Shown in pieces: positions 1-64,000 of a DNA stretch of 64,000 nt (position 1 is the first letter of the stretch; each line of letters starts with the position of its first letter). Made by a program: the position numbers and the translations under genes. Where the stretch lies: assembly GCF_001661915.1 (NCBI RefSeq), contig NZ_LYWY01000018.1, positions 1 through 64,000 of the forward strand, in the 5' to 3' direction. The notes below the pieces were generated by a model that saw only the letters and a list, made by a program, of their open reading frames with translations, was not told the DNA's origin and ran no database searches. The stretch is from Croceicoccus pelagius (GTDB taxonomy: Bacteria > Pseudomonadota > Alphaproteobacteria > Sphingomonadales > Sphingomonadaceae).

Positions 1-42
1 TATTGTTGTAAGCGCAATTTAGAAATGTCACTCCCCGCAAGT

Positions 43-54
43 TAGAGATGTCAC
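43..54 (+). repeat. IS left inverted repeat
   Basis: TAGAGATGTCAC, which matches the reverse complement of 1626-1637. A variant copy lies at 21-31. Confidence 0.7.
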
Positions 55-113
55 AACCGGGACGTCTCGCGGTTCCGGTGGCATGTCTTCCTGCAAGGCG
101 GGAGGACTTGGCT

Positions 114-1508
114 ATGACGGTGGTGGCGATGAGCCATGGCGAGCTTACACGGCACGATACGCTGCTTCGTTTCGAGCGTGGCGAACTGAGGATCGAAGAT
201 GCAGCGGTGCTTCTCGGGGTTTGCCGGCGACAGGTTTACCGATTGCTTGACCGGTGGCACGCAGACGGCCCCGAGGGTCTCGTTTCCTGGAAGCGCGGCC
301 GTCCGAGCAACCGTACGTTCAAGGCGGAGTTGCGCGACCGGGTTCTCAGCCTGATCCGTGAGCACTACCATGATTTCGGTCCGACGCTGGCGACCGAGTA
401 TCTTGCGGAGCGGCACCAGATCACCATTTCGCGCGAAACGCTGCGCAAGTGGATGATCCAGGAAGGACTCTGGAAGGACCGCGATGCCCGCCGCCCACGT
501 CCTTATCAGCCCCGTTATCGCCGGGACTGCCGCGGCGAGCTGGTCCAGGTCGATGGTTCGAAGCACTGGTGGTTCGAGGACCGCGGGCCGCAATGCACGC
601 TTTTGGTCTACATCGACGACGCCACCAGCGAGCTGATGCACCTGAAGATGGTCGAGAGCGAGAGTACGTTCGCCTACATGGACGCAACCCGCGAGTATAT
701 CGAGCAGCACGGCAAGCCGGTGGCGTTCTATTCGGACAAGCACTCCGTGTTCCGCAACAACACGGCCTCGGCCAAGAGCGACGGCATGACCCACTTCGGG
801 CGGGCGCTCGAGGCGTTGAACATCGAGATCATCTGCGCAAACTCACCGCAGGCCAAGGGCCGGGTCGAGCGGGCAAACGCGACACTGCAGGACCGTCTGG
901 TCAAGGCGATGCGCCTAGAAGGCATCTCGACGATCGGCGATGCCAACGCGTTCCTGCCGGGCTATATGGCGCGGCACAATCAGCGGTTCGCCAGGGCGCC
1001 ATTCGATCCGCGCGATGTGCATCGCCCCCTCGCCCTGCACGACGATCTCAAGGCGGAGATGGTCTGGCGCGAGTGGCGCACGGTAACGCAGGCACTGGCG
1101 CTGCATTACAACAAGGCGCTTTTTATTCTCAAGCCTAACGAGATCAGCCGGTCGCTGGCGGGCAAGCGCGTCGAGGTCTGTGAATACCCGGACGGCCGCC
1201 TCGAGATCCGCCATGGCGAGCACGTCCTTCCCTACCGCATGCACGACAAGATCCGGCAAGTGAACCAGGCGGCAATCGTCGAGAACAAGCATCTCGATGC
1301 GGCGCTGGCGGTGGCGAAGGCGATGCAGGAGTTGCTGCCCCCGCGGAAGCGAAACAAAAATGAGCCGTGCCGCAGCTCGCAGGGGGCGCACATGTTCCCC
1401 TCGCCTGCGCCGCAGGACCAACCGACGGTTAAGCGCAAGCGTGGGCGCCCTCCGCTCCGGCGCCTGACCCCGGCTGAACGGGCCCAGCGCATGGGCGAAA
1501 GGGTCTGA
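114..1508 (+). CDS. ISNCY-family DDE transposase
   Basis: Transposase of the flanking IS, 464 residues. An N-terminal helix-turn-helix region (residues 8-60) binds the ends. An integrase-type catalytic core carries an apparent D-D-E triad: D147 (VQVDGSKHWW), D208 (FYSDKHSVF) and E252 (KGRVERANAT). The C-terminal tail is basic and contains an AT-hook-like KRKRGRPP. I chose ATG 114 because GGAGG lies 8 bases upstream. The longer frame from 48 would start inside the inverted repeat. The frame is intact, so the element could be active. Assignment to the ISNCY/IS1202 group rests on recognising the protein style, not on a search. Confidence 0.85.
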   Translation: MTVVAMSHGELTRHDTLLRFERGELRIEDAAVLLGVCRRQVYRLLDRWHADGPEGLVSWKRGRPSNRTFKAELRDRVLSLIREHYHDFGPTLATEYLAERHQITISRETLRKWMIQEGLWKDRDARRPRPYQPRYRRDCRGELVQVDGSKHWWFEDRGPQCTLLVYIDDATSELMHLKMVESESTFAYMDATREYIEQHGKPVAFYSDKHSVFRNNTASAKSDGMTHFGRALEALNIEIICANSPQAKGRVERANATLQDRLVKAMRLEGISTIGDANAFLPGYMARHNQRFARAPFDPRDVHRPLALHDDLKAEMVWREWRTVTQALALHYNKALFILKPNEISRSLAGKRVEVCEYPDGRLEIRHGEHVLPYRMHDKIRQVNQAAIVENKHLDAALAVAKAMQELLPPRKRNKNEPCRSSQGAHMFPSPAPQDQPTVKRKRGRPPLRRLTPAERAQRMGERV

Positions 1509-1625
1509 GAGGGCCCACTGCTGACGCAGCGGGTCCGAAGACTGACATCTGATAGACCAGCGCACCAGCAGGGGCAGCGCTGCGCAGGATCGCAGGGCTA
1601 CGCGCTACCCCTGCTGCATCAAACG

Positions 1626-1637
1626 GTGACATCTCTA
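1626..1637 (-). repeat. IS right inverted repeat
   Basis: GTGACATCTCTA, the exact reverse complement of the left repeat at 43-54. Confidence 0.7.
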
Positions 1638-1753
1638 TCTGGCGGAAATAGGGTCTTCTCTAAGTTGCACGAACATATTGGCGCAGAGGTTGGCGAAATG
1701 CGGTGCCCTGCTCCACAATTGCAACGCCCCAAGCTTTGACCTAGCCACAGGCC

Positions 1754-2545
1754 ATGCAGAAAACAGCGATCGACCGTCTTGTCGCCATCATGGCGCAACT
1801 TCGTAATCCAATTGGCGGATGCGAATGGGATCTGGCGCAGACTTTCACGACAATCGCGCCCTACACTCTAGAAGAAGCCTACGAGGTCGCCGATGCAATC
1901 GCCCGCGATGACATGGCCGATCTCAAGGATGAACTTGGCGATTTGCTCCTGCAGGTTGTTTTCCATTCGCGGATGGCGGAGGAAGCGGATCTGTTCGACC
2001 TAAACGATGTGGCTGCCGCCATTTCGGACAAGATGGAGCGTCGCCATCCGCATATCTTCGGCGACGAAGGCGATGGCTCGGCCACCACCGTTCGTCAGAA
2101 ATGGGAAGCAATCAAGGCTGCCGAACGCAAGGACAAGGCCCAGACAGGCACTCTCGACGGCGTCGCGCTTGGTCTGCCAGGGCTTCTACGGGCCGAGAAG
2201 CTTCAGAAGCGTGCGGCGCGGGTCGGTTTCGACTGGCCGGATCAGAGGGGAGCCGCAGACAAGCTCCGCGAAGAAATCGGCGAGTTCGAAGCTGCCACAA
2301 ACGATGCGGATCGACTTGAAGAAGCCGGCGACATGCTCTTCGCCATGGTCAATTGGCTCCGCAAGAACGGTATCTCGGCTGAGGACGCCCTAAGGGCTGC
2401 AAATGCAAAGTTCGAGCGTCGATTTTCCGGAATGGAGCAACTGGCGGCGCATTCAGGGTCCGATTTCGCTGCTCTTGATCTGGCCGCGCAGGACGTATTG
2501 TGGAATAAGGTCAAATCTGAGGAAAAGCCCTCAAGCCCTTCATAA
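1754..2545 (+). CDS. mazG: Nucleoside triphosphate pyrophosphohydrolase MazG
   Basis: Hydrolyses (d)NTPs to NMP and pyrophosphate, cleaning the nucleotide pool; cytoplasmic. The 263 residues hold two MazG all-alpha domains. The first has the metal-binding EEAYE (40-44) and DELGD (59-63). The second has EEIGEFE and EEAGDMLF near residues 175-200. Length is normal for full-size MazG. The gene converges with hflX and the two stop codons overlap by 6 bases. The 5' region of about 116 bp to the IS end shows no clear sigma70 promoter, so its present promoter is uncertain. Confidence 0.93.
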   Translation: MQKTAIDRLVAIMAQLRNPIGGCEWDLAQTFTTIAPYTLEEAYEVADAIARDDMADLKDELGDLLLQVVFHSRMAEEADLFDLNDVAAAISDKMERRHPHIFGDEGDGSATTVRQKWEAIKAAERKDKAQTGTLDGVALGLPGLLRAEKLQKRAARVGFDWPDQRGAADKLREEIGEFEAATNDADRLEEAGDMLFAMVNWLRKNGISAEDALRAANAKFERRFSGMEQLAAHSGSDFAALDLAAQDVLWNKVKSEEKPSSPS

Positions 2546-3808
2546 GCTGAGAAACTTACCATATTCCCGCGGGTCAAGCCTGACCTCAATCGCAAGTTCG
2601 GGACTACCCTCTTCGCCATCGACTGTCGTCTCGCTCAAAACTTCGCCATGAGCATGAAGCCAGGCAATCCGCTGCCCGTCCCCGATCGGCAGATTGAACA
2701 GATGGACGCGTGACGACGCCGTGAGAATATCGGCAACGCGGCGTTGCAGATCCTCGACGCCATAACCCGTCAGGGCCGAGATCGGCACCACGGGAATGTC
2801 CGAATGCTCGGCGATGGCCAGAAGCTCTTCTTTGCGCCCCTCGTCGACTGCGTCCCACTTGTTCCATGCCTCGACGACCGGAATGCGCAAGGCCCCCTCG
2901 TCGTCCGTGTTGACGTCAAGATCGGCAAGCACTTGCTCGACCTCGATCTTCTGCATCTCGGTCATAGGGCTGGACACGTCTCGGACATGGACGATTACGT
3001 CCGCACCGGTAACTTCTTCAAGCGTCGCGCGGAAGGCGGCGACGAGCTGCGTCGGCAGGTCTGAGATGAAGCCGACGGTATCCGACAGGATCGCCTTTTC
3101 AACACCGGGCAGCGTTATGCCTCGCATAGTCGGGTCGAGCGTCGCGAAGAGCAGATTTTCTGCCATCACGCCCGCGCCCGTTATCCGGTTGAACAGCGTC
3201 GATTTGCCGGCGTTGGTATAACCAACCAGAGCAATCACCGGCCAAGGGGCCCTTCCCCGTCGTGCCCTGTGAAGGGCGCGGGTACGGCGGACTTGTTCGA
3301 GTTCGCGCCGCAGGCGGGCCATGCGGTCGCGGATCATGCGTCTGTCCGCTTCGATCTGCGTTTCGCCGGGGCCGCCGAGGAAGCCGAAGCCGCCGCGCTG
3401 ACGTTCAAGGTGGGTCCAGCTACGCACGAGGCGGCCAGCCTGGTAATCGAGATGCGCCAGTTCGACTTGAAGCCGACCTTCCGCCGTTGCTGCGCGTTCG
3501 CCGAAGATTTCGAGGATGAGCCCGGTGCGGTCGATGACCTTGCGCTTGATCTTTTCCTCCAGATTGCGCTGCTGGATCGCCGAAAGCGCACCATCGACGA
3601 TGACGAGTTCGGCCTCTTCCTTATCGCAGGCAGTCTTGATGCGGTCGATCTGGCCAGAGCCGAACAAGGTGCCCGGCCGCACGTCGCGGATGGGCACGAT
3701 GAAGTTTTCCACCACCTCGATACCGATGGCGAGCGCAAGGCCGCAGCCCTCTTCGAGCCGCGCTTCGGGATCCGCGATGTTGGCGGAGCGTATGTCCGGG
3801 AGAACCAC
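2540..3808 (-). CDS. hflX: Ribosome-associated GTPase HflX
   Basis: OBG-HflX superfamily GTPase that splits or rescues stalled 70S ribosomes. The N-terminal HflX domain (about 1-165) includes the glycine-rich GGFGFLGGPGETQIEADRR. The G domain follows, with GYTNAGKST (P-loop), DTVGFISDLP (switch II) and NKWD (NKxD). The start is taken as GTG at 3808 with no good ribosome-binding site. The frame stays open upstream for about 100 bases into the hfq 3' end but offers no ATG, GTG or TTG, so a few N-terminal residues (ending RGARAV) may be missed. It follows hfq in the same direction, probably co-transcribed. Confidence 0.92.
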   Translation of the reverse strand: MVLPDIRSANIADPEARLEEGCGLALAIGIEVVENFIVPIRDVRPGTLFGSGQIDRIKTACDKEEAELVIVDGALSAIQQRNLEEKIKRKVIDRTGLILEIFGERAATAEGRLQVELAHLDYQAGRLVRSWTHLERQRGGFGFLGGPGETQIEADRRMIRDRMARLRRELEQVRRTRALHRARRGRAPWPVIALVGYTNAGKSTLFNRITGAGVMAENLLFATLDPTMRGITLPGVEKAILSDTVGFISDLPTQLVAAFRATLEEVTGADVIVHVRDVSSPMTEMQKIEVEQVLADLDVNTDDEGALRIPVVEAWNKWDAVDEGRKEELLAIAEHSDIPVVPISALTGYGVEDLQRRVADILTASSRVHLFNLPIGDGQRIAWLHAHGEVLSETTVDGEEGSPELAIEVRLDPREYGKFLSL

Positions 3809-3869
3809 GACAGCGCGTGCGCCGCGTGTGACCTCCCCGGTTATTTCCTCACCCAGAGTGACTTCTCGC

Positions 3870-4424
3870 TTAATCCTCGTCCCAGTCGCCAGAGAGGTCG
3901 ACGTGGGTTACCGGTTGCACGGTCGAAACCGCGTGCTTGTAGGCTAGTTGAACATAGCCTTCGCGTTCCAGCAGCATGCAGAACAGGTCATACGATGCGA
4001 TCCGACCCTGAAGCATGACGCCGTTGATCAGGAACATCGTGACCTGGACTTCGGCATCGCGCACCGACGACAGGAACACGTCCTGAAGCTGCCGCTTGCC
4101 CTTCCCGTCCTCGATGATGTCGAACTGGTTGGCATCGACGGGCGCGGTCGGCATGATCGTGCTGATGGCGTGCTTATAGACCAGCTGCGACTGTCCGTCA
4201 CGGCGCAGCAGGATCGAGAAATTGTCGAACCACGTCACGATACCCTGCAACTTTACGCCCTTGACGAGAAACATCGTCACCGGGGTCTTGTTGCGGCGAA
4301 CGTGGTTGAGGAACAAGTCCTGCAGGTTCTTGCCTTTAAGCGAAGCCTTGGGCGCAGGTGCCGGTGCAGGTTCCGCCTTCTCCGATGGAGGGGGCGTCTT
4401 GATAGATAACGTCTTGCCAGCCAA
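3870..4424 (-). CDS. hfq: RNA chaperone Hfq with two tandem Sm domains
   Basis: Hfq anneals small RNAs to mRNAs. Normal Hfq is about 80-100 residues with one Sm domain forming a hexamer; this one is 184 residues with two. Domain 1 is at about 33-92 (Q35, D36, rim R43-R44, YKHAIST 83-89). Domain 2 is at about 111-171 (Q114, D115, YKHAVST 162-168), but its rim pair is R122-D123. A Pro/Ala-rich N-terminal tail precedes them and an acidic C-terminus ends in DWDED. A ring would plausibly be a trimer of double units (inference). The start is TTG, supported by AGGAGG 6 bases upstream and no competing ATG. It lies between ntrX and hflX, the usual alphaproteobacterial place. Confidence 0.93.
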
Positions 4425-4563
4425 TTTTGGCCTCCTTTTTTGTTGGCGGCGGGCATTCCCGTCCGCAATCTGGCCTCTCCGACAATGCGGATCGACCGAG
4501 TTTCAGGGCCCAGTTTAACATTTCGGACCGGTCTGCAAAGCCTAATTTCGCAATTGCAGCATT

Positions 4564-5943
4564 TTAGTCGTTATCGTCACGATGGTCGGCGATCCCCAGC
4601 GACTTCAACTTGCGGTGAAGTGCCGACCTTTCCATTCCGATAAAGCTGGCCGTGCGGGAAATGTTCCCCGAAAAGCGGCGAATCTGGATGCGCAGGTATT
4701 CCCGCTCGAACTGTTCGCGGGCCTCGCGCAGCGGGATTCCCATCATCGCGGTGATGCCGCTGCTCTCGCCGCTTTCCTCTTGCGTGATTTCACCGGGCAG
4801 CATGTCCGCTTCGATCCGGGCGAGCCTGTCGCGCGGCGCAAGAATGATCGTCCGCTCTATCACGTTGCGAAGCTGGCGCACGTTTCCGGGCCAGTCGTAG
4901 CTTTGCAGGACGGCCATGGCGTCGTCGGTCACTTCAGGGGCCGGAACGCCCTGCCCGCTGGCGAAACGGGCGAAGAAGTGGTCCACAAGTGCGGGAATGT
5001 CGCCGCGGCGTTCCGATAGCGGGGGGATCGAGACCGGCACGACATTGAGGCGATAGTACAGGTCTTCGCGGAACCGGCGCTCGGCGATCTCTTCCTCAAG
5101 ATCGCGCGAGGTTGCCGAGGCGACGCGCACGTCGACGCGGATCTGGCGGTTGCCGCCGACGCGCACGAAGGCCTGATCGGTCAGGACGCGCAGGATGCGG
5201 GCCTGGGTTGATTCGGGCATGTCCGCAACTTCGTCGAAGAACAGCGTCCCGCCGTCCGCCATTTCAAGTAGCCCTGCCCGGATCAGCTTGCCGTCCTGTT
5301 CCTCGCCGAAAAGCTCCTGTTCGAAGCGTTCGGGCGTAATGCGGGCCGAATTGATCGTGACGAAAGGCTTGTCAGCACGCGGGCTCCAATGGTGGAGCAG
5401 GCGCGCCGCGACTTCCTTGCCTGCACCGGCGGGGCCCGTGATGAGGACACGGCTGCCCGTCCCCGACACGCGCTTCAGTGTCGCGCGGACCTGGTTGATC
5501 GCGGTCGAAGCGCCGGTGAACTCGTCGAACGTGCTCTCTCCCTGACGCAGCTGCTGATTCTCGCGACGCAGACGCTCTGTCTCGGTCGCGCGTTCGACCA
5601 TGTGGAGCAGGCGTTCGGATTCGAACGGCTTCTCGATAAAATCCACGGCCCCGCGGCTGACTGCGGCGACAGCAGTGTCGATATTGCCGTGGCCAGAGAA
5701 GATGATGACCGGCAGGTCCGGCTCGCGCTGCTTGATTGCGTCCAGAACTTCCAGCCCGTCCATCGGTGACCCGTGGAGCCAGACGTCAAGCAGTACGAGA
5801 CTGGGCCGCGTTTCGTCGATCGCGGCGAGTGCGGCGACGCTGTCTCCTGCCGTCCGGCAGTCATAGCCCTCGTCCGACAACACACCGGCGACCAGTTCGC
5901 GGATGTCGCGTTCGTCGTCGACGATCAGAATATCGAGTGCCAT
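4564..5943 (-). CDS. ntrX: Response regulator NtrX (AAA+ activator-like, no GAFTGA loop)
   Basis: Partner regulator of the NtrY kinase, linked to nitrogen, redox and envelope control in alphaproteobacteria. It has a receiver domain with phosphoacceptor D53, an AAA+ domain with Walker A GPAGAGKE (170-177) and Walker B GGTLFFDEV (231-239), and a C-terminal Fis-type HTH (SGNISRTASFIGMERSALHR). After ELFG (210-213), where sigma54 activators carry GAFTGA, the sequence reads EEQDGKLIRAGLLEMA, so the loop that contacts sigma54 is missing. Length (459) is normal. It lies 22 bp downstream of ntrY and is surely co-transcribed. Confidence 0.93.
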   Translation of the reverse strand: MALDILIVDDERDIRELVAGVLSDEGYDCRTAGDSVAALAAIDETRPSLVLLDVWLHGSPMDGLEVLDAIKQREPDLPVIIFSGHGNIDTAVAAVSRGAVDFIEKPFESERLLHMVERATETERLRRENQQLRQGESTFDEFTGASTAINQVRATLKRVSGTGSRVLITGPAGAGKEVAARLLHHWSPRADKPFVTINSARITPERFEQELFGEEQDGKLIRAGLLEMADGGTLFFDEVADMPESTQARILRVLTDQAFVRVGGNRQIRVDVRVASATSRDLEEEIAERRFREDLYYRLNVVPVSIPPLSERRGDIPALVDHFFARFASGQGVPAPEVTDDAMAVLQSYDWPGNVRQLRNVIERTIILAPRDRLARIEADMLPGEITQEESGESSGITAMMGIPLREAREQFEREYLRIQIRRFSGNISRTASFIGMERSALHRKLKSLGIADHRDDND

Positions 5944-5965
5944 GGGGCGCCTTCCGTTTGTGTGA

Positions 5966-8236
5966 TCATTGTGCGGCCTCGGCTTCGGGGGCCAATTCGC
6001 TCAACGGGTCGCGAGCGAAACGCAAGCGGACGAGGGTGCCGCCCTCTTCGGCCGTTTCGAACGAGATATTGCCGCCATGCTCGCCCAGGATCTTCTGGAC
6101 GATGGCGAGGCCGAGGCCTGTGCCTTTCTCTCGTGTCGTCATATAGGGCTCGACGATGCGGTCGCCTTCCATGGGAAGGCCGATGCCATTGTCGGTCACG
6201 GTGACTGTAACGCCATCGCGGTCGGGTGCCAGGCGGACCTTGATCGTGCCGCGATAGTCCGGGCCGTCCTGCGACTTGCGGGTCTCGATCGCTTCCGCCG
6301 CGTTTTTGAGCACGTTTGTCATCGCCTGGCCGACCTGATGACGGTCGCACGCGATCATCGTGTCGCCGTCTAACGCCTCGAAGCGGTATCCAATTTCGGG
6401 ATTGCCGACTTCCTGCAGGAACATCGCCTGCCTGACGAGGTCCGATACGTCCTCGCTGCGGAAGTTGGGCTTGGGCATGCGGGCGAAGCTGGAGAACTCG
6501 TCCACCATCTTCCTCAGATCGCCAACCTGACGAATGATCGTCTGCGTAAGTTCGTCGAACAACTCGGTGTCGGTCTCGATCTGGCGGCGGTAACGGCGGC
6601 CAAGACGCTCGGTTGCAAGCTGGATCGGCGTCAGCGGGTTCTTGATCTCGTGTGCAATGCGCCGGGCGACGTCGGACCATGCGGCACGGCGCTGGTCGAG
6701 CAACTGGCGAGTGATGTCCTCGAAAGTCAGGACCGTACCGTGCCGTGTACGTGCCACCTTAATTGCCAAAGTGCGCGTATCGCCGCCGCGCGCATGCTGG
6801 ACGACGCCGCCGCTTCGCCCGCTTTCCAGATGATCGGCAAGCGACGGCGCGATTTCGCTGAGGGGCCGGCCGATGGCCTCCCCTTCCCCGTTTTCGAACA
6901 GCATCGCGATTGCCGAACCGTTGATAAGCAGGATCGAGCCGTCGTCATCTACCGACACGATACCGGACGTCGCGGAATCGAGAACGGCTTCGGTAAAAGC
7001 GCGGCGCTCGACGAGCAGTTCGTTCGCCTCGACCAAGGCACGGGTCTGGCCGGAAATCTGCTCGGTCATGCGGTTGAAAGCACGATTGAGCAGGCCAATC
7101 TCGTCGTTGCCGGTACGCCCATCGACCCGCTTGCTGAAATCACCCGCGCCGACGTGCCGCGCGGCCGTGACAAGCGCAGCCAAAGGCTCAACCTGCCGGT
7201 CGGCAAAACGCAAGGCGAACCAGACCGCCAGCGCCACGAGAGCCAGCGAAATGCCGATGAGCGCGATGTTGAACTGCAACTGGAGCGAGCGCGCATTGCG
7301 CGTCAGGCTGTCGTAGTTGGCAAGTACGCTCTGCGCGCGCTGCCACTGTTCCTGTGCTTCCTGATCCGATTTTCGGGCCGTGTAGAGATAGATGTTCCGG
7401 TCGCGGTCGAGCGGCGTCACCGCCTCGATCCGCTGCGCCGTTGCCGTGACGACGACGGATTCGCCCTGGGTAAGCCGGTCGAAGGTGCTGCTTTCGATCC
7501 GCTGCGGGCCTGCTTCCTGATCCGGATCGACGATGGCCGCCGTGCGTATAGTGCCGTCATCTCCGCGTTCGATAATCGCGGATTCGTTGAGCTTGCGAAT
7601 GACGACCTGCCGGGTGAAAGCCTCGGCAAATTCGGGCGAGGCGATCGAGACCTGACTGAGGTAAAAACGTACGTCACCAGCCATAGCGACGGTTTCATCA
7701 CCGATGTCGCGCTGGCTCTGTTCGTAATAGCCGCGGGCAAGCTGGTTCGCGTCCTCCAGAAGGCCACGGGAGCGTTCGGAGAACCAGAACTCTACGCCGG
7801 ACTGAAACAGGTACGACGCGAAAGCCACGACGAGCAGCGTGGGAACGGCCGCGATGAGCGAGAAGAAGAAAACGAGCCGGACGTGCAGTTGCCCGGTGCT
7901 GCCGATCCGTTTGCGTGCGCGCCTGAGCGCAAGGCGCCGTCCCGCGAGCATGAGCAGTGCCATGGCCGGAACAAGCGTGCCAACAAGCAGCGTCGTAGTG
8001 GTGGCGAGCGGGAGCAACTGCCCCCGGGTGTCGCCGTCGCCCAGTGTCAGCCAACCGCCGAACAGCACCAGCAACAACGCGGCGACAAGCAGAACCTCAA
8101 GTATGAGAAAGCCGTTCGCCTTGTGCCAGAAGATGCCGAACCTGCGCGTGAAGCGAGACCAGTCCACACCTTCGGAGCCGAAATTCGGCTTGCGCTCAGG
8201 CGCATCGAAGGTCTGTCCGGAAGTGTCCGCCGTCAT
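5966..8236 (-). CDS. ntrY: Sensor histidine kinase NtrY
   Basis: Membrane sensor kinase for NtrX. Three N-terminal hydrophobic segments (about 38-60, 75-100, 117-140) and a fourth (about 318-345) enclose a periplasmic region of about 170 residues. A HAMP domain, a PAS domain (TSGIVSVDDDGSILLING), HisKA with H529 in [13 protein letters not shown], and a HATPase domain (NAAEAIE, DNGIGLP, GTGLGLAIV) follow. At 756 residues it is full length for the family. It is separated from ntrC by 72 bp and precedes ntrX. Confidence 0.94.
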   Translation of the reverse strand: MTADTSGQTFDAPERKPNFGSEGVDWSRFTRRFGIFWHKANGFLILEVLLVAALLLVLFGGWLTLGDGDTRGQLLPLATTTTLLVGTLVPAMALLMLAGRRLALRRARKRIGSTGQLHVRLVFFFSLIAAVPTLLVVAFASYLFQSGVEFWFSERSRGLLEDANQLARGYYEQSQRDIGDETVAMAGDVRFYLSQVSIASPEFAEAFTRQVVIRKLNESAIIERGDDGTIRTAAIVDPDQEAGPQRIESSTFDRLTQGESVVVTATAQRIEAVTPLDRDRNIYLYTARKSDQEAQEQWQRAQSVLANYDSLTRNARSLQLQFNIALIGISLALVALAVWFALRFADRQVEPLAALVTAARHVGAGDFSKRVDGRTGNDEIGLLNRAFNRMTEQISGQTRALVEANELLVERRAFTEAVLDSATSGIVSVDDDGSILLINGSAIAMLFENGEGEAIGRPLSEIAPSLADHLESGRSGGVVQHARGGDTRTLAIKVARTRHGTVLTFEDITRQLLDQRRAAWSDVARRIAHEIKNPLTPIQLATERLGRRYRRQIETDTELFDELTQTIIRQVGDLRKMVDEFSSFARMPKPNFRSEDVSDLVRQAMFLQEVGNPEIGYRFEALDGDTMIACDRHQVGQAMTNVLKNAAEAIETRKSQDGPDYRGTIKVRLAPDRDGVTVTVTDNGIGLPMEGDRIVEPYMTTREKGTGLGLAIVQKILGEHGGNISFETAEEGGTLVRLRFARDPLSELAPEAEAAQ

Positions 8237-8308
8237 CGTTGCGAAGATACAACAGCCCTGTTGCGCGATTGCAAGGGCATTCTCGCATTTGTCAGACGCT
8301 TCGCCGCT

Positions 8309-9757
8309 TCAGGTGACCCGATTGGCGTATACCTCCGGGTCGATCTGCAGTTCGGCCAACCGCTTGCGCAAAGTGTTGCGGTTGATGCCCAGCATCTGGG
8401 CGGCGCGAAGCTGGTTGCCGTTGGTTGCGAACAGCATGTGCTCGAACAGAGGACGCTCGAACGCGGCTATGGCCTTGGCGTAGATCTCGCCTTGCTCAGG
8501 CGCGTTCGCGGTCAGCCAGCGGCCCAAGGCGGTAGCAAGGTCATCCTTGCCGGCAGGGCCCGCCTCGACATCGGGCGCGGCCTGTCCGCTGGCGACGGGT
8601 GTGGTCTCGTTCATCGCGGCATGGATCGCCTGCTCGTCGATCACGTCCTCTCGGGCGAGGAGCGCGAGGCGGTAGATGAAGTTCTTCAACTCGCGCACGT
8701 TGCCGCGCCACGGCTGTTTGCAAAGCAGATCCGCTGCAGGATCGCTCAGCGCGTGAGCTGGAAGACCATCTCTCGCGGCCTGCGACAAGAAATGGCGGGC
8801 AAGCGCCTTGATGTCGTCGCCGCGTTCGCGCAGCGGCGGTAGCTGGATCGGCACGACGTTAAGACGGTAGAAAAGGTCTTCGCGGAAGCGGCCTTCCTCG
8901 ATCATCGGGGCAAGGTCCTTGTTCGTCGCGGCGATGATGCGTGCATCGAAGGGGACTTCCTCGCGGCCGCCAACCCGCAGGATCATGCCGGACTGCAGAG
9001 CGCGCAAAAGGCGGGTCTGTGCCTGCATCGGCATGTCGCCGATCTCGTCCAGGAACAGCGTGCCTCCCTGTGCCTGCTCGAACTTGCCGATATGACGGCT
9101 GACCGCGCCGGTGAAAGCGCCCTTCTCATGGCCGAACAGTTCGGATTCGATCAGTTCAGCAGGGATCGCGGCCGTGTTGACGGCGACAAACGGCCCGCGG
9201 TTACGGTCGCCAAGCTGATGGATGGCTTCCGCGACCAGTTCCTTGCCCGTGCCCGATTCGCCGAGGATCAGCACTGTGAGGTCGTTGCGGATGACGCGCG
9301 TAATCATGCGATAGACGGCCTGCATCGCGGACGAGCGCCCGACGAGCGGGAGACCGATCGTGTCCTCGCTGACATTGGCGACCTGCGGTGCCGCGCCGCT
9401 GCCGATGGCCTGTTTGACCGCGCGGACAAGCTCGTCGAGGTCGAACGGCTTGGGGAAGTATTCAAACGCCCCGCTTTCCGTCGCGCGGACAGCGGTGTCG
9501 AGCGTGTTCTGCGCCGACAGGATGATGATCGGCATCTGTGGGTATCCCTCGGTGACAGTGCCGATGGTCTCGATCCCGTCGCCGTCCTTCAACACGACAT
9601 CGGTCAGCATCGCGGCATAGCTCTGCTCTTGCAGCAGGCGATCGCGGTCCTTGATATTATCGCAGCGCACGACTTCGAGCCCTTCGTCTTCAAGGGCGGC
9701 GGTGATTACGATGGCGATGGATGCGTCATCTTCGACAAGGAGAACCGGGTGGCTCAT
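8309..9757 (-). CDS. ntrC: Nitrogen regulator NtrC (sigma54 activator)
   Basis: Activates sigma54 promoters of nitrogen-assimilation genes when phosphorylated by NtrB. Receiver domain with D53 (LTDVVLKDGDG), AAA+ domain with GESGTGKE (166-173), an intact GAFTGA (213-218), GGTLFLDEIGDM and a Fis-type HTH (NQLRAAQMLGINRNTLRKRL). The intact sigma54 loop contrasts with the neighbouring NtrX. The start codon overlaps the ntrB stop in an ATGA, so the pair is translationally coupled. Confidence 0.95.
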   Translation of the reverse strand: MSHPVLLVEDDASIAIVITAALEDEGLEVVRCDNIKDRDRLLQEQSYAAMLTDVVLKDGDGIETIGTVTEGYPQMPIIILSAQNTLDTAVRATESGAFEYFPKPFDLDELVRAVKQAIGSGAAPQVANVSEDTIGLPLVGRSSAMQAVYRMITRVIRNDLTVLILGESGTGKELVAEAIHQLGDRNRGPFVAVNTAAIPAELIESELFGHEKGAFTGAVSRHIGKFEQAQGGTLFLDEIGDMPMQAQTRLLRALQSGMILRVGGREEVPFDARIIAATNKDLAPMIEEGRFREDLFYRLNVVPIQLPPLRERGDDIKALARHFLSQAARDGLPAHALSDPAADLLCKQPWRGNVRELKNFIYRLALLAREDVIDEQAIHAAMNETTPVASGQAAPDVEAGPAGKDDLATALGRWLTANAPEQGEIYAKAIAAFERPLFEHMLFATNGNQLRAAQMLGINRNTLRKRLAELQIDPEVYANRVT

Positions 9758-10875
9758 GACTCAATCTCTTCGGTTTTATGGTTGGCGGTTGCGAGCACTT
9801 CGGCGACCGGCAAATGAATGCGGAAGCTGGTAATCCCGGCGATTTCGTCACGATCGTGGCTGATGCGCCCGTCCATGTCGCGGATGAGCTTGCGGACCAG
9901 TGCAAGGCCGAGGCCCTGACCGCTCTTTTTGGAAGTGACGAAAGGTTCGAAAATATGTTCCCTGACGGCAGGATCGATGCCGGGGCCGTTGTCGGACACG
10001 GCAATTTCGATCGGCAGGCGCAAGGGTGAGAGACGGCTCTGCGAATGTAACGCGATACCGCTTGCGAAACGGGTGCGCACCGTCACAAGCGGCTTGGCAG
10101 AGCCCGAGCAGGCCTCACGCGCATTGGTCAGCAGGTTGATCAGGACCTGCATCAGCGCATCGTTGTTCGCCATGACTTCGGGCAACGAAGGGTCGAATTC
10201 CTCGACGATGCGGACACCGTCCGGGTTGCTCGCCTCCACGACCTGAAGGGCGCGGCGCACGGCGACATGCAGATTGATTGGCCGTGCCGGTTCGCGGGTC
10301 CGTCGGCTTAGCGATTGCATCTGGTCGATCAGTTGCGCGATGCGGTCTACCTCGTCCGCGATAAGTTCGGCGAGCGAGCGGTCCTTGGCGCGCAGCTTGC
10401 GAGCCAGAAGCTGGGCCGCCCCGCGAATTCCAGCCAGTGGGTTCTTGATCTCGTGCGCGAGGATCTCAGGCGCGCGCAGGGCATTATTGTCCCGCTCGCT
10501 CTCATCGGCCTCAAGGCCTTCGAGTTCGGCCGGGGCTGTCAGCGTCAGAATTTGCCAGCCGTCATGCCCGATGACCGGCGCAATGGCGAGATTCAGGCGC
10601 GCCGCATCCGACTTGCCGATCTTCGCGGCAATGTCGCGTGCGCTGATCTGCACGTCGCTGTCCCGCATCATCTCGATCAGTCGGCTTTCGCCGAATTCGA
10701 TCACGGCGGACAGCGCCTTGCCGGAAAGGCGACGGGCGCCCTGCCCCAACAACTGTTCTGCCGCCGCGTTCACCGAAGCGATGCGTAGTCCGGGCCTTAA
10801 AAGAATGACGGCTTGCGGCAGACTGGCAATCTGACTGGCCGCGTCAGGAAGGTCGTTGCTTCCTGAAAGGATCAA
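9754..10875 (-). CDS. ntrB: Nitrogen sensor kinase/phosphatase NtrB
   Basis: Soluble two-component kinase for NtrC, normally controlled by PII proteins. N-terminal PAS-like domain (about 15-110), then HisKA with H141 in [12 protein letters not shown], and an HATPase domain with [17 protein letters not shown] and GQGLGLALV. No membrane segments, as expected. It overlaps dusB by 4 bases upstream and ntrC by 4 bases downstream, so dusB-ntrB-ntrC forms a tight operon. Confidence 0.94.
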
Positions 10876-11897
10876 GCGGCCCTCCGTTCAGGCTCGCCCT
10901 CGATCAGGGGCGCATAGAAATCGCGCAGCATGGCGACGACTTCATCTACGTCGTCGACGAAATTCACCTTGTTACGGAACTCGGCCGAGCCGGGGAGACC
11001 CTTGGTGTACCAGCCGAGATGCTTGCGGGCCATGCGAACACCGGTCATCTCGCCATAGTGGTCGAGCATCATGCGGTAGTGCTCGATGATAAGCTCGTAC
11101 TGCTCGGCCAGCGTTGGATCGGGCCGCACTTGGGCTCCGTCCAGCCAGTCCATCACCTGGCCCAGCAGCCACGGTTTGCCATAGGCGCCGCGGCCGATCA
11201 TCACGCCGTCCGCGCCGCTCTGCTCAAGCGCATTCGAGGCGTCGTCGATACCGCAGATATCGCCGTTGACTATGACAGGAAGCGAGACCGCATCTTTCAC
11301 GCTGCGCACGAACGCCCAGTCGGCGCTCCCCTTGTACATCTGGTTGCGGGTGCGACCATGGACGGTGATGAGCTTTGCGCCCAGATCTTCGGCGATATGG
11401 GCAAGTTCGGGCGCGTTGAGGCTGGCATGGTCCCATCCCATGCGCATCTTCACGGTAACGGGCACCGAAACGGCCTTCACCGTCGCTTCGATCAGGCTGG
11501 CGGCCAGCGGCAGGTCGCGCATCAGGGCGCTGCCCGCGTCGCCATTGACCACCTTTTTTACGGGGCAGCCCATGTTGATGTCGATGATCGCCGCGCCGCG
11601 GTCTTCGTTGAGCTTGGCGGCCTCGGCCATCTCGGTCGGGTTGCAACCGGCAAGCTGAAGGGAAACCGGTTCCTCGCACGGGTCCCAGTCTGCCTTTTGC
11701 ATCGACTGGCGCGTTTCGCGGATCATTGCGGGGCTGGCGATCATCTCGGTCACGTTCAGGCCCGAACCGAAGCGGCGGACGAGCGTGCGGAACGGGCGAT
11801 CGGTCACGCCGGTCATGGGCGCGAGGATCACGGGGGAGTCGATTTTGACCGGACCTATATAGATCGGGTCCAGCTTGGGGGGCTTTGAATGTTGCAT
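10872..11897 (-). CDS. dusB: tRNA-dihydrouridine synthase DusB (NifR3)
   Basis: FMN enzyme reducing specific uridines in tRNA to dihydrouridine. The 341-residue TIM barrel carries [13 protein letters not shown] at the N-terminus, catalytic C111 in [14 protein letters not shown] and the phosphate-binding region [13 protein letters not shown]. It is first in the dusB-ntrBC-ntrYX run, matching the classical nifR3-ntrBC order of alphaproteobacteria. It is divergent from ispDF with 121 bp between them, which must hold both promoters. Confidence 0.95.
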
Positions 11898-12018
11898 CTG
11901 CGAATGTGCCTAAATTTTGGGCACCCATTACAGAACTGCGCGAGGTTGGACAACCCCCTCGCAAGGTCGGCACTAGCGCCCACTGGATTGGCGACGCGCC
12001 TGCGGCTATGGCGCGCCG

Positions 12019-13176
12019 ATGAATTCGGAAAGCCAGACAATCGCGGTCATCGTCGCAGCCGGTCGCGGAGAGCGAGCCGGCGGTGCGATCCCCAAGCAGT
12101 ATCGGAAAGTGGCGGGCAGTAGCCTCGTCGCCCATGCACTGCGCGCGTTCGAGGCACACCCCGAAATCAACAAGGTGATCGTCGTGATTGGCGAAGGCCA
12201 AGACGAAATGCTGGCAGAGGCGGTTGCGCCCTCCCCTGTGCCGCAGACCGTAATCGGCGGTGCGAGCAGACGGCAATCGGTGCTGAACGTGCTTTCGGCA
12301 ATTGCCGACGACGGCGGTGCGGACCGCGTCTTGATCCATGATGCGGCGCGGCCCTTTCTTCCCGCGCGAGTGATCGATGGCCTGATTGCGGCGCTCGATA
12401 TCGATACCGGTGCGATCCCGGTGCTGCCTGTGGTGGATACTCTTGCGCGGGGCGACGGTGCTCTTGGCGATACCGTTCCGCGTGATGGGATTTGGCGGGT
12501 TCAGACACCGCAAGCCTTCCGCTTTGCCGACATTCTGGCTGCTCACAAGGCATGGCCAGCCGATAAGGAAGCGACCGACGATGCCCAGATGCTGCGTCAC
12601 GCCGGCGGCAATGTCGCGCTGGTCGAAGGAGATACGATGCTCGAAAAGCTGACCCACCCTGCCGACTTCGCGCTGGCAGAGGCGCGGCACGCGAGGCCCT
12701 CATTCCGCATCGGGAGCGGGTATGACGTTCATCGCCTCGTCGATGGCGACGGGGTCTGGCTTTGCGGTGTCCATATCCCGCACGACAAAACGTTGTCGGG
12801 CCATAGCGATGCCGACGTTGCCCTCCATGCTCTCACCGATGCGATTCTGGGTGCGGCGGCAATGGGCGATATAGGCCAGCATTTCCCGCCTTCGGACCCG
12901 CAGTGGAAGGGCGCTGCGTCGCATATCTTCCTGAGCCACGCGGTGAAGCTTGTCGGCGAAGCTGGCTATTCCATCGCCAATTCGGACATCACGGTCATTT
13001 GCGAAAAACCCAAGGTAGGCCCCCACCGCGAGGCCATGCAGGCGCGGGTCGCGGAACTTATGGGCGTTGACATTGGTTGCGTATCGGTGAAGGCCACGAC
13101 TACCGAACGACTTGGCTTTACCGGCCGCGGCGAAGGCATCGCGGCCCAAGCGCAAGTCCTGCTACAATCGGCGTGA
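12019..13176 (+). CDS. ispDF: Bifunctional IspD/IspF (MEP isoprenoid pathway)
   Basis: A fusion of 2-C-methyl-D-erythritol 4-phosphate cytidylyltransferase and 2-C-methyl-D-erythritol 2,4-cyclodiphosphate synthase, two non-consecutive steps of the MEP route. IspD domain about 1-226: [17 protein letters not shown] (nucleotide binding) and IHDAARP (108-112). IspF domain from 229: metal ligands in GYDVHR (D237, H239) and HSDADVALH (H270), then MGDIGQHFP. The fused form is common in alphaproteobacteria. The pncC-like gene follows 45 bp downstream and is probably in the same transcript. Confidence 0.96.
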
Positions 13177-13221
13177 CGTATTGACGCACGCGTTCTGCCA
13201 ACCCGCAGACTGACGGATTCC

Positions 13222-13746
13222 ATGAACGGACTACTCCCTCAAGATATCATCGAATTGGCGCAAAAGGTCGTCGACGCTCACCGCGAGATGGGCACGACCA
13301 TTGCCGTCGCGGAAAGCTGCACCGGCGGGCTGGTGTCCGCCGCGCTGACCGAGATTCCCGGTTCGTCGGCAGTGCTCGACCGCGCTTTCATCTCCTATTC
13401 TAACGACGCGAAGATGGAGATGCTGGGCGTCCCTTCCGACCTTATCGAAACGTTCGGTGCGGTTTCCGTGGCCGTAGCCTGGTCGATGGCGCAAGGCGCA
13501 ATCGCCAATTCCAGCGCCGATCTTGCGGTCGCGATAACCGGTATTGCCGGACCCGATGGCGGAACGGACAAGAAGCCTGTCGGCACCGTCGTCTTTGCCC
13601 GTGCGCGCAAGAAGGACGCGGAAGATACCGAACCGCATGCAGAGCTGAAGAAGTTCGAATGCACGACGCGGCCCGAAGTGCGGCATCGGGCCGCGATCTG
13701 CGCGCTCGAACTGCTGTTGCCGCGTAGTTACACGCAGCAGGCCTGA
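13222..13746 (+). CDS. pncC: CinA C-terminal-type nicotinamide-nucleotide amidohydrolase
   Basis: Stand-alone CinA C-terminal domain (174 residues), which in characterised members deamidates NMN to nicotinate mononucleotide for NAD recycling. Diagnostic signature AVAESCTGGLVSAALTEIPG near residues 28-50 and ITGIAGPDGG with KPVGTV. It lacks the N-terminal CinA domain, as expected for PncC. It lies behind ispDF, and its stop directly abuts the stop of the convergent COQ10-like gene. Confidence 0.88.
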   Translation: MNGLLPQDIIELAQKVVDAHREMGTTIAVAESCTGGLVSAALTEIPGSSAVLDRAFISYSNDAKMEMLGVPSDLIETFGAVSVAVAWSMAQGAIANSSADLAVAITGIAGPDGGTDKKPVGTVVFARARKKDAEDTEPHAELKKFECTTRPEVRHRAAICALELLLPRSYTQQA

Positions 13747-14190
13747 TCAGCGGGCGGGAGGGCCGTAAAGCTCGCGCGCCCGTTCCTCGAACGCGCCGAC
13801 CATCTTGCGGAAAGCGCGGTCGAGATACTGGCCGGCCAGTGCCTCGAACACCGAATTGCGGAACGTGAAGTCGACGCAGAAGTCGATACGGCAACTCGTC
13901 TCGCTCAGCGGCTCGAAATGCCACGCGTTTTCGAGATGGCTCAGCGGACCGTCCACGTACTCGACGACGATCTTCGTGGGTCGTTCCTTGTGAACTTTGG
14001 AAGTGAACTTCTCGCGAAGCGCCTTGAAGCCGACCATCATATCGGCAACCATCTCGGTATCGCTGTCCGAACGCACGCGTGTCGCCACGACCCAAGGGAG
14101 GAATTCGGCATAACGGCCGACGTCCGCCACGAGGGCGAACATCTGTTCGGCACTATAGGGTAGCTCGCGGCTCTCGCGAATGGACGGCAT
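13747..14190 (-). CDS. COQ10/RatA-like START-domain protein
   Basis: Polyketide-cyclase/START-fold protein of 147 residues, in the family of mitochondrial COQ10 (coenzyme Q-binding) and E. coli RatA. The N-terminus has YSAEQMFALVADVGRYAEFLPW, typical of the family, with HLENAWHFEPL and the C-terminal helix FRKMVGAFEERA. It starts 13 bp after lipA ends, so the two are co-transcribed, a frequent alphaproteobacterial pair. A role in ubiquinone function fits best. The alternative RatA role (ribosome association) cannot be excluded. Confidence 0.88.
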   Translation of the reverse strand: MPSIRESRELPYSAEQMFALVADVGRYAEFLPWVVATRVRSDSDTEMVADMMVGFKALREKFTSKVHKERPTKIVVEYVDGPLSHLENAWHFEPLSETSCRIDFCVDFTFRNSVFEALAGQYLDRAFRKMVGAFEERARELYGPPAR

Positions 14191-14202
14191 CGCTTCGGGT
14201 TC

Positions 14203-15165
14203 TCAGCTGCGTGCAGCGGCCTTGGCAAGCTTCGCCTCGCGCGCTGCGCGCATTTCGGCAAAGTCCTCGCCTGCGTGATAGCTGGAACGCGTCAGCGGGC
14301 TGGAAGCGACCTGCAGGAAGCCCTTAGCACGGGCAATGGAACCCAGTGCGTCGAACTGCTGCGGGGTTACGAAATCGATGACCTTGTGATGCTTGGGCGT
14401 CGGCTGCAGGTACTGGCCCATCGTCAGGAAGTCGATATCGGCGCTGCGCATGTCGTCCATCACCTGGTGGATTTCGAGACGCTGTTCGCCAAGGCCGAGC
14501 ATGATGCCGCTCTTCGTGAAGATCGACGGATCGATGTTCTTCACTTCTTCCAGCAGGCGAAGCGATGCATAGTAACGCGCACCCGGCCGCACCGTCGGGT
14601 AAAGACGCGGCACCGTTTCGAGGTTGTGGTTGAAGACGTCGGGGCGCGCCTCGACGATGGCGGCGATCGCCTTCTTCATCTTGCCGCGGAAGTCCGGCGT
14701 CAGGATCTCGATAGTCGTATTGGGCGTGCGGGCGCGCAGTTCCTGGATGACCTTGACGAAGTGCCCTGCGCCACCGTCGGGAAGATCGTCACGGTCGACC
14801 GACGTGATGACGATGTGTTCAAGTCCCATTTCGGCAGCGGCGGTTGCGACGTTCACCGGCTCCATCGGGTCGACCATTCGCGGCATGCCGGTCTTCACGT
14901 TGCAGAAGCGGCAGGCGCGCGTGCAGACGTCGCCAAGGATCATCACGGTGGCATGCTTCTTGGTCCAGCACTCACCGATATTAGGGCACGCGGCCTCTTC
15001 GCAAACGGTGTTGAGCTTGAGGTCGCGCATCAGGCGGCGCGTCTCTGCATAACCTTTGCTGGTCGGCGCTTTCACGCGGATCCAGTCGGGCTTGCGACGG
15101 CGTTCGCGGCTTTCGGCGTCCTGCTGATCGGCCTTGAGGTCTGCTGCGGAGAGTATCTCGTTCAT
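14203..15165 (-). CDS. lipA: Lipoyl synthase LipA
   Basis: Radical-SAM enzyme inserting two sulfurs into octanoylated lipoyl domains. The auxiliary [4Fe-4S] cluster motif CX4CX5C is C55, C60, C66 and the radical-SAM CX3CX2C is C81, C85, C88. Total 320 residues. I start at ATG 15165. The frame stays open upstream to 15900, but that stretch is antisense to carbonic anhydrase and has no LipA character. Divergent from the carbonic anhydrase gene by 57 bp. Confidence 0.96.
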
Positions 15166-15222
15166 GCGCCCCACATAGGCCCGTCGCTTGCAAGCCGCAA
15201 TGCTTGGCGGCAAAGGGAGCCT

Positions 15223-15873
15223 ATGACCGATTCTCCTTCCGCCTTCGAGGCCCTTAACGCCGGCTACATGCGCTTTCGCGAAAAGCTGTGGCACCCCCAA
15301 CACGAGCGCTGGATGCGCCTGAAGGACGGGCAGTCGCCCAAGGTCATGGTGATTTCCTGTTCGGACAGCCGCGTCGATCCGGCGCAGGTGTTCGACGTCG
15401 ATCCGGGCGAGATTTTTGTGGTTCGCAACGTTGCCGCCATGGTTCCCCCGTTCGAAACGACCCCCGGCCATCACGGCGTGTCGGCCGCGCTCGAATTTGC
15501 GGTGCAAGTGCTCGAGGTCGAGGAAATCGTCGTGCTTGGCCACGGCATGTGCGGTGGCTGCCAGGCGGCTCTGTCGCAGAAGATGCTGGGTGCAGAGCCC
15601 GGCAAGGGCGGCTTCATCGCCGACTGGATCGACCTTCTGGACGATGCGCGCGAGTCGGTGGCTGCCGAACACGGCACCGAAGGCCGCAAGGCGGAACGCG
15701 CAATGGAACAGGCCGCGGTGAAGGTTTCGATCGAGAACTTGCGCTCTTTCCCCTGCATCCAGGTCAAGGAAGGCAAGGGCAAGCTGAGGCTGCGCGGCGC
15801 GTTCTTCGCGATTTCGGACGGCGTTCTGCACTGGCTTGACGAGGATAGCGGAAACTTCCAGCCGGTCGCCTGA
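15223..15873 (+). CDS. Beta-class carbonic anhydrase
   Basis: Interconverts CO2 and bicarbonate. Zinc site C46-x-D48-x-R50 (SCSDSR) and H107-x2-C110 (HGMCGGC), with the typical [11 protein letters not shown] following. 216 residues, start ATG 15223. Bicarbonate supply could serve carboxylases and carbamoyl-phosphate synthesis. The MFS gene begins about 38 bp downstream, possibly co-transcribed. Confidence 0.93.
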
Positions 15874-15910
15874 CTTGGAGGAAACGACTGAATCCGCCAT
15901 CGGCGTGCCG

Positions 15911-17158
15911 ATGCCGCGGCACCCGCTGCAGATCCGCGACTACCGGATTTTCTGGCTGACCCGTTTCGCGGGCGTCATCGCGACGCTCTCGATGGTCGTG
16001 GTGCTGGGGTGGCAGGTCTATGACGTGGCGCGGTCGGACTACGGGATGAGCAGGAGCGCGGCTGCGTTCCAGCTCGGCATCCTCGGGCTGGTCCAGTTCC
16101 TCCCGCTTTTCGTGCTGACCCCGATCTCGGGCGTCGTCGCCGACCGGTACGATCGGCGCAAGGTCGCGGCGCTGTCGATGGGGATCGACTCGTTCGTGGC
16201 CGCCGCGCTCGGTTTCGCGACGTGGAGCGACAATCTCAGCCTGCCGTTACTGTTCGCGCTAGCGGCGCTGCACGGCGTGGCGCGCATATTCTTCGGGCCG
16301 GCGATGAATTCGCTTGCCCCCAACCTCGTGCCCGCCCCGATGATCCCGCGCGCGATCGCAACCAATGCCATCGCATGGCAGTTTGCCAGCGTCCTCGGCC
16401 CGGCGGCGGGCGGAATGCTCTATGCCGTGTTCCCGACGCTGCCTTATATCGTGTCGGTCGTCCTGCTCGTGCTCGGCTCGTTGATGGTGCTGCTGATCAA
16501 GCCCCTCAGAAAGCCTGAAGTCGATCGCAAAAAGCACCCGATCAAGCAGATTACCGAGGGCTTCCGCTTCGTCTGGCACGACCGTTTCCTGCTCGGCGCG
16601 ATTTCGCTCGACCTGTTCGCCGTCTTGCTCGGCGGGGTCACGGCCCTGCTTCCGGTGTTCGCGCGCGACATTCTCCAGGTCGGCCCTGAAGGACTTGGCT
16701 GGATGCGCGCGGCGCCCGCTGCCGGTGCGGGCCTTGTCGCGTTGTGGCTCGCGGTGAAGCCGATGGAGCACAATGTCGGCGTGAAAATGCTTTGGGCCGT
16801 GGGCATCTACGGCCTTGCCACGGCGGTTTTCGGGTTCAGCTACGATCTCATTTTCAGCCTGTTCCTGCTCCTCATCCTCGGCGCGGCGGACATGATCTCG
16901 GTTTTTGTGCGCGGGTCGTTGGTACAGCTCAATACGCCGGACGAGATGCGCGGACGCGTGTCCTCGCTATCAGGCCTTGCCATCTCCGCATCCAACGAAC
17001 TTGGCGAGCTTCAGTCCGGCATCGCCGCGGCCCTGCTTGGCGCGACAGGGGCGGTTGTATTTGGCGGCGCGGGCGCGATATTGGTAACGATTATCTGGGC
17101 TTTCGCCTTTCCGGAGATCAGGAACGCTCGCACGTTCGCTCCGGTCTATCGCGAATGA
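15911..17158 (+). CDS. MFS transporter (EntS-like MFS_3 family)
   Basis: About 12 hydrophobic segments. An N-terminal [15 protein letters not shown] leads into TM1, and the intracellular loop 2-3 motif [11 protein letters not shown] is typical of drug/siderophore exporters. Substrate unknown. The frame is open from TTG 15836 inside the preceding gene. I prefer ATG 15911 (415 residues), where family similarity begins, but GGAGGAAA at 15877-15884 is too far for it, so a start near 15905 or earlier is possible. cysK follows 33 bp later. Confidence 0.82.
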
Positions 17159-17191
17159 TCCCGATTCTGTCACGGGGATAGGAGCCGAACG

Positions 17192-18109
17192 ATGAAAGCA
17201 GACAGTGTCCTGGCAACGATCGGCAACACGCCGCATATTCGGCTGTCGCGGCTTTTCCCCAATCACGAAGTATGGGTGAAGTCCGAACGCACCAATCCGG
17301 GCGGTTCGATCAAGGACCGCATCGCGCTTGCCATGGTCGAGGCGGCAGAGGCCTCAGGCGATCTGGCACCGGGCGGCACGATCATCGAGCCGACTTCGGG
17401 CAACACCGGTATCGGCCTTGCCATGGTCGCGGCGGTGAAGGGCTACAAGCTGATCCTCGTCATGCCCGATTCCATGTCGATCGAGCGTCGCCGCCTAATG
17501 CTGGCCTATGGCGCGACTTTCGATCTGACGCCGCGTGAACTGGGAATGAAGGGCGCCCTCGCCCGCGCGCACGAACTACTGAACGAGGTTGAGGGTAGCT
17601 GGATGCCGCAGCAGTTCGAGAATGCGGCCAATCCCAAGGTCCACGCCGAAACGACGGCGCAGGAAATCCTCGCCGATTTCGCCGATACGCCGATCGACGT
17701 GATGATCACCGGCGTCGGAACCGGCGGCCATCTGACAGGCTGCGCGGAAGAGCTGAAGAAGACCTGGCCCGACATGAAAGCCTATGCAGTCGAACCTGAA
17801 CTTTCGCCGGTGATCTCGGGCGGCCAGCCCGGCCCTCACCCGATCCAGGGCATCGGCGCAGGATTCATTCCTGAAAACCTGCATACCCGCTCGATCGACG
17901 GAGCCATTGCGGTCGATGCCGCTGACGCCAAGGAAATGGCGCGTCGCTGCGCGACGACCGAAGGCCTGCTCGTCGGCATCAGTTCGGGCGCAACGCTCGC
18001 CGCAATCGCAAAGAAGCTGGAGAGCCTGCCTGCGGGCGCGCGTATCCTCGGCTTCAACTACGACACGGGCGAGCGTTACCTGTCGGTGCCCGACTTCCTT
18101 CCGGAGTAA
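17192..18109 (+). CDS. cysK: Cysteine synthase (O-acetylserine sulfhydrylase)
   Basis: PLP enzyme making cysteine from O-acetylserine and sulfide. PLP lysine K41 in GGSIKDRI, substrate loop [10 protein letters not shown] (68-77), PLP phosphate loop [10 protein letters not shown]. 305 residues, normal length. The conserved [13 protein letters not shown] supports CysK over cystathionine beta-synthase. Start ATG 17192 with AGGAG about 10 bases upstream. Converges with the acyl-CoA dehydrogenase gene. Confidence 0.93.
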
Positions 18110-18130
18110 GCGGTCCTTCGGGCCGAGGCT

Positions 18131-19936
18131 TCAGCCCGTGCGGGCGAAGGCCTCGGCCGGCATGGCCATGATCGTCTTGGCGCCAGCCTGAAGCTTGCGA
18201 CGCAGCGCGCCCGCTTCGGGCAGGTGAGATTCGGCGAAGTGCCGCGCGGTCAGGATCTTGGCTTCCATGAAGCCGGCTTCGTCCTCGCCATCATCCAGGG
18301 CCGACGCTGCCGCTACGGCAGAGCGTAGCCACATCCAGCCCATCGAGACGAGCCCGAGGATTTCCATGTAGTGGTAGGCCGCCGACCCGGCATTGTTCGG
18401 GTCCGCAGGCGCATTTTGCATCAGCCACATCGACGCGGCCTTCAAGTCGCCGGCCGCCTTCTCGAGCGCCGTCGCGAGAGCGGCAACCTTTTCATTACCT
18501 GCCGCCTTGGCGACATCCTTGTCGACCATCGCAAAGAAAGACTGGACCGCGCGACCACCGTGCATCGGCAGCTTCCGTCCGACAAGATCCATCGCCTGGA
18601 CGCCGTTCGCACCTTCGTAGATCTGGGTGATGCGGGCATCGCGGACGAACTGTTCCATGCCGTTTTCGGCAATGTAGCCGTGGCCGCCCCAGACCTGCTG
18701 CATGTCCTGGGCAACGCGCATGCCGATATCGGTACCGATGGCCTTCACGACCGGCGTCAGCAACTGAACCATGTCGTCGGCGGCCTGGCGCTCGCTTTCG
18801 TCGGCGGCGCGCTTGGCGATATCGCCCTGCAACGCGACCCACAGGCCCAGCGCCCGCATGCCCTCGGTCCGCGCGCGGGCGTCCATGAGAAGGCGGCGTA
18901 CGTCGGGATGTACGACCAGCATGTCGGCGTTTTCGTCAGGCTCCTTAGGACCGGTCAGCGCCCTGCCCTGACGGCGATCCAGCGCGTAGGCTGCGCCGTT
19001 CTGATAGGCGTTCTCTGCCTGCGAAAAGCCCTGAAGCCCGACCCAAAGACGCGCCGCGTTCATCATGATGAACATCGCGGCAAGCCCCTTGTTCTCCTCA
19101 CCGATCAGCCAACCGGTCGCACCGTCGTAGTTCATCACGCAAGTAGAGTTCGCGTGGATGCCCATCTTTTCTTCGATGGAACCACACGACAGCGAATTGC
19201 GCTCGCCCGGATTGCCATCGGCATCGGGGATGAACTTGGGCACGATGAACATCGAGATGCCCTTGGTTCCCTTCGGCGCATCGGGCGTGCGGGCAAGTAC
19301 GAGGTGAACGATGTTGTCGGTAAGATCATGCTCCCCCGACGAAATGAAAATCTTGGTGCCCGTGACCGAGTAGGACCCGTCGCCGTTGGGCTCGGCGCGG
19401 GTGCGCAGCAGTCCGAGGTCGGTGCCGCAATGCGGCTCGGTAAGATTCATGGTGCCGGTCCATTCGCCGCTCACCATTTTGGGGATGTAAAGCGCGCGCT
19501 GCTCTTCCGATCCCCGCAGCTCGATTGCCTCGACCGCGCCTGAAGTCAGGCCGAAATACATCGCGAAAGCCATGTTGGCCGAGGTGAAAAATTCCTCGGC
19601 TGCAAAACCCAGAACGCCCGGCAGTCCCTGTCCGCCATATTCGGCAGGCATCGAAAGCGTCGTCCAGCCGGTCTCACGGACCTTCGCGTAAAGGGTCTTG
19701 AACCCGTCGGGCGTCGTTACAGAACCATCGTCATTGCGAACGCAGCCCTGTCTGTCGGCGGGAAGGTTCGTCGGCGCGACGACTTCGGCAAAGAAGCGGC
19801 CGGCTTCCTCGAGGATCGGCGCGATCATGTCGGCATCGAAATCCTCAAAGCCGGGCTTTCCTGCCATCGCGGGCAGGTCGATCACGTTTTCGAGCACGAA
19901 GCGGGTATCGCGCACGGGGGCGGTATAAGTCGGCAT
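18131..19936 (-). CDS. Acyl-CoA dehydrogenase with extended C-terminal domain
   Basis: FAD-dependent alpha,beta-dehydrogenation of an acyl-CoA. The 601-residue form has an extra N-terminal segment, the acyl-CoA dehydrogenase core (MNLTEPHCGTDLGLLRTRA, QVWGGHGYIAENGMEQFVRDARI) and a C-terminal extension of about 120 residues, as in the FadE-like/DmdC group. Substrate chain is unknown. It lies 1 bp downstream of a LiuR-type MerR regulator, so it is probably one operon used for fatty-acid or branched-chain amino-acid breakdown. Confidence 0.9.
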   Translation of the reverse strand: MPTYTAPVRDTRFVLENVIDLPAMAGKPGFEDFDADMIAPILEEAGRFFAEVVAPTNLPADRQGCVRNDDGSVTTPDGFKTLYAKVRETGWTTLSMPAEYGGQGLPGVLGFAAEEFFTSANMAFAMYFGLTSGAVEAIELRGSEEQRALYIPKMVSGEWTGTMNLTEPHCGTDLGLLRTRAEPNGDGSYSVTGTKIFISSGEHDLTDNIVHLVLARTPDAPKGTKGISMFIVPKFIPDADGNPGERNSLSCGSIEEKMGIHANSTCVMNYDGATGWLIGEENKGLAAMFIMMNAARLWVGLQGFSQAENAYQNGAAYALDRRQGRALTGPKEPDENADMLVVHPDVRRLLMDARARTEGMRALGLWVALQGDIAKRAADESERQAADDMVQLLTPVVKAIGTDIGMRVAQDMQQVWGGHGYIAENGMEQFVRDARITQIYEGANGVQAMDLVGRKLPMHGGRAVQSFFAMVDKDVAKAAGNEKVAALATALEKAAGDLKAASMWLMQNAPADPNNAGSAAYHYMEILGLVSMGWMWLRSAVAAASALDDGEDEAGFMEAKILTARHFAESHLPEAGALRRKLQAGAKTIMAMPAEAFARTG

Positions 19937-19937
19937 C

Positions 19938-20348
19938 TCAGTCCTCTCGCTTGGCCGGTTCCAGGTCGCTCTTCACCTTGTCGATGAACTCGGTGAGGAC
20001 GCCCATGGCCCAGTCTATGTCCTGTCTTTGACGCTCGAGCTTGGCGAGCTGTTCCCGGCAGCGTTCGAGGGTCACTTTGCGCTGCGTGATCTGCCCGTCG
20101 TCGAGATCATAAAGATCGAGCATCTCGCCCACTTCCTTGAGCGAGAATCCCACGCTCTTGGCTCGTTCGATCCATCGCAGACGCGCGCGGTCACCTTCGG
20201 AATAGATCCGCTGTGTACCGCTACGCTGCGGGAAGATCAGGCCCTGCTCCTCATAAAAGCGCAGGGCGCGCGCCGTGACGTCGTACTCCGCCGAAAGTTC
20301 GGCGATCGTCCATGTTTTTTCGTCGGGATTGGCGGCTCGATCGGTCAT
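19938..20348 (-). CDS. MerR-family regulator, LiuR-like
   Basis: 136 residues: MerR winged-helix domain (WTIAELSAEYDVTARALRFY, then GFSLKEVGEMLDLYDLDDG) and a C-terminal coiled coil with no cysteines, so it is not a metal sensor. This resembles LiuR, which controls acyl-CoA catabolism genes, and it sits directly before an acyl-CoA dehydrogenase gene. The best promoter places the -10 element only 6 bases before the ATG, so the mRNA may be leaderless. No other in-frame start lies near. Confidence 0.87.
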   Translation of the reverse strand: MTDRAANPDEKTWTIAELSAEYDVTARALRFYEEQGLIFPQRSGTQRIYSEGDRARLRWIERAKSVGFSLKEVGEMLDLYDLDDGQITQRKVTLERCREQLAKLERQRQDIDWAMGVLTEFIDKVKSDLEPAKRED

Positions 20349-20350
20349 GC

Positions 20351-20383
20351 CGTCAACTTAGTTGACGCTTACGTTAACGTCAA
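20351..20383 (-). promoter_or_regulatory. Promoter and palindromic operator of the merR-acyl-CoA dehydrogenase operon
   Basis: Inverted repeat TTGACG-N10-CGTCAA at 20362-20383, with a further CGTCAA-N5-TTGACG at 20351-20367 sharing an arm. Read leftward this gives -35 TTGACG (20383-20378), 17 bases, and -10 TAAGTT (20360-20355), with the ATG at 20348. It resembles published LiuR-type sites. The -35 overlaps the last codons of hisI. Confidence 0.65.
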
Positions 20384-20745
20384 GACGTGCATTCAAGCCC
20401 CTTGTCGGTCACGCGGCGGTAGAAACAGGTCGGTGCATTCGTGTGACAAGCCGGACCTGCGGCATTGACGCGAAGAACTAGGCAGTCCTGATCGCAGTCG
20501 ACGAGCATCTCAACCACTTCGAGGACGTGGCCCGACGTCTCTCCCTTCTTCCAGAGCTCGCCGCGTGAACGCGACCAGAAATGCGCAAAACCGCTCTTTC
20601 TTGTGAGTTCCAAGGCCTCGTCGTTCATGTGCGCGACCATGAGCACCTCGCCCCCGTCTGCTGCGACGCAGACTGCGGTGATCAGTCCCTTTTCGTCGAA
20701 ACGCGGTTTGAACTGGTCGGTAGTCTCGACGGTCTCGGTGGTCAT
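20380..20745 (-). CDS. hisI: Phosphoribosyl-AMP cyclohydrolase HisI
   Basis: Third step of histidine synthesis: opens the purine ring of PR-AMP. 121 residues. Metal-binding DCDQDC (83-88) and the zinc cysteines C100 (GPACHTNAP) and C107 (TCFYR) are all present. I start at ATG 20745. The frame extends upstream to 20814 but that stretch has no family similarity. It is the stand-alone HisI form, without a HisE domain, and is not next to other his genes here. Confidence 0.94.
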   Translation of the reverse strand: MTTETVETTDQFKPRFDEKGLITAVCVAADGGEVLMVAHMNDEALELTRKSGFAHFWSRSRGELWKKGETSGHVLEVVEMLVDCDQDCLVLRVNAAGPACHTNAPTCFYRRVTDKGLECTS

Positions 20746-20799
20746 GGGGCCTCGCAATATTCGGAAAGACGTAGCGTCAACTGCGCCACAAGGCGCCTG

Positions 20800-20827
20800 T
20801 TGCACGATAGGCACAGCGTTGCATAAT
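20800..20827 (+). promoter_or_regulatory. Putative sigma70 promoter of the candidate RNA
   Basis: TTGCAC (20800-20805), 16 bases, then CATAAT (20822-20827), predicting a start near 20834. No good coding sequence follows, but a structured stretch ending in a terminator does. Confidence 0.5.
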
Positions 20828-20833
20828 TTCCAT

Positions 20834-21099
20834 GGGGTCCGGTAACGAATCCTTCCCCGTCAGCAACCTGTCGTGCACAAGACGCTCACGGCTTGAGGGA
20901 GCCGGACCCGTTCGAAAGGACGGTAGACGTTGTCCAGGACGTCCTCTGAAGCGGTCAACGTTCAGGGATCGGTGGTACCGGGGGGTACTGCCTAATAGAG
21001 GGGCCGGATGGCAGCTCGGGATCGGCGGGATCCCTGTAGCGCCTAACCGGTCAGTCACGCGGACGCCCGAGGCCTTTCGGTCTCGGGCGTTTCGTTTTT
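20834..21099 (+). ncRNA. Candidate structured non-coding RNA of about 260 nt
   Basis: This 309-bp stretch between hisI and comF holds no convincing gene. On the + strand it shows a promoter, then a run of hairpins: CGGCT-TGAGGG-AGCCG, ACGTTG pairing with CAACGT around a self-complementary AGGACGTCCT, a 9-bp stem GGTGGTACC-GGGG-GGTACTGCC with two wobble pairs, GGGATC-N5-GATCCC, and finally a strong intrinsic terminator. I could not match it to 4.5S RNA, RNase P RNA, tmRNA or 6S RNA by their conserved cores. The in-frame ORF from 20832 runs through the terminator and is Arg-rich noise. Confidence 0.5.
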
Positions 21100-21855
21100 G
21101 GGGACCGGCTGCGCGTGCAGGACCCGCGCATAACAGGCAATCACCGCGCTTTTCGCTCCAGCCTTTTTCAGCGCACGAACACAGGCATCGCTGGTCGCGC
21201 CGCTTGTCATCACGTCGTCGACGAGGATGACATCGCGGCCGCGAATGCTATCGGCCTTGCGCGGATTGCACCGGATGGCACCCTTCAGCGCCTCCCGCCG
21301 TTGTTTGGGATCGAGCCCGCCGAGGCTGGGTGTCGGCTTGGTCCGGATCAGCAGGTCCGGCGAAAACTCGAGACCGAGTGACTTCGCGATGACTTTCCCA
21401 AGCATCGCCGACTGGTTGTATCCGCGCTTCCAGATACGCCAGCGGTGCAAGGGCACCGGCACGACGATGGCGTCGCCGCGCACCCTGTCGCCGATCCGCG
21501 CAGCGATCGTGCGGCCCATCGGTCCGGCAAGCGCGATACGGCCGCCGTGCTTGAAGTGCAGAACCATGTCGCGCGAAACGTCGCCATAGATCGTAGCCGC
21601 CACGATCCCGTCGTGAAGCGGAGCTTCGGCCAGGCAGCGCGCGCATTGCGCATCAGCCCCGAAGTGATCGGCTCCGAAAGGATGCTGGCATGTCGCGCAC
21701 CAAGGTTGGCCGGGGAGTTGCACCCTGCCCCAGCATTCGGCGCAGAAAGCGTCGTCACCACTGGGCGAACCGCCCGCGATAGCGTCCCCGCAAGCGGGAC
21801 AGCGCGGAGGATAGACGAAGTCCAAAATCGGCGCAAAGGTTTGACGAAACGACAC
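21055..21855 (-). CDS. ComF-family phosphoribosyltransferase-like protein
   Basis: 266 residues from GTG 21855. N-terminal double zinc-ribbon with CPACG, CAEC, CATC and CARC pairs, then a type I PRTase fold with the PRPP-binding loop VILVDDVMTSGAT. Related to the competence protein ComFC; in bacteria without known competence the role is unclear. The frame stays open upstream to 22041, but that part lacks similarity and overlaps the methyltransferase gene. No clear ribosome-binding site precedes the GTG. The C-terminal codons overlap the terminator hairpin of the opposite-strand RNA. Confidence 0.85.
   Translation of the reverse strand: MSFRQTFAPILDFVYPPRCPACGDAIAGGSPSGDDAFCAECWGRVQLPGQPWCATCQHPFGADHFGADAQCARCLAEAPLHDGIVAATIYGDVSRDMVLHFKHGGRIALAGPMGRTIAARIGDRVRGDAIVVPVPLHRWRIWKRGYNQSAMLGKVIAKSLGLEFSPDLLIRTKPTPSLGGLDPKQRREALKGAIRCNPRKADSIRGRDVILVDDVMTSGATSDACVRALKKAGAKSAVIACYARVLHAQPVPKNETPETERPRASA
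21063..21099 (+). terminator. Intrinsic terminator of the candidate RNA
   Basis: Stem ACGCCCGAG (21063-21071) with CTCGGGCGT (21082-21090), extended inside by GCC/GGT to 12 pairs with a TTTC loop, followed by TTCGTTTTT. It lies inside the 3' end of comF on the other strand. Confidence 0.8.
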
Positions 21856-21929
21856 TTTGTCATGTTTGCCGTGTGCAGCGACTTGCTGCAACCTTGCGCG
21901 CTCGCGCCATCCACGGCACAGGTCCGCGC

Positions 21930-22718
21930 ATGGACACCCCTCCCTCGCCGCCCATGATCTTTTCGCCTCGCCGCCGCCTTGCTGCACGATCGCGCATGGC
22001 CGCATTGCGGCAGCGTGGCGAGGCCGTCTCGACCGTCGCAAGAGAGATCGCAGAGGATGCCATTGATCGCCTCGGCTTCCTCAACCGCAAGTTCCACCGC
22101 GCACTCGTCATCGGCGACGTGACCGGCGCCTTTGCCGCGCACCTGATGGCGCAGGGCAGCGAAGTCGTGCTTGCCGATCCTTGCGAGCGGTTCGGCTCGC
22201 CACTGGACGAGGAAAAGCCGCTTCCGGGCGGTCCATACGACCTGATAGCCTCACTCGGCCTGCTCGACACGGTAAACGATCTGCCCGGCGCTCTGGTTCT
22301 GATGCGCAGGGCACTGGCAAGCGATGGGTTGATGATCGCCAGCTTCCTTGCCGCCGGCTCGCTGCCTGTGCTTCGCAAGGCCATGCTTGAAGCCGATGGC
22401 GAGCGCCCTTCCCCGCGCATTCACCCCCAAGTCGACGTGCGAGCCGCAGGGCAGCTCATGACCCGTCTCGGCTACGCAAGTCCCGTCGTCGATGGTTGGG
22501 GCTTTGATGTCGGCTTCGACAGTATCGACCAGCTTGTCGGTGATTTGCGCGCCCAGGCACTTGGCAACGTCCTTGCAGACCCTGGCCCGCCCTTGGGTAA
22601 CGCGGCCTTCAACATTGCCCGATACGCATTCGCGGACGAAGCCGGTGAAGATGGCCTCGTCCGCGAACGGTTCGAAATTGTCACGCTGAGCGGATGGAGC
22701 CCCGCTCCGCGAAGATAA
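21930..22718 (+). CDS. SAM-dependent methyltransferase, BioC/NDUFAF5-like
   Basis: 262 residues from ATG 21930 (ATG 21954 is a possible alternative). A class I methyltransferase fold: ALVIGDVTGAFAAHL corresponds to motif I, VVLADPC to the acidic end of beta2, and YDLIASLGLLDTVNDLPG to motif IV. The N-terminal IFSPRRRLAARSRMAAL resembles the BioC and NDUFAF5 families, so the substrate could be malonyl-ACP or a protein arginine, but neither is shown. Divergent from comF; converges with ppdK. Confidence 0.78.
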   Translation: MDTPPSPPMIFSPRRRLAARSRMAALRQRGEAVSTVAREIAEDAIDRLGFLNRKFHRALVIGDVTGAFAAHLMAQGSEVVLADPCERFGSPLDEEKPLPGGPYDLIASLGLLDTVNDLPGALVLMRRALASDGLMIASFLAAGSLPVLRKAMLEADGERPSPRIHPQVDVRAAGQLMTRLGYASPVVDGWGFDVGFDSIDQLVGDLRAQALGNVLADPGPPLGNAAFNIARYAFADEAGEDGLVRERFEIVTLSGWSPAPRR

Positions 22719-22737
22719 CCGGGCCCCGCGCTTCTGA

Positions 22738-25404
22738 TCAGGCCTTCAGCGCCGCCTGCGCCGCAGCAAGACGAGCGATCGGCACACGATAGGGCGAGGC
22801 CGAAACGTAATCGAGACCGACCTTCTCGCAGAACGCGATTGATGCGGGGTCGCCACCATGCTCGCCACAAATGCCGAGCTTGATGTCGGGACGCGTCGCG
22901 CGGCCACGCTCTGCGCCAAGTTCGACCAGCTGCCCCACGCCCTCGATATCGAGGCTGACGAACGGATCGCGCGGGTAGATGCCCTTGTCGACGTAAGGCC
23001 CGAGGAAGCGGGCGGCATCGTCGCGGCTGACGCCGAGCGTCGTCTGCGTCAGGTCGTTGGTCCCGAACGAGAAGAACGCGCCTTCCTCTGCGATCTCGCC
23101 GGCCATCAGCGCGGCGCGGGGCAGTTCGATCATCGTGCCGACGAGATAGTCCAGCGTCTTGCCCTTGGCGGCAAAGACTTGGGAGGCCGTCTTGTCGACC
23201 AGCGCCTTCAGGATTTCCAGTTCGCGCTTGGTGGCAACCAGGGGAATCATGATCTCCGGGACCGGAGCCTCACCGCTTTCGGCCGCGACTTCGATAGCCG
23301 CCTCGAAAATAGCCTGCGCCTGCATCTCGTAGATCTCGGGGAACGTGATGCCCAGACGGCAGCCACGATGGCCGAGCATCGGATTGAACTCGTGCAATTC
23401 GTCAGCGCGGCGCTTGAGATGGTCGATGCCGTAGCCGGTGATTTCGGCCAGTTCCTCGAACTCGGCATCGCCTTGGGGCAGGAACTCGTGCAGCGGCGGG
23501 TCGAGCAGGCGAATGGTGACCGGAAGGCCTGCCATTTCGGTGAAGATCGCCTTGAAGTCGCTACGCTGTTCGGGAAGCAGCTTGGCAAGCGCGGCCTGGC
23601 GGCCCTTCTTGTCTTCGGCCAGGATCATCTGGCGGACACTGGAAATGCGGCCCGCGTCGAAGAACATGTGCTCGGTGCGGCAAAGGCCGATACCCTCGGC
23701 ACCGAACTGGCGCGCCATCTTGCAGTCGGCGGGCGTTTCGGCGTTGGTGCGAACTTTCATCCGGCGCTTGGCATCGGCCCATTCCATCAGCGTCGCGAAA
23801 TCGCCGACCAGTTCGGGCTCGATCGTCGGAACAGCGCCCAGCATGACTTCGCCGGTCGAACCATCAAGAGTAAGGACGTCGCCTTCCTTGATCTCGTTCG
23901 AACCGATGCGCGCCGTCTTGGTCTTGCGGTCGATCGACAGCGCCGATGCACCTGAAACGCAGGGACGGCCCATGCCGCGGGCAACGACGGCCGCGTGGCT
24001 GGTCATGCCGCCGCGCGCGGTCAGGATGCCCTTCGCCGCGTGCATGCCGTGGATGTCTTCGGGGCTGGTTTCGACGCGGACGAGAATGACTTCTTCGCCC
24101 CTCTCGGCCCAGCTTTCTGCCGTGTCGGCATCGAACACCGCCTTGCCCGAAGCCGCACCCGGCGATGCGGGCAGACCGACGGTCAGGACGTGGCGTTCGG
24201 CATCGGGATCGAGGGTCGGGTGGAGCAACTGGTCGAGGGCCATCGGATCGACACGGCCGATCGCGGTCGCTTCGTCGATCAGGCCTTCGTGGACCATGTC
24301 GACCGCCATCTTCAGCGCGGCCTTGGCCGTACGCTTGCCGCTGCGGGTCTGCAGCATCCAGAGCTTGCCCTGCTGGACCGTGAATTCGATGTCCTGCATG
24401 TCGCGATAGTGCTTTTCGAGCATATCGAACACTTCGGCGAGCTGCCCGTATGCTTCGGGCATTGCCTCTTCCATAGACTCTGCCTGGGCGCCTGCGGCCT
24501 CGCGAGCAGCCTTGGTCAGGTACTGCGGCGTACGGATTCCGGCGACGACGTCTTCGCCCTGCGCATTGATCAGGTATTCGCCGTAGTATGTGCTTTCGCC
24601 CGTCGCCGGATCGCGCGTGAAGGCGACGCCGGTGGCCGAGGTATCGCCCATATTCCCGAATACCATGGCCTGCACGTTGACCGCCGTGCCCCAGCCGCCG
24701 GGAATGTCGTTCAGACGGCGATAGACTTTCGCGCGGTCCGAATCCCAGCTGGCGAAAACCGCCTCGATCGCGCCCCACAGTTGCTCGGACGGGTCCTGCG
24801 GGAACGGGTGGCCAAGCTCGCGCTCGGCGATTTCCTTGTATTCGCCGACGAGCGCCTTCCAGTCTTCGGAAGTCAGCTCGATGTCGTTGTAATACCCCTT
24901 GTCCTCCTTGGCGATTTCAAGAGCTTCCTCGAACAGGCCGTGGTCGAGCCCGAGCACGACGTCGGAGTACATCTGGATGAAGCGGCGATAGGAATCCCAG
25001 GCAAAACGTTCATCGCCCGACACGCTGGCAAGGCCCTGCACCGTATCGTCGTTGAGGCCGAGGTTGAGAACGGTATCCATCATGCCCGGCATCGAGACGC
25101 GCGCGCCCGAGCGGACCGAGACCAGAAGCGGATCGGCGGCATCGCCGAACTTCTTGCCGACCGTCTGTTCGATATGGCCCAGAGCCGAAGCGACATCGGC
25201 GCGCAAGGCATCGTCGAAGTTGGCACCCTCGGCGAGATATTTGACGCACATTTCGGTCGTGATCGTAAAACCGGGAGGCACCGGCAGACCGATCGAGGCC
25301 ATTTCCGCCAGGTTGGCGCCCTTGCCGCCAGTGATCGTCTTGTCCTTCGCGCGCGGATCGTTCGAAACCGCGTTGCCCCCGAAGGTGTAGACATATTGCG
25401 TCAT
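22738..25404 (-). CDS. ppdK: Pyruvate, phosphate dikinase
   Basis: Interconverts pyruvate, ATP and Pi with PEP, AMP and PPi. 888 residues, typical length. N-terminal ATP-grasp domain (GGKGANLAEM at 27-36), central phosphohistidine domain with the catalytic His in GGMTSHAAVVARG, and a C-terminal PEP/pyruvate barrel (GICGEHGGDP). The AMP/Pi-type TSH context fits PPDK rather than PEP synthase. It follows glyQS in the same direction with a 106-bp gap, so it may have its own promoter. Confidence 0.96.
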   Translation of the reverse strand: MTQYVYTFGGNAVSNDPRAKDKTITGGKGANLAEMASIGLPVPPGFTITTEMCVKYLAEGANFDDALRADVASALGHIEQTVGKKFGDAADPLLVSVRSGARVSMPGMMDTVLNLGLNDDTVQGLASVSGDERFAWDSYRRFIQMYSDVVLGLDHGLFEEALEIAKEDKGYYNDIELTSEDWKALVGEYKEIAERELGHPFPQDPSEQLWGAIEAVFASWDSDRAKVYRRLNDIPGGWGTAVNVQAMVFGNMGDTSATGVAFTRDPATGESTYYGEYLINAQGEDVVAGIRTPQYLTKAAREAAGAQAESMEEAMPEAYGQLAEVFDMLEKHYRDMQDIEFTVQQGKLWMLQTRSGKRTAKAALKMAVDMVHEGLIDEATAIGRVDPMALDQLLHPTLDPDAERHVLTVGLPASPGAASGKAVFDADTAESWAERGEEVILVRVETSPEDIHGMHAAKGILTARGGMTSHAAVVARGMGRPCVSGASALSIDRKTKTARIGSNEIKEGDVLTLDGSTGEVMLGAVPTIEPELVGDFATLMEWADAKRRMKVRTNAETPADCKMARQFGAEGIGLCRTEHMFFDAGRISSVRQMILAEDKKGRQAALAKLLPEQRSDFKAIFTEMAGLPVTIRLLDPPLHEFLPQGDAEFEELAEITGYGIDHLKRRADELHEFNPMLGHRGCRLGITFPEIYEMQAQAIFEAAIEVAAESGEAPVPEIMIPLVATKRELEILKALVDKTASQVFAAKGKTLDYLVGTMIELPRAALMAGEIAEEGAFFSFGTNDLTQTTLGVSRDDAARFLGPYVDKGIYPRDPFVSLDIEGVGQLVELGAERGRATRPDIKLGICGEHGGDPASIAFCEKVGLDYVSASPYRVPIARLAAAQAALKA

Positions 25405-25510
25405 GATACCTTTGACCTCTTGTTACGATACCTTGCAGTGCAGCAAAAACGGCACATCAGGGTACAATTCTCCCTCAATCGCGCCCCTGTAGTGTTACAA
25501 ACGCAAAGAG

Positions 25511-27645
25511 TCAGCCCTCGATCCGAGAAAAGTCGGCAACTTTGTGCACTGCAGCAACAAAGTTGGCCAGAAGCGCAAGACGTGCCGAACGCTTCGCCGG
25601 ATCGGGATCATTGACCGTGACGTCGTCGAAGAAGTCATCGATCGGGGCGCGCAAGGTAGCCAGCGCCGCCATGGCCGCACCGAAATCTTCCCCGGCAATC
25701 GCTGCGTTCGCGGCAGGCTCTGCCTTGGCAAGCGCTTCGACCAAAGCCTGTTCGGCAGGCTCACGATCGTAGCTCGCCGATTTTCCGCGCTCGGCAACGA
25801 TCGAACCGACATCCGGATCATCGACCAGCGAGAGCGGATCTTCCTCGCCGGTGCGGGCGATGCGGTCAGTACCTTCGTAGCCTTCCTTCTTCAGGATATT
25901 GGCCGCACGCTTGTAGCCAGCGAGCAGGTTTGCGCCGTCCTCGCCCGTCAGAAACTCTGCCAGCGAGCGTGCTCGCGCCTCGACCCGATCAACGCGGAAG
26001 TCGGTACGACCCTTCCATTCGCGCGAAGCGCCAATGTAATCGTGGCGGACGCCTTGGTCCTTCAGCTGGACGGCCAGTCGATCGAGCAGGAACTCAGAGA
26101 CTTTCTCGGCCAGGGAAGCGTTCGGACGTCCTTCCCAAGCGTGGACCACTGTGTCGAGTGACAGTTCCAGATCATTTTCCTGGACGAGGCGCAAATAGCC
26201 AAGTGCGGCACGGCGCAATGCGAACGGATCTTTCGAGCCGGTCGGCAGGATGCCGATCTTGAAGAAGCTGAGAAGGTTATCGAGCCGGTCGGCCAGCGCG
26301 ATAGCGACCGTCGTCGGCGCGGTTGGCACCTCGTCGTTCTGTCCCGCAGGCTTGTAGTGGTCACGTATCGCGTTCGCCACGTCGTCCGGCAGCCCTTCGG
26401 CTCGGGCATAATATCCGCCCATAAGGCCCTGCAGTTCGGGAAACTCGCCAACCATTTCGGTGACGAGATCGGCCTTGCAAAGTTCTGCTGCCTGACGCGC
26501 CAGCTTGTGGTCGCCGTTAGGCGCTTTCGCATCGAAAACCAGCCAGTCGGCCAGCTTTGCGACGCGCTGGACTTTCTCGGCTACCGTGCCCAGCTTTTCG
26601 TGAAAAGTGATGCGATCGAGCTTCCGATTGTGTTCCCGCAGCGTCGTCTTCTGGTCGACTTCCCAGAAGAAGCGCGCATCCGACAGGCGGGCGGCTAGGA
26701 CCTTGCGGTTGCCGTCCACGATCACCGCCGGGTCGTCGGCAGCGATGTTGGCGGTGCAGACGAAGGCGTTGGCCAAGGCGCCGTTCGCATCGTTGCAGAC
26801 GAAATATTTCTGGTTCGTGCGCGCAGTCAGCTGGATGACTTCGGGCGGCACGTCGAGGTAACTTTCGTCGAAACGGCCCAGCAGCGGCACCGGCCATTCG
26901 GTCAGGCCCGCATTCTCGATCACCAAGCCTTCGTCGGCAACGAGCTTGAGGCCCGCGGCGCTGGCGGCGGCCTGTGCCTGGGCGCGGACCATGTCCTGAC
27001 GCTCCTCGTGATCGACGATGACGTGGCAGGCGCGCAGTTTTTCGATGTAATCGTCGGCCCCGCCGATGGTGATCTCGCCGGAATGGTGGAACCGGTGGCC
27101 GAGAGTGGCATAGCCTGAGGCAACGCCGCCGACTTCACACTCGACAAGGTCTTCACCAAGGATCGCGACGATGCCCGAAAGCGGGCGGACCCAGCGCAGG
27201 CTCTCGCTGCTGATCGAAGGCTCACCCCATCGCATCGACTTGGGCCACGGGAAGGCGCGCACGATCGCCGGGATCGCCTCGGCCAGAACGTCCTTCACCT
27301 CGCGGCCCGGTATGTTCTTCACCGCGAAATAAGTCGCACGGCCCTTCACCTCGCGAACCTCGAGCTGGTCGCGGGTCACGCCGTTCTTCTTGCAGAAGCC
27401 CTCGACGGCCTGATCGGGCGCGCCCTCGGGCGGGCCCTTGGCCTCTTCGCTAACCGCCTCGGTCTGCTGCGGCATGGCCTTTGCGATCAGCGCAAGACGG
27501 CGCGGGGTCGACCAGACGGTGATTGCGCCGTGTTCCACACCTGCGGCCTTCATCTGTTCGCGGAACAGGCGTTCGAGATCGGCGCGGGCGCCCGCCTGCA
27601 TACGGGCGGGGATTTCTTCCGAGCGGAGTTCGAGTAGGAAATCGG

Positions 27646-27649
<4 letters not shown>
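25511..27649 (-). CDS. glyS: Glycyl-tRNA synthetase beta subunit
   Basis: Tetrameric alpha2beta2 GlyRS tRNA-binding subunit, 712 residues from ATG 27649 ([17 protein letters not shown], the family's typical N-terminus). The frame extends 21 codons upstream without similarity. HD-like and anticodon-binding regions are recognisable ([30 protein letters not shown]). The start codon overlaps the glyQ stop by 4 bases, ensuring matched synthesis. Confidence 0.96.
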
Positions 27650-28545
<896 letters not shown>

Positions 28546-28639
28546 GGGCGGGGCAATGACGCGTGCCAGCAAAGGCGTCAATGGCGCTTCGGCTTCATGC
28601 CCGACCGCTTAGCCCTACTGTCAGGTCATGATGACGCAA

Positions 28640-28697
28640 TGTCAGGTAGTATTGACATTGTCAGCGAATCACGTCATTTAGTCATGCATACCTGACA
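28640..28697 (+). promoter_or_regulatory. Promoter flanked by TGTCAGGTA inverted repeat
   Basis: TTGACA (28652-28657), 17 bases, CATTTA (28675-28680), predicted start near 28687. TGTCAGGTA at 28640-28648 and its exact complement TACCTGACA at 28689-28697 flank it. Another TGTCAGGT lies at 28619-28626. This is a plausible operator set for the XRE regulator encoded downstream (autoregulation is inferred). Confidence 0.55.
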
Positions 28698-28727
28698 CGA
28701 TGTAATGACAAGCTGACGGAGTTTACC

Positions 28728-28910
28728 GTGTTCCCTGCCATCTGCCGCCGCAAGGCCCCAGCCTCTTTCCTGACAGACGAGAAAACCCGCAACCGTTTCT
28801 GGCGGGGCATTGCAAAGCCCACGGCGAACCACCGCAAGTTCATTTTCGCAGCCCTCGCGGTCGAGGCTGCATGGCTGGCGGAGATTGTCGCCTCGCGTGG
28901 CGTGAGTTGA
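28728..28910 (+). CDS. Small hypothetical protein upstream of the XRE regulator
   Basis: 60 codons starting GTG, with GGAG 6 bases upstream and a promoter about 40 bases before. The product is basic at the N-terminus with one hydrophobic stretch (FIFAALAVEAAWLAEIVA) near the C-terminus that could be a membrane segment. It ends 10 bp before the XRE gene. I do not recognise the family. The good ribosome-binding site and operon position argue for a real gene, but it could be leader sequence. Confidence 0.42.
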   Translation: MFPAICRRKAPASFLTDEKTRNRFWRGIAKPTANHRKFIFAALAVEAAWLAEIVASRGVS

Positions 28911-28920
28911 GCATCCGCCG

Positions 28921-29118
28921 ATGAACAACCGGTTGAGAGTGCTGCGCGCCGAAAGGCAGTGGAGCCAGGCAGAGCTTGGCGCGCGGCTCGACGTATCACG
29001 GCAGGCGGTGAACGCGATCGAGACAGGGAAGCACGATCCATCGCTCCCCCTCGCCTTTCGCATCGCCCGCCTTTTTGACATGAAGATCGAGGACATTTTC
29101 GATGATGGCCATGACTGA
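28921..29118 (+). CDS. Small XRE/Cro-type HTH regulator
   Basis: 65 residues, essentially only a helix-turn-helix domain (WSQAELGARLDVSRQAVNAIE), with the C-terminal FDMKIEDIF of the YozG-like group. Such regulators are usually encoded with a membrane protein, as here: the next gene overlaps its 3' end by 17 bases. Likely represses its own promoter through the TGTCAGGTA repeats (inference). Confidence 0.88.
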   Translation: MNNRLRVLRAERQWSQAELGARLDVSRQAVNAIETGKHDPSLPLAFRIARLFDMKIEDIFDDGHD

Positions 29119-29749
29119 AAACCCCGCCGAGGAAGGCCGTTTGGGCCAGTCCACCGCAGCAAGAATAACGCTCGCATCGCTTTCCGGCATCGCCGCTGTT
29201 TTCTGCCTTGGCATTGTCACCGGCGTTACGGCGGGCTTCCTCGAAAAGGGCGACTTGTCGGTCCGCGCAGGGACGATCGGGGCGGTCTGCTTTGCCATCG
29301 GGCTGCTCCTCCTGTGGGTCGCGTTTCGCCAGGTTCGCGCAATCTTTGCAGAGCCAATGGGCAAGAATACCCGCCGCGCCCGTCTCATGATGGGCGTGTC
29401 CGTTCTGGTCGGCGTGGTGTTCGGCGTGCTGATGGCGGTTGGCGAAAAGGGTGAAAGTCCGATTCTCTCAGGCGCGGACCTTTCGCCCACGATCGCGATC
29501 ATCCTTGCGATAGGCGCGCTCGTCATCGTGCCGGTGCTGACCTGGGTCTGGTGGCGCGCGCTCGATGAACATGAGGCCGGGGCCTATTCAGACGGCGCTG
29601 TCGTCGCGCTCAACTTCAACCTCTCGGTCACCGCTGCATGGTGGGTGCTTGCCCGTGGCGGGCTGATGGAGCCTGTCGAAGCGATGCCGGTCTTCATGCT
29701 GACCATAGTTATCTGGTCGGCCATCTGGCTCTGGAAGCGTTACTTCTGA
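29102..29749 (+). CDS. Six-TM membrane protein paired with XRE regulator
   Basis: 215 residues with about six hydrophobic segments (around 22-47, 60-78, 95-115, 128-150, 168-185, 193-213). The start may be ATG 29102 or 29111; all candidates overlap the XRE gene, indicating translational coupling. No catalytic motif is seen and function is unknown. The XRE plus small membrane protein arrangement is widespread in bacteria and usually unassigned. Confidence 0.83.
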   Translation: MMAMTENPAEEGRLGQSTAARITLASLSGIAAVFCLGIVTGVTAGFLEKGDLSVRAGTIGAVCFAIGLLLLWVAFRQVRAIFAEPMGKNTRRARLMMGVSVLVGVVFGVLMAVGEKGESPILSGADLSPTIAIILAIGALVIVPVLTWVWWRALDEHEAGAYSDGAVVALNFNLSVTAAWWVLARGGLMEPVEAMPVFMLTIVIWSAIWLWKRYF

Positions 29750-29810
29750 GACGTCACTTTTCGTTCATTCACGCCGTACATATATTCACTTGAAGCAAAA
29801 GAGGGTCGCC

Positions 29811-30716
29811 ATGAATCTGAAGTCCATGTTCCGCAAGCTCGCGCCGTTTGCCGCGCTGCTTGGTCTGGGTTCGCCTGCTTATGCCGAGGAAGCCGTCCTC
29901 GACAGGTCCGATGCCGATCCCGCTTTGTGGGTTCTGTCGGACGACGACACCACGATCTATCTGTTCGGTACGATGCATGCGTTGAAGACCGATCTGGTCT
30001 GGTTCGATGACGCCGTCGCCGACGCATTCGGGAAGTCGGATGAACTCGTGCTCGAAATGATTCCGCCGCCGCCCGAGGAAATGGCCGGCTTCGTCCAGAC
30101 CGCCGCGATCGCCAAGCCGGGGAGCGGGCTGTCGACCATCCTGACCGAAGACCAGTACGCCCGCTTTGCGGCTGCGGCATCCTCGATCGGCCTTCCGGCC
30201 CAGATGCTCGAACCGATGCAGCCCTGGTTCGCCGGCGTCACGCTCGCCACCGCGCCGCTGCAGCAGCTTGGCTATTCTGCCGAGGCGGGTGCAGAGCAGG
30301 TGCTCCAGACCGCCGCTGCCGAACGGTCGATGCAGATGGTGGGGCTAGAGACGTTCGAACAGCAAATGGGCTTTTTTACCGGGCTTAGCCAGGAAGACCA
30401 GATCGCCTTCCTCATGGCCGGTGTCGATGACATGGGCGAGATGAAGGAAACCTTCGAGAACATGGAAACCGCATGGGCCATGGGCGACACCAAGGCGACT
30501 GCCGACCTTCTGAACGAGGGCATGGAAGACACGCCCAAGCTGCACGAAGTCCTGCTCAAGAACCGCAACGCCGCCTGGGCGGAGTGGATCGGCACCCGCA
30601 TGGAGAGCCCGGGGACGGTCTTCATCGCTGTTGGCGCAGGCCATCTTGCGGGCGACGATAGCGTCCAGTCGATGCTTGCCGCCAAGGGCTTCACCGCCAC
30701 CCGCATCGAGTACTAA
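29811..30716 (+). CDS. TraB/GumN-family protein, secreted
   Basis: 301 residues with a signal peptide (KSMFRKLAPFAALLGLG, cleavage after AYA). TraB/GumN domain: an early GTMHALK and the C-terminal VFIAVGAGHLAGDDSV, the two conserved GxxH-type elements of the erythromycin-esterase/Tiki-like superfamily, in which metal-dependent hydrolysis is known for Tiki proteins. ATG 29811 is chosen because GAGGG lies just upstream; a TTG at 29790 lacks one. Next gene is a paralogue 9 bp downstream. Confidence 0.85.
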   Translation: MNLKSMFRKLAPFAALLGLGSPAYAEEAVLDRSDADPALWVLSDDDTTIYLFGTMHALKTDLVWFDDAVADAFGKSDELVLEMIPPPPEEMAGFVQTAAIAKPGSGLSTILTEDQYARFAAAASSIGLPAQMLEPMQPWFAGVTLATAPLQQLGYSAEAGAEQVLQTAAAERSMQMVGLETFEQQMGFFTGLSQEDQIAFLMAGVDDMGEMKETFENMETAWAMGDTKATADLLNEGMEDTPKLHEVLLKNRNAAWAEWIGTRMESPGTVFIAVGAGHLAGDDSVQSMLAAKGFTATRIEY

Positions 30717-30725
30717 GTAAGAACC

Positions 30726-31598
30726 GTGCTGACCCGCCTCCTCGCCTGTCTTCTTGCTCCGCTCGTCCTGCTTCTTGCAGGGTGCGGCAGCACGGCAGAA
30801 CCGGCGTTGTGGCGGGTCGATGCGGCTGACGCACCGGAAGGGGCCGAACCTGCGGGCTGGCTGTTCGGCACGATACATGCCCTACCCCGCTCGACGAAAT
30901 GGCATGGCACCGAACTGGATCAGGCGCTTGCGCAAGCCGGCGTCCTGATGGTCGAGATCGAGAATCTCGACACAGCCGAATCCCAACGCATCTTCCAAGA
31001 ACTGGCCATCGATCCCGCCCTTCCCCCGCTGTCGGAACGGGTATCGCCCGTCTACCGCGACGAACTGGCCGAAGTGCTGGATGATGCAGGCGCATCGGAA
31101 GAAAGCTTCCATTACGTCGAGACATGGGCCGCGGCCCTCACCCTGTCCTCCATGCTCCAGCAGCGCAGCACGCTCGATCCGGAATACGGTGTCGACAAGA
31201 CGCTGATCGCGGAATGGGACAAGCCTATCGTGGGCTTCGAAACCACCGAGGAACAGCTTCGCATCTTCGACCAGTTGAGCGGGGACGAGCAACAAGATCT
31301 TCTCGAAACCTTCGTCGACCAAGCCGATACCATCGGCCCGCACGATTTGTCCGATGCCTGGGCTTCGGGTGATGCGGACCGGCTGGCGGGCCTGATGGAC
31401 ATGGGTTTCGATGCCTCGCCCCAGCTTCGCGCGGCGCTCCTTTCCCGCCGCAATTCGCGCTGGATCGGGCGGATCGTGGGACAGCTTCAGGATGGCAAGA
31501 AGCCATTCGTTGCCGTGGGGGCGGGCCATATCGGCGGAGATGACGGGCTCATCGCCCTGCTGGAACAGCGCGGCTGGAAGGTCACGCGGGTCCAGTAA
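30726..31598 (+). CDS. TraB/GumN-family lipoprotein
   Basis: 290 residues, start GTG. Lipobox LLLAGC predicts lipidation at C20. TraB/GumN domain with GTIHALP near residue 50 and [15 protein letters not shown] at the C-terminus. It is a clear paralogue of the preceding secreted protein, and the two are co-transcribed, so one form is soluble and the other membrane-anchored. Substrate unknown. Confidence 0.84.
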
Positions 31599-31722
31599 CC
31601 GCCTTCGCGCTTGCTTTTACGCGCGATTGCGTCTAGCCGCGCGCCTTCGCTTGCCCTGTCGGTCATCCCTGGAGGCGCTGGGCAGCGTTAATTGTATCAA
31701 CCAGTTTCGAAGGTCAGAAATC

Positions 31723-32379
31723 ATGAGCGATCAGCTTACCCTGACGGCCGAGGCGCGCGAGCGGGCAGGCAAGGGAGCCTCCCGTGCACTGCGTCGTGAA
31801 GGTCGCGTCCCCGCTGTCATCTACGGCGGCAAGGAAGAACCGCAGACGATCCACGTCGAAGAACGCGCTCTCGTCAAGCTGCTGAACACCGGCCACTTCT
31901 CCAACTCGATCATCATGATCGACATGGGCGGCAAGCCGGTTCAGACCCTGCCCAAGGACGTCTCGTTCCACCCGGTTTCCGACCGTCCGACCCACGTCGA
32001 TTTCCTCCGCCTTGCGAAGGGCGCCAAGGTCGACGTCGCGGTCCCCGTCGTTTTCGTCAACGAAGAAGCCGCTCCGGGCCTCAAGAAGGGTGGCGTGCTG
32101 AACGTCGTCCGTCACGAGCTCGAGCTGGTCTGCGAAGCGGACAAGATCCCGACCGAAATCGAGATCGACGTCACGGGCAAGGAAGTCGGCGATTCGATCC
32201 ACATCAGCGAAGTCACCCTGCCCAAGGGTAGCGAAAGCGCGATCACCGACCGCGACTTCACCATCGCGACGCTGGTCGCTCCGTCGGCCCTGAAGAAAGC
32301 CGAAGGCGCTGCTGCCGCCGAAGGCGAAGCCGATGCGGACGAAGTTCCCGCGACCGAGCAGAACGGCGAAGACGACTAA
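31723..32379 (+). CDS. rplY: Ribosomal protein bL25 (CTC/TL5 form)
   Basis: 5S-rRNA-binding ribosomal protein, long CTC-type with an N-terminal L25 domain ([22 protein letters not shown]) and a C-terminal beta domain, plus an Ala/Glu-rich acidic tail (218 residues). ATG 31723 is preceded by GAAGG. A strong terminator follows, then pth, the usual alphaproteobacterial neighbour. Confidence 0.95.
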
Positions 32380-32416
32380 TCGTCCTTCGTCCTGCAATCG
32401 CAGGCTTAAGAATTGC

Positions 32417-32450
32417 GCCGGTCCCTTCGCGGGGGCCGGCGTTTTCTTTT
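32417..32450 (+). terminator. Intrinsic terminator after rplY
   Basis: Stem CGCCGGTCCC (32417-32426) with GGGGCCGGCG (one T-G pair), TTCGCG loop, followed by TTTTCTTTT. Confidence 0.75.
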
Positions 32451-32491
32451 GGCCCGTTTTCTTTTCGCGTCGCTTTGGCTAGGGCGCGGGC

Positions 32492-33061
32492 ATGCAGCTT
32501 TGGGTAGGCCTTGGAAATCCCGGCGCGAAATATGCGCTGAACCGTCACAACATCGGTTTCATGGCGCTCGACACCATTGCCGAGGTTCATGGCTTCGGCC
32601 CCGTGCAGAAGAAGTTTTCCGGCTGGCTTCAGGAAGGCCGTATCGGCTCACAGAAGATCCTCCTGCTGAAACCCGGCACTTTCATGAACGAAAGTGGCCG
32701 CGCCGTCAGCGAGGCGATGCGCTTCTACAAGCTCGACACAGATGCACTGACCGTCTTTCATGACGAGCTCGACCTCGCACCGTTCAAGGTGAAAGTCCGC
32801 ATGGGCGGCGGGCTTGCGGGGCACAACGGCCTGCGCTCGATCAACCAGCACCTCGGCCCCGATTTCCGCCGCATCCGCATCGGCATCGGCCATCCCGGCA
32901 GCAAGGACCGCGTGACCGGTCACGTTCTCGGCAACTACGCCAAGGCAGAGATGGACGACCTTGTTGCCATGCTCGGCGCGATGGCGGCGGAAGCCGAATG
33001 GCTTGCCAAGGGTGACGACGCTCGCTTCATGAACGATGTGGCACTGCGCCTTCAGGGTTGA
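32492..33061 (+). CDS. pth: Peptidyl-tRNA hydrolase
   Basis: Releases peptides from peptidyl-tRNA. 189 residues with LWVGLGNPGAKYALNRHNIGF (catalytic His in NRHN), KPGTFMNESG and the DELDLAPFKVKVRMGGGLAGHNGLRS region. Full length. It lies downstream of rplY but beyond a terminator, so it probably has its own promoter in 32380-32491. Confidence 0.96.
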   Translation: MQLWVGLGNPGAKYALNRHNIGFMALDTIAEVHGFGPVQKKFSGWLQEGRIGSQKILLLKPGTFMNESGRAVSEAMRFYKLDTDALTVFHDELDLAPFKVKVRMGGGLAGHNGLRSINQHLGPDFRRIRIGIGHPGSKDRVTGHVLGNYAKAEMDDLVAMLGAMAAEAEWLAKGDDARFMNDVALRLQG

Positions 33062-33079
33062 ACGCCCGTAATTGCCGCG

Positions 33080-33168
33080 GGTGACAAAGGTGACACCCTG
33101 TCACCCGTGTCCAACATGGCGAAGGTGGCACGATATCGCGCTTTCCCTTTGCCCAGGCCAAGGTGACA
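33080..33168. repeat. Repeated GGTGACA boxes after pth
   Basis: The gene-free stretch 33062-33354 holds four copies of a 7-mer: GGTGACA at 33080, 33089 and 33162, and its complement TGTCACC at 33099. The middle pair forms GGTGACA-CCC-TGTCACC. It may be an operator, but no regulator is obvious nearby. Nothing else is seen in this stretch apart from room for a promoter. Confidence 0.4.
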
Positions 33169-33354
33169 CTTTGCCGTGATCGCATGAATTTTCCGACAAT
33201 CGAAAGAACCGCTCGCATTTTGGCGATCACGTCGCGTGTAGGAAAATGAAAATCGCGGCAGGACTAGGGCTTATTCACATTCTGCCTCTATCCAGCCTCT
33301 TGGGACGCCGATAGCATTCACCCTTTGCAGGGCATCGGGAGAGGCGCTTCGGGC

Positions 33355-34164
33355 ATGGACAATCGCAGACGGGGCCTTATCGCAGGCGGCGTTATCCTTG
33401 GCGCAGCGGCGCTTTCCGGCGTGTTGCCTGCCATGTGCTCCTTAGCGTCCCATCGAAAGGGTAGCGCAGCGACGCCGCCAGAACGTCCCGAAGGCGAACC
33501 GCTCCCCATGCTGGAAGAGGACATCGCCCCGATCCTGGCCCGCCTCGATGCGTGGTATGCAGCAAACCTTCCTGCCGAGCGCTATACCTTCAATCCGCCT
33601 GCCACCGACCGACAGATCGCTGAAACGGAAGCCGCGATCGGCCAGACCATGCCTACCGCCTGGCGGCAGCTATATCGCTGGCATGACGGAGAGAACGACG
33701 ACCGTTTCGGGCACGTCTACGGTCTGCCGATCCTGCCGCTGATGCAGGTGGTGTACGACTGGCAGGTCTGGAAGAAAGTGCTGGAGGAGTTCGGCGATCC
33801 CTATGCGATCCCCGGCACCGGCTGGCCCGCTGGTGCGGTCGATCCGGCCTATGCCAATCCGGGCTGGATTCCGCTGACCAGTGACTTTTCGGGCGGGCAC
33901 ATCGGCGTCGACCTCGCACCCTGGCCCAAGGGGCGGATAGGCCAGATCATCATTTTCGGGCGGGACGAAGACAACAAGGTCGTACTGGCAGAATCGCTGG
34001 GCGGTTTTCTCGGCTGGGTCGCGGACTTGCTGGAGGCGGGCAATTTCCGGCTGAAGGTGGCCGCCGGCGAAACGGTCTTGCGCGAATTCAGGCTGAAGGA
34101 ACCGGCAATCGACAGTTTCACCGATGGCGCTCGCATCCTGAAAGGCGCGCCGCCCGCCTTTTGA
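33355..34164 (+). CDS. SMI1/KNR4-family protein with N-terminal export signal
   Basis: 269 residues. An N-terminal NRRRGLIAGGVILGAAAL looks like a Tat-type signal or membrane anchor. The rest is a SMI1/KNR4 (SUKH) domain with ATDRQIAETEAAIGQTMPTAWRQLY, WHDGENDD and a central WIPLTSDFSGGHIGVDLAP. ATG 33355 has GGGAGAGG upstream; an earlier TTG at 33325 does not. SUKH proteins are often toxin immunity proteins, normally cytoplasmic, but no toxin gene is adjacent. Function unknown. Confidence 0.78.
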   Translation: MDNRRRGLIAGGVILGAAALSGVLPAMCSLASHRKGSAATPPERPEGEPLPMLEEDIAPILARLDAWYAANLPAERYTFNPPATDRQIAETEAAIGQTMPTAWRQLYRWHDGENDDRFGHVYGLPILPLMQVVYDWQVWKKVLEEFGDPYAIPGTGWPAGAVDPAYANPGWIPLTSDFSGGHIGVDLAPWPKGRIGQIIIFGRDEDNKVVLAESLGGFLGWVADLLEAGNFRLKVAAGETVLREFRLKEPAIDSFTDGARILKGAPPAF

Positions 34165-34208
34165 TTTCGCTGCAACCCGATCATGCCTTCCTGCGTTGAT
34201 GGGGCACG

Positions 34209-34553
34209 ATGAAGACGAAGATCCGCTCCAATTGGTCCCACGCCATTCTCGTGTGCAGAAAGTGCAGCAAAAAGAACCTGAAGCGCGGTGGCGGCTACGG
34301 CCCGAAAGGCAGACCGCTGGCCAAGGCGCTGAAGGCCGAAACGGGTGCCAAGAGGGGCCGCAAGGCACCGCTGGGCATTGTCGAGGTATCGTGCCTTGGT
34401 GTCTGTCCCGACCGGGGCGTCGTCGTCGTCGACAGCCGATCTCCCGGCCAGTGGCAGATCGTCCTCCCCGATGCTGACATTCGCGAACTGGCGCGCCAGC
34501 TTGAAGATCTATCTTCGCCGGCGCGCGCTGGCGGTTCGCTCACCCGACCCTGA
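34209..34553 (+). CDS. Thioredoxin-like [2Fe-2S] ferredoxin-domain protein
   Basis: 114 residues. Cysteine pairs CRKC (near 16-19) and CLGVCP (near 62-67) match thioredoxin-like [2Fe-2S] proteins that bind the cluster through four cysteines. The basic insert KRGGGYGPKGRPLAKALK is typical of alphaproteobacterial members. Its 3' end overlaps the convergent regulator gene by 14 bases. Partner unknown. Confidence 0.8.
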   Translation: MKTKIRSNWSHAILVCRKCSKKNLKRGGGYGPKGRPLAKALKAETGAKRGRKAPLGIVEVSCLGVCPDRGVVVVDSRSPGQWQIVLPDADIRELARQLEDLSSPARAGGSLTRP

Positions 34554-35022
34554 TCGAGGACTTGTCCTTCATGTAGGTTTGCAGCAGCTGCATGAAGTCG
34601 TTGACGGCAATCTTGGCGCCGTCGTCCGTTGCATCGTGTTTCAACGGGATTGCCGGGTCGTCACGATAGCCCCTTTCGCCATCGCAATGATCGAAATATT
34701 GATTAAGTGCTCCCAGAGCCTGTGGCGTAAGCTCGAGGATGCGCATCCTTGCATCGTCTTCGTTCTTGCGACTGACGATCAAACGCTTTTCCTGCATCAC
34801 GCTGATATAGCGAAGCGCCGTCGTCTGCGGTACGCGAGAGGCGATACACAGACTGGTTGTCGTGATCGTGGTCCCTTCCATGTGGGCCACAAAGAGATCC
34901 AGCAGCATGTCCCAGATCGGCTCACCGAAAAGGTCGGCGTCGAAATAGGCATCTCTTCGTGCACGTAGTTTCAGGATGCTTTTCGCGCGGCGTAAACGCC
35001 CGACGATTTCCGTGTGTATCAT
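34540..35022 (-). CDS. MarR-like winged-helix regulator
   Basis: 160 residues with a winged-helix fold: TTTSLCIASRVPQTTALRYISVMQEKRLIVS is the DNA-binding helix pair, followed by the wing ENDDARMRILELT. This resembles MarR-type or sphingomonad winged-helix regulators that sense division or growth state, but I cannot name a target. It faces a 257-bp gap before ychF, which holds both divergent promoters. Confidence 0.78.
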   Translation of the reverse strand: MIHTEIVGRLRRAKSILKLRARRDAYFDADLFGEPIWDMLLDLFVAHMEGTTITTTSLCIASRVPQTTALRYISVMQEKRLIVSRKNEDDARMRILELTPQALGALNQYFDHCDGERGYRDDPAIPLKHDATDDGAKIAVNDFMQLLQTYMKDKSSIRVG

Positions 35023-35279
35023 TAGGTGCGACCCCCTGCATCACCGCCAATTGATTCTGGCTGAGAACACGTTGAATCTGGCCGTATAAGACTAATTAGA
35101 TGATAAAAATTCAGGGTTATTTTTTTAACAATCCGGCACGGTGGGGTACTGCGTAACCTCTGTCAAACACCTTGCTAACCATCGTAGGCCGCAGATGTAG
35201 CATGGCTGGGGGAAATCGGGCTGGCGTTGAGGCAAAGCCTCCCCTATCGGCCGATCATTAATTTATAACGGAGCATTTC

Positions 35280-36380
35280 ATGGGTTTTCGTTGCGGCATC
35301 GTGGGCCTTCCCAATGTCGGCAAGTCGACGCTGTTCAACGCGCTGACCGAAACGCAGGCGGCGCAGGCGGCGAACTATCCGTTCTGCACGATCGAACCGA
35401 ACGTCGGCCAGGTCGGCGTTCCCGACGCGCGTCTCGACGAAATCGCCAAGATCGCCGGCAGTGCCAAGATCATCCCGACCCAACTGGCCTTCGTGGACAT
35501 TGCCGGTCTGGTGAAGGGTGCATCGAAGGGCGAAGGCCTTGGTAACCAGTTCCTCGGCAATATCCGCGAAGTCGACGCCATCGTCCACGTCCTGCGCTGT
35601 TTTGAGGATGACGACATCCAGCACGTCGCCAACAAGGTCGACCCGCTGGCCGATGCCGAAGTGGTCGAAACCGAACTGCTGATGGCCGATCTCGAAAGCC
35701 TCGAAAAGCGCGTGCCCGCCGCGGCCAAGCGCGCGACGACGGGCGACAAGGAATCGAAGATCATCGCCTCCGTTCTGGGACAGGCGCTGGAACTGCTTCG
35801 CGAAGGCAAGCCCGCACGCCTCACTGAACCTCAGGACGACGAGGAAGCCCGCGTCTTCGCACAGGCGCAACTGCTGACGGCAAAGCCGGTGCTCTACGTC
35901 TGCAACGTCGCAGAAGAGGACGCCGCCGACGGCAACGAACTTTCGGCCAGGGTCTTCGCCAAGGCAGAGGCCGAAGGCGCGCAGGCCGTCGTCGTCTCCG
36001 CCGCGATCGAAAGCGAAATCGTCGCCATGGAACCGGAAGACCGGAAGGTATTCCTCGCCGAAATGGGCCTTGAGGAATCGGGCCTCGCCCGCGTCATTCG
36101 CGCAGGGTACGAACTTCTGGGCCTCAAGACCTTCTTTACGGCCGGGCCCAAGGAAGCCCGCGCCTGGACGTTCCCCGATGGCGCCAAGGCTCCGCAGGCC
36201 GCCGGCGAGATTCACACCGACTTCGAACGCGGTTTCATCCGTGCAGAGACGATCGCCTACGACGACTATATCGCGCTCGGCGGCGAAAGCGGCGCCCGCG
36301 AGGCGGGCAAGCTGCGCCAGGAAGGCAAGGAATATGTCGTCAAGGACGGCGACATCATGATGTTCAAGTTCAACGTCTGA
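35280..36380 (+). CDS. ychF: Redox-regulated ATPase YchF
   Basis: OBG-family P-loop protein that prefers ATP and binds the ribosome; negative regulator of oxidative-stress responses in E. coli. G1 motif GLPNVGKST, G3 DIAGLVKGASKGEGLGN, and a C-terminal TGS domain (AWTFPDGAKAPQAAGEIHTD). 366 residues, normal. ATG 35280 is preceded by CGGAG. A GAGGC-AAA-GCCTC hairpin lies in its leader about 45 bases upstream. Confidence 0.95.
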   Translation: MGFRCGIVGLPNVGKSTLFNALTETQAAQAANYPFCTIEPNVGQVGVPDARLDEIAKIAGSAKIIPTQLAFVDIAGLVKGASKGEGLGNQFLGNIREVDAIVHVLRCFEDDDIQHVANKVDPLADAEVVETELLMADLESLEKRVPAAAKRATTGDKESKIIASVLGQALELLREGKPARLTEPQDDEEARVFAQAQLLTAKPVLYVCNVAEEDAADGNELSARVFAKAEAEGAQAVVVSAAIESEIVAMEPEDRKVFLAEMGLEESGLARVIRAGYELLGLKTFFTAGPKEARAWTFPDGAKAPQAAGEIHTDFERGFIRAETIAYDDYIALGGESGAREAGKLRQEGKEYVVKDGDIMMFKFNV

Positions 36381-36392
36381 TCCGGCCTCAGG

Positions 36393-36411
36393 CCCGGCCG
36401 TTCAGGCCGGG
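36393..36411. terminator. Hairpin between convergent ychF and merR
   Basis: CCCGGCC-GTTCA-GGCCGGG, 7 perfect GC-rich pairs, no T-run. It could act as a weak bidirectional terminator and includes the stop codon of the MerR gene. Confidence 0.4.
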
Positions 36412-36827
36412 TCGAATGCCGACAGGATCGGACAGGGTCCTGCCCCGCCTTTCGCGCATTCGGTCGCGAGCTTTCTAAGCGACGCGCGGGCCAGTTCCAA
36501 ACGCTCGATCTCTGCGTCGAGCGCGACGATCCGATCTTGCGCCATGGCGCGGGCCTGCGCCCGGTCGTCGATCCGGTCGAGGTCGAGCAGGCGCTTTATC
36601 TCTTTCAGCGTAAATCCCGCCGCCTGAGACTGGCGGATAAAGCGCAGGCGCTGCACATCGTCGTCGCCATAGTGCCGTCCGCCCGTCGCCGGTCCGGTCG
36701 GGACCTCCAGCAGTCCCTTGCGTTGATAGAAACGCACGGTTTCCACCCCCACATCTGCGGCGGCGGCCAGTTCCGAAATGCGGAACGGGCGTCTGGTTGA
36801 TGCATTTCGGTGTTGACTCCGTACCAT
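36402..36827 (-). CDS. MerR-family metal/thiol regulator, CueR-like
   Basis: 141 residues: MerR HTH (RISELAAAADVGVETVRFYQ), dimerisation helix, and a C-terminal metal loop C124-x7-C132 followed by PI, the layout of CueR/ZntR. No cysteine is seen near the position of MerR C82, which favours a monovalent-ion or thiol sensor (inference). The start ATG 36827 lies inside the operator palindrome. Upstream frame extension to 37094 overlaps the neighbour and is not credible. It faces the glutaredoxin-MauE gene, its likely target. Confidence 0.85.
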   Translation of the reverse strand: MVRSQHRNASTRRPFRISELAAAADVGVETVRFYQRKGLLEVPTGPATGGRHYGDDDVQRLRFIRQSQAAGFTLKEIKRLLDLDRIDDRAQARAMAQDRIVALDAEIERLELARASLRKLATECAKGGAGPCPILSAFDPA

Positions 36828-36842
36828 GGTACGCAATGTAGA
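36813..36842 (+). promoter_or_regulatory. MerR-type promoter/operator
   Basis: -35 TTGACT (36813-36818), then the palindrome GTACCATGGTAC (36821-36832), then -10 TGTAGA (36837-36842) with an 18-19 base spacer, the overlong spacing typical of MerR-activated promoters. It resembles the classical mer operator (TTGACTCCGTAC start). The target ATG at 36852 lies about 3 bases after the predicted start of transcription. Confidence 0.65.
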
Positions 36843-36851
36843 CCTCGCCTT

Positions 36852-37604
36852 ATGAGCACACAAGACACCCAGAAAACCGCCGTCCTCTACCGCATGGTGA
36901 TGGACAAGCACATCTGTCCGTTCGGACTGAAGGCGAAGTATCTCCTTCAAAACAAAGGCTTCACGGTCGAGGACCATCATCTCGTCACGAAAGAGCAGAC
37001 CGAGGCGTTCAAGGCCGAGCACGGCGTAAAGACCACGCCGCAGACGTTCATCGGCGGTGAGCGGATCGGCGGATACGAGGACCTGCGCCGCCATCTCGGC
37101 CTCAAAGTTCAGGATCCCGACGCGGTCAGCTACCAGCCTGTCCTTGCCGTTTTCGCGATCGCCGCCGGACTTGCACTGGCCGTCAGCTGGATGGTTTTTG
37201 GCTCTCCGCTGACGATCCGGGCCGGCGAATGGTTCGTGGCCTTCTCGATGGCGATCCTCGCCATGTTAAAGCTGCAGGACGTGAACAAGTTCGCAACGAT
37301 GTTCCTGGGCTATGACCTGCTGGCCCGCCGCTGGGTTCCCTATGCGCGGATATATCCGTTCGCCGAGGCGACGGCGGGCATACTTATGGCAGGGCACCTG
37401 CTGTCGTGGCTGTCGATACCGCTCGCGCTTTTCATCGGCACGGTCGGCACGGTCAGCGTCTTTTATGCAGTCTACGTCCAGAAGCGCGAATTGAAGTGCG
37501 CCTGTGTCGGCGGATCGGGCCGCGTGCCCCTTGGTTTCGTATCTTTGACCGAAAACCTCGCCATGATCGCCATGGCGCTCTGGACGCTGTTTGCGCCCTA
37601 TTGA
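36852..37604 (+). CDS. Glutaredoxin-MauE fusion membrane protein
   Basis: 250 residues. Residues 8-85 form a glutaredoxin-like domain with a monothiol-type C22 in CPFG and KTTPQTFIGGERIGGYEDL. Residues 95-250 form a four-helix MauE/DoxX-like redox membrane domain ending with C216-x-C218 (LKCACVGGSG). This design would pass thiol electrons between the cytoplasm and the membrane. Controlled by the divergent MerR regulator. A role in metal or thiol stress is inferred. Possible leaderless mRNA. Confidence 0.8.
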   Translation: MSTQDTQKTAVLYRMVMDKHICPFGLKAKYLLQNKGFTVEDHHLVTKEQTEAFKAEHGVKTTPQTFIGGERIGGYEDLRRHLGLKVQDPDAVSYQPVLAVFAIAAGLALAVSWMVFGSPLTIRAGEWFVAFSMAILAMLKLQDVNKFATMFLGYDLLARRWVPYARIYPFAEATAGILMAGHLLSWLSIPLALFIGTVGTVSVFYAVYVQKRELKCACVGGSGRVPLGFVSLTENLAMIAMALWTLFAPY

Positions 37605-37669
37605 GGGCTTTGGGCACCAAATCCGGCCTCGCCCGTTCCCTAGATCAAGACATAGGGGACACGCCGGAA

Positions 37670-38470
37670 ATGGTAGACAAATCGGAAAAGTTTAATTGGG
37701 CTGTGCGCGTGGGATACCTCTCACGCGCCATCCTCTATTCGGTGCTCGGCATCATCGCGCTGACCAGTGCGGGCAAAATCGGCAAGGGCACGAACGGCAT
37801 CTTCCGCGCGATCGAGGATTTTCCCGCCGGCACGGTGATCCTTTGGATCATGGTCGTCGGTCTGCTGGCCTATGCCTTGTTCCGGTTCGCCTCCACGTTT
37901 TTCGATATCGAAAACAACGGATCCGACAAGAAGGGCATCGCAAAGCGCCTTGGCCATGCAGGTAGCGCCATCGGCCACCTCGCGCTTGCGTGGTCGGCGT
38001 TCAAGTTCGCGACAAGCGAAAGCGAACCTTCGGGCGGCAGCGCGCAGGAAGCGGCTTCGGGCATTCTCTCGATGTCGCTGGGCGGCGTCGTCCTCGGCAT
38101 TCTAGGCATCGCGTTTTTCCTTGCCGCCGTCTTCCAGGCCAAAAAGGGCATTAGCGGCGATTTCATGCACCGGATCAGCGCCCAGGCACCTGATTTCACG
38201 CGTTGGCTCGGCGGTGCCGGCTACATCGCGCGCGCCGTCGTATTCGCCATTATCGGCTGGTCGCTGTTCAAGGCCGGTTTCATGTCGGCTGGCGGCGGAC
38301 AGGTGAAGACGCTGGGCGACGCGGTTGCCTCGCTTTCGGGCGAAGGCATCTGGTTCACGCTGGTGGCCGTCGGCATTCTGATGTTCGGTCTCTTCAGCCT
38401 GATCCTCGCGCAGTACCGGATCATCCCCGACATGGATTCGGGCGGCATGAAGCCTGCGTTCCGCGCCTGA
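37670..38470 (+). CDS. DUF1206 membrane protein
   Basis: 266 residues with six hydrophobic segments arranged as three repeated pairs, the DUF1206 pattern (VRVGYLSRAILYSVLGIIAL, AGYIARAVVFAIIGWSLF). Function unknown. ATG 37670 is chosen; the frame continues upstream to 37406 inside the previous gene but without similarity. It follows the glutaredoxin fusion by 65 bp. Confidence 0.85.
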   Translation: MVDKSEKFNWAVRVGYLSRAILYSVLGIIALTSAGKIGKGTNGIFRAIEDFPAGTVILWIMVVGLLAYALFRFASTFFDIENNGSDKKGIAKRLGHAGSAIGHLALAWSAFKFATSESEPSGGSAQEAASGILSMSLGGVVLGILGIAFFLAAVFQAKKGISGDFMHRISAQAPDFTRWLGGAGYIARAVVFAIIGWSLFKAGFMSAGGGQVKTLGDAVASLSGEGIWFTLVAVGILMFGLFSLILAQYRIIPDMDSGGMKPAFRA

Positions 38471-38515
38471 TCCAAATCCATTGAGCGACCGGCCCGCGTG
38501 GTCTAGTCGGCAGCG

Positions 38516-38962
38516 ATGCAGTATTTCGAAAGCATCGTAGTCGGCCAGACCATGCGGGCCGGCGCATATGAAGTGAACTGCGCAGATGCGCTGGACTTCG
38601 CGTCGAAGTATGACCCTCAGCCCTTTCACCTGTCGGACGAAGGCACCGTCGGCACACCGTTCGAACGCCTTTCGATAAGTGGTTGGCAGACTTGCGCAAT
38701 CGCGATGCGGCTTTACGTCGATCACGTCCTTTCCCTGGTGGACAGCAAGGGCGGCCTGGGTGTCGACAAACTGCGCTGGCCACGCCCGGTTTATCCGGGC
38801 GACGTGCTCACTCTCGAATACGTTGCACTGACAAAGCGGGAAAGCAGATCGCGCCCCGGACTCGGGCTTGTGGAAGTCTCGCTACGTCTGTTCAATCAGG
38901 ACGATCAGCTGGTGATGGACATGACCACTACCGGCATGATCGGGTGCGACCCGAAGCGCTAG
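38516..38962 (+). CDS. MaoC-like hotdog-fold dehydratase
   Basis: 148 residues. R-specific enoyl-CoA hydratase 2 motif region with the catalytic pair in YDPQPFHL (Asp and His, five residues apart), then ISGWQTCAIAMRL and the hotdog helix-strand order. Substrate unknown. Convergent with a lipoprotein gene only 1 bp away. Confidence 0.86.
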   Translation: MQYFESIVVGQTMRAGAYEVNCADALDFASKYDPQPFHLSDEGTVGTPFERLSISGWQTCAIAMRLYVDHVLSLVDSKGGLGVDKLRWPRPVYPGDVLTLEYVALTKRESRSRPGLGLVEVSLRLFNQDDQLVMDMTTTGMIGCDPKR

Positions 38963-38963
38963 A

Positions 38964-39458
38964 TCACGCACCGCAGCCGACGAGCCCGTCCTTGTCGTAA
39001 GTGATGCGATCCTTGTGGTCGCGCACCGTCATGCGCCCGCGCCACTTGGTCAGTTCGATCCCTTCCTGCGCATCGGTGCCCTCGTCCAGGTCAAGCGTGA
39101 CCGAGAATTCCTTGCCGTCGTAATGCGTATAGCCGGTCACCGGCAGCTTTGCGCTCCCCTTGTCGGGGGCGAGCGTGACGATCTTGTCGTCGAGCTTCAT
39201 GTAGCCATGTTCGTCCATGGCAAGGAACAGGACCCGCATGCTGTTGCCAGGCGCAAAGCCGCAACTGACGCCGAACAGGTTGTTCTTTTCGATATCGGGA
39301 TAGCTAATGTGCTCTGGGCTGATCTGCTTGATCGCGGGCATGTCGTGCATCGCCTCGATCTCTGCAATGTCGGCGGCATCCTTGGCAGGGTCCGACCCGT
39401 CCGAACAGGCCGCGAGCATTCCCGCCACGCCGCACGCGATTGCAAGCTTCACACGCAT
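38964..39458 (-). CDS. Hypothetical lipoprotein
   Basis: 164 residues from ATG 39458, with GGGAGAG upstream. Signal peptide ends in a lipobox (GMLAAC). The mature part has conserved-looking FGVSCGFAPGNSMRVLF, a beta-rich middle, and a C-terminal GLVGCG; two cysteines could pair in the periplasm. No recognised function. It follows mutL by 29 bp in the same direction and could share its transcript. Confidence 0.75.
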   Translation of the reverse strand: MRVKLAIACGVAGMLAACSDGSDPAKDAADIAEIEAMHDMPAIKQISPEHISYPDIEKNNLFGVSCGFAPGNSMRVLFLAMDEHGYMKLDDKIVTLAPDKGSAKLPVTGYTHYDGKEFSVTLDLDEGTDAQEGIELTKWRGRMTVRDHKDRITYDKDGLVGCGA

Positions 39459-39487
39459 CCCGATACTCTCCCGATTATGGCCACGGC

Positions 39488-42575
<3,088 letters not shown>

Positions 42576-42604
42576 GGGCCGCGACGAACTGAAGGGGAAC
42601 GGCG

Positions 42605-43486
42605 ATGGCGGCGCCGCAAGACCGGCGTCCGGGTTTTTCGAAAAGGGCGCACCTCGGACTATTTACGAGCTATGTCGCGGCATCGGCCGGGGCAGCGCTC
42701 GGGTTCGTCGTGCTCGTCGTTTCGCTGCTCAACCCGACTGCTTTCGCCTTCGCGCGCGCCGCGGCCAATGACGTCGCCGCGCCGGCAGGCCGCGTTTCGG
42801 CAACGACCCGTTCGAGTGGCAAGACCTTTATCGACGTGATCTCCGGCTATATCGAGGCAGGGAGCAAGAACGCGCAGCTGAAGGAAGAACTCGCCGTCGC
42901 CCGCTCGCGCCTTGCCGAAGCCGAAGCGATCAAGTCCGAAAATGCACGTCTGAAGGCCCTGCTCGAAGTGCGCGAAACAGACGGCACGCCGGTTACGACC
43001 GCGCGTCTCATCGGCTCCAGCTCCACCAGCACGCGCCGCTTCGCCCTGCTGGGCGCAGGCAAGCGCGACGGGGTACAGCCCGGACAGCCGGTGCGTTCGG
43101 CCAAGGGCCTTGTCGGGCGCGTGCTCGAGGTCGGCAATCGCACGGCCCGCGTCCTCCTCGTCACCGATGGTGAGAGCGTCGTGCCGGTCCGCCGCGTTAA
43201 GGGCGACATCTCGGGCTTTGCGCAAGGGCAGGCTGACGGCACGCTGATCATCCGCCTGATCGATCTCGGCATCAATCCGCTCAAGAAAGGCGACGTCTTC
43301 GTCACGTCCGGTTCCGGCGGGCTTTACCGGCCCAACGTGCCGGTCGCCATCGTGCGCAACGTGACGCGGGACGGGGCCGTGGCGCAGATCGTGTCGGACC
43401 CTGCGGCAAGCGAGTTCGTAATCGTCGAACCGATCTGGCAACCGATCACCGAACTGCGCGATCCGGCACAGGAAACCACGCCGTGA
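42605..43486 (+). CDS. mreC: Rod-shape protein MreC
   Basis: Bitopic periplasmic scaffold that links MreB to PBP2. 293 residues: an N-terminal TM (about 25-45), a coiled coil (KNAQLKEELAVARSRLAEAEAIKSEN broken at about 85-120) and two beta-barrel domains (GVQPGQPVRSAKGLVGRV, VFVTSGSGGLYRPNVPVA). The stop overlaps the mreD start. Confidence 0.94.
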   Translation: MAAPQDRRPGFSKRAHLGLFTSYVAASAGAALGFVVLVVSLLNPTAFAFARAAANDVAAPAGRVSATTRSSGKTFIDVISGYIEAGSKNAQLKEELAVARSRLAEAEAIKSENARLKALLEVRETDGTPVTTARLIGSSSTSTRRFALLGAGKRDGVQPGQPVRSAKGLVGRVLEVGNRTARVLLVTDGESVVPVRRVKGDISGFAQGQADGTLIIRLIDLGINPLKKGDVFVTSGSGGLYRPNVPVAIVRNVTRDGAVAQIVSDPAASEFVIVEPIWQPITELRDPAQETTP

Positions 43487-44040
43487 GCCTTGGTGGCGAC
43501 CGGCTCCCCGGCTCTGGCCTCTTTTCCCGCCGCATCAATCGCGCCCCTTCCCGCACTCTTGCGACCGTAGTGCCTTGGCTGACGATCGCGCTGGCCTCGC
43601 TCGTCCCGCTTTCTCCGGTCATCGCGTCGACACCTGTCATACCGCCGCTCTCGTTCATGCTTCTCGTGGGCTGGAGACTGCTGCGTCCGGGCCTCCTGCC
43701 GCTCTGGGCCGGTGCGCCGCTGGGCCTGATCGACGATCTCTATTCCGGCCAACCTTTCGGTAGCGCGATCCTGCTCTGGTCCATCGCCATGATCGGGATG
43801 GAACTGATCGACGGTTGGCTGCGCTGGCGCGGGTTCTGGCAGGACTGGCTGGTTGCGAGCGTGGTGATCGCTGCCTATCTTCTGCTTTCGCACGTTGTTG
43901 CCTCGATCGCGGGCGGGGCCTTTGCGCCTGGGCTGATACTGCCGCAGCTTCTGCTTTCGTTCATCGCCTTTCCGTTACTGACCCGCGTGATTGCGATTCT
44001 GGATCTCTTGCGACTTGCCCGGATACGAGTGCTCGGTTGA
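43483..44040 (+). CDS. mreD: Rod-shape protein MreD
   Basis: 185-residue polytopic inner-membrane protein with about five hydrophobic segments and the conserved GLIDDLYSGQPFG. Start GTG overlaps the mreC stop (GTGA). Its stop TGA overlaps the ATG of mrdA by one base, so translation is coupled along the operon. Confidence 0.9.
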   Translation: MSLGGDRLPGSGLFSRRINRAPSRTLATVVPWLTIALASLVPLSPVIASTPVIPPLSFMLLVGWRLLRPGLLPLWAGAPLGLIDDLYSGQPFGSAILLWSIAMIGMELIDGWLRWRGFWQDWLVASVVIAAYLLLSHVVASIAGGAFAPGLILPQLLLSFIAFPLLTRVIAILDLLRLARIRVLG

Positions 44041-46172
44041 TGCTTTTCAAGCGTAAACGTGGTGCGCGCCTGCTTCAGCGGGTCAGCAGCGGCGAACTGC
44101 GTAACCGGTTCGACCGGCGCAGTTTCGTGATCGGTTCCGTGCAGGGCGGTATCGGCGTGCTGCTTGCCGCGCGCATGGGCTATCTCGCGGTGGCCGAGAA
44201 TGAAAAGTACAATCTCGCCTCTGAATCGAACCGCGTCGACCTCACGTTGATCCCGCCGCGCCGTGGCTGGATACTCGATCGCAACAATATCCCGATGGCA
44301 TCGAACCGCGCGGACTTTCGCGTCGATCTCGTACCCGAACGCGTGATCGACAAGGATCGTACGCTTGCGGTTCTGGGAGAGATTCTCGAACTGACGCCAG
44401 CGGCCATCACCGACCTTCGCGACAAGCTGGACGGTACGCGCGGTTTCCGACCCGTCGAGGTCGCGACCGGCGTCGGCTGGGAACAGTTCGCGGCGCTTTC
44501 GGTGCGCTTGCCCGATCTTCCCGGAGTCGTCCCGCAGCGCGGCTTCACCCGATACTACCCTACCGGCCCTTCGGTTGGGCACTTGCTCGGTTATGTCGGC
44601 ACGGTATCGGCGGAGGAGTACGAGGAAGAGAAGAACCCGCTGCTCATCACCCCTGGCTTCAAGATCGGCAAGGACGGGGTCGAAAAGTATTTCGAGAAAG
44701 AACTACGCGGGCAGCCCGGCGCCCGCCGTGCCGAAGTCACCGCCAGCGGCAAGATCGTACGCGACCTCGAAACGCGTGAAGACGTGCAGGGCGATCCGGT
44801 CAAGCTGACCATCAATGCCAAGCTGCAGGACTATGCCGCCCGCCGCATCGGGCTCGAATCCGGCTCGGTCGTCGTCATGGACCTCGAAAACGGGGACCTC
44901 CTGTGCATGGCATCGATGCCGAGCTTCGATCCCAACAGTTTCTCCGACGGTATCGGGCGTGTCGAATGGAAGATGCTGTCCGAGGACGACCACGTTCCGT
45001 TGCGCAACAAGGTGTTGTCGGGCCTCTACCCGCCCGGTTCGACGGTGAAGCCGTTCGTGAGCCTTGCCCTGCTCAAGGCCGGGATCGACCCTGGAGAAAC
45101 CGTGTTCTGCGGCGGCGGCCTGCGTGTCGGCAACCGCGTGTTCGGCTGCTGGAACCGTCGCGGGCACGGAACGACGAACATGGCGAAGGGCATCTACCAG
45201 TCCTGCGACGTCTACTTCTACGCCATGGCGCAGCGGGTGGGCATGCAAGTCATCTCCGACATGGCCCGCGAACTCGGGCTTGGTTACAAGTATCCTCTCC
45301 CCGTCGCCAGCCAGTCCTATGGCACGGTGCCCGACCCGGCGTGGAAGCTGAAGAAGTACGGCAAGGAATGGCAGGCCTACGACACGGTCAACGCCACGAT
45401 CGGTCAAGGCTACTTCCTCGTGAATCCCCTGCAACAGGCGGTCATGACCTCGCGAATTGCCAGCGGGCGGCGGTTTCAGCCGCGCCTTCTGATGACCGCG
45501 CCTGCCCGGCCTGCCCCGCACCTCGACATCCCCGAGGAGCATCTGGAAACTGTGCGTCACGCGATGTGGGAAGTGGTGAACGGCGCGGGCACCGCGGGTC
45601 GCGCGCGCCTGCCTCTCGACGGGATCGAGCTGTCTGGCAAGACCGGTACCGCGCAGGTCGTCAGCCTCGCCTATGGCCGCGGCGGCAAGGGCGTGCCGTG
45701 GAAGTATCGCGACCACGGCCACTTCGTCTGCTTCGCCCCCTACGACAAGCCGAAATATGCCTGCGCTGTCGCGATCGAACACGGTGCCGGTTCGTCATCG
45801 GCCTATCCGGTGGCGCGCGACGTGATGACTTACCTGTTCGATCCTCACAAGGCGCTGGAAGTGCTCCACCGATATGAGGAAGAATGGGGCGGCACCGCGC
45901 AGGAACGTCTTGCACGCAAGTACCAGTCTTACGAACGGGCCTACGGCGGCGCCGCGCCCAAGCCGGAGACGAGCGAGGTCGAGAACGCGACGAGCCAGTC
46001 GGACGACACCCCTGCCCCCCAACCGGTGAACGCCGCCGAACAGCCACGTGCGCCCGAAGGCGACAACCCGACGCCGGCACCTGCGAGCACACCCTCGGCA
46101 TCGCCCACGCCTTCTCCGACGCCAGCGCCCACCCCATCGCCTACCTTTAACCAGCCGGGGCAGCGCCGATGA
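44040..46172 (+). CDS. mrdA: Penicillin-binding protein 2 (elongasome transpeptidase)
   Basis: Peptidoglycan transpeptidase partner of RodA. 710 residues: one TM (about 30-50), pedestal with PPRRGWILDRN, transpeptidase domain with catalytic S334 (GSTVKPF), SxN-type region (YQSCDVY) and KTGT in LSGKTGTAQVV. A long Pro/Ser/Thr/Ala-rich tail of about 80 residues follows, ending in alternating PTPSPTPAP repeats, unusual in length. It overlaps rodA by 4 bases. Confidence 0.95.
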   Translation: MLFKRKRGARLLQRVSSGELRNRFDRRSFVIGSVQGGIGVLLAARMGYLAVAENEKYNLASESNRVDLTLIPPRRGWILDRNNIPMASNRADFRVDLVPERVIDKDRTLAVLGEILELTPAAITDLRDKLDGTRGFRPVEVATGVGWEQFAALSVRLPDLPGVVPQRGFTRYYPTGPSVGHLLGYVGTVSAEEYEEEKNPLLITPGFKIGKDGVEKYFEKELRGQPGARRAEVTASGKIVRDLETREDVQGDPVKLTINAKLQDYAARRIGLESGSVVVMDLENGDLLCMASMPSFDPNSFSDGIGRVEWKMLSEDDHVPLRNKVLSGLYPPGSTVKPFVSLALLKAGIDPGETVFCGGGLRVGNRVFGCWNRRGHGTTNMAKGIYQSCDVYFYAMAQRVGMQVISDMARELGLGYKYPLPVASQSYGTVPDPAWKLKKYGKEWQAYDTVNATIGQGYFLVNPLQQAVMTSRIASGRRFQPRLLMTAPARPAPHLDIPEEHLETVRHAMWEVVNGAGTAGRARLPLDGIELSGKTGTAQVVSLAYGRGGKGVPWKYRDHGHFVCFAPYDKPKYACAVAIEHGAGSSSAYPVARDVMTYLFDPHKALEVLHRYEEEWGGTAQERLARKYQSYERAYGGAAPKPETSEVENATSQSDDTPAPQPVNAAEQPRAPEGDNPTPAPASTPSASPTPSPTPAPTPSPTFNQPGQRR

Positions 46173-47290
46173 ACATGATGGCATCCCTTCCCGCCGGGCT
46201 TGGACGCCAGCCGTGGAGCGTGATCATACCGCTCCTGCTGCTGGTCTGCTTCGGCGCTGCGGTTCTCTATTCGGCAGCGGGCGGGCACTGGATGCCGTGG
46301 TCGGCACTGCACATCGTGCGCTTTCTCGTCTTTCTCGTCATGGCCATGGTGATCGCGCAGTTCTCGCGCGACTTCATCAAGATGATGGCCGTGCCGGTCT
46401 ATGTCATGCTCGTCTTGCTGCTGATGGCGGTGGAGGCGATGGGTTTTGTCGGCGGCGGTAGCCAGCGCTGGCTCAACCTCGGTTTCATGACCTTGCAGCC
46501 GTCCGAATTGATGAAGCCTGGCATCGTGCTGATCCTGGCGCGCTATTACGACATGCTGCCCCCTGGAGCGACGCGCGAGTTCCGCTCGCTGCTGATCCCC
46601 GGCCTGCTGATCGGCCTGCCGGTCGGGCTCGTCCTGATGCAGCCGGATCTCGGCACCAGCCTTGCCATCGTGTTCGGCGCGATTGTGGTGATGTTCCTTG
46701 CCGGTCTGCCGATGATCTGGTTCGTCGCCTCGGGTATTGCGGGCGTGATTGCGGTGCCGATCCTGTTCTTTGCCGCGCTCCACCCCTATCAGCAGCAGCG
46801 CGTTCTGACCTTCCTCGACCCGGAAAGCGATCCGCTTGGCACGGGCTATCACATCACCCAGTCCAAGATCGCGATCGGATCGGGGGGGTTGTTCGGCAAG
46901 GGGTTCGGCAACGGCACGCAGAGCCACCTCAACTACCTTCCAGAACCGCACACCGACTTCGTCTTTGCCACGATGGCCGAGGAATGGGGAATGATGGGCG
47001 GACTGTTCGTGCTGTTCGTTTTCGGCTGGCTGCTGCGCTGGGGCCTTCGGGTGGCCCGCGATGCTCCGGACCGGTTTGCGCGCCTGCTGGCAGCTGGCCT
47101 TGTCGCCACGATCTTCTTCTATACGGCGGTGAACCTGATGATGGTCATGGGCCTCGCGCCCGTGGTCGGCATCCCCCTGCCGTTCATGAGTCACGGCGGT
47201 TCTTCGATGATGACGATCATGATCTGCGTCGGCCTGATCATGGCGGTCGACCGGTGGGGCAAGCGCGACGTGCGGGGAAGCTTCGAGTAA
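46169..47290 (+). CDS. rodA: Peptidoglycan glycosyltransferase RodA
   Basis: SEDS-family glycan polymerase of the elongasome, 373 residues, about ten TM segments. Conserved QPDLGTSLAIVFGAI, the periplasmic-loop region FLDPESDPLGTGYHITQSKIAIGSGG, and the C-terminal NLMMVMGLAPVVGIPLPFMSHGGSSM. Ends the mre operon. No terminator is obvious before the tRNA gene. Confidence 0.96.
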   Translation: MNMMASLPAGLGRQPWSVIIPLLLLVCFGAAVLYSAAGGHWMPWSALHIVRFLVFLVMAMVIAQFSRDFIKMMAVPVYVMLVLLLMAVEAMGFVGGGSQRWLNLGFMTLQPSELMKPGIVLILARYYDMLPPGATREFRSLLIPGLLIGLPVGLVLMQPDLGTSLAIVFGAIVVMFLAGLPMIWFVASGIAGVIAVPILFFAALHPYQQQRVLTFLDPESDPLGTGYHITQSKIAIGSGGLFGKGFGNGTQSHLNYLPEPHTDFVFATMAEEWGMMGGLFVLFVFGWLLRWGLRVARDAPDRFARLLAAGLVATIFFYTAVNLMMVMGLAPVVGIPLPFMSHGGSSMMTIMICVGLIMAVDRWGKRDVRGSFE

Positions 47291-47315
47291 GTTTCGCCAA
47301 TGTGCAAAAAAGCCC

Positions 47316-47343
47316 TTGCACGAATCGCGCATATCACTATTTG
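47316..47343 (+). promoter_or_regulatory. Putative promoter of tRNA-Lys
   Basis: TTGCAC (47316-47321), 16 bases, TATTTG (47338-47343), about 60 bases before the mature tRNA. Confidence 0.4.
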
Positions 47344-47407
47344 GAGCGCTCCCACGGGGGACGGCCTGAACGGCCAACCACCATATCGCGGCTCCAAAGC
47401 GGCGAAG

Positions 47408-47483
<76 letters not shown>

Positions 47484-47803
47484 ATTATTCATTTACTTAT
47501 GAACCCTTTGCATTTTGGCGCGCAGCCAAAGGTCGCTACTTAGCTAGCCTAGTGTTTTCTATATCGCTTTCGGACATACACGATGACAGCATTCGCTGTC
47601 GTCCGCGGTCCCTACAGTAACGCGAACATCTCGGCCGGTCGCCGCACCCTCGGCCCGCCGCTCACCCTTCATAACTTCGGGTTTTATCGCGCACTGATCC
47701 CTGCCATTGCGGGAACCCTATGTCATCTCGGCATTTACCTTGGGCACAGGGACGGTCGTCGCGATTGCACGACCGCGCACCGCGTGGCAGCATCTGAGGG
47801 GTA
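47484..47803. other. Gene-free stretch between tRNA-Lys and antiporter
   Basis: 320 bp with no supported gene. A 73-codon frame at 47583-47804 has unconvincing composition and no ribosome-binding site. No repeat of the tRNA 3' end, integrase or other sign of an attachment site is seen within the window. AT-rich bases around 47545-47570 (TTTTCTATATCG) may hold the antiporter promoter. Confidence 0.5.
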
Positions 47804-49666
47804 ATGGAAGAACAGGCTCTCGTAATCGCGCTGGTCGGCGTGCTCGGCATTGGCGCTCAATGGGTTGCCTGGCGGACCGGATGGCCGGCTATCGTGCTGA
47901 TGCTGGCGGCAGGGTTCATCGCTGGCCCCATCACCGGGATAATGGATCCCCACCACGCTTTCGGTGAACTGCTGGAACCGATGATCTCCATCGGTGTCGC
48001 GATCATTCTGTTTGAGGGCGGCTTGAGCCTTGATTTCCGGGAATTGCGGAAAACGGGCAGTGCTGTCTGGCGCCTCGTCATATTCGGTGTGCCCATTGCC
48101 TGGCTGCTGGGATCGCTGGCCTGTTACTACATTGCCGGACTGGTCTGGCCCGTGTCGATACTGTTCGCCGGCATCCTCGTCGTGACCGGGCCGACGGTGG
48201 TCCTGCCGCTCCTGCGCCAATCGAGCGTGGCGCAGCGCCCTGCCGCGATCCTGAAGTGGGAAGCGATCGTCAACGATCCCTTCGGCGCGATGTGCGCGGT
48301 TATCGCCTACGAATATTTCCGCGCATCGGCCAACGGCGCCGGTCTTGCCGAAGTCCTGCCGCAGATGGCATTTGCCACTCTTGCCGCGGCCGTCCTGGGT
48401 TACGCCGCGGCGTGGCTCATCGCGTGGAGCTTCCCGCGCGGCTTCGTGCCGGAATTCCTGAAAGCACCGGTCCTGCTCGTGACGGTGATCGGCCTGTTCG
48501 TAGTCTCGAACTTAATCCAGCAGGAAACCGGCCTTGTCGCCGTGACACTAATGGGCATCGCGTTGGCGAACATGAACGTCGATTCTTTGCGGGACATTCA
48601 CCCGTTCAAACAGAACATCGCCGTCATGCTTGTGTCGGGCATTTTCATCCTGCTCTCCGCGTCGCTGAACTTCGACACGCTGCGCGCACTAGAATGGCAG
48701 TTCACGCTGTTTCTGATTGCCATACTCTTCCTCGTGCGTCCGGCTACGGTGCTGCTCAGCCTCGCGTTCAGTTCGATCCCGTGGAAGGAGCGTATCTTCG
48801 TCGCATGGATCGCTCCGCGCGGCATCGTCGCGGTCGCCATCTCCGGCCTGTTCGCCTTGCGCCTGTCGGACCTTGGATATGGCGACGGTACGATCCTGAT
48901 CAGCCTGTCGTTTGCGGTCTGTGTCGTGACTATCGTCGCGCACGGCTTTACCATCGCGCCTGTTGCGAAATGGCTGGGCCTCACCGGTTCGACTACGCCC
49001 GGAATCCTCCTTGTGGGGGCCACTCCCTGGTCGATCGCCTTGGCGCGAGAGCTGAAGCAGATGGAAGTGCCGGTGACGATTGCCGACACCAGCTGGTGGC
49101 GCCTGTCCGGTGCGCGCCAGCAAGGTTTGCCGACTTATCACGGCGAAATTCTCGCGGAAGCGACCGAACATTCGCTCGACCTATCGCAGTTCCAGACCCT
49201 AGTCGCCGCGACCGAGAACGAAGCTTACAACGCCTTGGTCTGCAACGAATTCGCACCGGAAATAGGGCGCGACAGCGTCTATCAGCTTGGCGAAGCGGGC
49301 CATCACGACGATCCGCGCTCGCTCCCGCCCTCGATCCGCGGGCGTGCGCTGTTTCAGTCGGGCGTCGACATGAACGAAATGCATCGCCGCCAGCAGGCCG
49401 GTTGGGAATTCCGCAAGACGCGCCTTTCCGAACAGTTTGATTTCGAGGCCGCCCGCTCCGCGCTTCCCGACGAGGCAGATTTCCTGATGGTCGTGAAGGC
49501 ATCAGGCGCACTGCGTTTCTTCACGCACGCCGCGCGGCCCACCCCCGCACCGGGCGACTATGTCGTGTCCTATTCGCCGCCCGAGGAGCTCGACATGCAA
49601 CGCGTCCAGTCCCGCAAGGAGAAGAAGGCGAAAGGCCAATCCAAGGCGGAGGCAAAACCCGCATGA
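47804..49666 (+). CDS. Cation:proton antiporter, NhaP-type (CPA1)
   Basis: 620 residues. About 12 TM segments over residues 1-390, with FEGGLSLDFRELRKT and the ion-site region AILKWEAIVNDPFGAM (ND motif, as in Na+ or K+/H+ exchangers of the CPA1 group). The soluble C-terminal part (about 400-620) has a nucleotide-binding-like half (GILLVGATPWSIALARELK) resembling TrkA-N/KTN regulators, and ends in a Lys/Glu-rich tail. Overlaps the next gene by 4 bases. Confidence 0.9.
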   Translation: MEEQALVIALVGVLGIGAQWVAWRTGWPAIVLMLAAGFIAGPITGIMDPHHAFGELLEPMISIGVAIILFEGGLSLDFRELRKTGSAVWRLVIFGVPIAWLLGSLACYYIAGLVWPVSILFAGILVVTGPTVVLPLLRQSSVAQRPAAILKWEAIVNDPFGAMCAVIAYEYFRASANGAGLAEVLPQMAFATLAAAVLGYAAAWLIAWSFPRGFVPEFLKAPVLLVTVIGLFVVSNLIQQETGLVAVTLMGIALANMNVDSLRDIHPFKQNIAVMLVSGIFILLSASLNFDTLRALEWQFTLFLIAILFLVRPATVLLSLAFSSIPWKERIFVAWIAPRGIVAVAISGLFALRLSDLGYGDGTILISLSFAVCVVTIVAHGFTIAPVAKWLGLTGSTTPGILLVGATPWSIALARELKQMEVPVTIADTSWWRLSGARQQGLPTYHGEILAEATEHSLDLSQFQTLVAATENEAYNALVCNEFAPEIGRDSVYQLGEAGHHDDPRSLPPSIRGRALFQSGVDMNEMHRRQQAGWEFRKTRLSEQFDFEAARSALPDEADFLMVVKASGALRFFTHAARPTPAPGDYVVSYSPPEELDMQRVQSRKEKKAKGQSKAEAKPA

Positions 49667-50298
49667 AAACAACAGGGAACGTGATGAGGAATGCAGGTAA
49701 ACTGGCGCTGGTCGCGACCGCGCCCGCGATGCTTCTGGCGGGCTGCAAACCGCCGGCAGAGCCCGACCCCGAACCGACGGAGACCGCCCTGCCCGAAGCG
49801 ACCGAGAGCCCGATTTCGATTCTGCGCGAAACGCCCGAACCGATCGTCGAGGACCTGCTACCGACCGAACCGTTCGAGCAGACGATCCCCTTCGCGGATG
49901 GTGGGGCAGACATTTCCGAAGAGGCGGCGGAGAAGATCAAGTCGGTCATCGAATCCAAGCAGTTTAAGCTGGGCGGCGCGATTACGCTTTGGGGCCACAC
50001 CGACAGCTCGGGCAACGACGAGGCAAACCTGCGCGCATCGAAGCGCCGGGCCGAAGCGGTTGCCGCGTTGCTTGAGGAAGCCGGCGCAGATCCCGAACGG
50101 ATCACGATCATTGCGATGGGCGAAATGCTGGCCATCGCGCCCAATGCGAAACTTGACGGGACGCCGGACGAGGAAGGGCGCGCGAAGAACCGTCGCGTCG
50201 AAGTCTCCATCTCTCCTCCCGAACAGGACGACGAAGAGACAGCCAAAACGCCGGATGACGTCGCCAGCGATGCTCCTGCCGAGGCTCCCGCGACCTGA
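49663..50298 (+). CDS. OmpA-family lipoprotein
   Basis: 211 residues from ATG 49663, overlapping the antiporter stop; ATG 49684 with AGGGA nearby is an alternative. Lipobox MLLAGC, then a Pro/Glu-rich linker, then an OmpA-like peptidoglycan-binding domain with GHTDSSGNDEANLRASKRRA. A disordered acidic tail of about 30 residues follows. Expected role: anchoring the envelope to peptidoglycan. Confidence 0.86.
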   Translation: MKTTGNVMRNAGKLALVATAPAMLLAGCKPPAEPDPEPTETALPEATESPISILRETPEPIVEDLLPTEPFEQTIPFADGGADISEEAAEKIKSVIESKQFKLGGAITLWGHTDSSGNDEANLRASKRRAEAVAALLEEAGADPERITIIAMGEMLAIAPNAKLDGTPDEEGRAKNRRVEVSISPPEQDDEETAKTPDDVASDAPAEAPAT

Positions 50299-50329
50299 GA
50301 CTTCGGTGCCGAATAGTCTAAGCTCTGCG

Positions 50330-50395
50330 TTAACCATCTAACGGGCAATGCTACGGTGAGCCTCTTCGTAACTTTTGCAGGGAAAAGTTAACCAC
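50330..50395 (+). promoter_or_regulatory. Two CtrA half-site-like motifs before the EAL gene
   Basis: TTAACCAT at 50330-50337 and TTAACCAC at 50388-50395. These resemble CtrA half sites of alphaproteobacteria. Single half sites occur by chance, so support is modest. Confidence 0.35.
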
Positions 50396-50415
50396 TTCCC
50401 GATACACATACGCGC

Positions 50416-52710
50416 GTGAAGTTCGGGCTCCGCCTCTTTTCAGCGCGCCGCGCCTCCTCGCAGGAGCTTGTACGCCTGTACCAGCTCGCTGCGAGCGCGC
50501 TTGCCGCGTTCCTGCTCGGCCTCGCTGCCTTGCCCCACCTGATCGACCACGCGCCGCGCTGGTTCGGCTCGGCCCTGATGGTGCAGCCCATCAGCGGGAA
50601 AATCGTTCTGATCGATACCGGTAGCGGGCAGAACTTCTCCGACGAATCTGTTGCCGAGCGGCAGGCCCAGGCCGTACGCATCGCGTCAAAGGCCGGCGCA
50701 GAGGCGATCTTCATCGAAGGCCGCTTCGTCGAATCCGATCCCGGCATACCCGATCTTGCCAAGTCGATTGCAGGCGCGAACCAGCCGGTCACCATCGGCT
50801 GGCCCCTCGCCTATACTGCGGACGAAAACTACATCGGCGTACGTGTCGATCGCCGCGCTTCCTTCCCCGGTGTGCGTGAAACCGCTCAGGCCAATCGCCA
50901 GTTGATGACCGGATTCGTGCGCGAGGCGGAGTCGCCGATGCTCGTCGCAGACAAGCAATGGAAGTCGTTCAGCGCCGCCATTTCAGGCGTCGATTACGTG
51001 CCGGGCGTCTTCCCGATCGATTACCGCCACCGCGCCACCGACATCAAGGTCTACTCGGTCGACGACTTCGCCGGCCGCTCCGCCATGTCGAGCGAATTGC
51101 GCGGCAAGCGTGTCGTCATTGCATCGATCACATCGCTGGAACGCAACGCGCTCGTCCCGAAAGACTGGCGCGTCCCCGGCATTTTCGTTGACCTGATCGC
51201 GGCCGAGACCCTGATTGGCGGTGTGCCGTTCCGCGTACCGACCGAGATCGGCTACTTCTTCGCGATCATCATGCTCTACATCGCGGCGTTGATGCCGCGC
51301 CGGATGCGTCGGAACACCTATTTCGGGACAACCGGCCTGATGGTCGCGGTTCCGCTGCTCGTTGCTCCGTTCGGTCCGATCATCAATTCGGGTGCAGGGC
51401 TTTGCGTGCTGCTCGTTTATGGCGGTCTGCGTCTCCGTTCCAGCATGCGCGAACGGGCAGCGGGGGTCGAACGCCTGTCTGGCCTGCCCAATTTCCACTC
51501 ACTGGAAGATGATTTTACCGCGGCCAGGGGCCGCCTGATCATCGCCAAGGTCGAGAATTACGAGGAAATCCTCGCCAGCCTTGAAACCGCGCACCATGCC
51601 GACTTCGTACGCCAGATCGCGCAGCGCCTGGCCATCGGCGGGACGGCGCAGATCTACACTGACACTACGGGCCACTTCGCATGGTTCGACGAACTCGAAC
51701 ACGCCAAGAGCCACGTCGCCGGACTGCTCGCCTTGACGAGCGCGCCGATCGTCACCGGCGACCGAACCCTCGACTTCAACTGCGCGTTCGGTCTCCTTGA
51801 CTGCACGATCGAGAAACCGCGCCAGGCGATCAGCGCCACTATCGTCGCCGCCGGCCGCGCAGCATCGCGCCCGACGCATATCTCTTATGTGAGCGAACAG
51901 GAAGGCTTCGACGCCAACTGGCAGCTTTCGCTTCTGGCCTCACTCGGTGACGCGATCGAGCGCGAGCAGATATACCTCGCATTCCAGCCCCAGTGTCGTC
52001 TTTCCGATGAACGCATCGTCGGGGTCGAGGCGCTTGTCCGCTGGCGCCACCCCGAACGCGGCGTCATCAGCCCGTCGCAGTTCATCCCCCAGATCGAACG
52101 TGCCGGACGCCTCAAGCCGCTGACCGCGCATACTCTGCGCCTCGCGGCCCGTGCCGCTGATCGCATCCTTTCGACGGGCATTCGCGTCAGCGTTAACGTT
52201 TCCGCGACGCTGGTGGCCGATGACGACTTCGTGCCCTTCGTGCACGAGAACATCCTGGCCGGCGGCGGGCGCCCCTCTGCCATCACGATCGAGATCACCG
52301 AGACGGCGCGAACGCCCGATATCGAACGCGCTGCCCGCAATCTCGAGAAGCTCCGTTCAATCGGCTACCACATCGCGCTCGACGATTTCGGTACGGGCGA
52401 GGCAAACCTGTCGCTGCTGGTCGCCTTGCCTTGCGACGAACTCAAGATCGACCGCAGCTTTGTGGTGCTTTCTCAGCACAGCGACCGGGCCCGCATGGTC
52501 ATCGGCGCACTCGAGAAGACGACGAGCATGGCGAACATGCGAATGGTCGTCGAAGGCATCGAGACCGAGGAAGATCGCTCCACCATGATCGAGCTCGGAT
52601 GCGAGATTGGCCAGGGCTATCTTCTCGGCAAGCCGCAGTTGCTGACCCAGTTCATCCAGATGCTAGGAAACCAGGCCGTCGATGAGCCTCGAAAATTAAC
52701 CCTTTATTAA
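50416..52710 (+). CDS. CHASE2-EAL c-di-GMP phosphodiesterase
   Basis: 764 residues from GTG 50416. TM1 (about 22-40), periplasmic CHASE2 sensor (about 45-270, ending PGIFVDLIAAETLIGG), three TM helices (about 278-340), a degenerate GGDEF-like domain (350-490, no GGDEF motif) and an EAL domain (about 505-755). The EAL catalytic features look intact: EALVRW (538), SVNVS, EITE, DDFGTG, LKIDRSF, EGIE. It should hydrolyse c-di-GMP in response to a periplasmic signal. CtrA-like sites lie at both ends of the gene. Confidence 0.9.
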   Translation: MKFGLRLFSARRASSQELVRLYQLAASALAAFLLGLAALPHLIDHAPRWFGSALMVQPISGKIVLIDTGSGQNFSDESVAERQAQAVRIASKAGAEAIFIEGRFVESDPGIPDLAKSIAGANQPVTIGWPLAYTADENYIGVRVDRRASFPGVRETAQANRQLMTGFVREAESPMLVADKQWKSFSAAISGVDYVPGVFPIDYRHRATDIKVYSVDDFAGRSAMSSELRGKRVVIASITSLERNALVPKDWRVPGIFVDLIAAETLIGGVPFRVPTEIGYFFAIIMLYIAALMPRRMRRNTYFGTTGLMVAVPLLVAPFGPIINSGAGLCVLLVYGGLRLRSSMRERAAGVERLSGLPNFHSLEDDFTAARGRLIIAKVENYEEILASLETAHHADFVRQIAQRLAIGGTAQIYTDTTGHFAWFDELEHAKSHVAGLLALTSAPIVTGDRTLDFNCAFGLLDCTIEKPRQAISATIVAAGRAASRPTHISYVSEQEGFDANWQLSLLASLGDAIEREQIYLAFQPQCRLSDERIVGVEALVRWRHPERGVISPSQFIPQIERAGRLKPLTAHTLRLAARAADRILSTGIRVSVNVSATLVADDDFVPFVHENILAGGGRPSAITIEITETARTPDIERAARNLEKLRSIGYHIALDDFGTGEANLSLLVALPCDELKIDRSFVVLSQHSDRARMVIGALEKTTSMANMRMVVEGIETEEDRSTMIELGCEIGQGYLLGKPQLLTQFIQMLGNQAVDEPRKLTLY

Positions 52711-52711
52711 C
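52696..52711. promoter_or_regulatory. CtrA box TTAA-N7-TTAAC
   Basis: A perfect match to the alphaproteobacterial CtrA consensus: TTAA (52696-52699), 7 bases, TTAAC (52707-52711). It overlaps the 3' end of the EAL gene and lies 48 bp before the tiny ORF. A further TTAAC lies at 52726-52730. Confidence 0.6.
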
Positions 52712-52758
52712 CTTAAAAAATGTGGTTAACGTGTAAGCCTCAAGAACGGAGGCCTAAC

Positions 52759-52800
52759 ATGTTTGACTGGTGTCTGAATTGGTTCGAACACTGGATGTAA
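52759..52800 (+). CDS. Tiny 13-codon Trp-rich ORF (leader peptide or small protein)
   Basis: MFDWCLNWFEHWM, preceded by GGAGG 5-8 bases before the ATG. Trp falls at positions 4, 8 and 12, so the peptide could form an amphipathic helix with an aromatic face, or be a Trp-sensing leader. Its SD region GGAGGCCT (52749-52756) can pair with the first arm of the downstream terminator (AGGCCTC), giving an antiterminator-like alternative fold. The stop codon lies in the loop of a hairpin. No trp gene is nearby. Not matched to any family I know. Confidence 0.5.
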   Translation: MFDWCLNWFEHWM

Positions 52801-52820
52801 GCATCCTCGAACCGAGTTTT
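52781..52820 (+). promoter_or_regulatory. Hairpin spanning the tiny ORF stop codon
   Basis: GGTTCGA (52781-52787) pairs with TCGAACC (52807-52813); inside, GGATG-TAAG-CATCC pairs around the stop codon. It is followed by GAGTTTTTAG, so it resembles a weak terminator whose folding a translating ribosome would block. Confidence 0.55.
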
Positions 52821-52823
52821 TAG

Positions 52824-52853
52824 AAGGCCTCGCCTCGCGGTGAGGCCTTTTTC
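52824..52853 (+). terminator. Strong intrinsic terminator after the tiny ORF
   Basis: AAGGCCTCGCC-TCGC-GGTGAGGCCTT, an 11-bp stem, followed by TTTTC. Its 5' arm can alternatively pair with the SD region of the tiny ORF. Confidence 0.85.
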
Positions 52854-52931
52854 TTTGGCTTTTCCACCTACAATTTCACAAGGAATCCTGCGGTACTGCG
52901 GTACGATCGTAGTGATCTCACTAGCTGGCGG

Positions 52932-52947
52932 TCACATCCAAATGTGA
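52932..52947. promoter_or_regulatory. ribB operator copy 1 (palindrome)
   Basis: TCACAT-CCAA-ATGTGA, a perfect 6-bp inverted repeat, 42 bp before the ribB ATG. A second palindrome TAGTGA-TC-TCACTA lies at 52910-52923. Confidence 0.55.
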
Positions 52948-52960
52948 AGATATTTGCCAA

Positions 52961-52976
52961 TCACATTCTAATGTGC
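52961..52976. promoter_or_regulatory. ribB operator copy 2 (palindrome)
   Basis: TCACAT-TCTA-ATGTGC, the same motif 29 bp downstream of copy 1 and 12 bp before the ATG. Likely the target of the HTH at the RibB N-terminus (inference). Confidence 0.55.
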
Positions 52977-52988
52977 GAAGTGGCTTTC

Positions 52989-54278
52989 ATGCAGACCACG
53001 ATCACCCCGACTCAGGAGCGAATCAGGGCCCTTGTTAACCAGGGCATGATGTCGCGTTCCGCCATCGCAAGGGCCGCCGGCCTTCATCCCAACTCGCTGC
53101 GCGACTGCACTGAGGATAGCTGGAACCCTACCTCCGAAACGCTTGTAAAGCTCGACGCCTTCCTTCGCGACAACGACGATCGCCCCGTCCTCGCGACACC
53201 TGAGGAGATCATCGACGAAGCGCGCAACGGGCGCATGTTCATCCTCGTCGATGACGAAGACCGCGAAAACGAAGGCGATCTCGTCATTCCCGCCCAGATG
53301 GCTACCCCCTCGGCGATCAACTTCATGGCGACGCATGGTCGCGGCCTGATTTGCCTCGCTCTTGGCAAGGCAAGGGTCGAGGATCTTGGCCTCGAACTCA
53401 TGAGCCGCAACAATCGTACGCGGCACGAAACGGCGTTTACGACTTCGATCGAGGCCCGCGAAGGCGTCACCACAGGCATCAGCGCGGGCGACCGTGCCCG
53501 CACGATCAGCGTGGCGATCGATTCCTCCAAGGGCGCGGACGATATCGTAACCCCCGGCCATGTCTTCCCGCTTGTCGCACGTAATGGCGGCGTGTTGGTT
53601 CGCGCCGGTCATACCGAGGCCGCCGTGGACATTTCGCGTCTTGCCGGTCTCAACCCTTCGGGCGTGATCTGCGAGATCATGAACGATGACGGCACGATGG
53701 CCCGCATGGACGATCTCATCACGTTCGCGCGTCGGCACGACCTCAAAATCGGCACGATCCGCGATCTCATCGCCTATCGCCGCAAGCACGACCATATCGT
53801 CGAACTGCGCTCCGAGACCCGTTTCGAGAGCCAGTATGGCGGCACCTGGACGGCGCGCGCCTACTACAACACGGCAACGGGTGATGAGACGTTGGCGCTC
53901 TCGCTCGGCCATATCGGCCCCGAAAAGCCGACGCTGGTGCGCATGCACACGCTCGACATCTTCAGAGACACGCTGGGCGAGCAAGGTCCGCGCTCGGGCC
54001 TCATGCAGCGCGCGATGAAGCAGATCGCGGACGAAGGCGCCGGTGTCGTCGTGATCATCAACCGTCACCGCAAGCGGCTTTGGTCCACGGTCCTCGATCT
54101 GCATTCGGGAGCCAATTCCGCACCCGACATGGACGAACTGCGCGACTATGGCGTAGGGGCGCAGGTCCTTACCGAACTGGGCGTGCAGGAGATGATCCTG
54201 CTCACCAACACGCATCATTCGCTCGTCGCGCTGGAAGGCTATGGCCTTTCGATCGCCGGCGAACGGCCGATCGACTGA
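52989..54278 (+). CDS. ribB: HTH-RibB fusion with degenerate RibA-like domain
   Basis: 429 residues from ATG 52989; starts at GTG 52944 or ATG 52971 would lie in the operators. Residues 8-62 are helix-turn-helix-like ([19 protein letters not shown]). Residues 70-268 are 3,4-dihydroxy-2-butanone 4-phosphate synthase, with [15 protein letters not shown] (88-102), [10 protein letters not shown] and PGHVFPL plus [15 protein letters not shown]. Residues 270-429 resemble GTP cyclohydrolase II but lack the zinc cysteines and the QEGRGIGL motif (NRHRKRLWS here), so that half is probably inactive. ribH follows 16 bp later. No FMN riboswitch core is seen upstream. Confidence 0.92.
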
Positions 54279-54294
54279 TCCAACGGAGACCGAC

Positions 54295-54717
54295 ATGGCC
54301 CGCTTTCTCGTCGTGGAAGCCCGCTTCTACGATCATCTCAACGACATGCTCGTCGCCGGTGCCCGCGCGGCGCTGGAGGCCGAAGGGCACTCCGTCGATG
54401 TCCTGACCGTTCCGGGAGCTCTCGAACTTCCGGGCGCTATCGCGCTGGCTTCGGAAAGCGGTCAGTACGACGGCTATGTCGCCATCGGCGTTGTCATCCG
54501 GGGTGAGACCTATCACTTCGAAATCGTCGCGGGCGAAAGCGCGCGCGGCGTCATGGCGCTGACGATGGACGGCGTTGCCATCGGCAATGGCATCCTGACG
54601 GTGGAGAACGAGGCACAGGCGCTCGTCCGTGCCGATCCGGCGCAGAAGGATAAAGGCGGTGAAGCGGCGAAGGCCGCCCTCGCCCTGCTCGACCTGCAGT
54701 CGCGTTTTGCGGTCTAA
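54295..54717 (+). CDS. ribH: 6,7-dimethyl-8-ribityllumazine synthase
   Basis: Condenses the RibB product with the pyrimidine to lumazine. 140 residues from ATG 54295 with GGAG upstream. [10 protein letters not shown] and [21 protein letters not shown] (catalytic His in TYHFE) are canonical; broken here, the second motif sits at about 67-87. Co-transcribed with ribB. Its stop overlaps the convergent M13 gene by 4 bases. Confidence 0.95.
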
Positions 54718-56609
54718 AAGGCAGTAAGCCGATCATCGGCTGACTGGTACATCCGTGCCCCAGGCTGAACGTCGAAGGCACGGTACCAGGCATCGATATT
54801 CTCGACCAGATTGGCCCGGGCCTGCAGGGCATCCTGCGCCCGGCGCCGATCGAGGCTGCTGCCTTCGGGATACTTGGTGCCCCACATCTGCGCCCAGGCG
54901 ATGAAGAACCGCTGGTCGCCGGTGAACCCCTCGATAACTGCAGGCTCCTTGCCGCCGAGCGACCGGCGATAGGCCCTGAACGCGGCCTGTAGGCCGGCAA
55001 GGTCGGCGCTGACTTCTGCATCATCGTTCGGCAGGTCGAGCACACGCGCCATTTCCCTCCCGATGATCGAACCGATGCCGCCGAAATTGGCCGCAGCATC
55101 CGACGAGGCATTATAGATCGGAGGTTGGATGAAAGCCGAACTGATCTGGATCGAAGACTGGTTCGGCAGGGTCAGCACGCTGGCCTCGTGCGGCGCAAGC
55201 CACCATTCGCCGGCATTCGCAGCGGTTCCGGCGCGCGAGGCCTGTTGGAGATAAAGCGCACGGTCCGCTTCCTGCGCGATGGCATAGGCGCCGTCCAGTT
55301 CAAGGGCGCGGCGTTTGACGGGCGTGATCGTTTCGGGATGGCCGACCGAGACGCTTACGCCCTTTAACCGCTCGAGCAGCACCGCGATCGTAGCATCGTC
55401 GATGTCGTCGCTCTCACGGATTGCCTGCCCCATCGCGCCGCGCACGGCCTCTGCGATCTGCTGCACGTCCTTGATCTGCGCTTCGTCGACATAGCGCTCG
55501 ACGTAAAGCCGACCGAGAACGTCGGGGTAGAGCTCCGATGCACGCGCCACCGCTTCGCTCTCACGCGAAGGACGACTGCGGATGCCGCGAAGGTCGCGGT
55601 CGTAGAACTGGAAATGCGCGTCTGACACTGCCTTTGGCAAGAGCCCCGCCTGACGGTTAAGACGGTGGAACAGCAGCCAGTCACGCCACACTTCGACCGG
55701 TTCGGACGCAACGAGAGCCGAGGCCGTCTGCACGGCCCCTGCCGGCTGCACGGCGATCTGGTCGGCCTTGTTCAACCCGGCGCCTGCAAGGAATGCGTCC
55801 CAGTCCATGCCCGGAGCCTGCTTTGCCAAGGCTTCGCGGCTCCACGTCAAAGTGCTGCCGGCACCGCCCTGCCCCGCGGCCAGCTTGCGCTCCAGCTCGA
55901 CCACCTTCCGCGCCCGCGAAGCCGCGCCGCCTAGCCCGGCCCAGCCCAAGACGCGGGCAACATAAACGCGATAAGACGCGCGCGTGGGCGCATATTCGTA
56001 GTCATCGGCCTGCGGCAGGCCCAGACCGCCCGCAAACAAGTACGGGATCTGCGTCTGCCCGTCCGGCCCTGCCATCACGGCGACCGAGAACAGCCCGTCG
56101 CTACGCTCGTCATCGGCGAGAAGCGGGTTCGCATCGCTTCGCACGTTTTCGCCGATGGCCCGCGCGAGATCTTCGGGCGTTTCGATGTCGGCAAAGCGGG
56201 CGACATCATCGGCCACGATGTCGCGGCCCGCCCGTTCGATTCCTGCGCGGTTCATGAAGGCGCGGTAGAACTCGCGAAGCTGCGCCTCTCCGCTGCCATT
56301 GGGCTGCGGGCTGCTGGCCAGTTCCTGCAGGATGGCGAGGAGCCGCGTTTCCAGCAGGCTCGCCGCCGCATCGCGCCTGCTGGCATAGGGCTGGTCCTCG
56401 GGCACTTCGGCGTATTGCAGCCATCCGCCGTTGGCATAGAGGTAGAAGTCATCGCCAGGCGAGATCGCCTTGTCCATCGCCTCGACATCGATGCCGACGC
56501 CGGTGCCCTGCGTCGCGACATAACCGCTGTCATCGGAGGACGAGCACGCAGCCAGCACCCCGAAAGAGACCGCCATCAGAGCGGAAGCGGCTAGGATTGC
56601 ATGGCGCAA
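54714..56609 (-). CDS. M13 (neprilysin-like) peptidase homologue, probably inactive
   Basis: 631-residue lipoprotein (lipobox GVLAAC). The M13 N-terminal domain is clear ([15 protein letters not shown]) and so is the C-terminal [16 protein letters not shown]. At the active site, the zinc motif HExxH is replaced by R518-E-M-A-R522 ([11 protein letters not shown]), both histidines lost, and the stretch to the third-ligand motif is shortened, although EVSAD (532-536) still resembles ENIAD. The YRVNG-type substrate motif is degenerate. It is therefore likely a pseudoenzyme or binding protein. Start ATG 56609. Confidence 0.88.
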
Positions 56610-56733
56610 GGCGGGACCCGACTTTCATTATGGCAAAAACGTGGCGAAGGTCCTTTTACGGAACCTTGCCACGCTTCGCAAATATCTGAATGCGCCCGTT
56701 AAAGACGCGCTTCAGTCCGAACGCACTCCGGCA

Positions 56734-58125
<1,392 letters not shown>

Positions 58126-58208
58126 TCAGCTAAACGGGGGAGCCGGACGGCTGCCCGCCACATATCATGAAGGGGCCGCCCGATACTCGGGTGGATTAAG
58201 GAAGAAAG

Positions 58209-58769
58209 ATGGAAACGATGGCCGAACCGATCGAACCCACCACTCCGGAAACGCCGGTGAATTCGAACCGCGCCGAAGCCAAGAGCCGCTTTTCGAAGGC
58301 GCTTGACGAGGCAAAGGCCGGTGCCGCTGCGCTGAAGGCCGAAGCCGTTGAAAAGGCTGGCGCCCTGAAGGCGGACGCCAGGGTCAAGGCCGATGGTTAC
58401 AAGGGCCGCGCCGGTGAAAAGGGCGAACAGCTAAAGGGCGACGCCGCCGCTTATGGCGAGCAGGCGAAGGCCAAGGCGACCGAGCTCGCGCTCGAAACCA
58501 AGGCGAAGACGAGCGAGGCGATGGTCTCGCTGGGCCGTTTTGCGACCGACAATGCCGGTACGATCGATGAAAAGCTTGGCGTGAAGTATGGCGATTATGC
58601 CCGCTCGGCTGCGCGAAGCCTCGAAACCGGTGCTGCCAAGCTCGATGCCAAGAGCCTCGACGAACTGGGCGAGGACGCCCGCGAAGTCGTCCGCAAGAGC
58701 CCGGGCACCGCGATTGCCGTCGCGGTCGGTGCAGGCTTCCTGCTCGCACGCCTGTTCCGTTCCAAGTAA
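58209..58769 (+). CDS. DUF883/ElaB-like membrane-anchored stress protein
   Basis: 186 residues. A long Ala/Lys/Glu-rich helical region (about 20-160) with repeated KAxAxEKAG-like units, and one C-terminal TM (AIAVAVGAGFLLARLF). This matches ElaB/YqjD-type C-tail-anchored proteins, some of which bind ribosomes in stationary phase. First gene behind the EcfG-type promoter. ATG 58209 follows AAGGAAG. Confidence 0.72.
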   Translation: METMAEPIEPTTPETPVNSNRAEAKSRFSKALDEAKAGAAALKAEAVEKAGALKADARVKADGYKGRAGEKGEQLKGDAAAYGEQAKAKATELALETKAKTSEAMVSLGRFATDNAGTIDEKLGVKYGDYARSAARSLETGAAKLDAKSLDELGEDAREVVRKSPGTAIAVAVGAGFLLARLFRSK

Positions 58770-58795
58770 GTTCCCGACAGGAACGGACGGGGGTA

Positions 58796-59188
58796 ATGCT
58801 GGATAGCACACGCTACGAGTCCGACGCCTCGGACAGTGCGGATCTGGCGACCGAAAGGTCGCTGGCCGAAGATATCAAGGCGCTCGTCAGCGACGGGCGC
58901 CTTCTCGCCGAGGCAGAGATCGATTTTCACAAAAAGCGCGCCATCTATGGCGCGAACGAGGGAAAGAATGTCGCCATTTCGTTCGCCGTTGCGGGCGTGC
59001 TGGCGTTTTTTGCAGTCATGGGGCTGGTCTTCGGCCTGATCCTCGCGCTGGGACAGATCATCACTTACTGGGGTTCGACCGCTGTCGTCGTCGGAGCACT
59101 GCTTCTGGTGGCGATGATCTTCGTGTCGAAGGGCAAGTCGCGTCTCAACCGCATGAAAATCGTGCTGAGCACCGAGGAAGAGGTATGA
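58796..59188 (+). CDS. Phage-holin-superfamily (DUF1469/holin-X) membrane protein
   Basis: 130 residues with two TM segments (about 58-82 and 93-110) after an N-terminal helix. This is the chromosomal Act_holin-X (YqjE-like) family, not a phage lysis protein. Overlaps the next gene by 4 bases, part of the stress cluster. Confidence 0.75.
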   Translation: MLDSTRYESDASDSADLATERSLAEDIKALVSDGRLLAEAEIDFHKKRAIYGANEGKNVAISFAVAGVLAFFAVMGLVFGLILALGQIITYWGSTAVVVGALLLVAMIFVSKGKSRLNRMKIVLSTEEEV

Positions 59189-59520
59189 CCGAGGCCGAAG
59201 TCATCGAGGCCAAGCGCCTTCGCAACACCGCGCGCGATGTCTTCGACACGCAGAAGGACCTCGTGCGCGCCGACCTAGACGCTGCTTCGTTGGGCAAGCG
59301 CGTCGCCACGCGTATCAGCGAGGACGGACGCTACCTAGCCGAAGAAGCCGCCAATGCCGCCAATCGCAACAAGGCGCTGACTGGCCTTGGCGCGCTTGCC
59401 GTCACCGCGCTGGTCTTCCGCAAGCCTCTGATGGCGTTCGCGGGCAGCATTTTCGGCGCTGAAAAGGTCGAAGATGCTGAAGAAACCGCAGCAGATACGG
59501 AAAAAGACCGCGTAGAGTAA
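59185..59520 (+). CDS. YqjK-like small membrane protein
   Basis: 111 residues: helical N-terminal half, one hydrophobic stretch (ALTGLGALAVTALVFRKPLMAFAG), acidic tail. Position after DUF883 and holin-X genes matches E. coli yqjD-yqjE-yqjK, although similarity to YqjK itself is weak. Function unknown. Confidence 0.65.
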   Translation: MTEAEVIEAKRLRNTARDVFDTQKDLVRADLDAASLGKRVATRISEDGRYLAEEAANAANRNKALTGLGALAVTALVFRKPLMAFAGSIFGAEKVEDAEETAADTEKDRVE

Positions 59521-59521
59521 C

Positions 59522-59556
59522 CGAAGGCCCTTCCCGGCGGAACCAGAGGGCTTTCG
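59522..59556 (+). terminator. Hairpin after the YqjK-like gene
   Basis: CGAAGGCCCTT (59522-59532) pairs with GAGGGCTTTCG (59546-59556), 11 pairs with wobbles. No T-run directly follows, so it is probably a partial terminator or RNA-processing site. Confidence 0.4.
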
Positions 59557-59627
59557 CTGCATTGGTTTTGCAAAGCCCCGTTTTTCGCGGGCGCAAACAA
59601 TAACATTCCGACAGGAAGGACCATTTC

Positions 59628-60182
59628 GTGACCGACACCGATCCGATGCCCGCCAACGACAGCCCGGCTATTCCGCTGAACATCGACGCGAGCAATCCCG
59701 AACCCGAACCGCAGACCCTGTCCGACCGCGTGGCGGCCGCGCAGAAGCGTATCGCCGAGCGCACCGCCCCTGCCCGCGCCAAAGCGGCGGAGCAGACCAA
59801 GGCTGCGGCAAGCAACGCCAAGCAGTTCGTGAAGGATCACCCGGCCATCGCCATCGGCGGCGCCATCGCGGCCGGTGTCGCCATCGCCTATGTCCTGCCT
59901 GGCAAGCCGAGCCGTAAGCTCCGCAGCGGTACGCTTGCGCTGGGCGGTCTCGTCGCCGAACTTGCTGCCACGTATGGTGCACGCATGTTGTCCATGGCCG
60001 AGGATGCTGCCGAAGCAAGCCAGGAAAAGCTTGGCGAAATCGGTCAGAGCTTTGCGGCTGCGGGGGAATCCCTTGCCGACACGGCGGCGGAAACCGGCTC
60101 TTCAGTACTCGAAAGCGTGAAACGCGCAGGCGAAGCGACCGCGTCGCAGGCACAATCGCTGGCCGGAAAGATCAAGCGCTGA
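59628..60182 (+). CDS. Second DUF883-like membrane-anchored protein
   Basis: 184 residues from GTG 59628 with AGGAAGGA upstream. An N-terminal Pro/Asp-rich part, a helix (AAAQKRIAERTAPARAKA), a TM (AIAIGGAIAAGVAIAYVLP, 73-91), a second weak hydrophobic part (GTLALGGLVAELAATYGA), and an Ala/Glu-rich C-terminal helix. The KDHPAIAIGGA element is typical of ElaB/YqjD-like proteins. A good terminator follows. Confidence 0.68.
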   Translation: MTDTDPMPANDSPAIPLNIDASNPEPEPQTLSDRVAAAQKRIAERTAPARAKAAEQTKAAASNAKQFVKDHPAIAIGGAIAAGVAIAYVLPGKPSRKLRSGTLALGGLVAELAATYGARMLSMAEDAAEASQEKLGEIGQSFAAAGESLADTAAETGSSVLESVKRAGEATASQAQSLAGKIKR

Positions 60183-60212
60183 TCTGCCCGCTCTACAGGA
60201 ATTAGACGAATG

Positions 60213-60252
60213 TCGGTCCGGTGCATCTCTTGCGCCGGGCCGATTTTTCTTT
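60213..60252 (+). terminator. Intrinsic terminator after the second DUF883-like gene
   Basis: TCGGTCCGGTGC (60213-60224) pairs with GCGCCGGGCCGA (60232-60243), 12 pairs including two wobbles, then TTTTTCTTT. Confidence 0.8.
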
Positions 60253-60323
60253 AAAGGGCCGCGCAAGAGCTCGCTTCAAGGGTGGAGCGGTCTTCTCCCT
60301 CAACTGGAATGGAACCCCTTCTC

Positions 60324-60551
60324 ATGACGCAGAAGTTGCATCTTGTGATGGGTGGCCGGGTTACCGACCCGCGTTCGCTCGAATTCGCCGACCTGCCGTC
60401 GGTCCATCTCGTCGGTGTCTTTCCCGACTATGCCAGCGCCGAAGAAGCCTGGCGCTCGAACGCGCAGCGCACCGTGGACGATGCCGAGATGAAGTACGTC
60501 ATCGTGCACCTGCACAAGCTGCTCGAACCGAACATCGAAGCCGGCGAGTGA
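60324..60551 (+). CDS. DUF4170 protein
   Basis: 75 residues from ATG 60324. LVMGGRVTDP and VGVFPDYASAEEAWRSNAQRTVD mark the DUF4170 family, common in alphaproteobacteria, function unknown. Small, soluble and without cysteines. Between two good terminators, so it is transcribed on its own. Confidence 0.85.
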   Translation: MTQKLHLVMGGRVTDPRSLEFADLPSVHLVGVFPDYASAEEAWRSNAQRTVDDAEMKYVIVHLHKLLEPNIEAGE

Positions 60552-60564
60552 GTTAAAGAGAAAA

Positions 60565-60598
60565 CCCCGCGAAGCCATCGAGCCTCGCGGGGTTTTTC
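60565..60598. terminator. Bidirectional terminator between DUF4170 and greA
   Basis: CCCCGCGA (60565-60572) pairs with TCGCGGGG (60585-60592), with TTTTTC after it and AAAA before it, so it can serve both strands. Confidence 0.8.
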
Positions 60599-60628
60599 TT
60601 TCGAAACCATGCCCGTGGGGGCCGTGGT

Positions 60629-61105
60629 TCAAATAAACTCGATCGTCTTGACGAGGTAGAAACGGTCACCCGACGGCACCGTAACCTCGATCTCGTCACC
60701 GACCTTCTTGCCGATCAGCGCGCGGGCCAGCGGGCTGTTGTAACTGATCCGGCCCTTCTTGGCATCCGCCTCGGTCTGGCCGACGATCTGGTATTTCACC
60801 GGCTTGTCATCATCGTCCAGCAGAGTGACCGTCGCTCCGAAGACGATCTTGTCGCCTGAAAGCGAAGCCGGATCGATGATCTGCGCGCGGCTGATCTTGT
60901 CTTCCAGTTCGCCAATCTGCGCCTCGATCTGGCCCTGCCGTTCCTTGGCGGCGTGATACTCGGCGTTTTCGGAAAGGTCGCCATGGGCGCGGGCTTCCTC
61001 GATCGCGTCCACCACGCGGGGCCGTTCCAGCCGCAGCGCCTTGAGATCCGCAGTCAGCTTTTCGTAGCCTTCCGCCAGCATCGGGACTTTTTCGATACTC
61101 GCCAT
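60629..61105 (-). CDS. greA: Transcription elongation factor GreA
   Basis: Stimulates RNA cleavage by backtracked RNA polymerase. 158 residues from ATG 61105. N-terminal coiled coil with the acidic tip [16 protein letters not shown], then an FKBP-like C-terminal domain ending [18 protein letters not shown]. Downstream of carB in the same direction, a common alphaproteobacterial pairing. Confidence 0.96.
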
Positions 61106-61220
61106 TTCTTTCCCTGTTCTATCCGTCGCAAGGGATTCCCCCGGGACAGGTGACCCTATCACCACTTCGTCAAGAAGTCGGCGTCCGGGTTACCTGAACG
61201 TGTGAGGGAAATCCGATCAG

Positions 61221-64000
<2,780 letters not shown>

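Follow-up and report, generated by a model that had tools for sequence, protein, structure and literature searches.

MgrB and SafA are small proteins that act on the membrane sensor enzyme PhoQ. For an alphaproteobacterium, Sinorhizobium meliloti, two reports describe a Trp-containing leader peptide together with a small RNA, peTrpL/rnTrpL (PMC10117765; PMC7298713), and a third gives TTAA-N7-TTAAC as the CtrA consensus in Hyphomonas neptunium (PMC7200025). Here we analysed a 64,000-nt stretch of Croceicoccus pelagius DNA (the window), in which a tiny Trp-rich ORF lies behind the gene of an EAL phosphodiesterase, and compared this locus with its relatives and with the systems above.

The partner gene (50416..52710, on the + strand like every feature given here) encodes a 764-aa protein with a CHASE2-like domain, TM helices, a degenerate GGDEF domain and an EAL phosphodiesterase domain. 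Behind it, the window holds all the parts of a tiny gene that a preliminary description of this DNA had listed, namely a CtrA box, an SD, a 13-codon ORF, a hairpin and a terminator. The ORF, MFDWCLNWFEHWM (52759..52800), begins with an ATG at 52759-52761, 48 nt 3' of the EAL stop codon, runs for 13 codons to a TAA stop at 52798-52800, and would encode a divergent Trp-rich microprotein. By folding, its 5' leader forms a stem-loop, GCCTC/GAGGC (52737..52753), which includes the SD GGAGG (52748-52752); a second hairpin (52781..52813), with stems GGTTCG/CGAACC and GGATG/CATCC, spans the stop codon, and this stem is common to the three closest species. An intrinsic terminator (52822..52856), made of a terminator-like hairpin and then a T run at 52822-52851, closes the small transcription unit. 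The stretch 52735-52860 (126 nt) folds at -55.5 kcal/mol, with a z of -6.2 against 200 shuffles. The promoter element, which reads as a perfect CtrA box TTAA-N7-TTAAC, occupies 52696..52711. A detail corrected here is that it overlaps the stop codon of the EAL gene (52708-52710).

The search for EAL genes matched at least 150 places. The set analysed comprises 134 loci, of which 130 come from that list and four are further loci of Croceicoccus. The 16 listed places outside the 134 are three in Croceicoccus and G117:C1:420765, all four of which were seen in other searches, together with G287 and the 11 weakest. We scanned for SD-led ORFs of 8-45 codons within 260 nt of the EAL stop, with five start positions corrected by hand. 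An SD-led ORF of 10-41 codons was found 3' of the EAL stop codon at 107 of the 134 CHASE2-EAL loci, spread over 44 genera; 91 of these were called by the strict motif [FILVW]-W-x-[WYF] and 16 were accepted by eye, weak ones (G070, locus L109; G022, locus L218) included. The strict motif, present at 91/134 loci, occurred at none on the reverse strand and at 0.5 in shuffles. Members have a median length of 20 codons and a minimum of 10. Their core, most often [FI]-W-[DE]-W-[LI]-[FL]-G, is typical of the family and does not define it, as only the 91 carry its strict form; because some members have no core at all, such as G070 (MIDLIAIALGSRRGS) and G001 (MYEFSAAIINLLINLLYSYE), the Trp pattern is not universal.

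The window ORF is SD-led and lies within the length and distance limits of the scan, and in the tree of the 134 EAL proteins its partner groups with the CHASE2-EAL set, outside an ORF-less clade of 21 members. With W at 4, 8 and 12, the window peptide lacks the strict motif; among the four Croceicoccus loci scanned, three lack it and G010 (MDYQEERGGGIWEWFFGEYWF) carries it. An ORF of 13-24 codons occupies the corresponding place in 14/14 Croceicoccus genomes. Judged by position and by these intermediate forms in the genus, not by the motif, the window copy is a divergent family member. The Trp at every fourth residue that had first drawn attention to the ORF is confined to the three closest species (G000, G002 and G008), and in the wider family W-x-W is common instead. 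Eight long tiny peptides found no match in Pfam or NCBIfam, with HMMER filters that drop most matches above E 0.1. Searching the taxonomic family at the DNA level gave matches in 6 of 199 genomes, three of them Croceicoccus and three in the terminator part only. Among the literature matches listed, drawn from published non-subscription papers, no title or abstract beginning deals with the peptide or with the EAL gene in sphingomonads. The family covers dozens of sphingomonad-type genera, far more than one sequence could reveal.

Selection on the codons was assessed in 26 pairs with no member in common, selected according to the distance between their EAL proteins. The pN/pS ratio was 0.31 in frame and 1.10 and 1.48 out of frame, and the tiny ORFs of G013 and G003 differ by seven synonymous and no non-synonymous changes, indicative that purifying selection is acting on the codons in frame only. 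This bears out the micro-peptide from a separate small gene put forward in the preliminary description, which had named codon conservation in relatives as the point to check and its absence as the result that would speak against it: synonymous change conserves the codons. The 13-codon frame thus has the appearance of a genuine coding gene, one of a family of Trp-rich peptides that had gone unrecognised. Comparison among the members shows a separate, very small unit, composed of a promoter-like element, a structured leader with an SD, the 10-41-codon ORF and mostly a terminator, that is predicted to encode a Trp-rich microprotein.

The RNA around the ORF is structured in many members. Leader folding gave a mean z of -2.07 in the 107 members versus -0.18 in an EAL coding control, with a z below -2 in 54/107 leaders and 4/107 controls. 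In 94/107 members the 110 nt after the stop hold a terminator-like hairpin, compared with 4/107 EAL coding sequences and 13/107 shuffled ones. Such leaders and terminators, and the strong fold of the window stretch, speak for a small RNA with a dual or chiefly regulatory function, in which leader and terminator would matter and the peptide would be secondary. However, the ORF itself is without RNA structure (mean z 0.14 in 107 members) while its codons are under selection, and the leader model R1 matched, under strict filters, 11 of 397 genomes, all of them Croceicoccus. Moreover, no pair of the leader stem changed on both sides in 14 Croceicoccus leaders, covariation being no better than in shuffles, and the only Rfam matches that cmscan gave at the gathering threshold were tRNAs, one of them in the window and the other at one of 20 loci searched. 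We consider an RNA-centred function quite unlikely.

Two pairings of the SD were also examined. The leader pairs with the SD in 75 of 105 members versus 64.5 in shuffles, a slight excess (two of the 107 leaders have no SD under the rule of this analysis), and several genera have the stem 5' of the SD; on these grounds SD occlusion was rejected as a general feature. Pairing between SD and terminator, proposed in the preliminary description as a possible link between translation and termination, is possible in the window, where the terminator contains a 7-nt exact complement of the SD block. As a conserved device it was rejected: the downstream complement reaches at least 6 nt in only 3 of 14 Croceicoccus genomes, the three closest, and 3-5 nt in the others.

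Among promoter-like elements, the best conserved of the family is GGTTAAC, at 52724..52730 in the window. GGTTAA lies 5' of the tiny ORF in 80/107 members versus 4.1 in shuffles and is invariant in the 14 Croceicoccus leaders. Cell-cycle control through CtrA had been suggested on account of the perfect box. As in the CtrA-controlled promoters of that report, the exact motif is present at the Croceicoccus tiny-gene promoter; it occurs once in the 64 kb window, with a mean of 0.00 in 100 shuffles, and the box stands at the tiny-ORF locus in 11/14 Croceicoccus genomes. Unlike those promoters, it belongs to genomes without enrichment of the motif (one site in G000, 1-5 per genome across the 14), the perfect box exceeding a reversed-pattern control in 0/14, and TTAA-N7-TTAA is found in only 10/107 family members (0.2 in shuffles). 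In 26/107 members TTTACAAAC takes the place of the box upstream, with positional correspondence judged by eye. CtrA control as an established feature was rejected because the perfect box shows no enrichment in the 14 genomes, and putative CtrA control of the tiny gene is weakly supported.

The next gene downstream of the tiny unit in the window is ribB, which had led to the idea of a leader-peptide attenuator letting transcription reach that gene. In all 14 Croceicoccus genomes, peptide, hairpins and terminator do lie 5' of ribB. Yet a scan of 26 ribB upstream regions outside Croceicoccus listed four SD-led short ORFs, at three loci, none with Trp; ribB has palindromes of its own in 38 of 40 ribB loci; and the Trp-rich ORF tracks the EAL gene instead. 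Attenuation of ribB is scarcely credible and was rejected on the EAL linkage and the Trp-free short ORFs. For a leader of the Trp-operon type, no Trp biosynthetic gene comes next in the window, where ribB stands, and no curated leader RNA matched at the gathering threshold.

We next turn to the EAL linkage itself. Of 27 EAL loci without a counted ORF, 21 encode EAL proteins that group in a single clade, delimited after inspection of the tree. As for the other six, three have a clear ORF farther out than the scan reached, one has a doubtful ORF, one a transposase-like ORF in that place, and one nothing. In the midpoint-rooted tree the 21 proteins are nested among ORF-bearing ones and several deep nodes are weak (0.03-0.96), so that loss of the ORF in this clade and a separate gene are equally possible. 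Nine genomes of the set have two EAL copies; exactly one copy has the ORF in eight of them, and in G270 neither was counted. The pattern WTYTGGGANTGGNTNNTNGG matched 17 of 20 EAL-bearing genomes, picked because their ORF had already been seen, once each and adjoining the EAL gene. It also matched 2 of 60 genomes taken as EAL-free (20 listed without an EAL match and 40 absent from the match list, their membership of the draw being inferred). One of these two matches is in frame within an ORF of 367 codons, and a long ORF encloses the other in a different frame. In a class-level search (E up to 1e-30) beyond the taxonomic family, the EAL profile matched 17 of 220 genomes; since none of these matches extended past position 367 of 540, these were not counted as relatives of the same gene.

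On the downstream side, a crude call by longest ORF sorts the products of the next genes at the 107 loci into 69 clusters, and the orientation of the downstream gene is unclear in 53/107 by a crude test. Conserved adjacency may be passive.

That the ORF directly follows the gene of a single kind of enzyme across dozens of genera suggests that the peptide works with the EAL enzyme. By comparison across the loci, selection at the peptide level maintains the predicted microprotein, which remains beside one CHASE2-TM-GGDEF*-EAL kind. Very short aromatic peptides after a structured leader whose SD can pair could also recall a type I toxin-style, small membrane-active peptide, kept beside the EAL gene without acting on it. 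We hold this to be improbable, given that each of the 17 genomes with a match at the EAL gene has just one exact core match, and given a core that looks short for a membrane-spanning toxin, and the same place across 44 genera, which would suggest inheritance with the EAL gene.

The partner itself looks like an active EAL enzyme. Pfam EAL is found in the window protein with an E of 5.8e-59, and E538, N594, E626, D656, D657, K677, E713 and Q733, which we take to be the EAL catalytic set, are invariant in 23 sequences; the string GG[DE]EF is absent in 107/107 partner proteins. Pfam CHASE2 was found in five of six other members tested and was not found in the window protein or in L070. The fold model of the window protein (mean pLDDT 84, pTM 0.51) places helix 13-36, a mixed domain at about 63-268 and helices 276-349 before the GGDEF-like and EAL regions, and its best Foldseek matches are GGDEF-EAL structures (E 1.7e-29). 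In the model the CHASE2-like domain lies between helix 13-36 and helices 276-349; this domain may be extracytoplasmic and an exported peptide could be its ligand, the two forming a peptide-receptor pair that sets c-di-GMP. The close association with an EAL protein that bears a sensor domain, this position of the domain in the model, the absence of the ORF beside one EAL clade, and peptide ends that vary widely while the aromatic core is kept in most are consistent with such a pair. However, peptide divergence correlates with the CHASE2 (Spearman 0.40), GGDEF-like (0.40) and EAL (0.37) parts alike, so that a specific co-divergence with CHASE2 was rejected, and we regard an exported ligand as unlikely.

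We put forward, as somewhat the better bet, that the microprotein is a partner of the neighbouring phosphodiesterase and tunes its activity. The peptide has few residues for a helix that spans the membrane and is mostly net positive, with an aromatic, weakly acidic core; from such size, charge and core we infer a place for it at the membrane interface. There it would bind the phosphodiesterase and tune its activity, and with it local c-di-GMP, and its own promoter and structured leader would let its amount be set independently of the enzyme. A stronger version, in which the 10-41-residue Trp-rich peptide is a dedicated ligand or cofactor of the CHASE2-EAL enzyme and a peptide signal directly setting c-di-GMP in sphingomonad-type bacteria, is speculative and rather doubtful. 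If the peptide does act on the EAL enzyme, it would represent a new route of c-di-GMP control and a ready model of a very small peptide regulating a large membrane enzyme. To our knowledge, few ligands of CHASE2 domains are known, and the peptide is a candidate to try on them. Genes so short are under the size limit of the gene finders in common use; a 44-genus family that holds up in tests of coding and position and against controls indicates that they can be recognised through linkage to a partner.

Compared with peTrpL/rnTrpL, the locus shares a very short peptide on a small RNA, here a predicted one, in an alphaproteobacterium; it differs in having ribB and not a trp gene downstream, a W-x-W core in place of tandem Trp codons, and linkage to an EAL gene. 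Like MgrB and SafA with PhoQ, it joins a very small gene product to a membrane signalling protein. Unlike them, the product here has 10-41 residues and a short aromatic core, and its putative partner is a CHASE2-EAL enzyme, the product of the neighbouring gene.

The 13-codon tiny ORF (52759-52800) lies on the forward strand between the EAL gene (50416-52710) and ribB (start ATG at 52989). In front of it stand a TTAA-N7-TTAAC box (52696-52711), the only copy in the window, the string GGTTAAC (52724-52730) and an SD, GGAGG (52748-52752), held in a small stem-loop of the leader; a hairpin covers its stop codon, followed by a second, terminator-like hairpin and T run (52822-52856). All the parts named in the preliminary description, namely a box that is a perfect CtrA box at the sequence level, the SD, the ORF and both hairpins, are present as described. 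The tiny-gene stretch folds far more strongly than its shuffles (-55.5 kcal/mol, z -6.2). GTTAAC half-sites also occur 5' of the EAL gene itself, at 50329 (GTTAACCAT) and 50387.

The six named relatives retrieved by the EAL protein are all Croceicoccus, which NCBI taxonomy places in Erythrobacteraceae, and we take the genus set of 14 genomes (the window's own included) to be this genus. In each of the 14, the interval between the EAL gene and ribB contains a tiny ORF, 13-24 codons long; GGTTAA and GGAGG are invariant in the leader, and the perfect box is present at 11 of the 14 loci. The peptides fall into distinct blocks: MFDWCLNWFEHWM/V; MWDWALNWFERWV; MYEFSAAIINLLINLLYSYE; MLDLIVGFWWEPLKNLLFPYV; MKKQNKGFLDDILNALNWFIVTR; M(R/H/Q)NRKP..., then forms such as RGLIDWLWGL; and MDYQE(E)RGGGIWEWFFGEYWF. 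Within one block, genomes G013 and G003 differ by seven synonymous changes, no non-synonymous change and one in-frame codon. Covariation gives no support for the leader stem in the genus, since its pairing is no better than in shuffles (83.7% of cells versus 84.7) and no pair has changed on both sides. Nor did the proposed pairing of the SD with the terminator arm hold across the genus: a downstream stretch complementary to the SD block over 6 nt or more exists only in the window's own genome, G002 and G008.

Beyond the genus, the EAL N-terminal profile matched 143 of 298 genomes and 53 of 96 genera of the family, taken here as Sphingomonadaceae in the wide GTDB sense. Distant EAL relatives, with 26-31% identity to the query, are followed by SD-led ORFs such as MWNFWEWLLGTGRRQQ, MRRTIWDWLFGGRHG, MRRSIWDWIFS and MTGHVRGTSHQPVRWDIWDWLLGGGQWR. 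We read 134 EAL loci (125 genomes, 47 genera) for SD-led ORFs that are 8-45 codons long and lie no more than 260 nt from the EAL stop. The strict motif [FILVW]-W-x-[WYF] was found at 91 loci; the reverse strand of the same 134 loci gave none, and shuffled sequences 0.5 on average. The corresponding counts for a loose motif were 102, 8 and 10.3. With 16 ORFs accepted by eye added to the 91, the family comprises 107 members from 107 genomes and 44 genera. The peptides are 10-41 residues long (median 20), contain 12% Trp, start with ATG in 106 cases and begin at a median of 68 nt from the EAL stop. The window copy lacks the strict core; its place in the family rests on its position and on the intermediate forms seen within the genus.

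Synonymous variation, expected if the peptide matters, was indeed observed. Across 26 disjoint pairs, selected by EAL distance and aligned on peptides, which slightly favours the true frame, pN/pS was 0.31 in the ORF frame; the two alternative frames gave 1.10 and 1.48. Changes at codon positions 1, 2 and 3 numbered 68, 46 and 128. Comparison of coding sequences thus shows the predicted peptide to be under selection. The 45-nt leader has a mean folding z of -2.07 (below -2 in 54 of 107 members), versus -0.18 (4 of 107) for EAL coding controls, and the ORF itself is not structured beyond shuffles (mean z 0.14, 107 members). A structured leader is common in family units; SD occlusion is not established, with 75 of 105 leaders pairing the SD to bases upstream, versus 64.5 in shuffles. 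A terminator-like hairpin follows the ORF in 94 of 107 members, versus 4 in EAL coding and 13 in shuffled controls. Upstream, GGTTAA precedes 80 of the 107 ORFs (4.1 expected), TTTAC[AT]AA-N4-8-GGTTAA 33 (0.0 expected) and TTAA-N7-TTAA 10 (0.2 expected). By these features, the tiny gene is shown to be a separate unit.

The suggested control by CtrA is weakly supported. TTAA-N7-TTAAC is the CtrA ChIP-seq consensus of Hyphomonas neptunium, with 222 sites (PMC7200025), and an exact box does lie at the promoter. Yet the motif, present 1-5 times per genus genome and once in the window's, exceeded the reversed-pattern count in none of the 14 genomes. A small or relaxed CtrA regulon in Croceicoccus is possible; in Sphingomonas melonis, loss of the CtrA pathway is reported to leave growth and viability unharmed (PMC8116508). 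TTTACAAAC occurs in the upstream stretch of 26 of 107 family members, at a position equivalent by eye to that of the box. The simplest view is that the box is a conserved promoter that reads as a CtrA box here by chance.

The idea of an attenuator letting transcription reach ribB found no counterpart elsewhere: the scan upstream of 26 ribB loci of other genera listed four SD-led short ORFs (at three loci), none with Trp. The ribBA-type gene has two palindromes of its own on its 5' side, CACATCCAAATGTG (52933-52946) and CACATTCTAATGTG (52962-52975), and CACA-N6-TGTG lies 5' of 38 of 40 ribB loci versus 0.2 expected under mononucleotide shuffling, making it a candidate ribB operator, perhaps serving autoregulation. 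The encoded protein bears an N-terminal extension that looks HTH-like by eye, with no Pfam HTH match.

The constant neighbour is instead one kind of EAL gene. In the EAL protein tree (n=134), 21 of the 27 loci without a tiny ORF form one clade, chosen after the tree was seen and, on midpoint rooting, embedded within the rest; outside it, 107 of 113 loci carry the ORF. Among the other six, clear tiny ORFs lie further 3' in G264, G138 and G304 (MTGFFKEFWDSLRGSSGR, MSKKAKVQKPARGFWSWLDVVLGIR, MWDWLFGGGYWA), a doubtful one, MSFVSFIQWGGGVVKG, occurs in G270, and G168 has none. At the G270 locus L187, MSFVSFIQWGGGVVKG lies ~90 nt behind the EAL stop with a terminator-like hairpin after it; another start, ~430 nt behind the stop and ~350 nt past the first, whose opening closely resembles it, is possibly a tandem copy. 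At L184 (G133) a transposase-like ORF, judged by eye, takes the place of the tiny gene. Among nine genomes with two EAL copies in the set, exactly one copy is ORF-bearing in eight; in G270 neither was counted. A DNA pattern of the core gave a single match, adjoining the EAL gene, in 17 of 20 EAL-gene genomes, a figure that measures uniqueness per genome and not frequency because the 20 were picked for an ORF already seen. Of 60 genomes absent from the list of EAL matches, 2 had the pattern, once in frame within a 367-codon ORF and once in another frame of a long ORF. Genome comparison thus shows the association with this kind of EAL gene to be fixed.

The window partner protein has a Pfam EAL domain. 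Pfam CHASE2 was found in five of six other members tested and neither in L070 nor in the window protein; these two and the CHASE2-positive members all align in one set. The fold model of the window protein (mean pLDDT 84, pTM 0.51) places a helix at residues 13-36, then a mixed domain (~63-268) and helices at 276-349, followed by GGDEF-like and EAL regions, and Foldseek matches it best to GGDEF-EAL and EAL structures. The string GG[DE]EF is absent from all 107 partner proteins. Eight residues, taken here as the catalytic positions of EAL enzymes, are invariant in 23 sequences. At loci L260-L276, from other alphaproteobacterial families, matches to the EAL profile are confined to its N-terminal two thirds.

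The peptide may act on or with the EAL enzyme at the membrane. Its net charge is positive in 70 of 107 members, neutral in 17 and negative in 20, and its size, aromatic core and mostly positive charge are more in keeping with a peptide lying at the membrane interface than with one that spans it. The preliminary description knew of no described match, and we likewise found none for eight family peptides in Pfam and NCBIfam, none in Rfam apart from tRNAs, and no description of the Trp-rich peptide among the titles and abstract openings listed by literature searches. We rate the Trp-rich peptides as a new family of microproteins. Its general kind, small proteins linked to a signalling enzyme, is known; its partner and size are unusual.
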